From Paracyclopina nana (Eukaryota; Arthropoda; Copepoda; Cyclopoida; Cyclopettidae): a stretch of 64,000 nt of DNA. Below, one piece after another: positions 1 to 64,000 of the stretch (positions within the stretch are counted from its first letter, which is position 1; the number at the start of each line of letters is the position of its first letter). The stretch is from contig JAGUCH010000004.1 in the NCBI GenBank assembly GCA_019096065.1, forward strand, positions 3,410,001 to 3,474,000, read 5' to 3'. The notes under the pieces are model-generated. The model was not told the DNA's origin. It searched no databases and was given only the letters and a program-made list of their open reading frames with translations. The translations under genes were made by a program, and so were the position numbers.

Positions 1-192
1 AAATGTGGGTGCTACCTCAACCCGAAGCCGCTTTTCAATTTCGGCAAGTAAGTAATCGAGAACTCCTTCAAGGATGCCTTGCTTGACTAGGTATTCTTGC
101 GTGGCCGAGGGTAGAGGAGCATACGTGTCTTTGCACTCGTCAAGACCAAAGGTCTTTTTTATGTCAGACCAAGCGAGATCTATTTCATCCAT
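1..192 (-). CDS. Unrecognised protein, N-terminal part only (runs off window)
   Basis: On the minus strand an ATG at 192 opens a frame with no stop for 64 codons to the window edge. The peptide begins MDEIDLAWSDIKKTFGLDE and is rich in charged and aliphatic residues, with a helix-like stretch near residues 38-58. A possible splice donor (GAG|GTAGCA) lies near the window edge, so the coding part may stop shortly before base 1. I do not recognise the family. Its start lies about 450 bp from the SIAH start on the opposite strand, so the two would be divergent. Codon use looks coding, but the evidence is only an open frame with a plausible start. Confidence 0.4.
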   Translation of the reverse strand, partial: MDEIDLAWSDIKKTFGLDECKDTYAPLPSATQEYLVKQGILEGVLDYLLAEIEKRLRVEVAPTF

Positions 193-640
193 CGCGAGCG
201 CGCGACAGCTCAAAATCTTATTGTGTATCGCCAAAAAAAAGACCAATTTATTTACTTTGGTTGTGAACGGATTGATCTTTTTCAGGCCAAATATCTTCTA
301 TTTTAGCCAAAAAATAGCAGCTGCTGTAAAGAAAAAAAGCTTCTTAGCAGCCCTGACCAAATTCCTTTGGCAGGGTTGAACGAGCAGAATTTTTCAAACT
401 TTCTGGTTTATTTGGCGCTTTTCAGAAATGTTTGTGCGTATTTAGTAGTAGTGATACGCGAAGAAGAGTTCTTTAGTCAGCCAAACTTTGCCTGGCAAGC
501 CTTTAATAGAGGTCGACCGATTTTCTGCCAAATCGAACGGTCACACTAGATAACAACTTCAGACTTCGACCCATCTCATTGATTGCTAGCAGTAGCCAAA
601 AATTGGAGTGGAGGAAGGCCAGTTGTTGTTTTTATTCCCG
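193..640. promoter_or_regulatory. Divergent intergenic region upstream of SIAH
   Basis: This stretch separates the minus-strand partial gene from the SIAH start. It is AT-rich and holds no convincing coding exon. By position it should contain the SIAH 5' UTR and promoter, and perhaps a shared divergent promoter. I see no clear TATA box or recognisable motif. Confidence 0.3.
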
Positions 641-1896
641 ATGGCCTCAACTCAGCCATCGTCACAGACACAACAGCTCGTCGTGTCGACGGCCCCTGGC
701 TCAACTAACAGCACCAAAAACCGAGGTCTTCCTCCAACAGCAGCGTCAGCTCCGTCGACCTCGGGAGCAGTTCCTGCTATGGGTTCTTCTTCGGCCGTAG
801 CCGTAGCCTTGACCATGAGTGTAGCCCCCAACTCTAACCAGACCAACCAAGATCTGGCCGCCCTTTTTGAGTGCCCCGTTTGCTTTGACTATGTTCTACC
901 TCCCATTCTGCAGGTACGGCTGACAGCATTTTTAGAGAGGCTCTGAAGTCAACAGTTGATGTTGGCTACTCTTAATACTGGTTGGTCGGGAAGTATAAGA
1001 AGGTCTTTGTTTGCAGTGTCATGCGGGGCATTTGGTTTGCTCCTCGTGTCGACCCAAGTTGACATGTTGCCCCACCTGCCGAGGCCAACTCGGTGGAAAC
1101 ATTCGGAATTTGGCCATGGAAAAGGTGGCCTCGACGGTGATGTTCCCCTGCCGCTATCAATCCTCTGGTTGCGGTCTTTCCCTCTTGCATACTGAAAAAA
1201 CGGACCACGAAGAGACGTGCGAGTTTCGCCCCTATTCGTGTCCCTGCCCTGGTGCCAGTTGCAAGTGGCAAGGGTCGCTTGAGCAGGTTATGTCTCATCT
1301 AATGCAAGCTCACAAGTCCATCACAACTTTGCAAGGTATACTCAAGATGGCTTCTCAATATAAATAGCAGGGAGCTACATTGTCTCCATTCTCCTTAGGC
1401 GAAGACATAGTTTTTCTCGCAACAGACATCAACCTTCCTGGTGCCGTCGACTGGGTTATGATGCAGAGCTGCTTTGGACATCACTTTATGTAAGAGCTAC
1501 TACTCTTGGCAGCTTGCTTAGGCATTTTTTACATTGTCCACTTACAGGCTGGTTTTGGAGAAGCAAGAGAAATTTGACGGCCATCAACAGTTTTTTGCCA
1601 TTGTACAGCTCATAGGGACAAGAAAGCAAGCGGAGAATTTCGCATACAGGTGAGACTTTTCTAGCTAGCGTCTGATTGACATCGTCGTCAAACCTACTCC
1701 TAATGTCTAATTTTGCAGATTGGAACTCAACGGTCATCGTAGAAGGCTCACGTGGGAGGCAACACCTAGGTCAATTCACGAAGGAGTCTCGTCCGCCATA
1801 ATGAACTCAGATTGCCTGGTCTTCGACACATCGATAGCACAGCTTTTCGCTGACAACGGGAATCTCGGCATCAATGTCACCATTTCCATGTGCTGA
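641..1896 (+). CDS. SIAH1: SIAH/Seven-in-absentia E3 ubiquitin ligase
   Basis: Five exons (641-913, 1017-1335, 1399-1489, 1548-1649, 1719-1896) join in frame to a 320-aa protein. A low-complexity Ser/Thr/Ala-rich N-terminus (about residues 1-75) is followed by a C3HC4 RING ([16 protein letters not shown], then [15 protein letters not shown]). Next come the SIAH zinc fingers and the substrate-binding domain, ending with the near-invariant [15 protein letters not shown] proteins ubiquitinate targets for proteasomal degradation, for example DCC, Phyllopod/Tramtrack partners and synaptophysin in other animals. Human SIAH1 is 282 aa, so the extra length is the N-terminal tail. Introns are 59-103 bp with GT-AG ends. 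An upstream in-frame GTG exists, but ATG 641 is the natural start. Family identification is very secure; orthology to SIAH1 versus SIAH2 is not meaningful in an invertebrate. Confidence 0.96.
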
Positions 1897-2375
1897 TAGC
1901 TGCCCATTTGGATCTGACCGGTGTTCGATGCTCTGTCAAGGAGAAACTGTTTCAGCGTTTCTTTTTTTCTGCTACGTAAAACAAAAATTTCGCATGATTC
2001 CTCGCTGCGGATCATGTCTATGCTAATAATTCGCTTTATTTTGTTGTTACTGTTCAGTGTGAATGCGCAACTTCCAACGAATATCAGCATCATCTTAGGA
2101 AAGAAATTCAAGTCTGCAAGTAGCCTTGGTCATTGTCAGCCTCCCTTGAGGCTACTTGCTCCTCGTCATGCATGCATATATTGGCAGAACGAAATCACAT
2201 TCATGCTGAATGATGTAAAGATCGCGGTAAAAGAAATAAAAAATCTTATTCACCCACCCGAAAAAAAGTGAATTTTTATTGCTGCTAAACATTGCTAGGG
2301 GGCCTAAAAATGCCTTATCAGTAAATCAGCAGTTTGCTGCTGACAGCTGAAGAGAGGAGTTAACTTCGTAGAAAC
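1897..2375. other. SIAH 3' UTR and VAMP upstream region
   Basis: No gene is recognised here. The stretch should contain the SIAH 3' UTR; an AATAAA-like signal lies near 2237. It should also hold the promoter or 5' UTR of the synaptobrevin-like gene. Open frames present here look like chance. Confidence 0.4.
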
Positions 2376-2768
2376 ATGGCTACCTACCAAGATACTCATG
2401 TTGCCCAGGCGAGAAACCAGGTACGAAAAATTGATCTCGTAGAAGCAGGATTTAAGCAGGATTTTCACGACACCACTTTCAAGGTGAATGAGGTGCTCGA
2501 TGTGATGAAGAATAATGTCAACAAGGTCATGGAGAGAGAAGGCAAGCTCAGTGACTTGGACACCAGAGCCTCCAATTTGGAGAGCTCGTCCATCCAATTT
2601 ACTACCAACTCTAAGAGGCTGAGGAAGAAGTACTGGTGGGAGAACCTGAAAATGAAGCTTATTCTAGGCGGAGTTGTTGTCGCCATTCTTATCATCATCA
2701 TAGTTGTCATTGTTGAGGAATCAAAGAGCGATGACTCGAGTCCTTCAACGACAGCAAAACCGCAGTAG
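2376..2768 (+). CDS. VAMP/synaptobrevin-like R-SNARE, intronless
   Basis: A single 130-codon exon encodes an R-SNARE. The SNARE motif spans about residues 31-85, with the zero-layer arginine at position 54 (KVMEREGKL). A juxtamembrane basic and tryptophan segment (RLRKKYWWENLKMK) is typical of VAMP1/2. One transmembrane helix spans about residues 93-113, followed by a 17-residue luminal tail rich in Ser/Asp/Thr. Such proteins sit in vesicle membranes and pair with syntaxin and SNAP-25 family proteins to drive fusion. The N-terminus lacks the proline-rich stretch of neuronal VAMP2, so it may be a VAMP paralogue rather than the neuronal orthologue. The whole core lies in one exon, whereas animal VAMP genes usually split it; this could reflect intron loss or retroposition. 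ATG 2376 has a good context (AAACATGG). Confidence 0.92.
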   Translation: MATYQDTHVAQARNQVRKIDLVEAGFKQDFHDTTFKVNEVLDVMKNNVNKVMEREGKLSDLDTRASNLESSSIQFTTNSKRLRKKYWWENLKMKLILGGVVVAILIIIIVVIVEESKSDDSSPSTTAKPQ

Positions 2769-2841
2769 TATGGTATTCTTCATGTATATTTTAAAAACAA
2801 CCATATTAAGAGGAATATATCGCGAAACTTTTAACATCACT

Positions 2842-2847
2842 AATAAA
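2842..2847 (+). terminator. Poly(A) signal of the VAMP gene
   Basis: AATAAA lies 74 bp after the synaptobrevin stop codon and 22 bp before the last base of the convergent PLEKHJ1 coding region. The two 3' UTRs probably overlap. Confidence 0.5.
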
Positions 2848-2868
2848 TGCAGCAAGATCAGTTCGCTA

Positions 2869-3627
2869 TCACAAATCCAACAGGTTAGCCGTGGGCACGT
2901 GGCTCTGAAAGCTGGCCTTTTTGTGGAGCCTTTTCTCGTCAATGGCGGAATTCTCTTCGTCGTTGTCACCCTCCGTTTTATGATGAGGGGAAAATGTCTC
3001 CCAGTTCTCTACAACATGACTTTGAAACGTGGACTTTTGCTTGGCTTTTCGAGGCTTTGGTGCTGGTGGTTGCTCAGGGTTGAATGGCAGAAGGGATTCA
3101 CCAGTTTTGGGGTAGAACAAGGGGTTACAACCGAAAGCTGTTCGGTCCAAAGGATCACAGCCAGTCTTGTTTCTCAGGCTAATCTGCAGATTAACCAGTT
3201 GATCACGAAGGCCCTGGTAGCTCGCATATTTGAGGGCTGTCACCCATTGCTTTGCATGTCTTGGGCTGTCAGCCACAAAGGTATGGTGCTTGTCTCCGCC
3301 TGATTCCGCAAAAATAACGGAGAAAGCATTGGGAGTCTCGAAGCCTTCGGGTTGGACGTGGAAAGACTCCAAAATGAGGACGCCCATGGGCTCGGCCCCG
3401 TTGGCTGGGCGGCCAGAGACGGCGTTGGGGTTGAGGCGGAAGTAGAATAAGCAATTGGCTCGCAATTTGAACCAACGCTCACGAGGCTCGTTGGAGCTGG
3501 TGGAGTTGGCCCAAATGCCTGATAGACCCCCAGAGCTCTTGGATTTGGGCTGCCGATGTAGCAATTTCCCCTCCCATGAAGGAGTCTGCTGGGCTAGAGC
3601 AGCGACTTCCGCCTCATTCCACCTCAT
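2869..3627 (-). CDS. PLEKHJ1: PLEKHJ1-like PH-domain protein, intronless, with C-terminal extension
   Basis: One 252-codon exon. The N-terminus (MRWNEAEVAALAQQ) and the PH core match the PLEKHJ1 family: a long first loop, then ERWFKLRANCLFYFR, EPMGVLILESF and the conserved tryptophan at 128 (AKQWVTALKYASY). The following KTGCDPL segment is also shared. The PH domain spans about residues 17-137. PLEKHJ1 (GNRPX) is a small phosphoinositide-binding endosomal adaptor. Human PLEKHJ1 is about 149 aa; this protein adds some 90 residues. These carry a proline-rich patch, an acidic segment and two copies of a K-x-S/T-FQSHV motif (phenylalanine at 201 and 240), ending in NLLDL, which resembles but does not fully match a clathrin box. 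It is convergent with the VAMP gene, with 100 bp between coding ends. Confidence 0.85.
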   Translation of the reverse strand: MRWNEAEVAALAQQTPSWEGKLLHRQPKSKSSGGLSGIWANSTSSNEPRERWFKLRANCLFYFRLNPNAVSGRPANGAEPMGVLILESFHVQPEGFETPNAFSVIFAESGGDKHHTFVADSPRHAKQWVTALKYASYQGLRDQLVNLQISLRNKTGCDPLDRTAFGCNPLFYPKTGESLLPFNPEQPPAPKPRKAKQKSTFQSHVVENWETFSPHHKTEGDNDEENSAIDEKRLHKKASFQSHVPTANLLDL

Positions 3628-4319
3628 TTTTCATTGAACAAGGCAGCAAAGGGAGAATTCGCTTTTGTTTAGTCAATGTGTCATTTTTTTTCAAAACAGC
3701 CATTGACTGTTGCCAGATTTTTTGATGACAAGGCGCCGCTAATTCTATCTAAAATAGCCAGGATCGGCGTAGTCGAAAATTTGGCCAAAAATGGCCGGGT
3801 TTTGGCAAATTTGCTTTTAAAAGAAAAGCTGCGAAGTTTCTCAACTTTATGACATGAATTTGAAAAGGTGCCGCAAATTCGCCAAAAAATAGCCGAATTT
3901 TAGCTCTTTCCGGGTAAAAAAGTAGCCGCTGCGGCGTAAAATCGCTGTATCTGGCAGCTTACTTGCAATGCAGTTCATGAGAGGTAGCTGTAGGTGTGTG
4001 CATACCAAAAAAGGAGAGCGAGGTTGCACGTGATCATTACTAACTTGTGCATTTCCATCCACAAAAAGCGAGTTTTTGGCGTTTTCATCGAGTGCTTTGC
4101 CTATAATTTGTCGAAAGTAGTTATAACTTGCGTCTCATGCACTTGAAACTTTGGAAGATTTTGCTTTCAGTTCCCACAAGCGAAATGGTCCGATGAAATA
4201 CAGAGAAAGCCCAAAATATCGTAAGTGCCATCTTAATTCTCCAAGTTTTTCTCATTGCTTGTTTTGCAATTGTTCATTCGACGAGAAAAATTTATAGTAT
4301 TTGTTTACCTTTGCAGAAA
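3628..4319. other. PLEKHJ1 upstream region and WASP 5' UTR with intron
   Basis: AT-rich DNA without coding exons. A likely noncoding WASP exon ends near 4218 with a GTAAGT donor, and the acceptor TTTGCAG at 4311-4316 sits three bases before the WASP start codon. This implies a 5' UTR intron of about 100 bp. Nothing else is recognised. Confidence 0.4.
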
Positions 4320-6245
4320 ATGACACAGAGTCAAGTGAAACGGCCATCTCAAGGCTCTGCGGCCTCTCATTTGCTTAACAATGAAGAAAATTCAGCATTG
4401 GCTCGAATTTTAGGTGCAAGATGTCCCAGCTTGTCGACAGCCGTTGTGCAGATTTATATGTCAGACTCAGCTGCAGGTAATTTCATTGCTACTGTCATGT
4501 CATTGCCATTTTTTACGTTTGCCAACTTTTTAGGCCATGCTCGATGGAACAAAAGATCCTGTGGGGTGGTTTGCTTGGTCAAAGACAACCCCAAGAGGTC
4601 CTATTTTATTCGAGTTGTGGATATGGATCGCAAATGCGTCGTCTTTGATCAGGAAATCTACAACCAATTCCGGTACAGGACACCTCGGCCCTATTTTCAT
4701 ACATTTGAAGCTGAAGATGGGCAAGTGGGCCTCAACTTTGCTGATGAGCATGAGGCATACACTTTCCAGAATGCTATTGAGGACAAGCTGAATGAGCGGA
4801 GATTGCGGCGTGAGCGAAGGATGGCTTCGAAGAGGCAAAACCAAAATGGCGCTGGAATGATTACCGAGCAACAGGTTCAACCTGTTCAGCCAAAGTCCCC
4901 AGCACAAGTGCAGCAGCAGCAACCAGTTCAGCCAGTTCATGTTCCTGCTCATGTTTACTTCAACAGGTAAGAATAAGTTGTTTGATTCAAGGGAATAATC
5001 ATTGAACTAGTGCTACAAATATCCAAATTGTCCACATTCTTCCCGAGATGTGAGTTGACTTTTGCAATACTTTCTCCTAAAATCCCTCAAGATAAACGAC
5101 CCCTTTTCTTATATTGTATTACCAATTATTCTTGGCAAATTTGATGCTTTCAATCTGTATGCTGCCCAAAAGGTAGTGCATAGTGGAATTAGGAACCTGT
5201 ATTGTGAGGCACAGAGTTGGCTGATCACAAAACTGCAAACAAAGTTGAACAGCAAGTTGCTCTAAAATTGTGATTGACATTATAAAGCAACACTTTCTTA
5301 TGATTGCAGGCCGCATGATGGCAAGAAAAAGAAGAAAGTGAAGTTGAGAAAAGAAGACATCTCGTTGCCAACAAATTTCCAGCACATCAGTCATGTGGGT
5401 TGGGATCCCAACAAAGGCTTTGACTTGGAAAACGTTGACCCAAAGTTGAAGCAATTCTTCTCAAAAGCAGGAGTCTCAGAAAGGGAACTACAGGACAAGG
5501 ATACTAGAGATTTTATTTATGACTTCATAGACAAGCATGGTGGTATTGAGGCTGCTCTCCTCGAGGTGGAAAAGAAAAGTGCAAACAATGCTGCCCCAGC
5601 TCCACCCCCAAGGCAAAGCTCAATTGCTAGGCCTCCCCCTCCATCAAAGATTCAGGCCACGCCTCCCAACAAAGCTTCTCATCAAGCTCCGCCTCCTCCT
5701 AGGCTGCATCAAGCACCGCCAGTACCCCCTCCGTCAAGCAAGGGAATTGCTCCAGCCCCTCCATCAGCTGTAGTAATACCTCCACCCCCTCCGCCCCCTC
5801 CTCCCCCTCCCCGCCCCCACCACCTATGACGGCAATTGTTCCCCCTGCCCCGCCCATCATGCCGAAGGCCCCTCCTCCGCCCAGCGTGGGACCAGCTGCG
5901 CCACCGCCTCCTCCTCTTTTGCCTCCTGTGGATGATGTGAGGCATAATTTGATGGAGGAGATCCGGAAAGGAGCTGGAGGTTTGAGGCATGTGAAAGCGG
6001 AGGAAAGGAAAGCCAAGCCGTCCACCGACTCCAGAGGTGAGCTTTTGGATCAGATTCGCAGTGGTGTGACTTTGAAGAAGGTGGAATTTGACAACAAGAG
6101 CGAGGGAAATTCGAGCAGCGAAATGCCCTCCGGGATTGCTGGTATGCTGCAAAAAGCTTTGCAAGAACGAACCACTGCTTTATGCCTTAGCTCCAGCGAC
6201 GAAGAGCATGAAGCAGATGATGATGATGATGAATGGGACGACTAA
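4320..6245 (+). CDS. WASL: WASP/N-WASP actin nucleation-promoting factor, with a frame break in the proline tract
   Basis: Three coding exons (4320-4476, 4534-4966, 5310-6245). The order is an N-terminal WH1/EVH1 domain (VVCLVKDNPKRSYFIRVVD), a basic lysine stretch, and a CRIB Cdc42-binding motif (ISLPTNFQHISHVGW, about residues 214-228). A long polyproline region, two WH2 motifs (LMEEIRKGAGGLRHV and LLDQIRSGVTLKKV), the connector (GIAGMLQKALQER) and an acidic tail ending DDEWDD follow. WASP links Cdc42 and PIP2 signals to Arp2/3 activation. Two WH2 motifs indicate the N-WASP type. Near 5800-5826, in a C-rich polyproline stretch, the frame shifts: the upstream frame meets TGA at 5827-5829, while the WH2-acidic part continues in another frame. 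One missing base, from an assembly or homopolymer error or a real mutation, would explain it. With an uninterrupted frame the protein would be about 508 aa. Confidence 0.93.
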
Positions 6246-7149
6246 TCTGGTATACCATCATATTAACTATGACTTAATTCTTTTATGACCCGGTAGCATG
6301 CAATCCTAAAAATAATTAATGGAATTTTGCTATAAAGATTAGCCAATTGGAAGTTAAATTCCCTGATTGTGAGAAACAGGCAAATTAATTAACTCATGCA
6401 ATCTTGTACGTTCTACTGTGAAAGTTAAATATGAGCCTGAGTGCGAGTCTGGTTCAAGTTTTTGTAGTGACTGATCCTTTCTCTCAGCCATCCTGTTAAA
6501 GTTCACATCTTCTGGTCAAAATTGCTTGATAGCTCTCTTCTTAAGGATGACAGTTACATGGATTTTAGATAGTTAGAAGTTATCTTCATCAGCAGAGTTG
6601 GCCTGTGCAATGTCCTTTGATTCCAGGGACCAAATGGGCAGGGCTGTCAGCAATTTGCTCAACTTAAGCAAAGGAGTTCTTTGGGTATCTGTTCTAGGCC
6701 AATTTTGCCTCAAGATAAAAATTGAAGTCAGAATGAGTCCATGGAAAAGCCCAGATCAGTGCTGACCTTTTCATCAGCCTCCTTCAACTAAAGTACTTGA
6801 TTCTTTGATTAGTTTTGTTGTGGAACTAAAGGAAAACCAACACTTTCCAGTTTTCCAGGCACATTTTTCTGACGCACATAAATACTTGCAAAAAAGCTGA
6901 CCCTTAATGCAAGCATCAGAGCTGGCTTGCATTTCCATTTTCTTATAATGTAGCGTATATCTAGCATAATTTTGGAGATTGCATAGAGCGACACACGATC
7001 GCGACAAAAGCTGTACATTTATCTTCTCACCAAAATCAACCCAAGTTCACTTGGTAGCTGCTGTGGGAATAGAAAAAGGTAATTTTGTCTGGATATTTTA
7101 ATCAATTTCAATGGTTCACAGAATACATTTCTAATAAGTAAATACTTTG

Positions 7150-7490
7150 CTACAATATTAGTGAGAAAATGGTCTGTCAAAGTCAACAAATTATTGAAAA
7201 AAATGGGTCAGAAAAGTGGAAGGAAAAGATTTGAGAAGTGCTCAGAAAGGCTGACTTAAAACTGAGTGAAAAAAGTTTAATAGAAAACATATGTCAAAAG
7301 TGATAAGAAGTGGTCCAATAGTAGTGAACTTTAAGTAGTTGGTTACGTGATTGGTGAAAAAGAGCAAAAAAGTGGTCTGACAAGTGGTTCAGAAAAAAGG
7401 TCTGGGATATTGGTCTAAAAATTAGTCAGTTAAGTGGTCCGAAAAAGTGATCAGAAAAGTGGTCAGAGAAAGTGGATGGAAAAGTGGTCT
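7150..7490 (+). repeat. Degenerate AAGTGGTC(C/T)GAAA-type repeats
   Basis: Many diverged copies of a short purine-rich motif (AAAAGTGGTCTG, AAGTGGTCCG, AAAGTGATCAG and similar) at irregular spacing of about 12-25 bp. This looks like an old, decayed minisatellite. No function is evident. Confidence 0.6.
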
Positions 7491-8199
7491 GCAATGCAAT
7501 GTTGAAGCTTAGTTAGGTTAGCTTATCTTAAGTGAGTTAGTTATTTAAAGACCGAAAACTTACAGCCTCTAACCTAACCACTCGCATTTACTTTAAAAGA
7601 GGGTAAATTAGCAGGTATTATATGAAATTAAGTCCAATACTTTACAGTATTTTTTGAGAAAAAGTTCAAGAGCGTCATAAGTGGTATTGATCAGAGATGG
7701 CGCTACCGCGCTCTATGTATTCTAGCATCTGCAGCCACAAAATAATAATCAATTTTACATAAAAATAAAATATGGTTATGAGGTTAGAATCTGCTCAGTT
7801 TTAAAATCTACATGTTAAGGTGAAATGGCATGGTTTTAAGGTCATACATACATTGGGTTTTTCGGTAACATTTTTACGTGAGTACATTGAACTACATACC
7901 TGTGTATTTCTAGTATTAACTTGGTTTTAATTTTAAGTAATGCATTAAAACTAAAAAGGCATCTTGGCAAAGTCTCAGAGATTTCTAAAAATCAGATGAT
8001 TTTTTTAGAGTTAAGGTCGCTAAAACCCAAATCAATAGTTTTCTTACTTAAGAACAGACTAAACCAAAGAAAAGTTGGAAGGTTAGCCCTTTTTTGTAAG
8101 ACTACTTAAAAGTTATGACTGAAATAGTTATTGTAGATAAGCAGGGCATTAAAACAGAATATGTCCTAAAACAGACGTCAATAGACTTTAAAACCGCTA

Positions 8200-9055
8200 T
8201 GTATAGATATAGATGCGTTAGACGATTTATATGGCTTAGATGATCATCTTTGTCATCTATATTTGTACCGTTTTCAGATGATTTTTGACAATCCTCATCT
8301 ATATTTGAACTGTTACTTGTATGTGCTTAAGTGTAGTATAAATTAATACATAGATGATTCTTGGATCAGCCATTTATAACTGGACCAAATATAGATGATT
8401 TTAGACTTAAACAAAGCTCAAGCAAATATGATGGCTTTTGAAATATTGCTCCTTAAAATACATGGCTCTTTTAAAATCTGAATTACGAAAAATAATCAGA
8501 ACAATTATAATTACTTTTCATTTTATGGTATGGAAAATCCAAGAATTACTTAGTAAAGAACTAAAATTATACCTCTAATTTTATAGGAACAAAAAGCTTG
8601 TAACATTTTGAGCCAGAAGTTAAATATTTCACTTGATTTTTATTCCAAGAAAGCATATAAAAAGTTGTGTTTTTTGGCTTCTATCTAATACTTCATTAAT
8701 CAATTAAGCTCAGTAATATTTTGGAGAAGTACAATTTATTTTGGAAATTGAGACTCATAATTTTGTTTTCTTTTATTTAGGTTTTCATGTAGTTTGGTCA
8801 ATTGGCAGGTGGAATACATTTTAAAAATATTTTGGGTCTAGCTTAAAATTAGCTTTAAAGTAGCTCATCATAGCTATGCATAAGCTATCATCTAAATTAG
8901 TCCAAATATAGATGACAACAAAAATCATCTATATTTATTCATCTATTAAGTGCAGGAGATTGGTGGTACACAAAAAACATTGATATTTAGACCAAAAACG
9001 GTACAAATATGTATAGATGACAAAGATGATCATCTAAGTCATCTATATTTATACA
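8200..9055. mobile_element. Foldback/MITE-like element with ~60-bp terminal inverted repeats
   Basis: The segment 8200-8273 (TGTATAGATATAGATG ... GTACCGTTTT) is nearly the reverse complement of 8996-9055 (AAACGGTACAAAT ... ATTTATACA). Both arms contain a shared TGATCATC core and repeated CATCTATATTTG motifs. The interior is AT-rich without coding capacity and carries more scattered CATCTATAT motifs. The structure fits a nonautonomous DNA transposon. I see no convincing target-site duplication, so the ends are approximate. Confidence 0.65.
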
Positions 9056-9212
9056 GACCCCTTTAACACACAAAGATAAAATTGATTCCAGCTACTCCGC
9101 CTTAGATATTAAAAATATGGTCGTAGATCGTAAAATATTTACACCCTGTAGATCTTAAAACGTAGATCACACTACGGTTTCCCAAAAAGTCAAGCTCCAG
9201 AAATAAAGACAG

Positions 9213-9218
9213 TTTATT
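9213..9218 (-). terminator. Poly(A) signal of MDN1
   Basis: TTTATT on the plus strand, AATAAA on the gene strand, 29 bp after the midasin stop codon. Confidence 0.55.
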
Positions 9219-9246
9219 ATCATAACTCACTGAACGAAATACGTCG

Positions 9247-12200
9247 TTACGACTTAGAAACAAGCTCAAACCATTGCCTTATGGAATCGCTTAAACTCTG
9301 CGGAAGATTGGCAATATCCTTTAGAATAAGGTAAAATGGGAATGGGAATTGTTCAAGATAGGGCACAACTTTGGGGCCGGCTGACTCGTCGTCAAACACA
9401 GCCATTTTCATATCAAGCACAGATTCTGTGGACTCATTTTCAATGATCACAAACACAATGAACACATTGGCGAGTCTCAAGCGTCTGATGAGCTCAAGCA
9501 CTTTGTCTTTGCCTTCGTTGTAAATTCCTCTGCCATCGGAGAGAATAAGCAAAAGCTGAGCTGTGGATGATCCATACGAAGTCTTGAACATTGTCTCTGC
9601 TACCTTCATCATTTTCATGAAGCAAGTGGCATCTTGCTCATAGTTGCACGTTTTCAGTAAACGAACACCATCCTCTTGAGAAAATTTACCCTAGAAAATG
9701 CAATCCCGTGAAAATGGCTTGCGTAAAATAGAGAGATTAAAAGCTTTTACCTGTAACTGTTGCACAATTTCAGCCGTCTGACCAAACTTGATGATACCAA
9801 GCTTTCCCACTTCCAGGGAAGACAATGTCTGGCAAAGGATAACCAGACTTTGATCCACAATCTGGTTCACATTATGAACTCGCATACTGACAGAGTCGTC
9901 GACAGCAACTATGACATTGTAATTCCTCTTTGAGGGCTTGGTTCTTCGGAGCCAAATCTTGTCTTTTCGGTAGTTGGATGCAATGAACGGAATCACCTTC
10001 CTCATGTTGATTCGTTTTCCACTTTTGTAATCACCACGGAAGCGAGTGGCCTTTGTGGCCTCAAGAATCAACCTGAGTTGCTCTGTGAGGTTTTGAGTCA
10101 ATTCACCAGTGGAATGGCAAAGAGAAAGCCAACGATTAACCTCTTCAGAGGAGTAGGACAAGCTTTCAGAAATACTGCCAATTTGATCAAGAGCAAGCAT
10201 TTCCTGGTCACCACTTGATGATCCACCAACAATTGGAGCAGAAGCTCCAAAAATGGTATCAGAGCTTCGCATGACGTCGGTGGTGTTTACTGTGATTGCT
10301 TCCTTCAATTTAGAAAGGTCCAGAGACTTTCCCTCTCGTTTCTCAATGTCATCTTCATATTTGTAATCTTTGAGCTTGTTGGCTATCTCAGGGTCAGTGT
10401 CTATATCAATGGCATCGATTGTGTTGACTGTTTTCTCATTCTTTTTGTCATTTGCTCGAGAATATTCCTGAGAGATGACCTCCGTCTCAGCCATATCCTG
10501 GTCGTCATCGTTCGTCAGGGGTAAACGCTTTATCTCTTCATCGACTTCATCGGTGACAAGAGCTTCATTACTTTCTGCAGCTTTACAGTCATCCTCTGGC
10601 TTGACCTCATCCTCAGCATTGGCCTTGTCTTCTTCTGCTGACATACCTTCAGTTGCATTTTGAGTTTTGTCCTCATTTTCCTCATCAGGCATTTGATCGC
10701 CCTTTTCTTTGGTTTTGCTGGGATCGTTTTTGTCCTTGGCACTTTGGTCCTCTGCAGCTTTTTCTTCGGTATCTGAGGTATTCTCATCATCTCCTGCATT
10801 TCCTTGACTTTTCGTGATGTCAAACTTGTCTTCTTCGTGATTGTCATCGTCCACATCTTGAGCCTGGTCCTCAAAGTCCGGCAGACGAACTTCCTCTTCT
10901 GGAGGAGCTTCTTCATCGCTAGCATCATCATCTTTATTGTCAGCCTCTTCCTCAATGCCATCCATAGCGTCCATATCAAGATCTTCTGGCTCAGGTGGCT
11001 CATTCTGCCCGTAAGTTTCATCGGCCATTTCGGCCTCTTCTTCGTTCTCAAATTCCTCATCTTTACGAGTTCTCTTGTCCTCGTCTTCAGGGACAGGAGG
11101 AGGCTGCTGCACCTCATCATTATTGTCGTCGTCGTGACCTTCCTTGCTCTGCTCTTGTTGCTTGCTTGACTTTTCACTTGGCTCATTATTCTCATTCTTG
11201 GACTCCTTCTCCTCCTCCTCTTCCTCTTCTTTGCCGTCCCAAAAGTCCTCATCGATTTCCCCATCAGCATCACCTTCTTCGGCGTCCATTTTCTCCTCCT
11301 CTTCAGCCTTTTCATCCTCCTCATCACTGTTATCATCTGGGTTGTCTTCGTTTTCCGGAGTTTGAGGATTTTCATCCTCCACATTGTCGACTTCAAACCC
11401 ATCCTCCTCTTTTTTGTCTTGGGGACCATCATCTTCTTCCTTGTCCTCGTTACTGGCATTTGGACGCTCAGCAGAGTCAAAAATGTCCTCTGATTCCACA
11501 TCCGTAGTGGTTGCTTGCCCACCATCACCATCGCCAAGACCACAACCGCTTTCGCCTTTCTCTTCCTGCTCAGCCTTGCTCTCGTTTTGGTCTTCGTCAG
11601 CCTCCTTGTACGCATAGTCCAGCATCAATTTGAACGTCTTGGAGCACTCGCGTAGGTATGCAGCTCCATTTGAATAGAGCTTTAGACCAGTATTGAACAA
11701 GCAAGCCCACAACGACAAGTAGCTTTCAAAGATGAGCAAATCCAATTTTTCTTGATGAGTCAAGTGTTTTGCCATTAAGTGAATGGCTTGGATGGCTACA
11801 GAGAAAGATTCAATGTCTAGGATTTGTAGACAGTCTTCAAATTCCCTCATGAGTTGAAGAAGAGACCAATTCGGATCAATTGCAGACAGCCTCTTCAAAA
11901 CGTTTTGTATCAGCAAGCAGCATTCCTTCATTTCCCTTTGAAGGGAAGCTTGAAATGCAGCCATTAAACTTGCCTCTTGCTTTGAAGGCGTTTTCTCCTG
12001 AGGTACCCTTGTCAGCAATGATACTAGATCCATGAAAACTGATTTCAGACATGGATGCATATCTGGATATTCAAGGGAAGCAAGCTTTGTCTGGCAGCTC
12101 AATATAGCATCAACTAGGCCACTATTCACAGCTTGGATGATTTCCACACAGACATTTTTCAATGGGTTGGCATGTTCTATGAGAATTTTGGTGGAGTCAT

Positions 12201-15200
12201 TGCAGCACAGTCCCAAAATAAGTCTAGCTTTAGCAAACACGTTGCTCTTCCATCCATCTAATCTTAAGTTGGTAGAACGGATGACAGCAAGCTTTTTTAT
12301 AGCTGCTGTAGCTTTCAGCGAATGCTCCAAATTTTTGGCCAAGACTCTGGAAATTTTCAAGTGGCTCAAAATCCCATGGGACACAATTTGCAACCCTGTC
12401 CGGCAAAAGCTGTACGCTTTTACTTGAGATTTTCTCGGAATCATCATTGCACTAGAGACGTCCTCAAATGGATGCAAAGCTTGAAATAATGGTAGCAGCA
12501 TTTGAATAACACTAGATGAAGTTGGAATATGTTGCAGCACTTGGAAAATCTGAATATCAAGGCTAGATCCAGAAGACTTGAGGAATCCAGCATCTTTCAA
12601 GTTGGTCATCATGCCTGATGCTTTAGTTTTGGCCACGTGAAATGTCAGCTTTTGCTCACCACCTTTCAGCTCGCCAGTCAAAGTCTTTACTTCTTCGCAC
12701 CAATCATTAAGCCTCTCAAAAAAGGTGGGAAGGCTGGCTTCTAGACCAGCAACAGTCGAAGATATTTTGCCGACAAACCGATTGCGGGCAATTGGAATTT
12801 CACTAGAGATAACTCCAGAGTCTTCACTAGTTAAAGCGAAATTCTGTTTGACCTCATAACACTCATTGTCACTTCTCATTTCGAAAGCAGCTCTTGCCAT
12901 ACCTAAAGATGCTTCTTGCACCTTTTTGAAGGTGTCTCTCGCTATGGCATTTGCATTTTTGAAGTGGTTCGAAATGTTGGCCTCATCATACAACCTCTTG
13001 TTTGACTTGATCTGAACTTGGAAGGTTTTCTTGAGATTTTGCTTGCTCTGTGCCAATTTTCGGCCCACGCTGGCTTCAAAGGTTTCATAGTAGGTCAAAG
13101 TTGTCCGAATTCGCCTTGCGAGCTCAGGCTCGTCATGCTCAATTTGGGTTAGCAAGATGCGAATGCAACGTAACCGCGCGTTGAAATCTCCACAGAAGGC
13201 ATTGTGGCAAAACAGCATAAACGGCACAGTTGCCGCCTCAAGCATTTTGTGAGGCTTAGCCAAGAATGGCAAAATGGACTGAAGGCAATTATCCACCCCA
13301 AATTGGAGGCTTTGAGTGATTTTTCCATCTAGTTCACTCCATTGATGAAACTCTTTTCTCCAGGAAATGATCAAAGATGCCATTTCAGTGGTAGGAATCA
13401 TCCGATGTGACACAGCGTTTCGGTTCCACTCTGCAAAAGTGGAGTAAATTCTCTCCAAAGGCACAATCATTCTAGCCTTGCTTTCTTGCACAGGACGACT
13501 CAAGCTGCTCGATAAGGATTTCAGTGCATCACTCGCAAAAGGATCAATGTCTTCATCTTCTTGGTCGTCAGGGACTTCAAAGCGATCAATGACAAACCTT
13601 TGGATGTGAAGGAGAATTTTTTCCAGGTCTTGGTGTCTCATGTAGGCGTCGTTGAGTATCTTCTGGTGAGATTTGGCGGCGTCATGCAGAATTTGGAACG
13701 CCCTTAAATTCTCTAAGTCCGAAAGCGTCTCGTTCTGCGCCATTTCCAGGATATCATGAAAATCATTGCTCTCACTAACAGAAGGAGACAAGTGGATATC
13801 CCTGAGTGTCCATCTAGGCTTGCCATATTGAGTTTTCTCCACTAGTGATTCTGTTAACCTCAATTTATCATAGAGAGTTATTTGATCAACTCTCCAGCTA
13901 CGTTCGCACTCCTCTCGTAAAAGTCTCAGCCCAGTCACTACGTTGATGCAACCCCACAATATTGGGGCTAAAACATCGGAGAAAGAGGCAAATCTGAGAG
14001 GCACAGTAAAGGTAAAAGCCATGACCGATTTGGTCCAAGTGTCCATTTTGCTTCTCGCCACAGCCTGCAATTGCTCATTGCCCTGAGCATTTTCCAAGCA
14101 TTCCACTAAAGCAGTCAATGTATCAAGTGAGGCAAAGGAACTTTGAAACTGACGAATTTCCGATAGCAGCTCAGCATAATTTTCATTTGAGTCTCTCTTG
14201 GGGATTCCCAATTTTGCCTCGCTTGACTCATTTTCCATTTGTCGTCTCAGCTGTTGCTTCAGATTTAAGATTGGGTGCTTCAAATTAGGATCGTGTTCAA
14301 TGGGAAATAGGGTAAGGCAAGAGGCGAGAGCTCTACAATCTAATCCCAATTGATGTGCCAAATTTTGCTTGGCTGATGACTCGATTTCGAGTTGAACAGC
14401 AATGTCAACATCGCTCCTTTCACAAGCAATATGACACGCCAAGAGACCACAATTGATCAATTTGTGGCAAAGGTTTCCACTTCCGAAATTCCTCAGAATC
14501 AAATTGACGGTGGGAGAAATGACAAACTGGTCCGACACCACCTTGAGGCATCTGTCAAATTCGACCTTTACGTAGTCTTCGATGATTCCACGTTTGGTAC
14601 TTGTCATTGCTTGGAAGGCACCTTTTCTTGACTCGAGAACTTTGGCCATGCGCCCAATTGATTGGACGACATTTTTTCCATCCTTGATCATGACACTTTT
14701 TTCGCCATTAACCAAACTGGCAAATGCTGAGCTAAAATTGATCAGCCTGTCTGAAGTGTAGCTAATCGTTTCAAATTCACTCATGAGCAATGTCGTCATT
14801 GTTTGGAGGGAAAATAAGCGCTGAGCTTCGTGCAAGCATTTCAATTCCCTTATGACAGGCTCTGAATACTTCAGTGACTCGATGAACGCAATTGGAGCAT
14901 CAATGATCTCTTGTAAAAGCCAAGGCAAAAATGAAAGCAAGTCAAAAGTCTGTGAAGCTTCGAGCACATCTTGAAACTTCATTGACTGAGCTATGTTCTT
15001 TACAGGTGATGCTTCGCAGCCGATTCGATGGCACGCGAACCTTTGGCTGCTAAAGTGGATTGCAAGAGGCTCAAAAATATTCGTTTGGTGTAGTAAAAAG
15101 GAATCAAGCTTCTTCACTTCTTCTTCCAAGTCTGGCCAAACATTGGTGCACACTGATCTCAAAGTTTTCCAAATGACAGCCAGAGTTTGGTTTTGCTTCT

Positions 15201-18200
15201 CAATGTCATCATTACTTTGTAAGCATGAGCACAATTGAGCCGCGAAATTGGCAATCACATGCACGTTCTCAAAGTTCATCATCACACTTTTTTCTTGAGT
15301 AATGCCAAGACGTTGGTGAATTGCCATGATCATTTGGAAAATGCCGTTCCAAACTTGCTTTGACAGCTCTCTTTTGGGCAATTGATCAAACTTTGAGTCC
15401 ATGGAAGTAGCAAGGGTTTCAATTTCTAAGAATGCATCAAGGAGACGCTCGTCAGCAGGCATCAATTTTGCCCTCATTGGATGCTGAAATTGTGAGCTCA
15501 ATTGCTTTTTGCACATCCATTCTCGAACTTGCCAATCACGAAGGCAACACGTCAAGAAAGGAATGAAAGCCCTGTCACTCATTATTGGGTGGAAATACTT
15601 GGAGACAACTTGCCATTGTCGCATGACAATAAATGATGAATCATATTTAGCAAGAGCACTTCCAGAAAACGACAGTCCCTCATTGCACTGAGGGCTGACA
15701 TAAATCTCAATTCCTCTATTTCTCATGGCAGGTGACAATTCACCATCCCTTGGGTCCATCGTGAGAAAAAGTCTGAAGTTGGGATGAGGCTTGACTGAGG
15801 GCACAATTCCATGATGGCAGCCCTTTTCTCCAATAGCCAGAAATCCGTTTTCTTCTAAAAGAGAATTGAGCCTGTCCAATACGGAAGGATTGCATAAGTT
15901 GGCATCGTTCAGCAGGACCCATTCTCCGTGTTGAATGGCACGGATCAATGCACTATCCAGCCATTCGAAAGAAATTTTGCTAGATTGGGCGAAGAGCTCA
16001 AATCTCCGGAGAATGTCTTTAAAACTCCTTTTGTCGTAGGTAGCCAGATTTGAGAGGAACGCTTTCAAGTCACTAGCACTGACAACATTGTCCATTTGCA
16101 TTTTTAACGCACTCAGCGTAAGTAAATGCTCTGTCGAAATTGAGGGTGACTCGAGCAACAATGACAATAGTTGTGTAGCCTCTTCTTTGAACGTTGATAT
16201 GGCGATGTCCGAGCTAGTTTGCTCAAATCCCCCCAAAAGTTCTGATGTGTCGGTGGCAGAGCTAAGCGTCAAGCAATGAATCTTATGTCCGACCAAACTA
16301 GACAATAGCTGCACGTGCCTGGACAGATCTTCTGTCTTGCCACTTCCAACCAGAATTGGCATCCAATTGTTGTTCACACACACCAAAATGCTTTCCAATG
16401 TAGCATAGTCCTCCAGTTGCACACTGCTATCCACTTGAGGCCCTTGTCTATTATTTCTTTGTGCTCTTGCACAACCAATTGCAACTGTAGTTTCATCAAG
16501 GTCTAGGATAGGATCACTCAAGTCCTTGAAGATGTCCAAGCCAAAAGCCTGTTCTATGACGCTCATGGCATCCATTTGGTCTTGTTCGGAGCGAAATCTT
16601 TCAACAAAAACCAGCTTGAGTATTCTGCCAAGCATCGTGTTATGCGCGCAGATGCCTTGACATGCACGCATCAAGTCTCGCAAATTGAATTGCCATGGGC
16701 TTCCATAGCCACCAAAACGCTTTTCTTTAACCACTGACTGGTAAAAGGCCTCTAGGACAGCAACAACGCCGTTGATCACAGATTCGGGCAAATGCTGGTG
16801 GAATCGCCATGAGCAAATGGCTTTCACGTCCTCTGCCGTGTAGTCAGTCATGTGGATTTTGACAAATCGATTGAGGAACGATTTGGGCAAATTTTTCCGT
16901 TCGCCTCCTTCCCTGGGTGGATTTTGGGTGGCAAAGATCTTGGTGGACTTGGAATCAATGGAGAAAGTCTTGTTCAGCTCAGGGATGAAGATTTGCGCTC
17001 GGTGGTCAAGGCAAGCATTGAGTCCTTCAAGAACTGACTGAGTGGCCAGGTTGAGCTCATCAAGGAGAATCCAATGACCCGCTTTCATAGCTGCTAATAG
17101 TGGCCCATCGTGCCACTCAAAAGCCATTGATTCGCCAGAGGAAGGCAAGTCACTTCCGAAAAGGTCACTAATCTCTGTCTGCTCGGACAGGTTGATTCTC
17201 ACCAGCGTGTTTCCAGTTATAGCAGCAATTGCAGCCACAATTGAAGATTTACCTACACCAGGACTTCCCTCAAGTAAAAGTGCGGTCGAATTTGGCAGCT
17301 AGAAGTAAACGAAAGAAAGCAATTAGCAATTTTTCTTAATTGCAGAATGCGAACGAAAAAAAATTAAACGGCCGTTAACGGATTTTTTTTCTGATTTGGG
17401 ATTTTTATCGATTTCATTTTGTTAGCATCCCATTTGTCAGAAAATTGATTAATTAAATATCTTCCCGAATATTCATAGAGGTGTGAAACCTGTCAATCAT
17501 ACAGGCGATGAAAGAGCGGCGTACTTTTATGCTGTAATACGATTAGCTAGTTACCTGAAGACCGCGGAGAATTTTCAACGCATTGCTAGCAACTGTGTAG
17601 CTGTAAAATTGAAAAATGCTGTTCGTGTCAACCTCCATTTTTCGAGGAATTTTGAAGGGTCCAATGGCAAAATTGTCTGGCGCGACATCGATATCACAGC
17701 TTCCCTTTGCCAGTATCCAAGCAAAGCAAGAACATGAAGGATGCGCATCAAGCAACCACTTTTCAAAAAGTGCTTTCACATCCAAGCGGAGATTTTCCAG
17801 CACATTGTCTCCTAAAATGGTCGCGAGGCCATCAGTGATGACTAAGCAAACGCCGTGCACTACGCTGCACCACAACCCAATTTTTTCTTGAGTGTGATTA
17901 ATGAAAGTCATCCAGGCCACCAAATCCCGAGTTGTGAAGGGAACTTTACGACTCACGTCTTGGCCATCATACCAAAGCATAAAATTCAAGACCACTTCAC
18001 CGATGGCGCCAGTTATACTGCTGCCAACTAGAGACTCCATAAGCGCAATCAAGTCTTGCTTGCTAGCTATGGACGGGCACCATATTTCCACAAAACGATT
18101 ACGTAGTGCTGGTGATAATTCGCGCTTGCCAAAGTCTCCTCCAGGATTCATGGTGGCGACAACTTGGAAATTGTCCTGAGCTGCAATTTTACGAACTCCA

Positions 18201-21200
18201 CCGCTGCTCTCTCCATTGTTTTGCTCCATGAGAAGAAGAGTTCTTGTGGACTCAAGTACGCTATTGAGTCTCTCCAAAACGCCATCTTCAGCCAAGGAGA
18301 TTTCATCGATGAGCAAAACATCGCCACCTTCCATGGCCTTGACAAGCGGTCCATCGGCCCACTCAAATGGACGATCTTTGCAGGTCTCCCTGTTGGGGCG
18401 GAGTCCACCCAGAAAGTCGCTGCTTTCAGTGTTCAAATGGCAATTGATGGCTCTCAATTCTCTTTGCAGCAATTGAGCAATGGACTGGCACACTCGTGTC
18501 TTCCCACAGCCTGTTTCTCCCACCAGCAAGACTGGTTCGTTGTAGCGAAACGAGTGGAGAATAAGCAAAGCTAGTCTTCTTGCACTGGAAGTCCACACCA
18601 TATCACTCAGGACTGGACTTGAGGAAATGAGCTCAGCCTCTGGTCGCATCAGAGCACCACTGAGGATTTCCTCTAAATTGACTTTACGCTTGAACACTCT
18701 TTCAATGACTTCCTTGACAACTACTTCTTCTGAGCCGTCGAGGCTGCGAGATCGGCTGGTGAGGACGAGAAAGCCCTCCTCAGCAAAGTGCTGCTCCCAA
18801 TCATAAAATCTCAAGGTCTGGTTGAACTGGCTGCACCGAAAGGCCCACCTGAAGAGGTCTCTCAAAGTTAAGAAACTGTGCTTGCCCTCGAATGTTGCAC
18901 TTTGCCTCCTTACTAGCTGAAGCTCCCTCAAGACTTGGACCAACTTCAAGCTTTGCGATCGGGCAATGGAAGCGCGTTTTTCGATGATTTCTGACAGCTC
19001 TTCAATGGGAAGCTCGCAAAAGTGCAGCTCAACAAAGCGGTTGCGAAAGGCTCTCGAGAGGGGCTTTCGGCCTCCGTAAGTGCCGGTGGGATTTTGCGTG
19101 GCAAAAAGCCTGAAATTGGGATGAGCCTTGATCAGAGTTTGCGTCTCAGGGATGAACAGCTCTCGGTTGTCATCAAGGACTCTGTTGAGCGATTCTAGGA
19201 CATCCGTGGGCGCAAGGTTGAGCTCGTCAAGAATGATCCAATAGCCATTTCGCATGGCAAGAGGCAAGACTCCCTCTTGGTAGACAAAAACGCCCTTCTC
19301 ATTCACAACATAGGAGCCAAGGTACTCTTGAACATCGGTGTGCTCATGATTGTTGACCCTGATGCAGGTGTTGCCAGTGGCCTCTGCCAAAAAGGTGATG
19401 AGGCTCGTTTTGCCCACTGATGTGTCACCCTGGAGCAGGACAGCAAAATTGCTCAAACTCACGACTCTCGCAACATCTCGCAAGTTTCTCTTGACAGAGG
19501 GAGTTAAAATGTAATCCTCCTTTGCATCCACAGGCGGATTGCTCCCACACATGATCCAGTAGCCCTCAATCTGCACATGGTTCGGAGCAGGACAAGGCAG
19601 TGACTGCTTCATGATGCTGCCACCTTTTTCACCGAGGAACACCTTCATAATCAGGGCGAACACAGCGTTGTACGAAGGCCTATCTAGCTCTGTGAGGAAG
19701 CAGAGAATGAACGCCTCGACGATGGACCTTGAAGTATTCATGCACGGATTTCGAGCAGCCACAAAGAGAGCTCTGCAAAGGGTTCGCAGTGAAAAGGTTG
19801 GCTGGTGTCCCGTCCCATCCATAAGTGTGGTCTTGGCCAACTTCTTCACAGAGTTGAAAAACTTGACAATCCGATTGAGCACATTGGGCGACTTCACATC
19901 CAGAGGCTTCAAATAGTCTTGAACGATGAGGAGCAGATCCTTGTCATTGCAGGGCTCTTCGATGTAGTACTCGGTGAACCGTGTGCGAATGATGCCACTC
20001 AACTCCTTTTTGCCAACGTCAGTAGACGGGTTCATGCAAGCAAATACTCGAAAGTCGGCATGCTTTCGCACGGGCTGCCCGTCGTTGCCTTGAATGCTGA
20101 TTTCAGTCATGTCCGGATTGAGCATTTCGGCTATGCAGTCCAACACATCCGACTCAGCCATGTTGATTTCATCTAGGAGAATCCAATGGCCTTGGGCCAC
20201 AGCTGTGGTCAAGACTCCTCTGATGAAGGCAAAGTAGAGACGATTGTCAGCAGACACCGCTTTGGCCACTCGGTCAATGCGCTTGATCAAATCGGACCAT
20301 TCGTTGCTTTTCACTTGCCTGGAAGAATGCTGGATCAAGGTGATGAGATCTTGCCACCTTTTATGCCTACGGCAGTTGGCCAGGTGGGCCAAGAATTTGG
20401 CATTCTTCTTTGAGTCGAATGTGGCTTCGAAAAGCTCAATGAAGTCCGAGTACAAAGGGTTGACATAGTGTTCAGCACTCACAGGTTTGATGCCACCAAT
20501 CAGGTCAGAGCTTTCAGTTTGCTGGTTAAGATTGACAGCTGTCATCTCATGCCCAGTCAGAGTCGCAAGATATTGAATAGCTGACGTTTTACCCACTCCT
20601 GTCTCACCCACTATGAGAGAAGGCTCCCTATTCTTGATGCACATGGCGATGAACTCGAGCAGCCTGGCTGCTGATCTGGTCAGAAAATAAGGCCGCCCTT
20701 CATTCGCGGTCTTGATCGTGTTGCGCTCCAAAAGGACTCGTCCAATTTTGACAGTATCCTTATTAAGGTGAAGCGAGGGAGTTCTTTTTTCAATCAGTTC
20801 ATATCCCTCACTGGTGATGTTGAATAAGTACGCCAGATTTTTGGCCCTTTGGAGGTCACCGTTTTCGGCTTTCCCAAGGTGAGCACAGAAGCAGTCGAGG
20901 CCTTCAACAACAAAGTCTTCTGCAGTGAAGTTGTCACGGCTGCTACACCTTTGGCACCACTTGATCAAATCACGGATAGTGAAAGGCCTTTGACGCGCGT
21001 CACGAACACCAAGCTTGCTCTCTTCAATGCTCATGAAGTAGGCAATCATCTTGGACACAACCACAGAGAGCTTTGGGAACAAAGCACTCAGTAGAGAGAC
21101 CAGCTCAGGCTCACTCCATTGAGAGAGGGCTGTCACTTTTAGCTGCTTGCTCAACTTGGTGATTCTCAGCTTTCCCAAATCATCCGCTGGGGACCTTGAT

Positions 21201-24200
21201 GTGAGGAAAAGCATAAATTCCGGATGAGCTTGCAGCACTTGTCCCCTGGCCAAGATGTGGAGCTCACGCCTTTGGATTAAGGGCTCGAGTATGGCAAGAG
21301 CATCAGGAGGGGCCTGGTCCACATCTTCAACGAGCAACCAAGCTCCAGACAAGACAGCCTTTGTTATCACTCCGTTGCTCCATGTGAACTGGCCAGGGAC
21401 ATCTTGGCAAGAATAGCTTCCAATCAGAGCCTTGCCGTCAATCTGATCATTCATGGCTACCCGAAAGAAGTTATCGAGCTCCTTGTGGCCCGTAAGGCTT
21501 GCCAAATGCTCGACAATTTTGGTTTTCCCACAGCCAAGTGGACCCTGCAAAAAATTATATATTTTTTTTACCTTGGCTATATTTAAACCATCGCGAAATT
21601 AACCACTTTAAAACCATTTAAAAGGCTCACTTTGCTATATCATAACTCGATTGCTACTCTTTATATGCCCAGGATCCTGTCTATTGCTACTCTTCATATG
21701 CCCAGGATCCTGGGCATAGGCATTGTGACAAGATGCACTTTTTGCACTTTTTTCATTAATAAAGCAAAAAGCGAATCAAAAAGTCACTAGAATCAAAGCT
21801 CAAGAAAGAAAATTATTTTACCGACATGATAGCCAGCAAAGTATGCTGATATGAAGTGTTAAGCTAATGCTCAGTACCAATTGGGAAAGCCACAAACCCT
21901 TTGCTTTCCAATGTTTAGGCCAGAATTGCGCGCCCCATCTACTTAGCTGCTGAACTATCTAGTTTGCTCAGTCAGCATTGAGATGCTCCATGTTTTCCTT
22001 ATTGCTCAACTACAGTTTCTCACTTGTTACCTTACTTCTGAACCAATAACAACTACCTTGATACCTTGGATTTACTGCCCTATAATTGGCCTATTTGTTT
22101 ATGTGTTCCATTTATCTACCATGATGTGTTCTTGTGTTCTGCATTGAGTCCATCTGACTCTCCCTATCGGGATGATAAGGTGGCAAGTCATATGGGGTCT
22201 ATCTGACCCTGGTCTATCCGACCAATCTGGCTCTTCAGCCATGTATTTTGCCTGCCACAGTAGCAGCTCACCAATGCATGTATTTAGCGTCAGCTAAGGG
22301 GGCATTTCCAGCCGAAACATCCAACAATTAAAATTAACCTGAAATATTTTTGGTCTTGGAGTTATAAGCCTTTGCACTAGTCCTATTTTATTTGCATAAC
22401 TCCTTAGAATCGGGCTGTGGACCATCTTAACAAACATTGAAAATGAGTTCAGATAAAAGAAATTGTCCAAAAGATTATGCTTATGCTTCTCAAGTGCAAT
22501 GTGATAAGAAAAAAAACATTTATCGTTTTGCGCCAAAGTAAAACGAGAAATGGGCCGTGAAAATAAAACGCAAAAATTCGCGCATAGGTGCGAATATTTT
22601 GCGATTTATCTATTTAACGTTTTTATGCTTTACCCATGCCCATTTTTAAGTAATTTTAGAGCCTCCAACCCTGTAAAATATTGGTGTGGAAAAAACATCC
22701 TTAGAACCGCTCGCGAACCGCTAAAATAACCTGTAATCATCAGAGCAAAAGATTTTGATAAGAGTATCTCGTTCTAAACAACAGCTGAACTTTTTTTGGG
22801 AAAAATATATTAAGGTACAGCTCAAACTACAGCTCCGAACGGAACAAAAATTTGAGGTGTTCAAGGTTTCTCGGTAACACTACAAAATACCTAATAAAAA
22901 AAATAGCATACAGAAAAAAAACAGAATTCAAGGAGAAAAGGAGATGTCTCAAAATTGGCATTTGGCGCGTGGGATTTCTCCACATATGCATAAGAGGAAT
23001 GAAGTTAAGTTTAGCGAGCTGCTGCAGCATCCTCGCCACTGACCCAACTAACACTGACCTTATGTACACGCGGAGAAATCCCGTGCGCCAAATGCCGATT
23101 TTGAGACATCCCCTTTTTCTTATATTTTTTACTACTAGAGTCTATGCAGATTTTTCTAGCTATGTAGTGTTTTGACTATCTATGATTCAGCAAGGCTAGC
23201 AATCTTTGCGATGTTTCGTCATATTTTAACTTTTGAGGGCACCATATTGTCCCTGAAGGCTCTCTTTGTAGCATGTGTTCTCCCTTAGACTTTACTCGAG
23301 TGCAACTTCAATTACTTTTGCACCAAGCACATCACCCAGAATGCACAGAAACATAGCTCTGTTCAAATGCGAATCCGCACAAGTACGAAAAGTATTTTTT
23401 TCAAAGTAAGACTGCGATCACTTCGAGCAAAGACTGTTGAAAGACTTTATGTCAAAAGTCTCATTAACTATAAAAAACCACATACATAGTATATATCACA
23501 CTGCAGTGAGTTTATATGCCGATTTCACGCGCTCGGAAAAAAGTCGCAAAATCAAAGTAGCACCTCTTTTTTACAAGCCGTTGCCCGTAGGCTAAAAATA
23601 CAAAAAAGCACAAGGGTGAACAAGTAAGTTTTGCTCAATTTGAGCAAAATTGTTATTAAACTGAATTTGCCCAAATCAATTTTTGGCCAAAAATTACTTT
23701 TTCTTCGACAAATTTGAATCTTTATCAGTCAATTTGCGGCTAGGACTGCATACCCAACCTTCAAATACTCCCAAAACAAGATTATACAAGAATACATTAA
23801 CAATAAATAAGTAGTCAAAGCATTGTTCATAAAGATTTGATGCACATGAAACAATCTGAACAATCTGAACAAACTGAACATTCTGAACAATCTGAACAAT
23901 CCGAACAATCTGAACAATCTGAACAATGTGAACAAACTGAACATTCTGAACAATCTGAACAATCCGAACAATCTGAACAAACTGAGGAAACTGAACAATC
24001 CGAACAATCCAAACATTCTGAACATTCTGAACAATCCGAACATTCTGAACAATCTGAACAATCTGAACAATCCAAACAATCTGAACATTCTGAACAATCT
24101 GAACAATCCGAACAATCTGAACAATCTGAACATTCTGAACAATCTGAACATTCTGAACAATCTGAACAATCTGAACAATCAGAACAATCTGAACAATCTG

Positions 24201-27200
24201 AACAATCTGAACAAACTGAAAATTCTGAACAATCCGAACATTCTGAACAATTTGAAGAATCTGAACATTCTGAACAATCTGAAATATCTGAACAAACTGA
24301 ACATTCTGAACAATCCGAACAATCCGAACAATCCGAACATTCTGAACAATTTGAAGAATCTGAACAATCTGAACAATCCGAACATTCTGAACAATCGGAA
24401 CATGCTGAACAATCCGAACATTCTGAACAATCTGAACATTCCGAACAATCTGAACATTCTGAACAATCTGAAATATCTGAACAAACTGAACATTCTGAAC
24501 AATCCGAACAATCTGAACATTCTGAACAATCTGAACAATCCGAACAATCCGAACAATCTGAACATTCTGAACAATCTGAACAATCTGAACAATCTGAACA
24601 ATCAGAACAATCTGAACAATCTGAACAATCTGAACAATCTGAACAATCTGAACAATCTGAACAAACTGAAAATTCTGAACAATCCGAACATTCTGAACAA
24701 TTTGAAGAATCTGAACATTCTGAACAATCTGAAATATCTGAACAATCTCAACAATCTCGACAATCTGAAGAATCTGAACAATCTGAACATTCTGAACAAT
24801 ATGAACAAACTGAACATTCTGAACAGTCCGAACAATCTGAACATTCTGAATATTCTGAACAATCCGAACAATCCAAACAATCTGAACAATCCGAACATTC
24901 TTAACCATCCGAACAATCTGAATATTCTGTACAATCCGAACAATCTGAACATTCTGAACAATCCGAACATTCTGAACTATCCGAACAATCTGAACAATCT
25001 GAACAAACTGAACATTCTGAACAATCCGAACAATCTGAACATTCTGAACAATCTGAACAATCCGAACAATCTGAACAATCTGAACAATCTGAACAATCTG
25101 AACATTCTGAACAATTCTGAACAATCTGAACAATCCGAACAATCTGATCATTCTGAACAATCTGAACAATCCGAACAATCTGAACAATCTGAACATTCTG
25201 AACAATCCGAACAATCTGAACAATCCGAACATTCTTAACCATCCGAACAATCTGAACAATCCGAACATTCTGTACAATCCAAACAATCTGAAAATTCTGA
25301 ACAATCCGAACATTCTGAACTATCCAAACAATCTGAACAATCTGAACAAACTGAACATTCTGAACATTCCGATCATTCTGAACAATCCGAACAATCTGAA
25401 CAATCCGAACAATCTGAACATTCTGAACAATCAGAACAATCCAAACATTCTGACCAATCCCAACAATCCAAAAAATCTGAACATTCTGAACAATTTAAAC
25501 ATTCTGAACAATCCGTTTCTTCAAAACTTGAAGATTTTTGACTTTGTTTACCTATTTTATTTTTAGTTTTGCACTTTTCAGCTCAGAGATGGCGCTGCTG
25601 TAGCAGGCAAAATGTGCTTTTCTACTGACAAAATTTTTCATAAAATAAGAAATGTGTACAATGCTCAAATATTAACATTAACAATGTGCAAATTGTTTAT
25701 AATGTTTGCAATGTTCGCATTGCTACATTTTTAACTACAATAGCAGTCATCCCACATTTTTGTAGTTTTTTAGTAGTTACTAAAACGGGCGATATCAATT
25801 TCACCTAGGTTCACCTACAAATTACGGCATAATTTACTACTGAATATAGATAACTTCAGGGTTTTGGGCTGAATATTTTTGATTGGCCTTAATTTAATAG
25901 CACAAAGAAAAATGTTTTAAATTTGTTTTGTCCCCTCTAAAATTGGCAAATATCAATGTAATTTTGCTTTGTGTATTTTTTTTAGTTATGTCATAATTTT
26001 GTAGGTAATGAAAGATATTTCACAATGCAAGAAATGCTTAACATTCTTCTTGTAAGTGAAAGAACTATGGCATAATTTTGGCTGTAACTTAATTAAGGTA
26101 AACATATGGAGCTCTATCATTGAAATGGTTACAAAAAAAGAAAAACTAAGAATAAATAATAGAAAAAAATATTTTCGGAAACCCGTCATGCCCGTGCATG
26201 TCGCGCATTTTAGAAGTCGCACATGTCCCAACCAGAAATTCTGAGCCTGAGCCCTCATACGCCAAAAAACCCTACATATAATTTACAAAGTAAGAATACA
26301 TGTATTGAAAGTATGAGTAGATTTTTTATTCAGGAAAAAGTTTTGGTAGTTAAGCTGCAAGCGTACTATATAAAAGAGAAAATTACAGAAATCAAGTTTG
26401 TGATGCCTTGTCAAATATTGAAGGGATTAACTATCAGGGGCCGCGACTGCATAGGCAGGGATCAAATGCAAGCAAAACTTAGATTTATTTTCACAAAAAA
26501 TATAGATTACGCCGTGTGAACCTGTGTGTGGTGTGTTCGCCATGTTCGGTGTGTTCATCGTGTTCGGTGTGTTCGGTGTGTTCGCCCATGTCTGCCGTGT
26601 TCGCCGTGTTCGCCAAGTTCGGTGTGTTCGCCGTGTTTGCTGTGTTCGGCCGTGTTTGGTGTGTTCGCCCGTGTTTGGTGTGTTCGCCCGTGTTCGGTGT
26701 GTTCGCCCGTGTTCAGTGTGTTCGCTGTGTTCGCCGTGTTCGCTATGTACGCCGTGTTCGCCGTGTTTGCCGTGTTCGCTGTGTTTGCTGTGTTCGCTGT
26801 GTTCTCTGTGTACGCCGTGTTCGGTGTGTTAGTCCGTGTTCGGTGTGTTCGCCAGTGTTCGGTGTGTTCGCCCGTGTTCGGTGTGTTCGCCCGTGTTCGG
26901 TGTGTTCACCCGTGTTCGGTGTGTTCGCCCGTGTTCGGTGTGTTCGCCCGTGTTCGCTGTGTTCGGCTGTGTTCGGCCGTGTTCGGTGTGTTCGCCAGTG
27001 TTCGGCGTGTTTGGTGTGTTCGCCCGTGTTCGGTGTGTTCGCCCGTGTTCGGTGTGTTCGCCCGTGTTCGGTGTGTTCGCCCGTGTTCGGTGTGTTCGCC
27101 CGTGTTCGTTGTGTTTGGTTGTGTTCGGCGGTGTTCGGTGTGTTTGCCATGGTTCGGCGTGTTCGGTGTGTTCGCCCGTGTTCGGTGTGTTCGCCCGTGT

Positions 27201-30200
27201 TGGTGTGTTCGCCCGTGTTCGGTGTGTTCGCCCGTGTTGGTGTGTTCGCCCGTGTTCGCTGTGTTTGGCTGTGTTCGGCTGTGTTCGGCTGTGTTCGGTG
27301 TGTTCGCCGTGTTCGCTGTGTTCGCCGTGTTCGCTATGTACACCGTGTTGGCGGTGTTTGCGGTGTTTGCTGTGTTCTCTGGGGTTTGTGTGTGCGCCGT
27401 GTTTGCTGTGTTCGCCCGTGTTCGGTGTGTTTGGTGTGTTCGACCGTGTTCGGTGTGTTTGCCCGTGTTTGGTGTGTTCGCCCGTGTTCGGTGGGTTCGC
27501 CTGTGTTCGGTGTGTTCGCCCGTGTTCGGTGTGTTCGCCCGTGTTCGGTGTGTTCGCCCGTGTTCGGTGTGTTCGCCGGGGTCGCTGTGTTCGCCGTGTT
27601 CGCTACGTGCGCCGTGTTCTCCGTGTTGGCTGTGTTTGCTGTGTTCGCTGTGTTGTCTGTGTACGCCCGTGGTTTGCTGTGTTCGCCCGTTTTCGGTGTG
27701 TTCGACCGTGTTCGGTGTGTTCGCCCATGTTCGGTGTGTTCGCCCGTGTTCGGTGTGTTCGCCCGTGTTCGGTGTGTTCGGTGTGTTCGCCCGTGTTCGG
27801 TGTGTTCGCCGTGTTTGCTGTGTTCGGCCGTGTTTGCTGTGTTCGGCCGTGTTTGGTGTGTTCGCCCGTGTTTGGTGTGTTCGCCCGTGTTCGGTGTGTT
27901 CGCCCGTGTTCAGTGTGTTCGCCCGTGTTTGGTGTGTTTGCCCGTGTTCGGTGTGTTCGCCCGTGTTCAGTGTGTTCACCCGTGTTCGGTGTGTTCGCCC
28001 GTGTTCGGTGTGTTCGCTGTGTTCGCCGTGTTCGCTATGTACGCCGTGTTCGCCGTGTTTGCCGTGTTTGGTGTGTTCGCCCGTGTTTGGTGTGTTCGCC
28101 CGTGTTCGGTGTGTTTGCCCGTGTTCAGTGTGTTCGCCCGTGTTCGGTGTGTTCGCCCGTGTTCGGTGTGTTCGCTGTGTTCGCCGTGTTCGCTATGTAC
28201 GCCGTGTTCGCCGTGTTTGCCGTGTTCGCTGTGTTTGCTGTGTTCGCTGTGTTCTCTGTGTACGCCGTGTTCGCTGTGTTCGGCCGTGTTCGGTGTGTTC
28301 GTCCGTGTTCGGTGTATGTTCGTCCGTGTTCGGTGTGTTCGCCCGTGTTCGGTGTGTTCGCCCGTGTTCGGTGTGTTCGGTGTGTTCGCCCGTGTTCGGT
28401 GTGTTCGCCCGTGTTCGCTGTGTTCGGCTGTGTTTGCTGTGTTCGGCCGCAATTTTGCTCTTGCAATTATTCACGTTACGCGAGTTTTGCTCCTAGCTCA
28501 AAAAGTTGCAAAAAAATATGCTAGTTTCAGTTCTTATTTTGCACTAGGAGACCAGTCATGTCAAAATTAGATGAAAAAAGGCCAAAGTTTAGCCTTTGTC
28601 AAAAAATGCAATTTTGCTCTTGCAATTATTCACGTTACGCGAGTTTCACTCCTAGCTCAAAAAGTTGCAAAAAATATATGCTAGTTTCAGTTCTTATTTA
28701 GCACTAGGAGACCAGTCATGTCAAAATTAGATGAAAAAGGCAAAATTTTGGCCTTTGACAAAAAATGCAATTTTGCTCATGCAATTATTCACATTACGCG
28801 AGTTTCGCACCTAGTTTTAAAAAATGTCAAAAAATATGCTAGTTTCAGTTCTAATTTTGCACTAGGAGACCAGTCATGTCAAAACTAGATGAAAAAAAGG
28901 CCAAAGTTTGGCCTTTGTGAAAAAATGCAATTTTGCTCTTGCAATTATTCACGTTACGCGAGTTTTGCTCCTAGCTCAAAAAGGGGATATACTAAAATGC
29001 GCGACATGCGCGACTTACGCGACAAGCGCGACATGAGCGACAAACTACTAAAATGCGCGACATGCGCGACTACTAAAATGCGCGACAAGCACCACAGGTT
29101 ACTAAAATGCAAAAACTTCTTGAAATATTTTTTCTATTTACTGTTACTGATTAATTGTTATGCTTTTTCATAAATATTAGATTGAAGGGTAGTGTCTAAA
29201 TAGGGCAAACAAGGCAAACAAGGGCAAACAGAGGCAAACAAGGGCAAACAAGGGCAAACAAAGGCAAACAAGGGCAAACAAAGGCAAACAAAGGCAAACA
29301 AATAGATTTATGCTTAATTTATGCCTTTTGGCTTTACCTTGGTGTGGAAGGCCAAAAAGGCCAGAAAAAGTTGACTTGACCAATATTGCAGCAGTTTTGC
29401 ACCTTTTGCTTTTTACGCGTAAAACCGAAAAGTTGATTTTGGGCCAAACAATTTTCAGGATGCTTTAATGGCCCAAAAGTGACTTTATTGGACTTCTATC
29501 ATGTCCAATTAATTGAAATTAATTGATTGAAATTAGCTGATTCATATTACCATATGTCTTTCTTTTAAGCCTTACCTTGTGTGTCGTTGAGTGCGTTGCA
29601 ATTTTATTTTGTTTGCCCTCGTTTCCAAAACATAATTATTTTGTTTGCCCCTGTTTGCCTTTGTTCGCCTTTGTTTGCCCTTGTTTGCCTTTGATTGCCC
29701 TTTTTTCCGATGCATTTTTATTTTGTTTGCCCTTGTTTGCCTTTGTTTGCTCTTGTTTGCCTTTGTTTGCCCTTGTTTGCCCTTGTTTGCTGCTGTTTGC
29801 CCTTGTTTGCCTTATTTAGACATGCCCCATTGAAGTAGCTCACTCTGCACTGTTCACCTATAGTTATGGCCAAAATTATGGCATAGTTTTTTATCAGAGA
29901 GGAGATAAAACAATGCAAAATTTTTAGAATTGCCAACAAAAAAAGACTACAAGCCTATTATTCTAGGTACGCCGTGTGTACCTTCTGATATAGCAATTAT
30001 AGCCTAGATTTGCTGTATCATGAGCATTATTATTATACAGTCTGTACTCGTCCGTTCAATATTGGACGGTGTGGGAATCTTTGGGTTTCATAATCCAGAA
30101 ATACTGGACTTAAAAAATCTCATTGGAAAGCTGGAGCCTTTTCCCATCTTTTTTGTCAAAATAGAAAAAAATCCTTTAAATTCAGTACAGCACTGTCCAA

Positions 30201-33200
30201 TTTTGAATGGACAGACTGTATATTATTAATAATGGATTAATAATCCAAGTACTTTTGGTTGTCCCATAATTTAATAGTCGCGCATGTCGCGCATTTTAGT
30301 AGTCGCGCATGTCGCGCATTTTAACAGTTTGTCGCGCATGTCGCACATTTTAGTAGTCGCGCATGTCGCGCATTTAAGTAGTTTGTCGCGCATGTCGCGC
30401 TTGTCGCGCATGTCGCGCATTTTAGTATATCCCCTCAAAAAGTTGCAAAAAAAAATATGCTAGTTTCAGTTCTTATTTTTCACTAGGAGAATGATGGCTT
30501 TTTGGAATCACATTTTGTAAAGATTCTATTATCATAGTAGCTCAATCACGAATTTCGGTGCCCAATTCAGTTTGTTCTCTGGTTTCCAAAACTGTAAATA
30601 GATCAAAAATCGGAGCATTTGTCGAATTTTGGTGCTGAATACAAGATTAAAACAGCAGCCTTAGTACAATGCACTACATAGCAGCCTGTCAGCTGAGATT
30701 TACGGAGGCAAGATGCTGAGATGCTGAGTTTGCTCACTAATAAAAAGTGTTCAGTTTGGTCTCTAGATTCCAAATCTGTAAATAGATCCAAAATCGGAGG
30801 ATTTTTCGAATTTTGGCATTGAAAAAAAATTGATTTGATTAGAATGCCTTTAAAGGGTTAAGGCTCTGTTAACCTGCAATATTATCAGGAAATTAACGAA
30901 TGATATTATGCTGATATTTGCAAATATTCAGTATTAGTAAGATGTAAAACACAGTCATCTAACAAAAATTGAGCTCATATGGTTGAGGTTAACCAGAGAT
31001 CTAGCGAAAATACAAAAAGTACTAATAAACAGCCACACTAAAAAGTCATTGAGAGGAAAAAATCACAATAAAAAATTGTGAGGAATGCAAAATCACGATT
31101 GTTTACAAAAATTCAGCTCATTTGATTGAGGCTTACTGGAGATATAGCGAAAATACAAAAAAACGCTCATAAACAGATGCCTTTTAGATTCAGAAACTGA
31201 AAAAAGTTAAAAATAAAATTGTAGCCCCAGCAAAATGGGAGCCACACACAAAAATTCAGCTCATTTCGTTAATTGGGAGCGGAGAAAATGGAAGTCTGTC
31301 ATTTGGCAAAAAATCAAAAAATCCCACTTATAAAGATCATGCATGATGGGGAGAGGAATGCACGCCAAACAGATTGATAGCTCTAATTATGTGCACAGGG
31401 CTCCCAAATAATCGTACTAGTTTTTATATGGCCATTCCCTTTTGTAGGCCTTTCTCATATTGCCGGAAAAAGAAAAGCTAAGGTAAAAATAGCTAAGCTA
31501 AGATAAAAATAGCTAAGCTAAGATAAAAATAGCTAAGCTAAGATAAAAATAGCTAAGCGAACGCTCAACATTTCAAGCAAAGTAGCTGCTTATTGTGAAT
31601 GTTGAGCGAAATAACCGGTTTTCGTTGTATAATTTTTACCTTAGCTTAGCTAATTTTACCTTAGCTTTGCTTTTTCCGGCAAAATAAGAACGGCCTAAAA
31701 AGGGAATGGCCATATTAATTTTACTTCTGCTTACTTCTGTCATTTTAGTGAAATTGCTTTTGAAAAACCTAATTTATGAAATTCTCTCCAAACAAGCCAT
31801 TTTTCAACCAATTAAAAAATGCAAAAGACAATCTTAATATTTGAGCATTGTACACATTTGTTATTTTATGAAAAATTTTGTGGGTAGAAAAGCACATTTT
31901 GCCTGCTACAGCAGCGCCATCTCTGAGCTGAAAAGTGCAAAACTAAAAATAAAATAGGTAAACAAAGTCAAAAATCTTCTAGTTTTGAAGAAACAGATTG
32001 TTCAGAATGTTTGAATTGTTCAGAATGTTCGGATTTTTTGGATTGTTGGGATTGGTCAGAATGTTTGGATTGTTCTGATTGTTCAGAATATTCAGATTGT
32101 TCGGATTGTTCAGATTGTTCGGATTGTTCAGAATGATCGGAATGTTCAGAATGATCGGATTGTTCAGAATGTTCAGATTGTTTGGATTGTTCAGAATGTT
32201 CAGATTGTTCGGATTGTTCGGATTGTTCAGAATGATCGGATTGTTCGGATTGTTCAGAATGTTTGGATTGTTCAGCATGTTCGGATTGTTCAGAATGCTC
32301 AGATTGTTCGGATTGTTAAGAATGATCGGATTGTTCAGAATGATCGGATTGTTCAGATTGTTAAGAATGTTCAGAATGTTCAGATTGTTCGGATTGTTCA
32401 GAATGCTCAGATTGTTCAGAATGATCGGATTATTCAGAATGATCGGATTGTTCAGAATGTTCAGAATGTTCAGATTGTTCGGATTGTTCAGAATGTTCAG
32501 ATTGTTTGGATTGTTCAGAATGTTCAGATGGTTTGGATTGTTCAGAATGTTCAGATTGTTCGGAATGTTCAGATTGTTCAGAATGTTCGGATTGTTCAGC
32601 ATGTTCGGATTGTTCAGAATGCTCAGAATGTTCGGATTGTTCAGAATGTTCAGATTGTTCAGATTGTTCGGATTGTTCAGAATGTTCAGATTGTTCGGAT
32701 TGTTCAGAATGTTCAGATTGTTCGGATTGTTCAGATTGTTCAGAATGTTCAGAATGTTCAGATTGTTCGGATTGTTCAGAATGTTCAGAATGTTCAGTTT
32801 GTTCGGATTGTTCAGAATGTTCAGATTGTTCGGATTGTTCGGATAGTTCAGAATGTTCAGATTGTTCGGATTGTTCGGATAGTTCAGAATGTTCAGATTG
32901 TTCGGATTGTTCAGAATGTTCAGATTGTTCAGATTGTTCAGAATGTTCAGAATGTTCAGATTGTACGGATTGTTCAGAATGCTCAGAATGTTCGGATTGT
33001 TCAGAATGCTCAGATTGTTCAGAATGTTCAGATTGTTCAGATTGTTCAGAATGTTCAGATTGTTTGGATTGTTCAGAATGTTCAGATTGTTCGGATTGTT
33101 CAGATTGTTCAGAATGTTCAGAATGTTCAGATTGTTCGGATTGTTCAGAATGTTCGGATTGTTCAGAATGTTCGGATTGTTCAGAATGTTCAGATTGTTC

Positions 33201-36200
33201 GGATTGTTCGGATAGTTCAGAATGTTCAGATTGTTCGGATTGTTCAGAATGTTCAGATTGTTCAGAATGTTTAGAATGTTCAGATTGTTCGGATTGTTCA
33301 GAATGTTCAGATTGTTCAGATTGTTCAGAATGTTCAGAATGTTCAGATTGTACGGATTGTTCAGAATGCTCAGAATGTTCGGATTGTTCAGAATGCTCAG
33401 ATTGTTCAGAATGTTCAGATTGTTCAGATTGTTCGGATTGTTCAGAATGTTCAGATTGTTCAGATTGTTCAGAATGTTCAGATTGTTCGGATTGTTCAGA
33501 TTGTTCGGATTGTTCAGAATGATCGGAATGTTCAGAATGATCGGATTGTTCAGAATGTTCAGATTGTTTGGATTGTTCAGAATGTTCAGATTGTTCGGAT
33601 TGTTCGGATTGTTCAGAATGTTCAGATTGTTCAGAATGTTTAGAATGTTCAGATTGTTCGGATTGTTCAGAATGTTCAGAATGTTCGGATAGTTCGGATT
33701 GTTGAGAATGCTCAGAATGTTCGGATTGTTCAGAATGTTCAGATTGTTCAGATTGTTCAGATTGTTCAGAATGTTTGGATTGTTCAGAATGTTCTGATTG
33801 TTCAGAATGTTCGGATTGTTCAGAATGTTCAGATTGTTTGGATTGTTCAGAATGTTCAGATTGTTCAGAATGTTCAGATTGTTCAGAATGTTCAGATTGT
33901 TCAGAATGTTCAGATTGTTCAGAATGTTCAGATTGTTCAGATTGTTTTTATGTGCATCAAATCTTTTTGAATAATGTTTTGATTACTTATGTTTTGTTAA
34001 TGTAGTCTTTTATGATATTGCTTTGGGAGTATTTGAAGGTTGGGTATGCAGTCCTGGCCCAATTTGCATTATTTGTACTCTTTAAATAGCCTAGAAGTCG
34101 CACAAATTTGAAACTGAAAATTGGCTTAAATCAGAAATCTGCGATTCGACGTAACTTCTCGTACGCGTCGTATCGGCTTTTTGATCCACTTTGCACATTT
34201 GCAATTTTATGATCATTATTGCCTTTTCACTTTTTTAAAGATCTTTTTGCCTTGATTTAAAGTATGTTAATTGTTTTGCTAGGAAATTCATCACAATTCA
34301 TCTTGTAATATTTTTGGCATTCGGGAAAATTCAAAATTATGTCAATAATTAATACCTTTTCAACTTATCTAAAAGTTTGTTGATCATACAATCTCTTTTA
34401 GATTTGAGCTATAATTGCAGCGAGAAAAGGTCCACAAGGCCACTGAACTCAAACAGGGAACCAATTGATTCTTTGCCTGAGTTTGCATCAAACTTTAGCA
34501 CTGTTCTCTAAAGCAGCCGAGTGCGAAATATCCGAGAGAAAAACTGAGAATCTGAGCATTTTGATATGCAGGAGTAGGATAGAGCACTAGATTTTGATGT
34601 GAGAGTATCTCGTTCTCAACAACAGCAGAACTTTTTTGGGATTTTTTACTAAGGTATAGCTCAAACTACAGCTCTGATCGGAACGAAAATTTGAGGTGTT
34701 CATGGTTTCTCGGTAAAATTACAAAATACCAAATAAAAAAATAGCATAACATAATATAATAAACGGTGGAACACAAATGGGCAGATGCCGTCCTACCGTA
34801 GCCCGGCCGGCAACCTTAAGCTAGCTGTTGGCTGTTTTTGGGAACTGAGTTTTGAGAACGTTCTACTCATCAAAATCTACCGCTCTGATGATGGAAGGTT
34901 ATTGGCGCCTTAACAGCTTCTGACTGTAAGCCACAATTAATCCTGATACAAGCTTTCGGATTTGAAAATCAATTTTTTGGCTCAAACCCCTTGTAATGTT
35001 GTGAAAAGTTGGAAAATTAAGTTTCATAACCACTGGACCACTCTAGGGTGGTTCAGTGGTGCGGAAAGAAAAAGGCTGTTTAGATTAAGGCAAAAATGAA
35101 TGATGGCCTAGCTGGAGGTGTGGGTATGACCAGAAATCAACTATACCCTAATTATCTAGGCCCTAGGGGGTTCTCTAGGTGTCAGGGGAAAAAAGTTGAA
35201 AAACGTAAACAAACTAGTTGAAAAATGGCCAAAATTCACTTTTTCGGATCCTACTTTGAGGGCATTTTCCTCCCATGTCAGTGATGGATTTTTGATTTTT
35301 CAACTCTAGATGAAAGTCAAAAATTAGAACTATCATTACAAAAAAGTAAAATCATTGTCTGCAAATGGAGCTCCTGGAGCGATTCAAATATACATATTTT
35401 TTATTTTTGAAAAATGCCTTTACAGAAATACATATCAAACTGACAAGCAGAAGTGAAGTCATGGACAAAAATTTTTTATCATGTTAAACATGTCAGTGCT
35501 CACCTAGAGGCTTGTCCCAAGCAAAAAAATTCAGGGTACATTGGCCCTGGCCAGGAGCCTGGGCGGTTCCAGTTATGCTCTGCTGTAGCAGCTATTATAT
35601 GGCAACAGGGAGCCCCTGGCTCCCATGCCAGTAGATGAAAGTGTCTTTTTTCGGCCCATCTGTGCAGACCTGGAGGCTTGTCCCACGCAAAATAATTCAG
35701 GGTAAATTGGCTCTTGCCAGCCAAGCATAACTAGAATCCCCAAGGCTCCTGGCTAGGGCCAATGTACCTTGAATTTTTTTGAATTCTTTTCACACTATTA
35801 CTAGGGGTTTGGACCAAAAAACTGATTTTCAAATCCGAAAGCTTGTATCAGAATTGCTTGTGGCTTACAGTGCAGTCAGAAGCTGTTAAGACGGGAAACG
35901 GTGTAAAGGTCGAAATTTTATGTCCAAATCAACAATAGGATTTGTCAGTCGAATGTTTTTGGATGTATGCTTAAGTCGAAATATTTGGGTATTAAGGTCG
36001 AAAGATTTTCGACTTCTTGGTGATAAGGCCGAAATGTGAGATTTTGCGCATAAAACAATGCCTTGATTTCTTAACTTCGGCTTTTTTTGCAGCTTTATAT
36101 ACAAAAGAACCTCAGGTTCTACTTTTCACATCATTCCCACGCCGATTAATCCCCCGATTGAATGTTATTCTTAATAGATTTTTTGTAATGAATCAGCAAA

Positions 36201-38597
36201 GCAAAGGTCATTACTTTCAAATAAAAAATTCAGGTGACAACCGCTCCAACTTTTAAAGATGAACAATCGTAACTCTTTTACTTTACTGAATTTTGTTGCT
36301 ACTTTTTTTGAAAAAATAAGTAAATGACTTTTGACCAGATGTACACGTCCCTTTTGTGGACAGATGGCGGCGAACGAACTTAATAAAGGAAAAAAATGGA
36401 ATCAAGAAATATACAGGATGCGGTTCTGAAACTGCTCACAGAAGGCTGCTCTGATGAATTAAATAAATCGGCTGCAGCACTGTTTCAATTTCGGAGACGC
36501 ACCTGTATTTTGTTAAGAAAAGGTGAGAGAGTATTTATAGGAACCCAAAATCAAGCTTAGTTCACTGGACGGAAATTAGATTCTATTTTATTTTCAATAG
36601 GAAATAGTACTTTTTAAGCTTCATTAGGCATAAATGTACATTTTCTTTGGCATAATTGGTCCAAGCCCTTCGCTTTTTCCCCCTGTCATCTTTTAAACAA
36701 TTCAGCTATAATTTTCAAAATACTCTATGTGGCTTTCACTTCAGTGCGCCTTTTTACTCTTCAGCTCATCAGAAGCTGATATTAGTGCACGCATGAACAT
36801 AAGATAGCAGCACCCTCTAAAAATTCAACACTTGTTGACTATTAATGTCGATTTAATATTGCTTTGTAAGTATTTTTTAGGACTATGCATGAGGTAGAAA
36901 TCTTAAGTTTTGCCACAGCTTCAAGAGCTTCTTCTTCCCGAACATGGTTCACGCACATTAGTCAACTCTACATGGTTTAGGTTCATCAGAGAATAGTGTT
37001 AAGAAAAGAAAAATGAGGAAAAACTTCCTTACTTTAAGCAAAAGCATATGAATCAGAACTTTAATTACGGCAACTCTAACTTATCCCATAGATGCCTTTT
37101 AGCCTTTTAGATGATATATGCTCGCTCGCAATTTTAAGGGGTGGAACTTTTTTTGTCCGAAAATCAAGTTGTAAAATGTCCGACACGCATAGTAGTAAAA
37201 TGTCCGACATCCACTGTGTTTTTTGCCCGACAGATTTGTCATAGTTGTAGAATGTCCGACAGGTTTTGTCAAGTTGCAAAATGTCCGACACGACCCAGAT
37301 GTAAAATGTCCGACTTTTGTACCAATCTTAAGCTTTTTTAATTTGGAAAAAGTCTATCCTATCAACAATGTCAACTAGAAAAAAATTGTTACTCTTGTCT
37401 TTTGAACAAAAAACACCCCATAAGCATAATGATAGCTTCATTTTTTCCTTTAATTTTAAGAATTCAAGAATTTTTAAAGCCCTTCTAGACTTGCAACTTT
37501 GTCTGTCAGAAAAGGCACACATCACGAAATATGTGTCGGTCATTTTACAACTATACCAAATTTGTGGATAAAAAAATGCTCCCTTCGCCAAACATGTGTC
37601 GGGCATTTTGCAACTATACCAAATGTGTCGGGCAAAAAATGCACCCATCGCTAGAATTGTGTCGGTCATTTTACAACTATACCAAATGTGACCGACATTT
37701 TACTACATGACGTAAAGTGTCAGAAAAAATGATGGAGCCCTTTTAAGGCACTGATGGAAAGGTATTAAAATATCGTTGCAAAAAAAAAGATTTTACTCAC
37801 CGATAGCAGTGTGTGCTGACGTTGAGAGATACCAAGAGCAATTTCTCGTATAGTTTGCGATCTTCCTGACAAGTTCACAAAATCATGAATGTATTGATGA
37901 TTGGAGCTTCTTTGTTTCGACAGCAATACACCTTCGACGAGACAGAAAAAGTCATCGTTCGAAGTAACAATTTCTTTGCCGAGCTTCTCACTAGCATTCT
38001 TGACACACAAGAATTCTTCGCTCAGATGATCCAAAGCATGCTTTTCAGCAAAATCATCAGAGCACAACGATTTGAACAACTTGGCCTTATTGGCTTTTCC
38101 CAAGCCGCAAACACTTCCAACAGCCTCAACTGCGAACCATTTTGCCCTGTCACTAGTCAACTTGTGCAAACACTGAACAAGCTGGTGCCATGGCCACAAT
38201 TTGTGAAAATAGACATCGGCACAAGCAAAGGCATAACAAGCCTCGGCAATTTCATCTTCGCTGAACAAATCTAAGAGAAAAACAAATTAAGCCAATATTC
38301 AGAAAGATAAGAGCAACAATTACTTGGCAGTAGCTTTCTTTTCTTGGACAAGGGTGGCTCACTCTCCAATTCATTTTCAATGAGAAAATATTTGAATGGA
38401 GGAGTGTCTTCTTTCAATTCATTCCTCACTGACAACCAAATTTCTGGGTGAATTTTCATGCATTTTGCAACCAGAATGGGGATTGAGTACGGTTCAATCT
38501 CATCACTCGATTGAGCAAGTAAATGTGTGAAGGCTGCAATTCCGTTGTTGCGCAGAAATGTCGCGGGATCTTGAGCCAGAACTTCCATCTTTTCCAT
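9247..38597 (-). CDS. MDN1: Midasin (dynein-like AAA ATPase of 60S ribosome assembly), complete gene
   Basis: Five exons: 38597-38324, 38270-37801, 21544-17555, 17298-9751 and 9690-9247. They join in frame to 4241 aa (human about 5600, yeast about 4900). Midasin/Rea1 uses ATP to pull assembly factors off pre-60S particles. Order: an N-terminal helical domain (exons 1-2), then AAA modules with P-loops GPLGCGKT (residue ~249), GETGVGKT (~559), GDTSVGKT (~954), GETGCGKT (~1255) and GSPGVGKS (~1588). The sixth module is degenerate (LVGSGKT, ~1897). A long linker, a Glu/Asp-rich region (~3480-3845) and a C-terminal MIDAS domain with DDSVSM (~4043) follow. The exon 2-3 junction is phase 0 across 16,256 bp: TLLS joins GPLGCGKT, matching the residues before the first P-loop in other midasins. 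The other introns are 53, 256 and 60 bp. ATG 38597 (TCATGG) is followed three codons later by a second ATG. Confidence 0.93.
21650..21712 (+). repeat. Two tandem copies of a 30-bp sequence with a palindromic core
   Basis: The 30 bp at 21650-21679 recurs at 21683-21712 with one or two differences. Each copy contains GCCCAGGATCCTG, and the second extends to the palindrome GCCCAGGATCCTGGGC. Confidence 0.7.
22755..22912 (+). repeat. Dispersed repeat, copy A
   Basis: About 158 bp, starting near GAGTATCTCGTTCT and ending AAAAATAGCATA. It recurs in the same orientation at 34591-34746 with clear similarity (GCTCAAACTACAGCTC and TTTGAGGTGTTCA are shared). The two copies flank the giant inverted repeat on either side. 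Confidence 0.75.
22939..23113. mobile_element. 175-bp MITE with ~40-bp terminal inverted repeats
   Basis: The left end GGAGATGTCTCAAAATTGGC is mirrored by the right end, whose reverse complement starts GGGGATGTCTCAAAATCGGC. The match continues through TTTGGCGC and GGGATTTCTCC. The interior is about 90 bp and noncoding. No target-site duplication is obvious. Confidence 0.75.
23735..25682 (+). repeat. Left arm of a giant inverted repeat
   Basis: This segment is the reverse complement of 31833-34060. The unique flanks match on both sides of the satellite. The outer flank contains GGACTGCATACCCAACC and CTTCAAATACTCCCAAA. The inner flank contains GATGGCGCTGCTGTAGCAGG and GCACTTTTCAGCTCAGAG. The satellite core is listed separately. 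The outer boundary fades near 23735 and the inner one near 25682. Confidence 0.85.
23850..25514 (+). repeat. (TCTGAACAA)n 9-bp satellite
   Basis: About 185 tandem copies of a 9-bp unit, alternating among TCTGAACAA, TCCGAACAA and TCTGAACAT. Because the unit length is a multiple of three, several frames on both strands stay open for hundreds of codons and give repetitive peptides (EQS, NNL, RLF, IVQ types). I treat these as artefacts of periodicity, not genes. Confidence 0.9.
26185..26232. repeat. Short GTCGCGCATTTTAG remnant
   Basis: GTGCATGTCGCGCATTTTAG followed by AGTCGCACATGTCCC. This is the same motif that builds the arms of the element at 28984-30433, so it is probably a decayed fragment of a related element. 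Confidence 0.5.
26525..28448 (+). repeat. (GTGTTCGCC/GTGTTCGGT)n satellite
   Basis: About 1.9 kb of 9-bp units of the form TTCGNNGTG, mixed with a 10-bp variant TTCGCCCGTG. Many pairs form a 19-bp higher-order unit. A longer block containing GCTATGTACGCCGTG recurs several times, so the array also has higher-order structure. Long open frames result from periodicity. The TGTTCG core is shared with the other 9-bp satellite in this intron. Confidence 0.9.
28984..30433. mobile_element. 1,450-bp foldback element with repeat-built arms and 9-bp target duplication
   Basis: The ends are GGGATATACTAAAATGCGCG and its exact reverse complement. Inserted in a 159-bp repeat unit, the element is flanked by CTCAAAAAG at 28975-28983 and 30434-30442, a 9-bp target duplication that the uninterrupted units show once. 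Outer arms are tandem GCGCGACAT-type repeats (to about 29110 and from about 30275). Inner arms are inverted arrays of a 10-bp GGGCAAACAA unit (29200-29310 and 29645-29817). No transposase is present. A 9-bp duplication and G-rich ends fit Mutator-like elements; this class assignment is inference. Confidence 0.82.
30038..30218. mobile_element. 181-bp Tc1/mariner-type MITE nested in the foldback element
   Basis: The ends CAGTCTGT and ACAGACTG are inverted. Further inward, TCAATATTGGACGGTG pairs with CACTGTCCAATTTTGA. Both ends are flanked by TA (30036-30037 and 30219-30220), the usual Tc1/mariner duplication. It is noncoding. Confidence 0.75.
31426..31715. mobile_element. 290-bp MITE with tandem-repeat arms
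   Basis: The ends ATATGGCCATTCCCTTTT and the reverse complement of GGGAATGGCCATAT match, and TTGCCGGAAAAAG is inverted to CTTTTTCCGGCAA further in. Inside the left arm a 20-bp unit (CTAAGCTAAGATAAAAATAG) is repeated about four times. The right arm carries the inverted TTACCTTAGCTTAGC. It is noncoding and its target duplication is not clear. Confidence 0.78.
31833..34060 (-). repeat. Right arm of the giant inverted repeat
   Basis: The reverse complement of 23735-25682, including the unique flanks (CCTGCTACAGCAGCGCCATC inside, GGTTGGGTATGCAGTCC outside). The spacer between arms is about 6.2 kb. This arm is about 280 bp longer than the left one, mainly because its satellite is longer. Confidence 0.85.
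31994..33946 (-). repeat. (TTGTTCAGA)n 9-bp satellite, inverted partner
   Basis: About 215 copies of the reverse complement of the left-arm unit (TTGTTCAGA, TTGTTCGGA, ATGTTCAGA). Long open frames here are artefacts of the 9-bp period. Confidence 0.9.
34591..34746 (+). repeat. Dispersed repeat, copy B
   Basis: Same orientation and clear similarity to 22755-22912, starting at GAGTATCTCGTTCT and ending AAAAATAGCATA. Confidence 0.75.
34909..35890. mobile_element. 982-bp inverted-repeat element
   Basis: The left end CTTAACAGCTTCTGACTG is mirrored by CAGTCAGAAGCTGTTAAG at the right. The match continues about 100 bp (ATACAAGCTTTCGGATTTGA on the left arm). Inside lies a second, shorter inverted pair at 35530-35558 and 35744-35773 (TACATTGGCCCTGGCCAGG type) plus a direct repeat beginning GAGGCTTGTCCC. 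It has no coding capacity and no clear target duplication. Confidence 0.75.
36396..36522 (+). other. Possible small exon or chance ORF inside the MDN1 intron
   Basis: ATG at 36396 opens about 42 codons (MESRNIQDAVLKLLTEG ...) ending at an AAAG|GTGAGAG donor-like site at 36522. The peptide looks helical. No downstream exon could be found and the peptide matches no family I know. It could be a relic of a gene fragment. Confidence 0.2.
37139..37740. mobile_element. 602-bp foldback element with GTCCGACA-repeat arms
   Basis: The left arm has repeated TGTAAAATGTCCGACA units (37175-37320). The right arm has inverted ones (GTGTCGGTCATTTTACAA, 37540-37705). The element begins GGGTGGAAC and ends GGAGCCC, and is flanked by TTTTAAG (37132-37138 and 37741-37747, with the next base also matching). 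The design and the GTAAAATG-CGAC motif echo the element at 28984-30433. It sits 53 bp from the MDN1 exon 2 donor site. Confidence 0.65.
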
Positions 38598-39257
38598 GAC
38601 AGAAGAACTCGCTGCACATGCTCTTTTATTTTCACGATTTTTTCAAGCACGGTGCAATTTTGAAAACAAAGCTTGCCGAAAATTGACCCAAGCTGAAATA
38701 TTCTTCTTTTCTTGTTGCCATATTTGCTAATAAAAATAGCTTTATTATCTATTGTCGACAAAACAATGAAACATTGGAACAATAATGAGGTTTCTTGCGC
38801 AATTATGTGTATTTTAGCGAGCTTGCACAAATTGCAATAAGACATGGTAGCCGAATTTTTATTGACTCGGTTGTCCCCACGTGTGGGTAAGCAAGAGTGA
38901 GTGACGCGCTGAGCCAATTTACAGCCAAGTTAGGACGAGAAAAGCCAGTTTCACCTCAAATGAGCGCAACTCTGAAAGATGCAAAACAAAGATGATGGAG
39001 GTGAACAAAGGCACCATCAATTCTTGTTTTGACGCCGACGCAATTTCGTGTTTGCAAATCGATTGCAAACGTCAAAATGTGAACGCATCACAGTCGACAT
39101 CGTAATTGGCCTTTGAAAATTAGAAAGGCTGCAGCAGCTGGTGTAGTTGTGTACTATTTGAGCCGGCCCGAGCCGATTCTTCTTCAGTCAGCCAGTTTTC
39201 TCTGTGAGCCTCGGCTGATGCCCTCTCTTGGAGGCCACGGAAATTATTAGCTCCAAA
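38598..39257. promoter_or_regulatory. Divergent promoter region of MDN1 and the CTTNBP2-like gene
   Basis: 660 bp between two start codons on opposite strands. It is free of satellite repeats. Both 5' UTRs and a likely bidirectional promoter must lie here. I see no clear TATA box. A minus-strand open frame in this stretch overlaps the MDN1 exon and looks like chance. Confidence 0.4.
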
Positions 39258-40893
39258 ATGACGGAAAAAGTAAAGGCCGCTCTCAAGGTACGAACAAAAG
39301 CCATTTTCCACTCGCATTTCACTAATTGCATGTTTCCCCTTTCAGGCTTCCAAGAAGCTCGACGGCAATGCCAAGTACGACATCCTCACACTCCTCGGCC
39401 AACTTGAGGGCGAACTGCAAGCCAAGGATATTACTATAGCTACTCTAAAAGTAAGCTTCCCATCGCTGATAAAGAGTTCATAAGTCGCCTAATGTGATTT
39501 TCCTCCTGACAGAATGAATGCTTGAAGCACCTGCTGCACAATCTCAAGTCAGACAAAGAAATTCTCAGTGATCCCGTATTAGCCCTGAACAGGGACTTGA
39601 CCAAGGCCAAAATCAAGGAAGGCGATGCATCATCTTCTTCTGATGTGACAGCGCACAAACTGGTGGCGTTGTGCAATTTGGTGGAATCTCAAAAGTGCAC
39701 CTTGCATCGGCTTAATAATTGCCTTCGTGAAGCTGAAAGTCAAAGGCTCGCCCTACTCAAGGATCTCGATGCAGAGAGGCGAAATAACGCCGAGCTCAAA
39801 GCGAAATCCAAGCGGCAATCACCTGAACACTCAGACGAAAATGCCAAGGTGAGTAAAGAGATGATGACAATCGAAAACAATAGTAAGGTGTCGTCCTTTG
39901 AATTGCAGGCTGAAAGTGATAATGAGGAGCTGAAAAAGCTTCAAGCAGCCTTGGCGTTAGAGAGGAAGAACACAAAAGATATGATAATCGTGCTTATGGA
40001 GGACCGTCGGAAAATGGCCACCCTCTACGTGGAGGAGAAACGAAGGTCAGAAGAACTTAGTAGGCAGCTGAGAGAGGAGAAGTCCAAGATACGCACTCTG
40101 GGAATAGGCCTCGAAGAGGAATCGAAGCGGTCATTGGCTTTGGAGGCCGAATTAGAACGGTACCAGCTTCAAATAAATGGCCAGGCCGAAGACGTGCAGA
40201 CTTTGCGGATTAACGCAAAGGAGTTGGAGGATGCATTAAGGAAGGCCAGAAACGATGCTGAGCATTTCAAAAAGCAGCTCTCCGAGGCCCACAGAGTGGC
40301 CATGAGTCAGGCGACCGCGGCCGCTGCTCCCCTGTACGCCCATGCTGAAGCCTTTTCGTCTGCATCGGTGGCCGCCTCTTCGTCAGCCTCCTCCATATCG
40401 TCTTCATCTTCCATGAGCCTGACTGCTTCCAGTCTGGTGACGGCTGCAATGAATAAGCAATTAATATACGACACATTTACTTCCTCGCCTGCGGCCTCGG
40501 CAGTCTCGGCCTCGGCAATAGGCAGCAAATCAAGGGGCTCCTCCTCGGTAAGACTTTTAATAGCTTCTTTGAGAAATGTGAGCACGTCCCTTGGGAATGA
40601 CATCTACCTTTTTTCTGCAGATATCTTCATCGACAGCGACGATGGTGCCCAGAGGGAGTCACCGTGCCGTACCCAATGTCACTCCCCCCTCGGCACCCTC
40701 CGACTCCATGTCCGCCACCATATCGAGGCTGACCAACAGCTTCCAGGTGAACGGCGGCCTCACGAAGAAAGGCCCACCCCCAGTGCCCCCCAATAAACCA
40801 TCTGTTTCGCTGTATAAGCCCTTAGCCTCAAAGCTGGATGGACTTGTGGGCACATCTGATGCAAAAAGTGGTGCGATTGATTTGACAAAGTGA
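39258..40893 (+). CDS. CTTNBP2/CTTNBP2NL-like coiled-coil protein
   Basis: Exons 39258-39287, 39346-39450, 39513-40547 and 40621-40893. A 60-bp stop-free intron probably lies at 39849-39908. The product is about 460 aa, or 480 aa if that intron is retained. The N-terminus (YDILTLLGQLEGELQAKD), the SDPVLALNRDL motif and the long coiled coil with KDMIIVLMEDRRKMATLYVE match the cortactin-binding protein 2 N-terminal family. Those proteins bind cortactin and striatin (STRIPAK) and organise cortical actin or dendritic spines. A Ser/Ala-rich stretch follows, then a proline motif GPPPVPPNKP resembling the PPIPPKKP motif of vertebrate members. There are no ankyrin repeats, so it is like CTTNBP2NL. 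It diverges from MDN1 and an AATAAA follows at 41055. Confidence 0.85.
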
Positions 40894-41401
40894 GCAGAGA
40901 CGCATGCATGCATGGGCCTAACATTCGATGTACCCAGTACCATAAAGTATATATATATCACCTATATAACAAAAAAAATTAGCCTTGCTTGGTGTGCGAG
41001 GCTTTCTAACTGAAGAAGTGTGCTGCTACTTTCTACAGTTTCAAAAATTTGTAGAATAAAGCAAACACGCAATCAATTGAGCATTTGGCACGAAAAAAGG
41101 CCGTCTGCGGTGGCTGCTTCAGTGGAGCAGCCTCGGCCTTGAAACTCGAGCCCACCGTGGCTGAAAATCAGCTGTGTGCACTATGTATAGTAGCAGTGGC
41201 CTTTCCTTTCTCCTCTTTCGATCAATAGAGAGCGCGTAGCTGTGCTGTCGTCGCGAGTGGCCTTTTTTCGCAGCAGCAGAGAAAGAGGCTTCCACTGCAG
41301 GCAAGGCCGAACGGCAGTCGGCCCGTAGTAGTACTTCGGCCAGTCACAAGACCATATCTTTTTTTCGTCAACTCTGACTTGCACAAAGAACCAGCCTCAA
41401 G
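40894..41401. other. CTTNBP2-like 3' UTR and complexin upstream region
   Basis: No coding exon is recognised. It includes the poly(A) signal at 41055-41060 and then the putative complexin promoter and 5' UTR. Confidence 0.4.
41055..41060 (+). terminator. Poly(A) signal of the CTTNBP2-like gene
   Basis: AATAAA lies 161 bp after the stop codon and upstream of the complexin start. Confidence 0.5.
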
Positions 41402-42002
41402 ATGATGATGCTAAAGATGATGAACCCTTTCGGCTCTGTCACCGACTCCATCCCCGGGGTGGGAAGCAGCAGCAATGACGATGATGGAGTCTCCAAGGAA
41501 GAAGCGGAGGAGCAGGAGAAAATGAGGCAGGATGCCATCAAGCAAGCTGAACGCGAACGGAGAGAGAAGGTACAAATCAACTAATTAATAATTATGTTAG
41601 TTGCGCAAGTACCAAAATCTCTTTTTGTTCAGTATAAAAAGCAAGAGGAGGAACGCGAATCGATGAGGCAGACCATTAGGGACAAGGTAAAATAGATACG
41701 CAGTTAACTTTCCACGCGCATTTTGCATTCCTTCATTTCACTTGTTCAGTACAAAATTGAGAAGAAGGAGGATTCCGATGCGGAAGAGGATGATGAGGAC
41801 GACGAGGACTTTGGTGGCTCCAGCGCAAAGAAGTCCGAGGGCAGCGATGATCCAGTGCTTCGTAAGTCATTTTACAATTTTTCTCAAATTGCACTCTTTG
41901 CTGACTTACCTTTCTTGCATTTTTGCAGAGGCCAAAGCTTTGGCTGAAGCTCAGTTGAACCAGGCAAAACAGTTAGCCGGTGATAAGTGCTGCATACAGT
42001 AA
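41402..42002 (+). CDS. cpx: Complexin with C-terminal CAAX box
   Basis: Exons 41402-41569, 41633-41686, 41750-41861 and 41929-42002 give 135 aa. The central SNARE-binding helix is clear (KKQEEERESMRQTIRDKYKI, exons 2-3), next to an accessory Glu/Arg-rich helix. The C-terminal half has an acidic stretch (DAEEDDEDDEDF) and an amphipathic helix. The protein ends CCIQ, a CAAX-type prenylation signal, as in many invertebrate complexins. Complexin binds assembled SNARE bundles and both clamps and promotes synaptic vesicle fusion. The start has several ATGs in a row (41402, 41405, 41408), and ATG 41402 is the first. It shares a functional theme with the VAMP gene 38 kb away but no operon-like link. 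Introns are 63, 63 and 67 bp. Confidence 0.93.
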
Positions 42003-42492
42003 ATCCCGCTTCGTACTCATAAATAGCTTTCTGATTTGCATTACTACTACTACATCTAAAAACTAGAATACTCACTGTCGTTACACAACGTTATATACCA
42101 ATTTGCCACTATACTACGTATGTATACAAGGTCGATCGTCGTTTTTAGCTCTGGGAACCTATTGTAAAAAGCACTCTCGGTAATTACCTTCAATTTCACG
42201 TTTGCTGCTGCAGCAGAACAAGCTAAAAAAGTTAAAAGTTTAGCCAGCACACTGTGTGTATATGATATATAGTGCCGTTTGCTCAATTGATTCTAGCTTT
42301 TATTGAGATATACATATATCCTTTTGCCTATTGTCCGTCGTAGCTGAAACGTAACATTACAGAGAAAGAAGTGTTGAAAAATAAACGCAAAGTACATTCC
42401 ATGCAGCCAGGTTTTATGAGTGTGTCCCTTTGCATTTATTCCATTTGTGTAGCAAAATAGTATATAGATATTTATTGTTTTGTGATCATAAG
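42003..42492. other. Convergent 3' region of complexin and MPP genes
   Basis: No coding exon. AATAAA on the plus strand near 42378 may serve complexin, and TTTATT at 42471-42476 (AATAAA on the minus strand) lies 17 bp past the MPP stop. The two 3' UTRs probably meet or overlap. Confidence 0.45.
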
Positions 42493-44115
42493 TTATGAGT
42501 ACACCCACGTGGATGGCACCCACTGGTCCATCACTGATAGGGCCAGCCAGGCGTCCATAACCTCGCGAAACGTTTGATCGTGGCTTTCATTGACAACGAC
42601 GAGATCGAAATAGTTGGCAAATGCTCGCTGGAGCCTGGCACTCTCCTCCAAGTTCTTGACTACGTCCTCCTCAGCATACAAAGAAGTGAGAGATTCCATA
42701 GTCTTGGCACGTCGAGAGCTATACCTGCAAAGATATTGTCAATTAGCCGCATGTACATATATCCACGTAGTGAAAATGTACCTGATGGAAGAGTTGCGCT
42801 CGAAAGTGGACATGTTTTTGCCCGCAGCCATCAGAGAGCTCGTCACTCTCATATTGTCGTAGACGTGTCGCATTTCATCGAGTCCAGGAGCGGCAAGGAA
42901 TACTACAAAAGGCATGAACTCGGACGAGTTGCGCAAGAGCTTCAGCGACTGGGGACTCGCGTCGAGTATGCATGTCTTTCCGTCATCTATGATTGCTCGG
43001 ATCGAGTCCAATTTGGTGCCATACAAGTTGCCATGCAACTCTCCGTACTCGAGGAATTCGTGATTCCTGATTCCATACTCCATGTCTTCGCGGTCGACGA
43101 ACCAGTAGCGCACGCCACTGTCCTCCTCTGGCCTTTTAGGCCTCGACGTGTGTGGGAGAGGAGCAGCAAACTGTAAAATGCTTTCAATCATTTCAAGCAC
43201 ATCATTACGTGGCTGAAGTATGATAATTACCTGATCTGGGTCTATGCTAATGAGTCTGTGTTTGAGGGAGCGTCGCGAGGCTCCCGAGGCTCCAATTAGC
43301 ACGAGTGTCTTCCTGCGAAACGGTTTCATCAGGGTCACCTCCTCATAGAGAGAAAGCTCAGCCTTGTCAAAGTCTGTGTTGGCCTTCGTTTGGAAGATGC
43401 TCTTCTTTTTCTTCCTTGATGTCAGAGTGCCACACAGGCCAATTTTGGTCGTGTAGTTGGCCTCCGGCCTCACGTAGGCCTTCCTTTTCTCCTCCAATTC
43501 CCTGGAGGGAACCAACTTGGCAGGCTCATCAGGTGACTCCTCTGCCAGTCGCGCTTGCCACCAATTGGGATCGTCTTGGTTGACAACGGCAAGTATATCT
43601 CCATATTGGAAGGCAAGGCCAGCCTCTGGGCAAGGACAAAGTGAGTCTTCATAGGGGTGGTAGTCGAACAAGGCTCTCACGTAGCTCAGGACCTTTTGCT
43701 CTGGGGCCAGGGCCTTCATGCTCAGTTGCCTTCTCAAACTGGGAGTATTGGGTATTCCATATTTCTTGAGCTCTTGCTCCGGAGTCTTCTTCACGAGGAA
43801 GTGAAGGCTCTTCTCTGCCAAGGCCACGAGGGCACTCAAGTCCTCGGCCGAGTTGACAGGTATGTTGTTGACCTCGAGCACAATGTCGCCGAGCTCGAGG
43901 CCGCCCACCTGGTCGACTAAGCCCCCATCGAGGATGCGAGTGACGACGACGCAACCATCCTTGTGCTGGACAGTGAGCCCCAGCTTCTCGCCCTCCATGG
44001 GCTTGGGGACGGTGATGCGGTGCACCTCATCAAAGTATTGCCTGAAACATCCATTATTGAGGCCGATGGAAAGGGTGTGTCAATTATCTATTTACCTGTT
44101 GTCCTCCTCCTCCAT
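42493..44115 (-). CDS. MPP/Vari-type MAGUK (PDZ-SH3-GUK), no L27 domain seen
   Basis: Exons 44115-44096, 44041-43231, 43170-42782 and 42724-42493 give 483 aa. The PDZ domain (EKLGLTVQHKDGCVVVTRIL) spans about residues 11-90. An SH3 domain (VRALFDYHPYEDSLCP ... DPNWWQARL) and the hook region with SRKKKKSIFQT follow. The guanylate kinase-like domain runs from RKTLVLIGASG to the C-terminal QWVPSTWVYS. The GUK P-loop is degenerate (GASGASRRS), as in all MAGUKs, so it is a binding and not a catalytic domain. The pattern fits MPP2/MPP6/Varicose, scaffolds of septate or cell junctions. Those usually start with L27 domains; here only 20 coding bases precede the PDZ exon and CNOT4 begins 594 bp upstream. 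Either a short MPP1-like form or distant exons would explain this. Intron 2 is 60 bp and has no in-frame stop. Confidence 0.9.
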
Positions 44116-44709
44116 ATTGCTGTTGATGGACGCTAAGGTATGAACGCAACTTGGGTCGGGCAGGTAAATGAATGCTTTCTGCAGCACAGGTACTGAAGCC
44201 ACTTGTGAACAAGGCTACGTACCTCGTACTGCAGTAGAATGGTGGCGCGCACTGACTTACCGCTCAGGAATAAAGAGCGGGGATTCTGCTAGTATTGCAC
44301 GTAGCACATAAAAATCCTCGTATATATGCGCACTCACTATATATATATAGCGTTGCTCAAGTGAGACACATACCTAGTATGCAACGCTACACGGAATAGC
44401 TCTTTAACTCCTCTCTGTAATGATAAGTCACACCAGACTCGTGTTCGAGTTTACGTTACGGTCACTCTCAGGTAAAAAACTTGAGCCTTGAAGTCACCGG
44501 TATATACTCGTATTTGGCATGCAACAATCCTGCGCGCCTCAAAATGTAACGCTCTACTCAAGGCGACGACGATCCTGGACAGATTCAATTTCATAGAGCT
44601 TCATTTCCGAGCTTAGACATAGCAAAGCAGAAAACAATAGAGAGAGAGAGAGAAAGAATGGATGTTGTAAAAAAACAAGAACTAATATTCCCAAATTCCA
44701 CGGCGTGTA
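44116..44709. other. MPP upstream region and CNOT4 3' UTR
   Basis: No coding exon. There is a short TATATATA tract near 44340 and a (GA)n tract at 44640-44656. A TTAG just upstream of the MPP ATG might be an acceptor for an upstream exon, but I could not find one. Confidence 0.35.
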
Positions 44710-44924
44710 TTATGATCGAACCAGACGGGCCAACTCACTCTCGATATGAGCAGCCTCTCTGTCTACGTTGGCATTTCCCACTGAGCTCGCACCCAGACCA
44801 GCCAAGGCTGAAAAGGGATGCGGCTGCGAGGCTGAGGGCTGTAGACCCATTTGACCTCGGTTCAGAGCGAATCCTGGTGGTGGTGTGTTGGACATGACTG
44901 GCGAGGGTTGTCCCCATTGACCAA

Positions 44925-44956
<32 letters not shown>

Positions 44957-47900
44957 CCACCACCTAGCCCAAGACCAGCCAATCCGGGAACAAGTCCGCT
45001 AGATCCATTGAGGCCTCCAAATCGACCACCATTGTCACTGTTTGTCAATTGATCTAGGTTGCTTTTCAGCCATCCTGGAGGTGAATCTGCACGGAGTCCA
45101 AGGTTGTGCGAAAGGTAGTCGGACACTTGGCCAGTCACTATAGCAGGGTCCAGGCTTGTCCAATCATTGTGAGGACTTTTCATGTTGTTCCAACCTGGAA
45201 TGAAGCGATTATTACAAATGCTACATGATGATGACCTTAACAAATAGCCATCATCTATTAGTATCCAGTCAGTCTGCACCTAAAAGGTGTACGCCTTTTT
45301 TCTTGCTGCATTAAAATGTTCATAGTGTACAAAAGACAATAATGCAAAGGAACAAACACTTCCTTTTTTCCGAAATAATTTCTATTCCACGCATCCAAAA
45401 AAAAAGAGGTAAAATGCGAGTACTGATACACCTGAGACTGAATTGAGGTAATCAGACATAAACAGAAATAATAATGTTTTTATAACTACTTTTCAGGCAT
45501 CTGCTGCAAAATTGTCTTTAATTTTAAAACTTACTTCCGACTTTTTTCTTCCAGCAAGAAATATCTGAAGCGAGCTATAAAAGGCTCTACTTTTGAATGC
45601 TGATTGAAAAAGGAAGAGTGACAGTAATTGAATCAAGATTCCCACGCTGACAAATTTAATGACGTTTTCACACCTTGATGCAATTTCCGATAATTAGCAG
45701 CGGCAAATATCAGATAGGGTGGAAAACTAGTTTGCAAATAAAAGAGTGAGCAAATAGAGATAGATTACACTCATATAAAAAAAATCAAGATATTGCTACA
45801 TGTTATCTAACCCTCTGGAACAGTGTCAGTCTCAAACCGGACAAGTAGTGCAAAAGTACGTCGGAAGCAAGTTGGACATTGACAGTACGAATAGGCTTGA
45901 AGTTTATACTGTTTAGAGTAGGCTGCTTATGAAATGATACGAGAATCATCGCTAATTTAAAATGGCGAATTTCGCAAAACAAACTTTAGCTATAAAGGAC
46001 ACGGCATTACATAGACCGAAGATAAACAAAAGGAAATAAGGAACAAACATCCTCTAGCCATTTCTCTTGAATTGAAATAACGGCACATGCAATAAAGGCT
46101 GTGCTCACCTGATCTGTGTTGCTGATGGTGCCGTTGCATCCGTTCGTGAGGGTGCTGATGCTCATTTGGCAAGCCTTGTGTTTGGGGCTGGAACATGCGC
46201 CCTGCAGCGTCTGCTCCATTTGTGTGTGGCAACGCGCCGAAGCTGACGTTTACATTGGGAAGAAGAGCTCTTAATCCGTCTTGCCAATCTTTCGATTGAT
46301 GATGCTGCTGATGTTGTTTGTCCACAAAAAAGGGCTGCTGCAGCCTCATCGAACTCTCAGATTTCATTCCAAGGATGCCATTGTGGAGCTGATGGTGGTT
46401 GGAGAGTGGTCCAATGTGACCGCCGAACCCGTTGCCAGGTCCACTGTCGTTTCTGCTTCCACCCGCTGACCGGCCCATCTCATTCTGGTGGCCACCAAAA
46501 CCATTCAGATTCAGTTGACTTGTCAGAGCCTCCAAATTCAGTAGCCCCATTTCTGAAAGCATGCACTAGTTGGCCAACGGCTGCCGGAGGGCCTACGCTA
46601 TCTCGAATTACCTGGTGAAAGCAAATTTCTCTGTGTGCTTTGCTGCCCATTTGTCCCACTACTGAGTAGACTCAAAGGATCGAAACCTGGCGGAGGCTGC
46701 TTCACTCGTCCATTCCCAACTCCGGAGCTGGAACCGTTGCCAAAATGATCGTTGTTCAGAGGCCTACCAAGAAACCCTGGATTTCTGTTCATCACAGGAG
46801 ACTCGTGGAGTGGTGGGCTGTCATTTGTCTGCCTGGAGTATGACGTTGCACTGATTTGCTGCTGAATCAAGTGTCGCTGCTGGAAGGCAGCCACTTGCTT
46901 GGACTCCGATTCCAGCATCTCGGCGAGGCCTTTCTGCGTTTCGTGGAATGGGTCGAAGCCAAGGTCGTCCTCTTCAAAAATGTCTGCTCCATCTTTGTAT
47001 GAATCTTTGCTGAGGGCAGAGCCCCAGCCAGAATCACAGCTGTTGGCATTGTCCTGCTTGACATGTAATAGCTCGGGAACCGCAGTTGGCGGAGGCTGCC
47101 TTGGTCCATAGCCGTCCATGTGGCCGTTCACCAAGGACTCGCCGTCAGTTGAGCAGGGCGGAGACTTGCTTCTTTGCTGCTGAAGGTCATATTGCCTGCT
47201 GCAAATGGGAATGTGCCCCACTATCAAGCGCAAATCTGAGAATAATCCCACGTACCTTTTCTTATTGTGGTCAACTGCCAAGTTGGGCCACCCTCCGTTA
47301 ATTAACTGGCTGGCTTGTGGCGAAGGTGTTCGAGAAGAGAGCTTGTCACTGTTTTCCGAAGCAGCCCTGCCATTCGTGCTGTTCACCAAGGATGCGTTCG
47401 AAACCGTGCTGTCAGCAAATGGACCACCCACCGGAGTCGACGAGGAGAAAGTTGACGGCGACGAGGATGGCTCTAACGGCGTCAAATTCGGCTGTACTTG
47501 GTTTTGCTGCTGAGTCGGTTGGCTCGAACTTAGGGATAGCTCGTCGTGCAGATTTTTCTCATACTCGGTGTGTTTTCCTTGTTGCATTTCTTCCTTCGTA
47601 AAGCTGGCCGCTTCATCTCCTGCGAGGCGAAAAAAGGCTTCTTGTAACAGGGCCGAACTGTCAAAAAAGGAATGCTTTGCACTCACCAAGTTCATGAAGG
47701 TACATGCAGTCGTGCTTGGGACAAGTCATGTTCTTCATGAAATGTGAGCAGTATTTGGTCGTCCCCAATGAGGCTTTGAGCGTTCTTCCGTCCGCCACCA
47801 CATTGTTGACGGCCTGAATCGCGCGCAACGCATCCTCAGGCTTGTAGTAAGTGACGTACGCGCTTGCACTCGGTCCCTAATCATAAAAAACGCAATGATA

Positions 47901-48463
47901 AAGCCCCATCACTATTTATGCTATTTTTGTGGAATACCTGGTTCTGATTGCCAGCGTAGGTTGTGCTCGTATTGATGACAACTTTGTGTATCCGGCCGAA
48001 GCGGCCAAAATACTCTGGCTTTTTGAGGACATCGGGGTCCGCCAATCGCGGCGACAAGCCCACCACGAAGACGAGATTTCGCTGGACTACTCTGACATTG
48101 GCCAAGTGCTTTCTGTTCTCGGAGATACGCTGCTTTTTGGCCAAATCCTTTTGCCGCTTCTCCGCCTTTATTTTGGCCAGTTCTTCGGCCGTGAGAGGCT
48201 TGAAGTCTGCCGGGTTCTCCGAGTAGGGTGACCGACAGGCCGGGCAGAGACCTGAGCCTTCTGTGCGGATCTTGTTCCAACAAAATCGACAGATCTGCCG
48301 AGGAGAGAGAGAGAGAGTAGTGAGCAGGCTCACGGCCTTCATCAAGCCTTACCTGGTAGCCGCAACTGCAGGGAAAAAAGTTCAGATCGTCGATTTCGAA
48401 GGGTTCTAAGCACAAAGGACATTCTTGAGGCTCTTCGTCAGAATTTGGATTTAGGACGCTCAT
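44710..48463 (-). CDS. CNOT4: CNOT4 E3 ubiquitin ligase (CCR4-NOT associated)
   Basis: Seven exons (48463-48353, 48294-47938, 47876-47687, 47619-47256, 47198-46612, 46552-46109, 45194-44710) join in frame to 845 aa. A C4C4 RING opens the protein (ECPLCLEPFEIDDLNFFPC, then CRFCWNKI and LCPACRSPY). A lysine/arginine-rich coiled segment, an RRM (NLVFVVGLSPRLADPDVLKK) and a CCCH zinc finger (YCSHFMKNMTCPKHDCMYLH) come next. HELGDEAASFTKEEMQ is shared with vertebrate CNOT4. The long C-terminal half is disordered, with polyglutamine near residue 750 and a conserved DWTSLDPAI. CNOT4/Not4 ubiquitinates stalled ribosomes and targets mRNA decay and protein quality control. Intron 4 is only 57 bp and stop-free in frame; the last intron (914 bp) is the longest. 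Confidence 0.95.
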
Positions 48464-49282
48464 GGCTAAAACTTTGTCAATTTCAGGGGTGTTGGTTTCT
48501 CTTCAAGCCGGAACTGATGTTTCACAAATGGTTCCTACGGACGAAAGAGGCGATATCGAGGTGGATAATTTCAATGTCTCTATTCTTATTACGTACGTAG
48601 TTTTTAGAAGTCTCAGTACATAACAGCAGCGTCTGCTTCGCTGCAGCTGATTAAGCTGACCGAAAAATGGGCCCAAGCACAGAGTAGACGTCAAAGGTCT
48701 CCAATAATGGGCTTTTTCGCCAAAAAAGATTGCTCCCTTGAGATAAATCTTCTTTTTTGATGGGTTTTAAGTCATCTTTTATTGATGTGAAGTGCTTTAG
48801 GTCAACAAGAGTGAAGGCTATTCCTATTTCAAGCCTGAAATAGCTATGCTTGCTCTTCTCTCACTTTCATGGTTTTTCGTCATGGAGAATTTCCGGCTAG
48901 ACTGGCAGTCGAGGCTGGATGGAAAATATGGCTGCTACCTTCGGTTTGGCGGAATTGGCCTTGGCGGCAGAAAAAAGAAAAATAAACTTGCTTCGTTTCT
49001 CAAGCATTGCGCATCCGTTCGCGGGTAACTCCGTGCACATGCGGTGCAATGATGACACATTCATCAATGAATGCGCACTTTTTTCGAGAAAAAGCCAATT
49101 TATCTGGATGTCCAAGTCTGTTTGACGTTATGGGCAATGATTAAAGGGACTTGACATCATAATTCAGAATTTTTCATGTGACCCTCGGAATATATGTTAC
49201 GCCTTTTCAGCAACCTCCGAAATGTAAAAAGTAAACAAAGTTTTGCCACTTTTTCATCTATCTTGCAATTTACGGCTGAAGG
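48464..49282. promoter_or_regulatory. Divergent region between CNOT4 and TIMM10B
   Basis: About 820 bp between oppositely oriented starts. No coding exon or repeat is recognised. It should contain both promoters. Confidence 0.35.
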
Positions 49283-49786
49283 ATGGCTCTGCAGCAAGCA
49301 ATTCTTAATCAAGAGTCTATGAGAAACGTGAGTTGATTTCAGTAATGTTGCTGCTACTGTGTTTTTATTTTGCATCGCTCTTCAGTTCAGGGAATTTCTT
49401 GAGATGTACAACAGGACAACCGAATCATGTTTTAAGCACTGCATAGTAAATCTTCACATGAGAGATGTGACACCCGAAGAAAACCAGTGCCTTAATGATT
49501 GCACTTCTAAAACTGCTCGCTTGAACCATCGAGTTTTGTCTGCGTTCATGGTTGAACAGCCCAAAATTGTCCAACAAAAGTAAAGCTATCTTACAACTAA
49601 ATACAGTTGCATTATGATCATATCCTTCTATTTACCAGGGTTGAAACAGTGCAGAGAGAAACAGAGGCTGCTATGAAGGCTCTTGAGGCTCAAGGAATAT
49701 CAGCAGAGAATCTCAGCCCTGAGGAAATGGCCCAGAGAGTTTTGCAAGGCATGGCTGCTCCCTCGTCACAACCCACCAAGCACTAG
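49283..49786 (+). CDS. TIMM10B: TIMM10B/Tim9b small mitochondrial import chaperone
   Basis: Exons 49283-49327, 49386-49579 and 49639-49786 give 128 aa. The twin CX3C motif of small TIM proteins is present (CFKHC at residues 30-34, CLNDC at 50-54). The lead-in RNFREFLEMYNRTTESC resembles human TIMM10B (RDFLLVYNRMTELC). A Glu-rich C-terminal helix (AENLSPEEMAQRVLQGM) extends it beyond the approximately 100-aa vertebrate protein. Small TIMs are intermembrane-space chaperones that carry hydrophobic precursors; TIMM10B docks on the TIM22 complex. The stop codon (784-786 of 49 kb) is followed after only AAA by the PSTK start codon, so both may share one mRNA. Confidence 0.92.
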
Positions 49787-49789
49787 AAA

Positions 49790-50692
49790 ATGGCAAAACA
49801 ACCTGCAGCCCTTGTTCTCTTGATAGGACTGCCAGCTGCAGGAAAGACCACTTTTGCCAAGACATTCAGTGTATCTGTGGCAAACAGTGATAATTGTGTT
49901 GTAACTGTTGAATATGATAGACTTATCTCGCTAGAAAAACAAAAGAAGTTGGTCACTGCTGACAGCTCTGTTGATTGGAAAGCAGAGAGGAGATCTGTGC
50001 TCAAGTTAGTGGCTGATTATTTTCAGGGCATTTCTGTCCCCCAAATATCTTCAGAGGCAATTGATAGGAGCAAAAGAGTCATTGTCTTGATAGATGACAA
50101 CAATTACTACTCAAGCATGAGATATGAATATTTTCAGCTAGCTCGTATGCTCCAAATTGGCTTCTGCCAATTATTTATTGACGTACCCTTAGATAAAGCA
50201 AAGTTGCAGAACTTTGAGAGGAGCTCATCAATTCAGGTACCTTGTGCTGTAATAGAAAAAATGGCTGCTAAATTGGAGCCTCCCAATCCTGACAAGAACT
50301 CTTGGGATAAATTGTCTTTAACAATTGAAAATGCTGACTGTGAAACTATGAGCTTAATTTTGGATCTTGTTAATGAAGCTAGTGAAAATCCAGTCAAGCC
50401 ACTTGAAGAGCCTATGGAAAAGCAAGCGTGTCCCGAAAACTTACTACATGAAGTGGATAAATTGCTAAGGAAACATATAAGTGAACGGATGAGAAGTTCA
50501 TCAGCAATGAATCTTTCAAAAGAACATCTTCAGTTGAAGGCAAAGGGATTGAAATTGGTAAAGGACAAATTGCGCCAAGACTTGAAATTTGGCCACATAG
50601 CAATACCGGAAAATATTGCGACTGTCAACCCAATTTCTCCCCTATTAGATAATTTTGTTCATCAATTGATACAGGAAAGAATAAACTATTAA
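49790..50692 (+). CDS. PSTK: L-seryl-tRNA(Sec) kinase
   Basis: One exon of 300 codons. A P-loop GLPAAGKT lies at residues 13-20. The conserved LIDDNNYYSSMRYEYFQLAR and GFCQLFIDVPLD match human PSTK (LDDNFYYQSMRYE, GFCQLFLDCPL). KLEPPNPDKNSWDKLSLTI is also family-specific. PSTK phosphorylates Ser-tRNA(Sec), the step before SepSecS makes selenocysteinyl-tRNA, so the organism probably makes selenoproteins. The ATG context (AGAAAATGG) is strong. It begins 3 nt after the TIMM10B stop with no room for a separate 5' UTR. Either a bicistronic mRNA or a promoter inside TIMM10B is needed. Confidence 0.95.
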   Translation: MAKQPAALVLLIGLPAAGKTTFAKTFSVSVANSDNCVVTVEYDRLISLEKQKKLVTADSSVDWKAERRSVLKLVADYFQGISVPQISSEAIDRSKRVIVLIDDNNYYSSMRYEYFQLARMLQIGFCQLFIDVPLDKAKLQNFERSSSIQVPCAVIEKMAAKLEPPNPDKNSWDKLSLTIENADCETMSLILDLVNEASENPVKPLEEPMEKQACPENLLHEVDKLLRKHISERMRSSSAMNLSKEHLQLKAKGLKLVKDKLRQDLKFGHIAIPENIATVNPISPLLDNFVHQLIQERINY

Positions 50693-50889
50693 GAACTTTC
50701 ACAGGCGCATCACATAATTTTTTGCCGCAAAAAAGCAAAAAAAAGTTGCTATGCCATTTCATCTGTTTTTCCTTTTGCTACCGTTATAATGAATGGAGCA
50801 GGAACAGTAGCAGCAATCTTGAAGAGTTTGAATGGTCGTTGCAGTTGGCGGGGTAGTTGACCTAGAGCGATCCCGCAATTTTCTGATTC
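50693..50889. other. PSTK 3' flank
   Basis: Short noncoding stretch up to the hAT-like MITE. No clear AATAAA follows the stop codon here. The last eight bases (TCTGATTC) form the left target duplication of the MITE. Confidence 0.4.
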
Positions 50890-51361
50890 TAGTGATGGAA
50901 CGAGTTTCAGCTTGGCTTGAAAGCTTGAAGCTGAAACCCAGCTTGAGCTACATAAGCAAAAAGCTTGGGATCGCTCGAACCAAATTTTGAAAAGCTTGAA
51001 AAAGCTTGAAACCCAAAAATGCAAAGCTTGAAAAAGCTTGACACCCAAAAAAACTTACTCCATTTTTTATCAAAATAAAAAGGGCTGATTTTAAAATTAA
51101 CTAATACTTGAGGGAGAACTTAAATCTAAGTTAAAGCTATATCTGTCATTATTTGCGCTAATTTTGTCAAATCTGGTGACCAATCGCCATTTTTTATGTT
51201 AAAATTCTAAAAAAGTGAAAAGCTTGAAAAAAGCTTGAAATGTGAAATTTTGAGCTTGAAAAAGCTTGATAATAATTTTCAAAAGCTTGGGATCGCTCGA
51301 ACACTTTTCAAAAAGCTTGAAGCTTGATCAAGCTGAAAATTTCCGGCTCGTTCCATCACTA
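50890..51361. mobile_element. 472-bp hAT-type MITE with 8-bp target duplication
   Basis: The ends are TAGTGATGGAACGAG and its reverse complement. The element is flanked by TCTGATTC at 50882-50889 and 51362-51369. The interior is full of AAGCTTGAAAAAGCTTG repeats and two opposite copies of GATCGCTCGAAC-like sequence, so the arms are again repeat-rich. TIR form and the 8-bp duplication indicate the hAT superfamily. No transposase is present. The inferred empty site reads straight through TTTTCTGATTCACCTC. Confidence 0.85.
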
Positions 51362-51934
51362 TCTGATTCACCTCTGTGTAACAACAAGAGGGCTTGTCAG
51401 ATTTTATTGTTCTTTAGTAATATTCGTCCGCGTTGCCAGATGGCAGCAATAGTTGTCTGGCCGTCTGGCCTCCTCAAGTGGCCCTCCCAAGGCGCACCAG
51501 AGCAACGTGAGCGTGTACCGCACCTATGTGTAACTATGCATTGCTACCATAGTGGCTTTTAGCCGTTTTGGCACTTTTTGATATTATCTGGAAACGCTCA
51601 TTAAAATACTTGAAAGACTCGTCTTCAAGTTGACGTAAAAAATAAATCTCAAGAGTTTTTCGGCGAAACGGTTAAAAACAGCTTGAAGCTTGATTTGAAT
51701 TTATTTTTCCACGAAACCACAGTAGCATCAAAGTAACAAACTTCATTGACCTCCCAGTTTCTGGCTGGAAACGCTGACCAAGCTCCAGAGTTGAGAGTCG
51801 AGTCTGTTGTTGTGACGTCATGAGCCACAAATCGCGCGCCAAAGGAAAGAAGTGAGACCAAGAAACATCCGAGAAGAAAGACAAAATCACTTTTGGCCGC
51901 CAGACTGACGAACTTGATGTGCTAGGAGGTCGCC
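51362..51934. promoter_or_regulatory. MYB upstream region
   Basis: No coding exon. The region between the MITE and the MYB start should hold the promoter and 5' UTR. I see no definite element. Confidence 0.3.
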
Positions 51935-54463
51935 ATGGCGGACATAGGCCCCGACTGGGAATCTGACTCGGAAGCGGCCTCCCCGCTCGCCTCGCAAGCC
52001 TCCATCATCTCCTCAGGAGGGACGAAGAAGCAGATTAATCGGGGGCGATGGACCAAAGAAGAGGTAAGGCGACTCTTGGAGTTTTTTTAGGCCTCCATTG
52101 CTCATGAACTCTTGATTGCAGGATGAAAAATTGAGGCGTCTCGTCGAGATTCACGGCGAGAGGTGGGATTTCATCGCCAGCCACTTTCCCGACCGAGCAG
52201 ATGTCCAATGCCAGCATCGGTGGAGCAAAGTGGTGAACCCCGAGCTTGTCAAGGGTAAGCCCCTAATCTGGGAGTTTAACGTGCATTTATGTTCATAATA
52301 TCCCAATTTCAGGACCCTGGACCAAGGAAGAGGACGAGCAAGTGATGGAGCTCGTTCGGAAGTATGGACCAAAGAGGTGGACTCTGATTGCCAAGCACTT
52401 GAAAGGTCGCATCGGCAAGCAGTGTCGCGAGAGATGGCACAATCACCTTAACCCAGAAATCAAGAAAACCTCTTGGACCGAAGAGGAGGACAGAATCATC
52501 TATAACGCGCACAAGCAGTGGGGCAACCAGTGGGCCAAGATTGCCAAGCTAATTCCCGGTAGGACAGACAATGCCATCAAGAACCACTGGAATTCAACCA
52601 TGAAGCGGAAGTACGAGGAGGAAAATGGCATCGCTGAGGGCGGCAAAGCCTCGAAGAAGGCCAAAAAGTCGGCTGGCGGAGGGAAGCCGCAGCAGCAGAG
52701 CCATGCCATGACTGCAGTTAGTGTGAGACCCGTGACGGCCACCATCACCACTTTGGTGGCCACCAATCCATCCAATGTCACAGCTTTTGGCCACACCAAT
52801 GGCACATACTACACGGCTTCGATTCAGCCCCAGCAGCACCACCACAACTGGTCCAACAATGGCTTTAGGAACACGCACCATGTGCTGCAGCCCATGAATG
52901 TTCACATGCATCACCAACCAGCATGGAGCCACGATCAGCAGCAGCAGCAGCAGCAACAACAGACCTTGGCCACCATTGGTCATGTGCATGACCTGCAAGA
53001 GGCCACTGACACGAATATGAGTCATAGCAGTAGTGGAGGGGATGAATTCGGACACCTCTTCTCCCCACTCAAGTTTCTCACAGAGCTCGAAACGGACAGA
53101 GGAAACCAACAAGACCGTAATTCGGCTGGGGAAACCACCAGCATTTTGGAAGAGGCTGCCTCCCTTGGGGTCGTGCCTTTTGATGTGGATGAGTCCTACT
53201 ACAACAACCATATGACGTCGACTCCGACTGTGTCACAGCCGCACATTCTTCGCAAGACAAACAGTCATGGCTTATTGCCCAAGAGGCGGAAAGAAAATGT
53301 AAGTGATGGTGTTTGATTTCTCGTCCATTTGCTTCATTGCTATATTTTTTCAGTCTGAGAGCTATGGATTGACTTCACCTGTAAATTCATTCCCGACCGC
53401 ACAATCCACTCCGGTTGCTACGAGCAAGCGGAGCTCAATGTTATCCACGCCAAACAATTCAATGGAAGACGCCGGAAAGACAAGTCCCATTCGCAGTCAT
53501 AAGCTCTCGGAGGCCCCGCGCACACCTACTCCATTTAAGAGGGCACTTCAGGACGTTTATCAACGCGGCGAACCTTTAAGCAACACGGTACTTGGCTGAG
53601 TCTGCTCAACGCTTCGTTCAGCTTTTCATGACATATTTCGTTTTTCAGCCTCAAACCCCGACCAAACTTGTTGAGGACATAACCGAAATAATCAAGAAGG
53701 AAAACATACACGACATGAGTTTCCAGCAGTCACCATCCGACTTCTCGGTACTTAATATTTCCTCCTTCGTCTGCTTCCTCTCATGATTTCTCTCTCCGTA
53801 GGCCTTTCAGGACAGTGGGTATGGCGGTCGCACCAAGAGGCCAAGCAGCACGACTACAACGAATACGGACAAAGAAAACTATTCGCCCACGTTGAACACA
53901 ACCGGCATGAGCTCTTCTGGTTCTGGCAATAGCAAGGCCAGGAAGAGCTTGGCCTCCAACTGGGCCCCTCGGGAGGACAGCTTTTCTGCTCCCGAGACCC
54001 CAAGCAAAAGCTTGATGGGTACCAGTGATGCGTCAATGCTCTTTTCGCCACCGGGCATTCTGAAGGACACCTTACCAGACGATTCGGGTATGGACAGTAT
54101 GAATCAACATCATCATCGCATGTCTGTGTCGTCGGGAATCTCCCCGACCTCATCTTCCTTGACAACTTCGGCAGGCTCCAGCTCGGCTCCGGGAACGTCC
54201 AACATGGGACATTCCCCGCCCAAAAGCAAGGCAAGTCTTTAAAGCTTGAAGGACTCTCCTGTATTGCTTAGCATGCGACAGCAAATAAAGTACATTACAC
54301 GCGCCTTTGTGTTGAGACACAAACCAACTCACTCCATTATTGCTTACAGCTTGATGTTCGATGGAACATGATTGCCTGTGGAAAGACACGGCCAACACTG
54401 GAGATGACTGAGCAGGCCAGGCATTACATGAGCTCCACGCACGCCAGATCACTCGATTTGTGA
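51935..54463 (+). CDS. MYB: R1R2R3 MYB transcription factor with a GC-AG last intron
   Basis: Exons 51935-52063, 52122-52254, 52313-53298, 53354-53587, 53649-53747, 53802-54230 and 54350-54463 give 707 aa. Three MYB repeats occupy about residues 36-188: [40 protein letters not shown] and [20 protein letters not shown]. Downstream lie a polyglutamine tract, [13 protein letters not shown] and an MYBL2/MYB-like C-terminal block ([20 protein letters not shown]). It binds YAACKG sites and regulates cell-cycle genes. Reaching the last block requires a donor AAG|GCAAGT (GC not GT) at 54231 and the acceptor TTACAG ending 54349. Without this splice the protein would stop at 54240-54242, six codons into the intron. 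An AATAAA lies in the same intron, so two 3' ends are possible. Confidence 0.93.
54284..54289 (+). terminator. Possible alternative MYB poly(A) signal
   Basis: AATAAA sits inside the GC-AG intron, 42 bp after the stop codon used if that intron is not spliced. It could end a short MYB transcript lacking the C-terminal regulatory block. Confidence 0.35.
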
Positions 54464-54994
54464 TTGTTGCCGCCTCTGGATATTGTAGTTTAGTCATTTT
54501 CATTCATTTGAAGCTTCTGAAGAGCAGCTCTCGCTCATCACAATTCTTCGCCCCCATTTTTGCACAAATCAGCCGCCAGCGTTTGTAATTCGTACACTAT
54601 TGGTAAGCGAGTGATGATGCCCTTTTTTTATTAACGACTTTCGTATGGCGCAGAAAGCTTTTGCATCATAGTATGAAATGTGATCAGCCAAATCATTCAT
54701 AATAACCTTAACGAACGAACGAACCATTAACTTTGTTTTCTCCACAACTGACCGTGCGCGCTTCTTTGTAACCATGATTCCAAGTCTCTGAGAATGCTAG
54801 TTGACATCCGGTACATTATATGATAATAGTATGTTACATACCACAAAGCCCCCCACTAAATTCACCATATTACACATACATGTTTTGTATAGCAACCATC
54901 AAACTACTTTTAAATACACAACAAGCAGCGACGCTTCAAAACGCACAATAATGCGGTGCGGTATTATTAGCATGCTTGAAATGGTCGTACACTA
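54464..54994. other. Convergent 3' region of MYB and RIC3
   Basis: No coding exon is recognised. It should hold the 3' UTRs of both genes, which face each other. Confidence 0.4.
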
Positions 54995-56168
54995 TTAGCT
55001 TTGAGATGGAAGGGGAATTGAGTCCAAGTTTTCAACGATTTCCTTCGGGGTTGCAGTCTCTATTGCGTCCTCCTCATCAGTTTCATCGTCCGAGTCGATC
55101 TCTGATTTGCTGGCTTCTTTGGCATCGTTTTCCTCATCGTCCTCAGCATCTTTGTCTGGCTGTACAAGCACAGTCTTGGTTTGTTCCTCGTTTGACGCAG
55201 GTTGCTGCTGAGCAGGCATTTGGCTTGAAATTGCGGCCATGTGCGAGACGATCATTTGCATGGCTTTTTCAGTCTCCTCAAGCCGCTCCTTCAACATGCG
55301 AATTTGTTCGTCTCCTGTCAAGAAAAAGAGAAAATTATCTTAGCGCAGCAACTAAAAATAGGCTTTTATGGCCTTACGTGGGTCGCAATTTTCTGTGATG
55401 ACCTTTTTCTCAACTGGCTCTATGACAAGTGGGGTAGGAATGGCTTCTTTGATAACTGGTGTGCTTTGGATGACTTCCTTTTTAGAAGGCTCTTTTTTGA
55501 CATACGGTTTTGGTGCCGGAGTTGCAGTGGGCTGTAAATACTCGGGGTGAACATTCTGTCTGTTCAAGCTCTGATGGAGCCTGCGCGAAGGCCTTTCGTC
55601 GCCCTCCAGGGAATCGTCGTTTTTCTTGAACACAATCTTCATGACTGTGTAGACAAAGAAAACGACAATGCCAGTCGTGTATAAAGGCATGAGGATTCCC
55701 ATGGTTCCACCACCCTGGTTGCCACCCCTTGGGGATTGGGGTATCCCTGGGCCTCCCATCGAGGGCCTCATGCCAGGCACTGGCCCTGGCTGCAAAAATA
55801 TGTTAGAACATGCATAATAGTATATTTTTAATTGCTTACTTTGAGCTCTTTGTCGATGGTGCGCCGGACTTGCCGACCTTCTTCCCCATAGAACAGCTTG
55901 CCCTGCTCATTCCTCATGTGTAGAGCGGGGTGACTGTGCATCGGGGGCCGCCCGAATTCGTGTGGGGGCCGCACATGCTCTGCTTTTTTAATATCAACTA
56001 CAAAAGTGTTACTAAATTAGCCACTTAGGAGAATTGCTTACCCGGCTTGTCCTTTTTCTCGTCAAACATCATATGGTAAAATATTTTTGGGTAGAGAATT
56101 GCAAAGCATCCCAGGACCACAGAGATGACAAATATGGTTTTGCCTGTGCCAATTTCAGACTCTGACAT
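54995..56168 (-). CDS. RIC3: RIC3 nicotinic acetylcholine receptor chaperone
   Basis: Exons 56168-56042, 55997-55840, 55789-55378 and 55314-54995 give 338 aa. A first transmembrane helix (FVISVVLGCFAILYPKIFY) starts near residue 10. A proline/histidine-rich stretch follows, then a GMRPSMGGPG-type linker and a second transmembrane helix (MGILMPLYTTGIVVFFVYTV). A coiled coil (GDEQIRMLKERLEETEKAMQ type) and a long acidic tail (EDDEENDAKEASKSEIDSDD) close the protein. This order is diagnostic of RIC-3, an ER membrane protein that helps assemble nicotinic and 5-HT3 receptors. ATG 56168 is the first in frame and directly precedes the first helix. Introns are 44, 50 and 63 bp. Confidence 0.92.
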
Positions 56169-57531
56169 CTTCCTTTATTATTGTTGCTAAATACTGGTGC
56201 CAGTGCGTGTGAGAGGATAGCTGTATGGATAGTTATACTACGTTCGCCTGCCTGCTGCAGTTGAAAGTAGAAAGCACTTCCATGACGTGGCCCTTCCTCC
56301 TATGAAAAGGCTCTGCTCTAGGTTTTGCTTAAATGTACTACTTTTGAAAATAATTCCACTGAGGATTTAGAGCCAATTGTACCAAGGTCGTGCATTAATT
56401 GTGTACTCGTGTACAAGCTTCACAAGTTGCGAGTACTTCTAATGAAGATTTTTAAATTCCCTTCAATTGATGGGCTTTTTGCACGAAGAGGCAAAAGATC
56501 CGCAGTTTTAGGTACTTTATAAAATACTGATTAGGCAAATGTTACTTTTAAGATAAAGTGCTATAGTATCATGAATTACTTGGTTCTAGAAAAACCTGGT
56601 GTCAAGATAGCACCGCTGGACTTTAAAATCTATATAAGTACAAAAAAATAATTCTTCGGAATAACGCTTTGATGAAATAAAACCTGTTAAATAAGCCATA
56701 TTGCTCATACGCATTAAGCGAACACCATTATTCATTATATATCATTAAGTCCTCAAGATTCCCCAATAGCTAGACTGCACCCTGACATGTCGAATGGGTA
56801 ATTTAAATTGCACATTTTTGCGCCATATTGCAAGAATGATTTTATGGCCACACACATGTGTCCAGTTCACCCCAGCGAACCCTTTTCTTAGTAGGGTAGT
56901 CGGGAGGAAGCCGGGTCAAAGTCGGGGCTATTGGTAACTTTGAAAGGCATTTTTTATTATGGCAAGCGTAACAAAAAAGTTAACAGAAAGTCGCCTGCTG
57001 AAAGCACTTATTTCTAGCTTTGTAGAAGTTGATTGAAAGTTGATTTATTTTCAGAAACGCATCCCCAAACGCGATGCTGCCAAAGGCGTTCGGAAGTCAA
57101 CTTTTTAACATCAAAAAGTCACATGAATACACCTCGAAAAGCCGCATCAAAGCCGTTTGGAACGAGGCCAAATCCGAGGCCGAAACCTCCAAATCGAGGC
57201 CGCACTAACTTGTATTACCACTGAGATATACAAAAATACAAATTCCTTTGGAAGTCTAATGGAATTGGACACCATGTTTGCGTTTTTTGGAGGCTCTATT
57301 TGAGCACGATTTCGAAAATTCCTGGATTAACATTCTTTTAAAAACACTTTCGATGTTAATTCTAGGTCATGTGTTTATTTTTTTAAGACATAAATGCAGT
57401 TTTATAATATTGACATGTCACACGAAATTTGACTATTTTTTACGAAAATAAACTTTCCTGACTACCGAAGTGAAAACGAAGCTGCCGTATTTAAACTTGC
57501 GCAGTTAACTTCGTTGCATACACATAAGTAA
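56169..57531. other. RIC3 upstream region and 3' flank of the 909-aa gene
   Basis: 1.36 kb with no coding exon that I can support. TTTATT at 57373-57378 (AATAAA on the minus strand) may end the 909-aa gene's transcript. AT-rich; no clear repeat. Confidence 0.45.
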
Positions 57532-60500
57532 TTAATTTTTCTTCTTGATTTGGCGTTCAATTGCAAGCTGCTCCTTGATCTCGGAAGGGTGGGTGTGGCT
57601 GGAGCCCTCAATGCCCACAAGCTCGGCAGCAGCATCCTGTAAAGGTAATTAGGAGCGTGAATTATTTATGCGTAACGCAATATTTGCTATACATTTGCAA
57701 AATTTAAAGTCAATTTGAGCTACGTACAAAGTTTGTACGTAAGTAACATGAAAGCAATAATATGATTTCATTATTGTGAGTGCAAAATAAATTCAAATTG
57801 CGTTTGCATAAATAAAGATGGACTCGAGGGAGGAAAAAGAAAAGGTCTTACATCAATCGCAGTACGTCCTGACTGAGTGAGCACCTCGTTGCCATCATCC
57901 TCGTCCTCAGGCTCATCCTTAGGCTCTTCAATCTCACCCTCATCAGTGGCCTCCGAGCTTGAAGCCTCGTCGTTGGAGGTCCCAGCGGCTTTTGATGGAG
58001 TTTGGCTGCCGGCCGTAATTTCCTCGTCAGTGCCAGAGTCGGTGTTTGACTTGATTCGAACCATGTAATTGGGCTCATGAGGATATTCGCGCACGAGGTC
58101 ATCCAAGGAATTCATGTAGTCGTTCAAGACTTTCTTGTACACCGCTTTTAACTGCAATTGGACGTGCATATATATGAATTCCGTAGGAAAGAAGAAAATG
58201 CAAAAATGACTTACGTCAGGCACTTGGTCATCAATGTTGTCCCAGGTGAGCTTCGTAACGTCTTCCTTCTTTGCAGCCGCAGCAGCAACGATGATCTTGA
58301 TGGCATCGTACTTGGTGTAAATGTTACGCGTGCAGGCATTGCCCCTGAAGCCATCAAAGATCTTGTCATTGGCTGGGAACACGTTGCCCTCGACCCATTT
58401 GTCATCCTGACCACTCACTGCAGCCTTAGCCTCTTTGCGGTTGTCAATGAGGTTCTGAGAGTAGTCCTCCTTGTTTGGTGCGACAACCTCTGGAATAGCG
58501 TGCTGCAATACAAATACAAATTAATGTAGATGAGCATTAGCTACAAAAAAACACATCTAAAGCCATTTGGATGTAACTAATATAAGGATTTTACCGTGTT
58601 GTAGATGTGGAATTCGTTGTCCACATTATAAAGAGCATCAAAGCCTTCCTCAGGGGTGAATGTCTTCTTGAACGCCCATTCAAGCTGCTTCGAACGAGAG
58701 TTCGTAAAGCGCCTGCTCATGATCTTCCGCACGGCTTTCCAATTCAGCACAAGATGTGCATTGCGCAGCTCCATTTCCTTGATGACAAAGGGAATGACAA
58801 TGGTCTTCAAGATCCTCTCGACCGGCTCAGGGACAGACCTCTTAAAGTATTGGATCTGGTCCTCACTGAAAAGTAGGTACTTATGCAACTTGTCTAAACT
58901 CTAAACGACTTTGGAAGCGTCAACGCATCTAAACTTAGAACAGACTTACCTAATGGGGTGCTTCCACACAAGGTGTGCCATTGCCATTCGAGTAAAAAAG
59001 GCATTGGTGAAGGCAAAGGCGACTTTAGTGTTGGCCTTCTCGGTGATGCCAGACAACTCATCCTTCAAAAAGTGAATGATGTTGTTCTGAACAAAATGCG
59101 ACGCAAAAAAGATGTCGCAGGCCGGACCCATGTACTCAAAGGGAACCATGCGCGCCAAAATTCCCATGGAACGGGATTGGTAGTCCGCTTGGAACTCACG
59201 CATTTTCGACATCTCCGAGCGTATAGCAGCATTTTGCAAGCTGAAGTCGCCAATTGCAGTCTTAATGATGCTGCTGTCTTCGAGGAGCTTCTACTCAATT
59301 GGAAGTGGTTTCGAAATTGTTTGCAAGTTACAATAAAAGTTACTTACCGCAACTGCAGCGCGTTTGGCAATATTGCCTTGGCCGGCGATGACTTTGCCAA
59401 TCTCAGCACGAACATACTCTTGGATGCTGGTTTGCATGACGTCCAGCTTGGGCAGAATCGTGGCATCAACAATAAATTGCAATTGCTCACGAACGACTTC
59501 CTTCATAGTCTCCGAACGAGCAGCAACCTCGAAAAAGTCGACGAGGAAGCGCCCCATCATTGCCTCTAATTGCTCCTGAGTGGCAACTAATCCCGTTTGG
59601 ATCATGTCCGGCGGCTAAGAAATGCAAAATGAATTAAGCAATGAAACGTAAAACGTGACATCTTTGCATTGGAATGAATTTAAATGCACAAAGTACTTAC
59701 AAAGCCAACTGGAACCTCGACATTGGTGACCGTTTCAGCTGATGATGGTTCATCAGTAGTCTCCATTGGTTCAGCCGTAGCAGAGGCTGGCAACTTGGGC
59801 ACGACCAAAGGCTTCGCCTTCGCCAACTTCTTTGCTGGTGAACCACCGCCAAGCTTGACATCGGTAACTTTGACCGAATCATCAGATTCCGAATCGCTTT
59901 CGGAGACATATTTCCTCTTGCCGCTTGTCCGGGCAGAGGATGGCTTCTTAGCAGCCGTCTTTGATGCCGATTTGGTCGCTTTGGCTGCCTTTGCTGCTGA
60001 TGCGGCCTTAGTTGAGGTTGATGGCTTCGAAGCAGCTACAGGAGTCGCCGTTTTTCCACTCGGAGTGGCAACTTTGCCCGTCTTCTTGCCTCCGCTAACG
60101 TCCTTCTTCACAGGAGTTGCCTGTTGTTCGGGCGTGAAGAAAGGATTGTCCAAGAGCTTCCCAGTTGGACCAATACTCTGTTAATCAATAAAAAGTTGTT
60201 AACGTAAGGCAAAATTTACTTGCTGAAGACCTAATTGATTACCTTACGAGCCTGAGACTGGCTTGGGCTGACACCAGCCGATGAGCATGACGAGCTCGAA
60301 AGTGGCTTTGAGCTGCCTTTCTTCTTCTTTGCGAAGATCTCCTCCTCCGACGATTGGAGTTCTTCATCGCTCTCCTCGGTGCCAGTTGGTGGGGGTTGCT
60401 CTTTGGCCTTTGAGCGAGTTCCAATGGCATTCCATTTCTTGTACAGGATCTTGCCGGTCAAAGGATCCCTTTCCTCATACGTCCAGTCCTTGAGGAAGCG

Positions 60501-60984
60501 TTCGCCCCAATTCCTGATCAGGGTCATTTTCATTTTCGACCTTTCCGCAAAGTTAAGGCCCTGGAAACGACTGTTGAGGTCGTTGATGACGGCGGCGACC
60601 CTCTTCTCATCCGTACCTGAAATAAATAAAGAAAGTTTCAGAGTTTGGCGTTACTTCGAAATGCGATTGCTACTTACGAGTTTCGACACGGCAAAAAATG
60701 GACATTTCCTTTGGCCCATCACGCTCATCGAGGACAAACTTCCCAGTCTTCATCCTTGAGGCGGGATTCATCCGGAAGTAAGGATTGAATCCAACGATGT
60801 CCACGTACCGCTTCGAATCCTTTTCGAAGCGCTTATTCACCGGCAAAGTTGAAACCGGCAACTCATCCTTGAGGCAAAAGACAATGTACTCGTCGTACAC
60901 AATGCTCGGGTTGTCTGGAGGCGACGAGGTCCCTTCCGGGTCACGAGTGGGGCCTTTAGCAGCCTTTTGAGCCTTGGGAGGCAT
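57532..60984 (-). CDS. Unrecognised 909-aa protein, basic middle and acidic C-terminus
   Basis: Nine exons (60984-60678, 60616-60243, 60177-59701, 59614-59348, 59290-58950, 58865-58595, 58502-58215, 58151-57852, 57636-57532) join in frame with standard GT-AG introns. I do not recognise the family. Residues about 1-145 look folded (DEYIVFCLKDELPVSTLP, NPYFRMNPASRMKTGKF) and continue into NWGERFLKDWTYEERDP. A Ser/Lys/Ala/Thr-rich, histone-H1-like basic stretch with SESDSESDD (about 230-370) follows. A helical region of about 400 residues comes next (LVDFFEVAARSETMKEVV, WAFKKTFTPEEGFDALYNVD). The tail is acidic (EPKDEPEDEDDGNE) and the very end is basic (QIKKKN). The charge pattern suggests a nuclear or nucleic-acid-associated protein, which is inference only. 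A short coding frame ends 12 nt before its start. Confidence 0.85.
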
Positions 60985-60996
60985 CTTCTTGTTTTT

Positions 60997-61212
60997 TCAA
61001 GATGGCGGATAATTTCGTTTTCGAAAATTACGTCTTCTCACGTAGGTGTGCTGCTGCAGACTGAGAAGCGCGTCGGCAGTCGTTGGCGGAATGATTCCGT
61101 TAACCTGGGCAGAATTGGCCGCACTGGGCTGCCTAAGAGTTGTTAGGGGCGGCGGCGTAACATTTTCCGCCAAATCGTCGCTGACGTCACAGAACTTTCT
61201 AGCGACTTCCAT
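60997..61212 (-). CDS. 71-codon reading frame 12 nt upstream of the 909-aa gene
   Basis: ATG at 61212 opens 71 codons ending TGA at 60997-60999, 12 nt before the next ATG. The peptide starts MEVARKFCDVSDDLAENV, has a proline/threonine-rich middle and ends in a basic RRRNFRKRNYPPS. Composition looks like a real protein and not random sequence. I do not recognise it. It could be an upstream regulatory ORF, the first cistron of a bicistronic mRNA, or a separate small gene. The in-frame extension to a TTG at 61257 is less likely as a start. Confidence 0.45.
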   Translation of the reverse strand: MEVARKFCDVSDDLAENVTPPPLTTLRQPSAANSAQVNGIIPPTTADALLSLQQHTYVRRRNFRKRNYPPS

Positions 61213-61598
61213 AGAAGTCGATAATTTTAATCGCTGATTTGAATTGGTAATTGACAATAAGTCATGGAGTTTTTATTTGCGAATGCATTCGTAATTAAAA
61301 TATGTACATTTTCATTGCATAAAATAAGCGAGATGACGATAAAGTTCAGCATAAATGATGATGGAACATTGCTATATAGGACACATCAGCGGGCGACAAG
61401 AAAATAATCATAATTATTTGAAATTATGCATCAAAATTAGTTTCAAGTTATTTGCTTTCATAATTCAATAATTTTGTAATTTAATTACAATTTACTTTTT
61501 TTTTTAAAGAAATATTTTTTTTCGTGACGCCCCTTTGGTCTCTGAAGTAGCGTGTTCTGAATTTTTCAGTTATTTCGCAATCGCAAATCACAACAAAA
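61213..61598. promoter_or_regulatory. Divergent region upstream of the transposase-like gene
   Basis: AT-rich, with long T and A runs near 61500-61535. No coding exon. I looked for CACTA-type terminal repeats belonging to the downstream transposase and did not find a convincing one. Confidence 0.35.
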
Positions 61599-64000
61599 AT
61601 GCCGAAAGTTAAAGTGGGTGAAAAATCGCGTGCTGCTGTACGAATGGCCCGATACCGAACACGAATGAGAGAAGCTCAACGTGAACTACGAGAAATGCAA
61701 AGACGTTGTGAAGCTCGAGTAAAGATTCTACAGCGATGTCAGGGAGAAGTCAGCGACGATGCGTGAGTTTCTATTAAATGTAATGACATATTGCATTAAC
61801 TTTTAATCACGTTTAAATTTCATTCAGGCGAGACAATGAGCTGTTCGGTGAGCACTTAAAGTTCTGCCCTTTTAATGACGATGATCCAGACCGCATTGAT
61901 AAAGTCATCGTTGACTTAAGTGAGGCCGGTGACAATGAAGACAATGATGTCTATTACGACGCTTCAGAAGGCGAGATTGACCCAAATGAGCAAGTGTACG
62001 ATGAGGATGTCCGTCAACGCAATGAAAAAGCAATTCGCAAGTCTTTGAAAAGGAAACTTGAGGAGTTGGGTACTATAGATCCAAACGATACGACACCAGA
62101 ATTCAGCGATGACGAAATCAACGCCGAGAATGTGCAAGCATCGAATGGCCAAGAACTCACTGAGCCGAGTCCATTTTTCGATGAGTTGCCTCAAATTGTG
62201 AAAAGAAGAAGGCTTGAAAGTGAGTCGGAAGTTGTTGGCAGCCTTACTTTGGATGAGCCTCAAAGTGAAAACAACGAAACCGTAGATGTGTTGGCTGACA
62301 TTAGCTTTGAAAGTAACAGCTCACTTCAATCTCAATTATTCGATCCTCGAAGACCAGTAATGGTCAATGGTGCCAGCTTGGATTTTGATGCGAATACTGA
62401 GCGCTACAGAGAGGAGCTAAGAAACAACGACACTGAAAGTCAATCCAATGGTGAAGAAGAAGATGAGTTCTATGATTGTCAATCAGAAGTTGGTGAAGAG
62501 AGTCAACGTATAGAGGATCCTAGGGAGGACAATGCAATTTTGATGCATGGAACAACCTTAAAGGATTTCCGTGATGCATTGGTCGAAGAGGAAGAGCTGG
62601 AAAGTCAGAAAGATCGCAATTTCGCATTATATGCTCGCTTTTTCTACTTGACGTCCCTTCTGGCTGTTACGGATCGTGCAGCGAAAGTCTTTTGGAATTT
62701 TGCAAGAGCCATGACTGACAGGAAACTTCTCTCATTCAAAGCGATAAAGAAAAGATTTGAAAAGAAAATACCAAAAGTGACTATGACTTATGAGTTTTTT
62801 GATACCGTGGAGAAGAAGATAATGCATCATAATGGAAAGTCCTTTCCAAGGAAGAAATATCCCAGGCCGAGATACCTTCTATTGTCAGAGTGGTCAACTG
62901 TTTCACTAGTGGAACTGTTCGAGTTCTTCAAGAGTGTACATCCACCAGGTTACAAATGCGAGTGGCATGGAAAGAAATATGTTGACTTATTCTTGGACGG
63001 AGTGCCGCTTTGCAAATCGTCTGATGCATCCATGAATGTGCTATGTGTTCGTTGTAATCCATGCCGCAAAGTATGGCCGCTAGCAGTGCACGTTTACAGA
63101 AAAGGCCACAGTACTGATATCGTTGATCTGACTTCTGATGTGCTTCAGCAATGTTACGACAATAACTTTATTGTCCGCAAATTTATCGGAGATAGCCCCA
63201 TGCGCGCACGAATGAAGTGTTTAAAGCAGCACAACGGCTATGGAAGCTGCGAAATGTGCAAGGTCCATGGAGAATGGCTCAAGGACTTCAACAAGATGGC
63301 CTTTCCCGCTGACACTATGCACTCTGAGAAGCGGACTCATGATGAGTGGAAAGCAATTGCCACAAAACTCAGCGCCAATCCAAGATCGGTCACTAAGGCA
63401 AAGCGCTTTGGAATTAAAGGATACAGTCCACTACTTGACCTCGACTACTTCAACATCATTGATGACTTCGTGCCTGATCCAATGCATAACATATCGTTAG
63501 GTGTTTGCAGGCTATTGCTTCAATGCATTTTGGAAACCAACGGTAAAGGCGTGACGTCATCTAGAGGAGTTTCGATTGCAAAAAAGTTTGACGAGAAATG
63601 GGTTAACTTAGACATTCCGAGAGAGTTCCCTAGGAGGCCAAGATCAATCAAGGACAATTTTGTCCACTTGAAAGCCTCAGAATTAATCGCCATTGTGTGC
63701 TGCGGCTTTACTTTGATGGGTGATGCACTACTGTCTTGGCCAAGTGGGCTTAGGAAGACATGGTACAGGTTCTCTTGGATTGTGCACGCTGCATTGATGC
63801 CCGACATTGTCTTCAACAAGATTATGGATGATGGGAAGGCAACCAGAAGCCAACTCAGGTTTTACGAGACTTTCCAGAACACATTTGGAGTCGACAAGTG
63901 CCACTTTAATATTCATACCTTCTCGCATTTGCTCCAAATAAGAAAAATTGGTCCCCTTTCCGACTTCAGTGCGATGCCATTTGAAAGTTTCTTCTCCTAC
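61599..64000 (+). CDS. EnSpm/CACTA-like transposase, incomplete at window end
   Basis: Exons 61599-61762 and 61828-64000+ read 779 codons without a stop to the window edge. The N-terminus is very basic (RMARYRTRMREAQRELREMQ), then a long acidic region follows. The core carries tnp2/EnSpm-like landmarks: LFLDGVPL, KVWPLAVHVYRKG, FIGDSPMRARMKCLKQHNGY with GSCEMCKVHG, DPMHNISLGV and a DUF4218-like end (IHTFSHLLQIRKIGPLSDF, MPFESFFSY). Aspartates in these motifs are candidate catalytic residues. The frame is intact and has a short spliced intron (65 bp), so it is either a recently active autonomous element or a domesticated host gene. The 3' end and any terminal repeat lie outside the window. Confidence 0.85.

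What the first reader, a model, noticed from the sequence alone, without database searches (positions are those of the whole stretch)
49283..50692. TIMM10B and PSTK coding regions only 3 nt apart
The TIMM10B stop TAG is followed by AAA and then the PSTK ATG in strong context. There is no room for a poly(A) site, promoter or trans-splice acceptor between them. Both families are clearly identified and complete. A true bicistronic mRNA (reinitiation or leaky scanning), an alternative first exon within TIMM10B, or a trans-splice site inside TIMM10B exon 3 are the options. An unrelated mitochondrial import chaperone and a selenocysteine enzyme under joint control would be novel.
Basis: partly seen in the sequence, partly recalled or inferred. 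Interest (0 to 1): 0.75.

Follow-up and report, generated by a model that had tools for sequence, protein, structure and literature searches.

The report
Two-gene animal mRNA, three-base gap
Two unrelated housekeeping genes sit three bases apart in what is probably an arthropod genome, most likely on one shared message; a very similar pair is already known to share a message in flies, and other gene pairs in this genome are also only 1 to 20 bases apart.

Summary
TIMM10B (three exons, 49283-49786) ends in TAG; AAA follows, then the PSTK ATG (49790-50692, one exon). Identities hold; PSTK is single-copy and separate from KTI12. The only AATAAA in 49283-51000 overlaps the PSTK end.

The pairing is not new: Tim9b-CG12788 is a dicistronic Drosophila gene conserved to Anopheles (PMC2276209). 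That CG12788 is PSTK is recalled. TTAGG repeats at 9 of 15 contig ends examined suggest a non-fly arthropod, hence an older pair.

New is the setting: eight further same-strand junctions of 1-20 nt, among them BLOC1S6-WWOX, TIM9like-PIK3CA, SNAPIN-TTC7 and PIGP-ATXN10. All nine restart ATGs have A at -3. Six of the nine first cistrons tested are, in sum, not AUG-depleted (26 observed, 27.4 expected). Acceptor-like sequence is on median no better than control, though the PSTK junction itself reaches the control's 90th percentile.

Best reading: bicistronic mRNA with termination-coupled reinitiation. No RNA data were available.

The parts
49283..49327 (+). TIMM10B exon 1 (start codon, phase-0 donor)
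49328..49385 (+). TIMM10B intron 1 (58 nt, GT-AG)
49386..49579 (+). TIMM10B exon 2, twin CX3C small-Tim domain
49580..49638 (+). TIMM10B intron 2 (59 nt, GT-AG)
49639..49786 (+). TIMM10B exon 3, ends in TAG at 49784-49786
49787..49789 (+). intercistronic spacer AAA (3 nt; the two cistrons are in the same frame)
49790..50692 (+). PSTK, L-seryl-tRNA(Sec) kinase, single exon, 300 aa, P-loop GLPAAGKTT; only match of its own protein in the genome
50680..50685 (+). AATAAA overlapping the last codons of PSTK; the only AATAAA, and no ATTAAA, on the + strand in 49283-51000 (weaker variants such as AGTAAA and GATAAA occur inside both genes)
48464..49282 (.). intergenic region between TIMM10B and a divergent RING-finger gene on the minus strand (named CNOT4 from recall; its ATG is near 48463), presumed promoter region
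   Evidence: promoter role inferred

Best explanation
TIMM10B and PSTK are one bicistronic transcription unit: one promoter upstream of TIMM10B, splicing of the two TIMM10B introns, and one poly(A) site just after PSTK. Ribosomes translate TIMM10B, terminate at UAG, and a fraction reinitiates at the AUG three bases on, giving a minor amount of PSTK. This fits a small, widely needed import chaperone upstream and an enzyme needed in small amounts downstream. Shown by sequence: the anatomy, the identities, the lack of a canonical poly(A) signal between the genes, the strong restart context and the recurrence of the same architecture in this genome. From print: the dicistronic status of the fly pair. 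Inferred: that the fly pair is the same pair, the joint mRNA in this species, and reinitiation as the way PSTK is translated.
For: (1) Spacer of 3 nt and no AATAAA or ATTAAA before 50680. (2) The fly pair Tim9b-CG12788 was annotated as dicistronic by Misra et al. (as cited), and Hayden & Bosco give Ka/Ks 0.32 for the uORF and 0.28 for the mORF, with the association seen in an Anopheles EST (PMC2276209). (3) Eight other junctions in the same genome have 1-20 nt spacers, including MOCS2A-MOCS2B, which PMC2276209 calls a bicistronic transcript. (4) A at -3 in 8 of 8 restart ATGs; the ninth, SNAPIN-TTC7, reads the same. (5) Spacer frame seems irrelevant: 3 of 9 are in frame. (6) Six of the nine first cistrons, those with a full CDS in hand, hold 26 internal AUGs against 27.4 expected; TIMM10B alone 10 against 6.3. 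This is unlike the leaky-scanning bicistrons of green algae (PMC11892635, passages). (7) In yeast, reinitiation by terminating 80S ribosomes works at a one-base spacer and falls as the spacer grows from 10 to 50 bp (PMC11952965, passages).
Against: No RNA, 5'-end or ribosome-profiling data were available, so the joint mRNA is not shown in this species. Reinitiation after a 128-codon ORF is usually inefficient in animals (recalled). Of 159 fly dicistronic loci, 45 also have monocistronic transcripts of both genes and 69 of one (PMC4528330). AATAAA lies at the first stop in two of the eight junctions scored (uORF78-TIM10, TIM9like-PIK3CA), so monocistronic first messages may exist for some pairs. 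Leaky scanning may act in some pairs: the 78-aa ORF is AUG-poor (1 observed, 4.0 expected) and MOCS2A has C at -3 of its start. The best acceptor-like AG before PSTK and before MOCS2B scores 0.71, equal to the control's 90th percentile.
Confidence: 0.62

Rival explanations
1. PSTK has its own promoter inside TIMM10B (intron 1 to exon 3), so the two genes overlap as transcription units and PSTK is translated from a short-leader monocistronic mRNA.
For: Fly dicistronic loci often also have monocistronic isoforms (PMC4528330). One Inr-like TCAGTT lies at 49382.
Against: That Inr-like site sits on the intron 1 splice acceptor, has no DPE match at the tested position, and such sites occur about 1.4 per kb on the + strand of the window. 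No TATA match in 49100-49790. Transcripts starting before about 49751 would still carry at least one AUG ahead of PSTK.
Confidence: 0.2
2. A spliced-leader operon: PSTK receives a trans-spliced leader at an acceptor in the last bases of TIMM10B (for example the AG of its own stop codon).
For: The stop codon supplies TAG|AAAATGG, and an AG five bases further up has pyrimidine fraction 0.71. Spliced-leader operons exist in other animals (listings), and calanoid copepods have a spliced leader (PMC4664967, abstract and passages).
Against: Best acceptor-like AG before the eight scored restart ATGs has median pyrimidine fraction 0.59, equal to 0.59 for 116 internal Met codons. Two TIMM10B introns and PIK3CA intron 1 score 0.76, two MYB introns 0.59 and 0.65, so the test has modest power (a sixth intron was dropped because my anchor was misplaced). 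With spacers of 1-4 nt an acceptor would lie in the first CDS or its stop codon, and its use would destroy that message.
Confidence: 0.08
3. Leaky scanning past TIMM10B start codons, as in green algae.
For: Shown for bicistronic loci of green algae (PMC11892635, passages) and argued for two fly dicistronic transcripts by Wall et al. 2005 (title only, as cited).
Against: TIMM10B start context is strong (AGG ATG G) and ten further AUGs lie before PSTK, six with a purine at -3.
Confidence: 0.05
4. Stop-codon readthrough gives a TIMM10B-PSTK fusion protein, because the frames agree.
For: Same frame with a single UAG between.
Against: Across nine junctions only 3 are in frame, the number expected by chance. 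A cytosolic tRNA kinase fused to an intermembrane-space chaperone makes little sense (inference). UAG-A is not a known strong readthrough context (recalled).
Confidence: 0.04

Closest known systems
Drosophila Tim9b (CG17767) - CG12788 dicistronic transcript (Misra et al. 2002 as cited in Hayden & Bosco 2008, PMC2276209)
   Same: Small Tim upstream (117 aa in fly, 128 aa here), second unrelated ORF downstream on the same transcript.
   Different: Fly spacer not seen by me. That CG12788 is PSTK is recalled, supported indirectly (fly PSTK GenBank AAF48985.2 in PMC2500217, an accession I recall as X-linked; CG12788 at 18D in PMC2276209). The most distant species listed there is Anopheles; this genome has TTAGG telomeres.
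MOCS2A-MOCS2B bicistronic gene (CG10238 in PMC2276209)
   Same: Found here with the same stop, short A-rich spacer, ATG layout: 6 nt, in frame.
   Different: Its two proteins are subunits of one enzyme; TIMM10B and PSTK are unrelated.
Fly Tim10 (CG9878) transcript with conserved uORF, seen as far as Ixodes (PMC2276209 Table 1)
   Same: Here TIM10 also follows a small upstream ORF, 78 aa, 9 nt before its ATG.
   Different: Whether the 78-aa peptide is related to the 65-aa fly uORF peptide was not tested; no Pfam match.
Green-algal bicistronic loci (PMC11892635)
   Same: Two ORFs on one nuclear mRNA, with a strong ORF2 start.
   Different: Algal ORF1 is AUG-depleted with a weak start; here six first cistrons are in sum not depleted, and TIMM10B has a strong start.
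Yeast 80S reinitiation on bicistronic mRNA (PMC11952965)
   Same: Works with very short spacers, down to one base or none.
   Different: Induced under selection in yeast; here only the genomic layout is known.

Membership tests
TIMM10B (small Tim) | Tim10/DDP twin CX3C domain, closest to Tim10B | tested here: met
   Pfam E 9.5e-12; human TIM10B E 7.3e-19 against TIM9 8.5e-11
PSTK | eukaryotic PSTK profile and P-loop; not KTI12 | tested here: met
   TIGR03575 E 5.6e-50 but 170.5 bits against a curated cut-off of 382.35; solved PSTKs E 2.7e-14; separate KTI12 gene on C3 with 284 bits
PSTK | host keeps the selenocysteine pathway | tested here: met
   tRNA-Sec 78.8 bits; SepSecS in three exon matches, best E 4.6e-43
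Tim9b-CG12788 dicistronic pair of flies | same two genes in the same order | tested here: inconclusive
   Order and Tim side agree; CG12788 = PSTK is recalled, not verified by a call
Tim9b-CG12788 dicistronic pair of flies | one processed mRNA spans both ORFs | not testable with these tools
   no RNA data
Spliced-leader operon | acceptor with pyrimidine tract before the downstream ATG | tested here: inconclusive
   median 0.59 at 8 junctions against 0.59 in 116 controls, but 0.71 (control 90th percentile) at the PSTK and MOCS2B junctions; small sample
Spliced-leader operon | SL RNA gene and leader on mRNAs | not tested
   no leader sequence known for this species
Leaky-scanning bicistron (green algae type) | AUG depletion and weak start in ORF1 | tested here: not met
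   TIMM10B: 10 internal AUGs against 6.3 expected, strong start; six first cistrons together 26 against 27.4, though the 78-aa ORF alone is depleted and MOCS2A has a weak start
Termination-reinitiation bicistron | very short spacer and strong restart AUG | tested here: met
   spacers 1, 2, 2, 3, 4, 6, 9, 16, 20 nt; A at -3 in 9 of 9, G at +4 in 7 of 9
Termination-reinitiation bicistron | downstream output depends on translation of ORF1 | not testable with these tools
   needs reporters or ribosome profiling

The most novel reading that the evidence does not exclude
This arthropod lineage runs a sizeable set of bicistronic, and in one case possibly tricistronic (TRAPPC2-PIGP-ATXN10), nuclear mRNAs with 1-20 nt spacers. 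Small proteins act as the first cistron, second cistrons include signalling enzymes such as PIK3CA, and translation is coupled by termination-reinitiation rather than by spliced leaders or leaky scanning. TIMM10B-PSTK would be an old, pre-dipteran member of that set.
Probability: 0.4. Interest if true: 0.8.

Novelty: new member of a known kind. Interest (0 to 1): 0.5.

Why it matters
Animal nuclear mRNAs are expected to encode one protein. A genome with several unrelated gene pairs only 1-20 bases apart gives a natural test bed for how animal ribosomes start a second protein after a long first one, and shows how gene annotation can merge or drop second cistrons. If the taxon and the fly identity are confirmed, the pair dates a dicistronic mRNA to before the flies.

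Tried and rejected
Leaky scanning: rejected as the main mode for TIMM10B-PSTK from AUG counts and start context. Readthrough fusion: not favoured, 3 of 9 spacers in frame. Exon 1 donor to the TAG|AAAATG acceptor (phase-compatible): that AG has pyrimidine fraction 0.53, below the control median, but the AG five bases further up has 0.71, so it is not excluded. Nested promoter motifs: one Inr-like site on the splice acceptor, no DPE match, no TATA match.

Species identification did not succeed. TTAGG-type repeats were seen at 9 of the 15 contig ends examined (one of the other six reads all N). PF01395 (odorant-binding) and PF11642 (Blo-t-5) gave no match, but neither rang in any control genome, so absence is weak evidence. 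The rDNA copy found is shortened.

Coding-potential scan: my codon model was too weak (TIMM10B-PSTK was not among the 45 best of 868 candidates), so I dropped it. ORF scan of the window plus ten 10-kb stretches at round positions that I chose (164 kb): 74 downstream ORFs tested, 15 rows printed. TIMM10B-PSTK is the only row where I know families on both sides, but this is a weak test: apart from it, I ran Pfam on the downstream ORF of four rows and the upstream ORF of one, some window rows overlap ORFs scanned, and the rest I judged by eye. One 16-nt pair (L044 near 9801) has no Pfam match on either side and stays open. Pfam on 20 ORFs of L041-L045 matched 9, three of them retrotransposon parts; L046-L050 were not scanned that way. 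I saw no sign that such pairs are a large fraction of genes, at low power.

Searches for print: PSTK with TIMM10B or bicistronic, dicistronic/operon/Daphnia, CG12788, operons and arthropods, polycistronic reinitiation, dicistronic in crustaceans, mites and springtails. In those listings I saw no report of short-spacer gene pairs as a genome-wide feature of an arthropod. Papers: PMC2276209 outline, passages and section 5 part 1; PMC4528330, PMC2500217, PMC11952965 and PMC11892635 passages; PMC4664967 abstract and passages; PMC8977481 search listing only; Misra et al. 2002 not read (one recalled id tried, not held), seen only as cited.

Full report
Observation. The layout is as described. TIMM10B exons 49283-49327, 49386-49579 and 49639-49786 splice into a 128-aa protein ending in TAG; AAA follows, then the PSTK ATG at 49790, open for 300 codons. 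TIMM10B is nearest to human TIM10B among solved small Tims. PSTK matches the eukaryotic PSTK model (E 5.6e-50, though its 170.5 bits lie below the model's curated cut-off of 382.35) and solved PSTKs. A search of the genome with the PSTK protein found only itself, and a separate KTI12 exists. The host has tRNA-Sec and SepSecS, so PSTK has a pathway to serve.

Transcript logic. On the + strand of 49283-51000 the only AATAAA is at 50680, on the last codons of PSTK, and there is no ATTAAA; weaker variants such as AGTAAA and GATAAA occur within the genes. No TATA match and one unconvincing Inr-like site lie in 49100-49790. A divergent RING-finger gene, which I take by recall to be CNOT4, starts near 48463 on the other strand, leaving about 0.8 kb as presumed promoter region. 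The simplest transcript runs from there through both ORFs.

Is it known? Probably yes, in flies. Hayden & Bosco 2008 name Tim9b-CG12788 (renamed CG12788-CG17767) among five of the 31 dicistronic genes of Misra et al. that hold conserved-peptide uORFs. Ka/Ks is 0.32 for the uORF and 0.28 for the mORF, and Anopheles is the most distant species with the association (PMC2276209). The rows I saw give no function for the CG12788 product. I recall it as PSTK; the indirect support is that fly PSTK is GenBank AAF48985.2 (PMC2500217), an accession I recall as X-linked, while CG12788 maps to 18D. PMC2500217 also reports pstk as missing or a residual pseudogene in the syntenic region of D. willistoni, which has no selenoproteins. 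If CG12788 is PSTK, the second cistron can decay when selenoproteins are lost, so the pairing is probably not a functional partnership.

Which organism? The genome has 92 Mb in nine large contigs (6.3-17.8 Mb) and one of 268 kb. Of 15 contig ends examined, 9 carry runs of TTAGG or its complement, described as the arthropod type in the abstract of PMC8977481 (search listing). Flies lack TTAGG (recalled). The species was not found. A non-dipteran arthropod would make the pair older than the published Dipteran depth; this is an inference.

The setting. Loci fetched for other reasons show the same layout. From the six zf-Tim10_DDP matches, four lie in tight pairs: TIMM10B-3-PSTK; a 78-aa ORF-9-TIM10; TIM9-16-TIM22; and a TIM9-like gene-2-PIK3CA, where the joined first two exons give the p110-alpha N-terminus (E 2.7e-43). 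In the other two, L003 and L004, I saw none on inspection. I then searched three families because fly members are in the published list (MOCS2, snapin, PIG-P); the snapin family also returned a pallidin-type gene. All four loci found are tight: MOCS2A-6-MOCS2B, BLOC1S6-1-WWOX, SNAPIN-2-TTC7, and TRAPPC2-20-PIGP-4-ATXN10. This second set was chosen with the hypothesis in mind, so it is not an unbiased rate; SNAPIN and PIGP have partners other than those listed for flies. Gene names rest on Pfam or solved-structure matches; TIM22 (as against Tim17 or Tim23), WWOX, BLOC1S6 and NDOR1 are named partly from recall. KTI12 is followed by an ACBP gene after 145 nt, and near SepSecS I saw no tight neighbour on inspection. 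In 164 kb of window plus ten stretches, 74 ORFs gave no second pair with known families on both sides, but most rows were judged by eye.

Mechanism. Spacers are 1, 2, 2, 3, 4, 6, 9, 16 and 20 nt. Restart ATGs have A at -3 in 8 of 8, and the ninth reads the same; G at +4 in 7 of 9. Three of nine are in frame, so fusion by readthrough is not the rule. Best acceptor-like AGs before the eight scored restart codons have median pyrimidine fraction 0.59, the same as before 116 internal Met codons; the PSTK and MOCS2B junctions reach 0.71, the control's 90th percentile, while five introns score 0.59-0.76. So the sequence gives no clear support for trans-splicing but does not exclude it; the stronger argument is that an acceptor so close would cut the first message. 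Six of the nine first cistrons, those with a full CDS in hand, hold 26 internal AUGs against 27.4 expected; the 78-aa ORF alone is poor (1 against 4.0), and MOCS2A has C at -3 of its start. Green-algal bicistrons, where leaky scanning was supported, are AUG-depleted with weak first starts (PMC11892635). Yeast can restart 80S ribosomes at one-base spacers, less well as spacers grow (PMC11952965). I therefore favour termination-coupled reinitiation. AATAAA lies at the first stop in two of eight junctions scored, so some first cistrons may also have their own short messages.

Verdict. The pair is a new member of a known kind: an animal dicistronic gene of which a probable counterpart is known in flies. 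The wider point, a set of very short-spacer gene pairs in one arthropod-like genome, is the part worth following. It rests on genomic layout alone, and no RNA evidence was available.

Noticed in passing
L005:1495-1722 and PIK3CA start 2 nt later (G000:C2 near 7253976): A TIM9-like small Tim gene ends 2 nt before the start codon of a PI3-kinase p110-alpha-type gene.
   Followed up: yes
L040:1055-3016 (G000:C4 near 6793711): TRAPPC2, PIGP and ATXN10 in a row with spacers of 20 and 4 nt, a possible three-gene message.
   Followed up: yes
L039:1447-3067 and L038 minus strand about 1917-722: Pallidin-type gene 1 nt before a WWOX-type gene; snapin 2 nt before TTC7.
   Followed up: yes
L002:1474-3185: TIM9, a TIM22-type gene and an NDOR1-like flavodoxin gene in a row with gaps of 16 and 90 nt; TIM9 and TIM22 act in the same import pathway (recalled).
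   Followed up: partly
L001:1146-1743: A 78-aa ORF with a hydrophobic stretch sits 9 nt before TIM10; fly Tim10 also has a conserved upstream ORF (65 aa), but the two peptides were not compared.
   Followed up: partly
L035:1501-2749: KTI12 followed by an acyl-CoA-binding protein gene after 145 nt on the same strand.
   Followed up: no
window 31971-34002 and 23697-28567: Clusters of long overlapping open frames in several frames on both strands; where read (near 24970 and 33222) they are MFRLFGLFR-type repeats, probably tandem repeats and not genes.
   Followed up: no
window 50867-51360: Repeated AAGCTTGA-rich sequence downstream of PSTK.
   Followed up: no
L034:962-2137 minus: A shortened rDNA copy on contig C6.
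   Followed up: partly
L044:9475-10000 minus / L051: Two ORFs 16 nt apart without Pfam match; nature unknown.
   Followed up: partly
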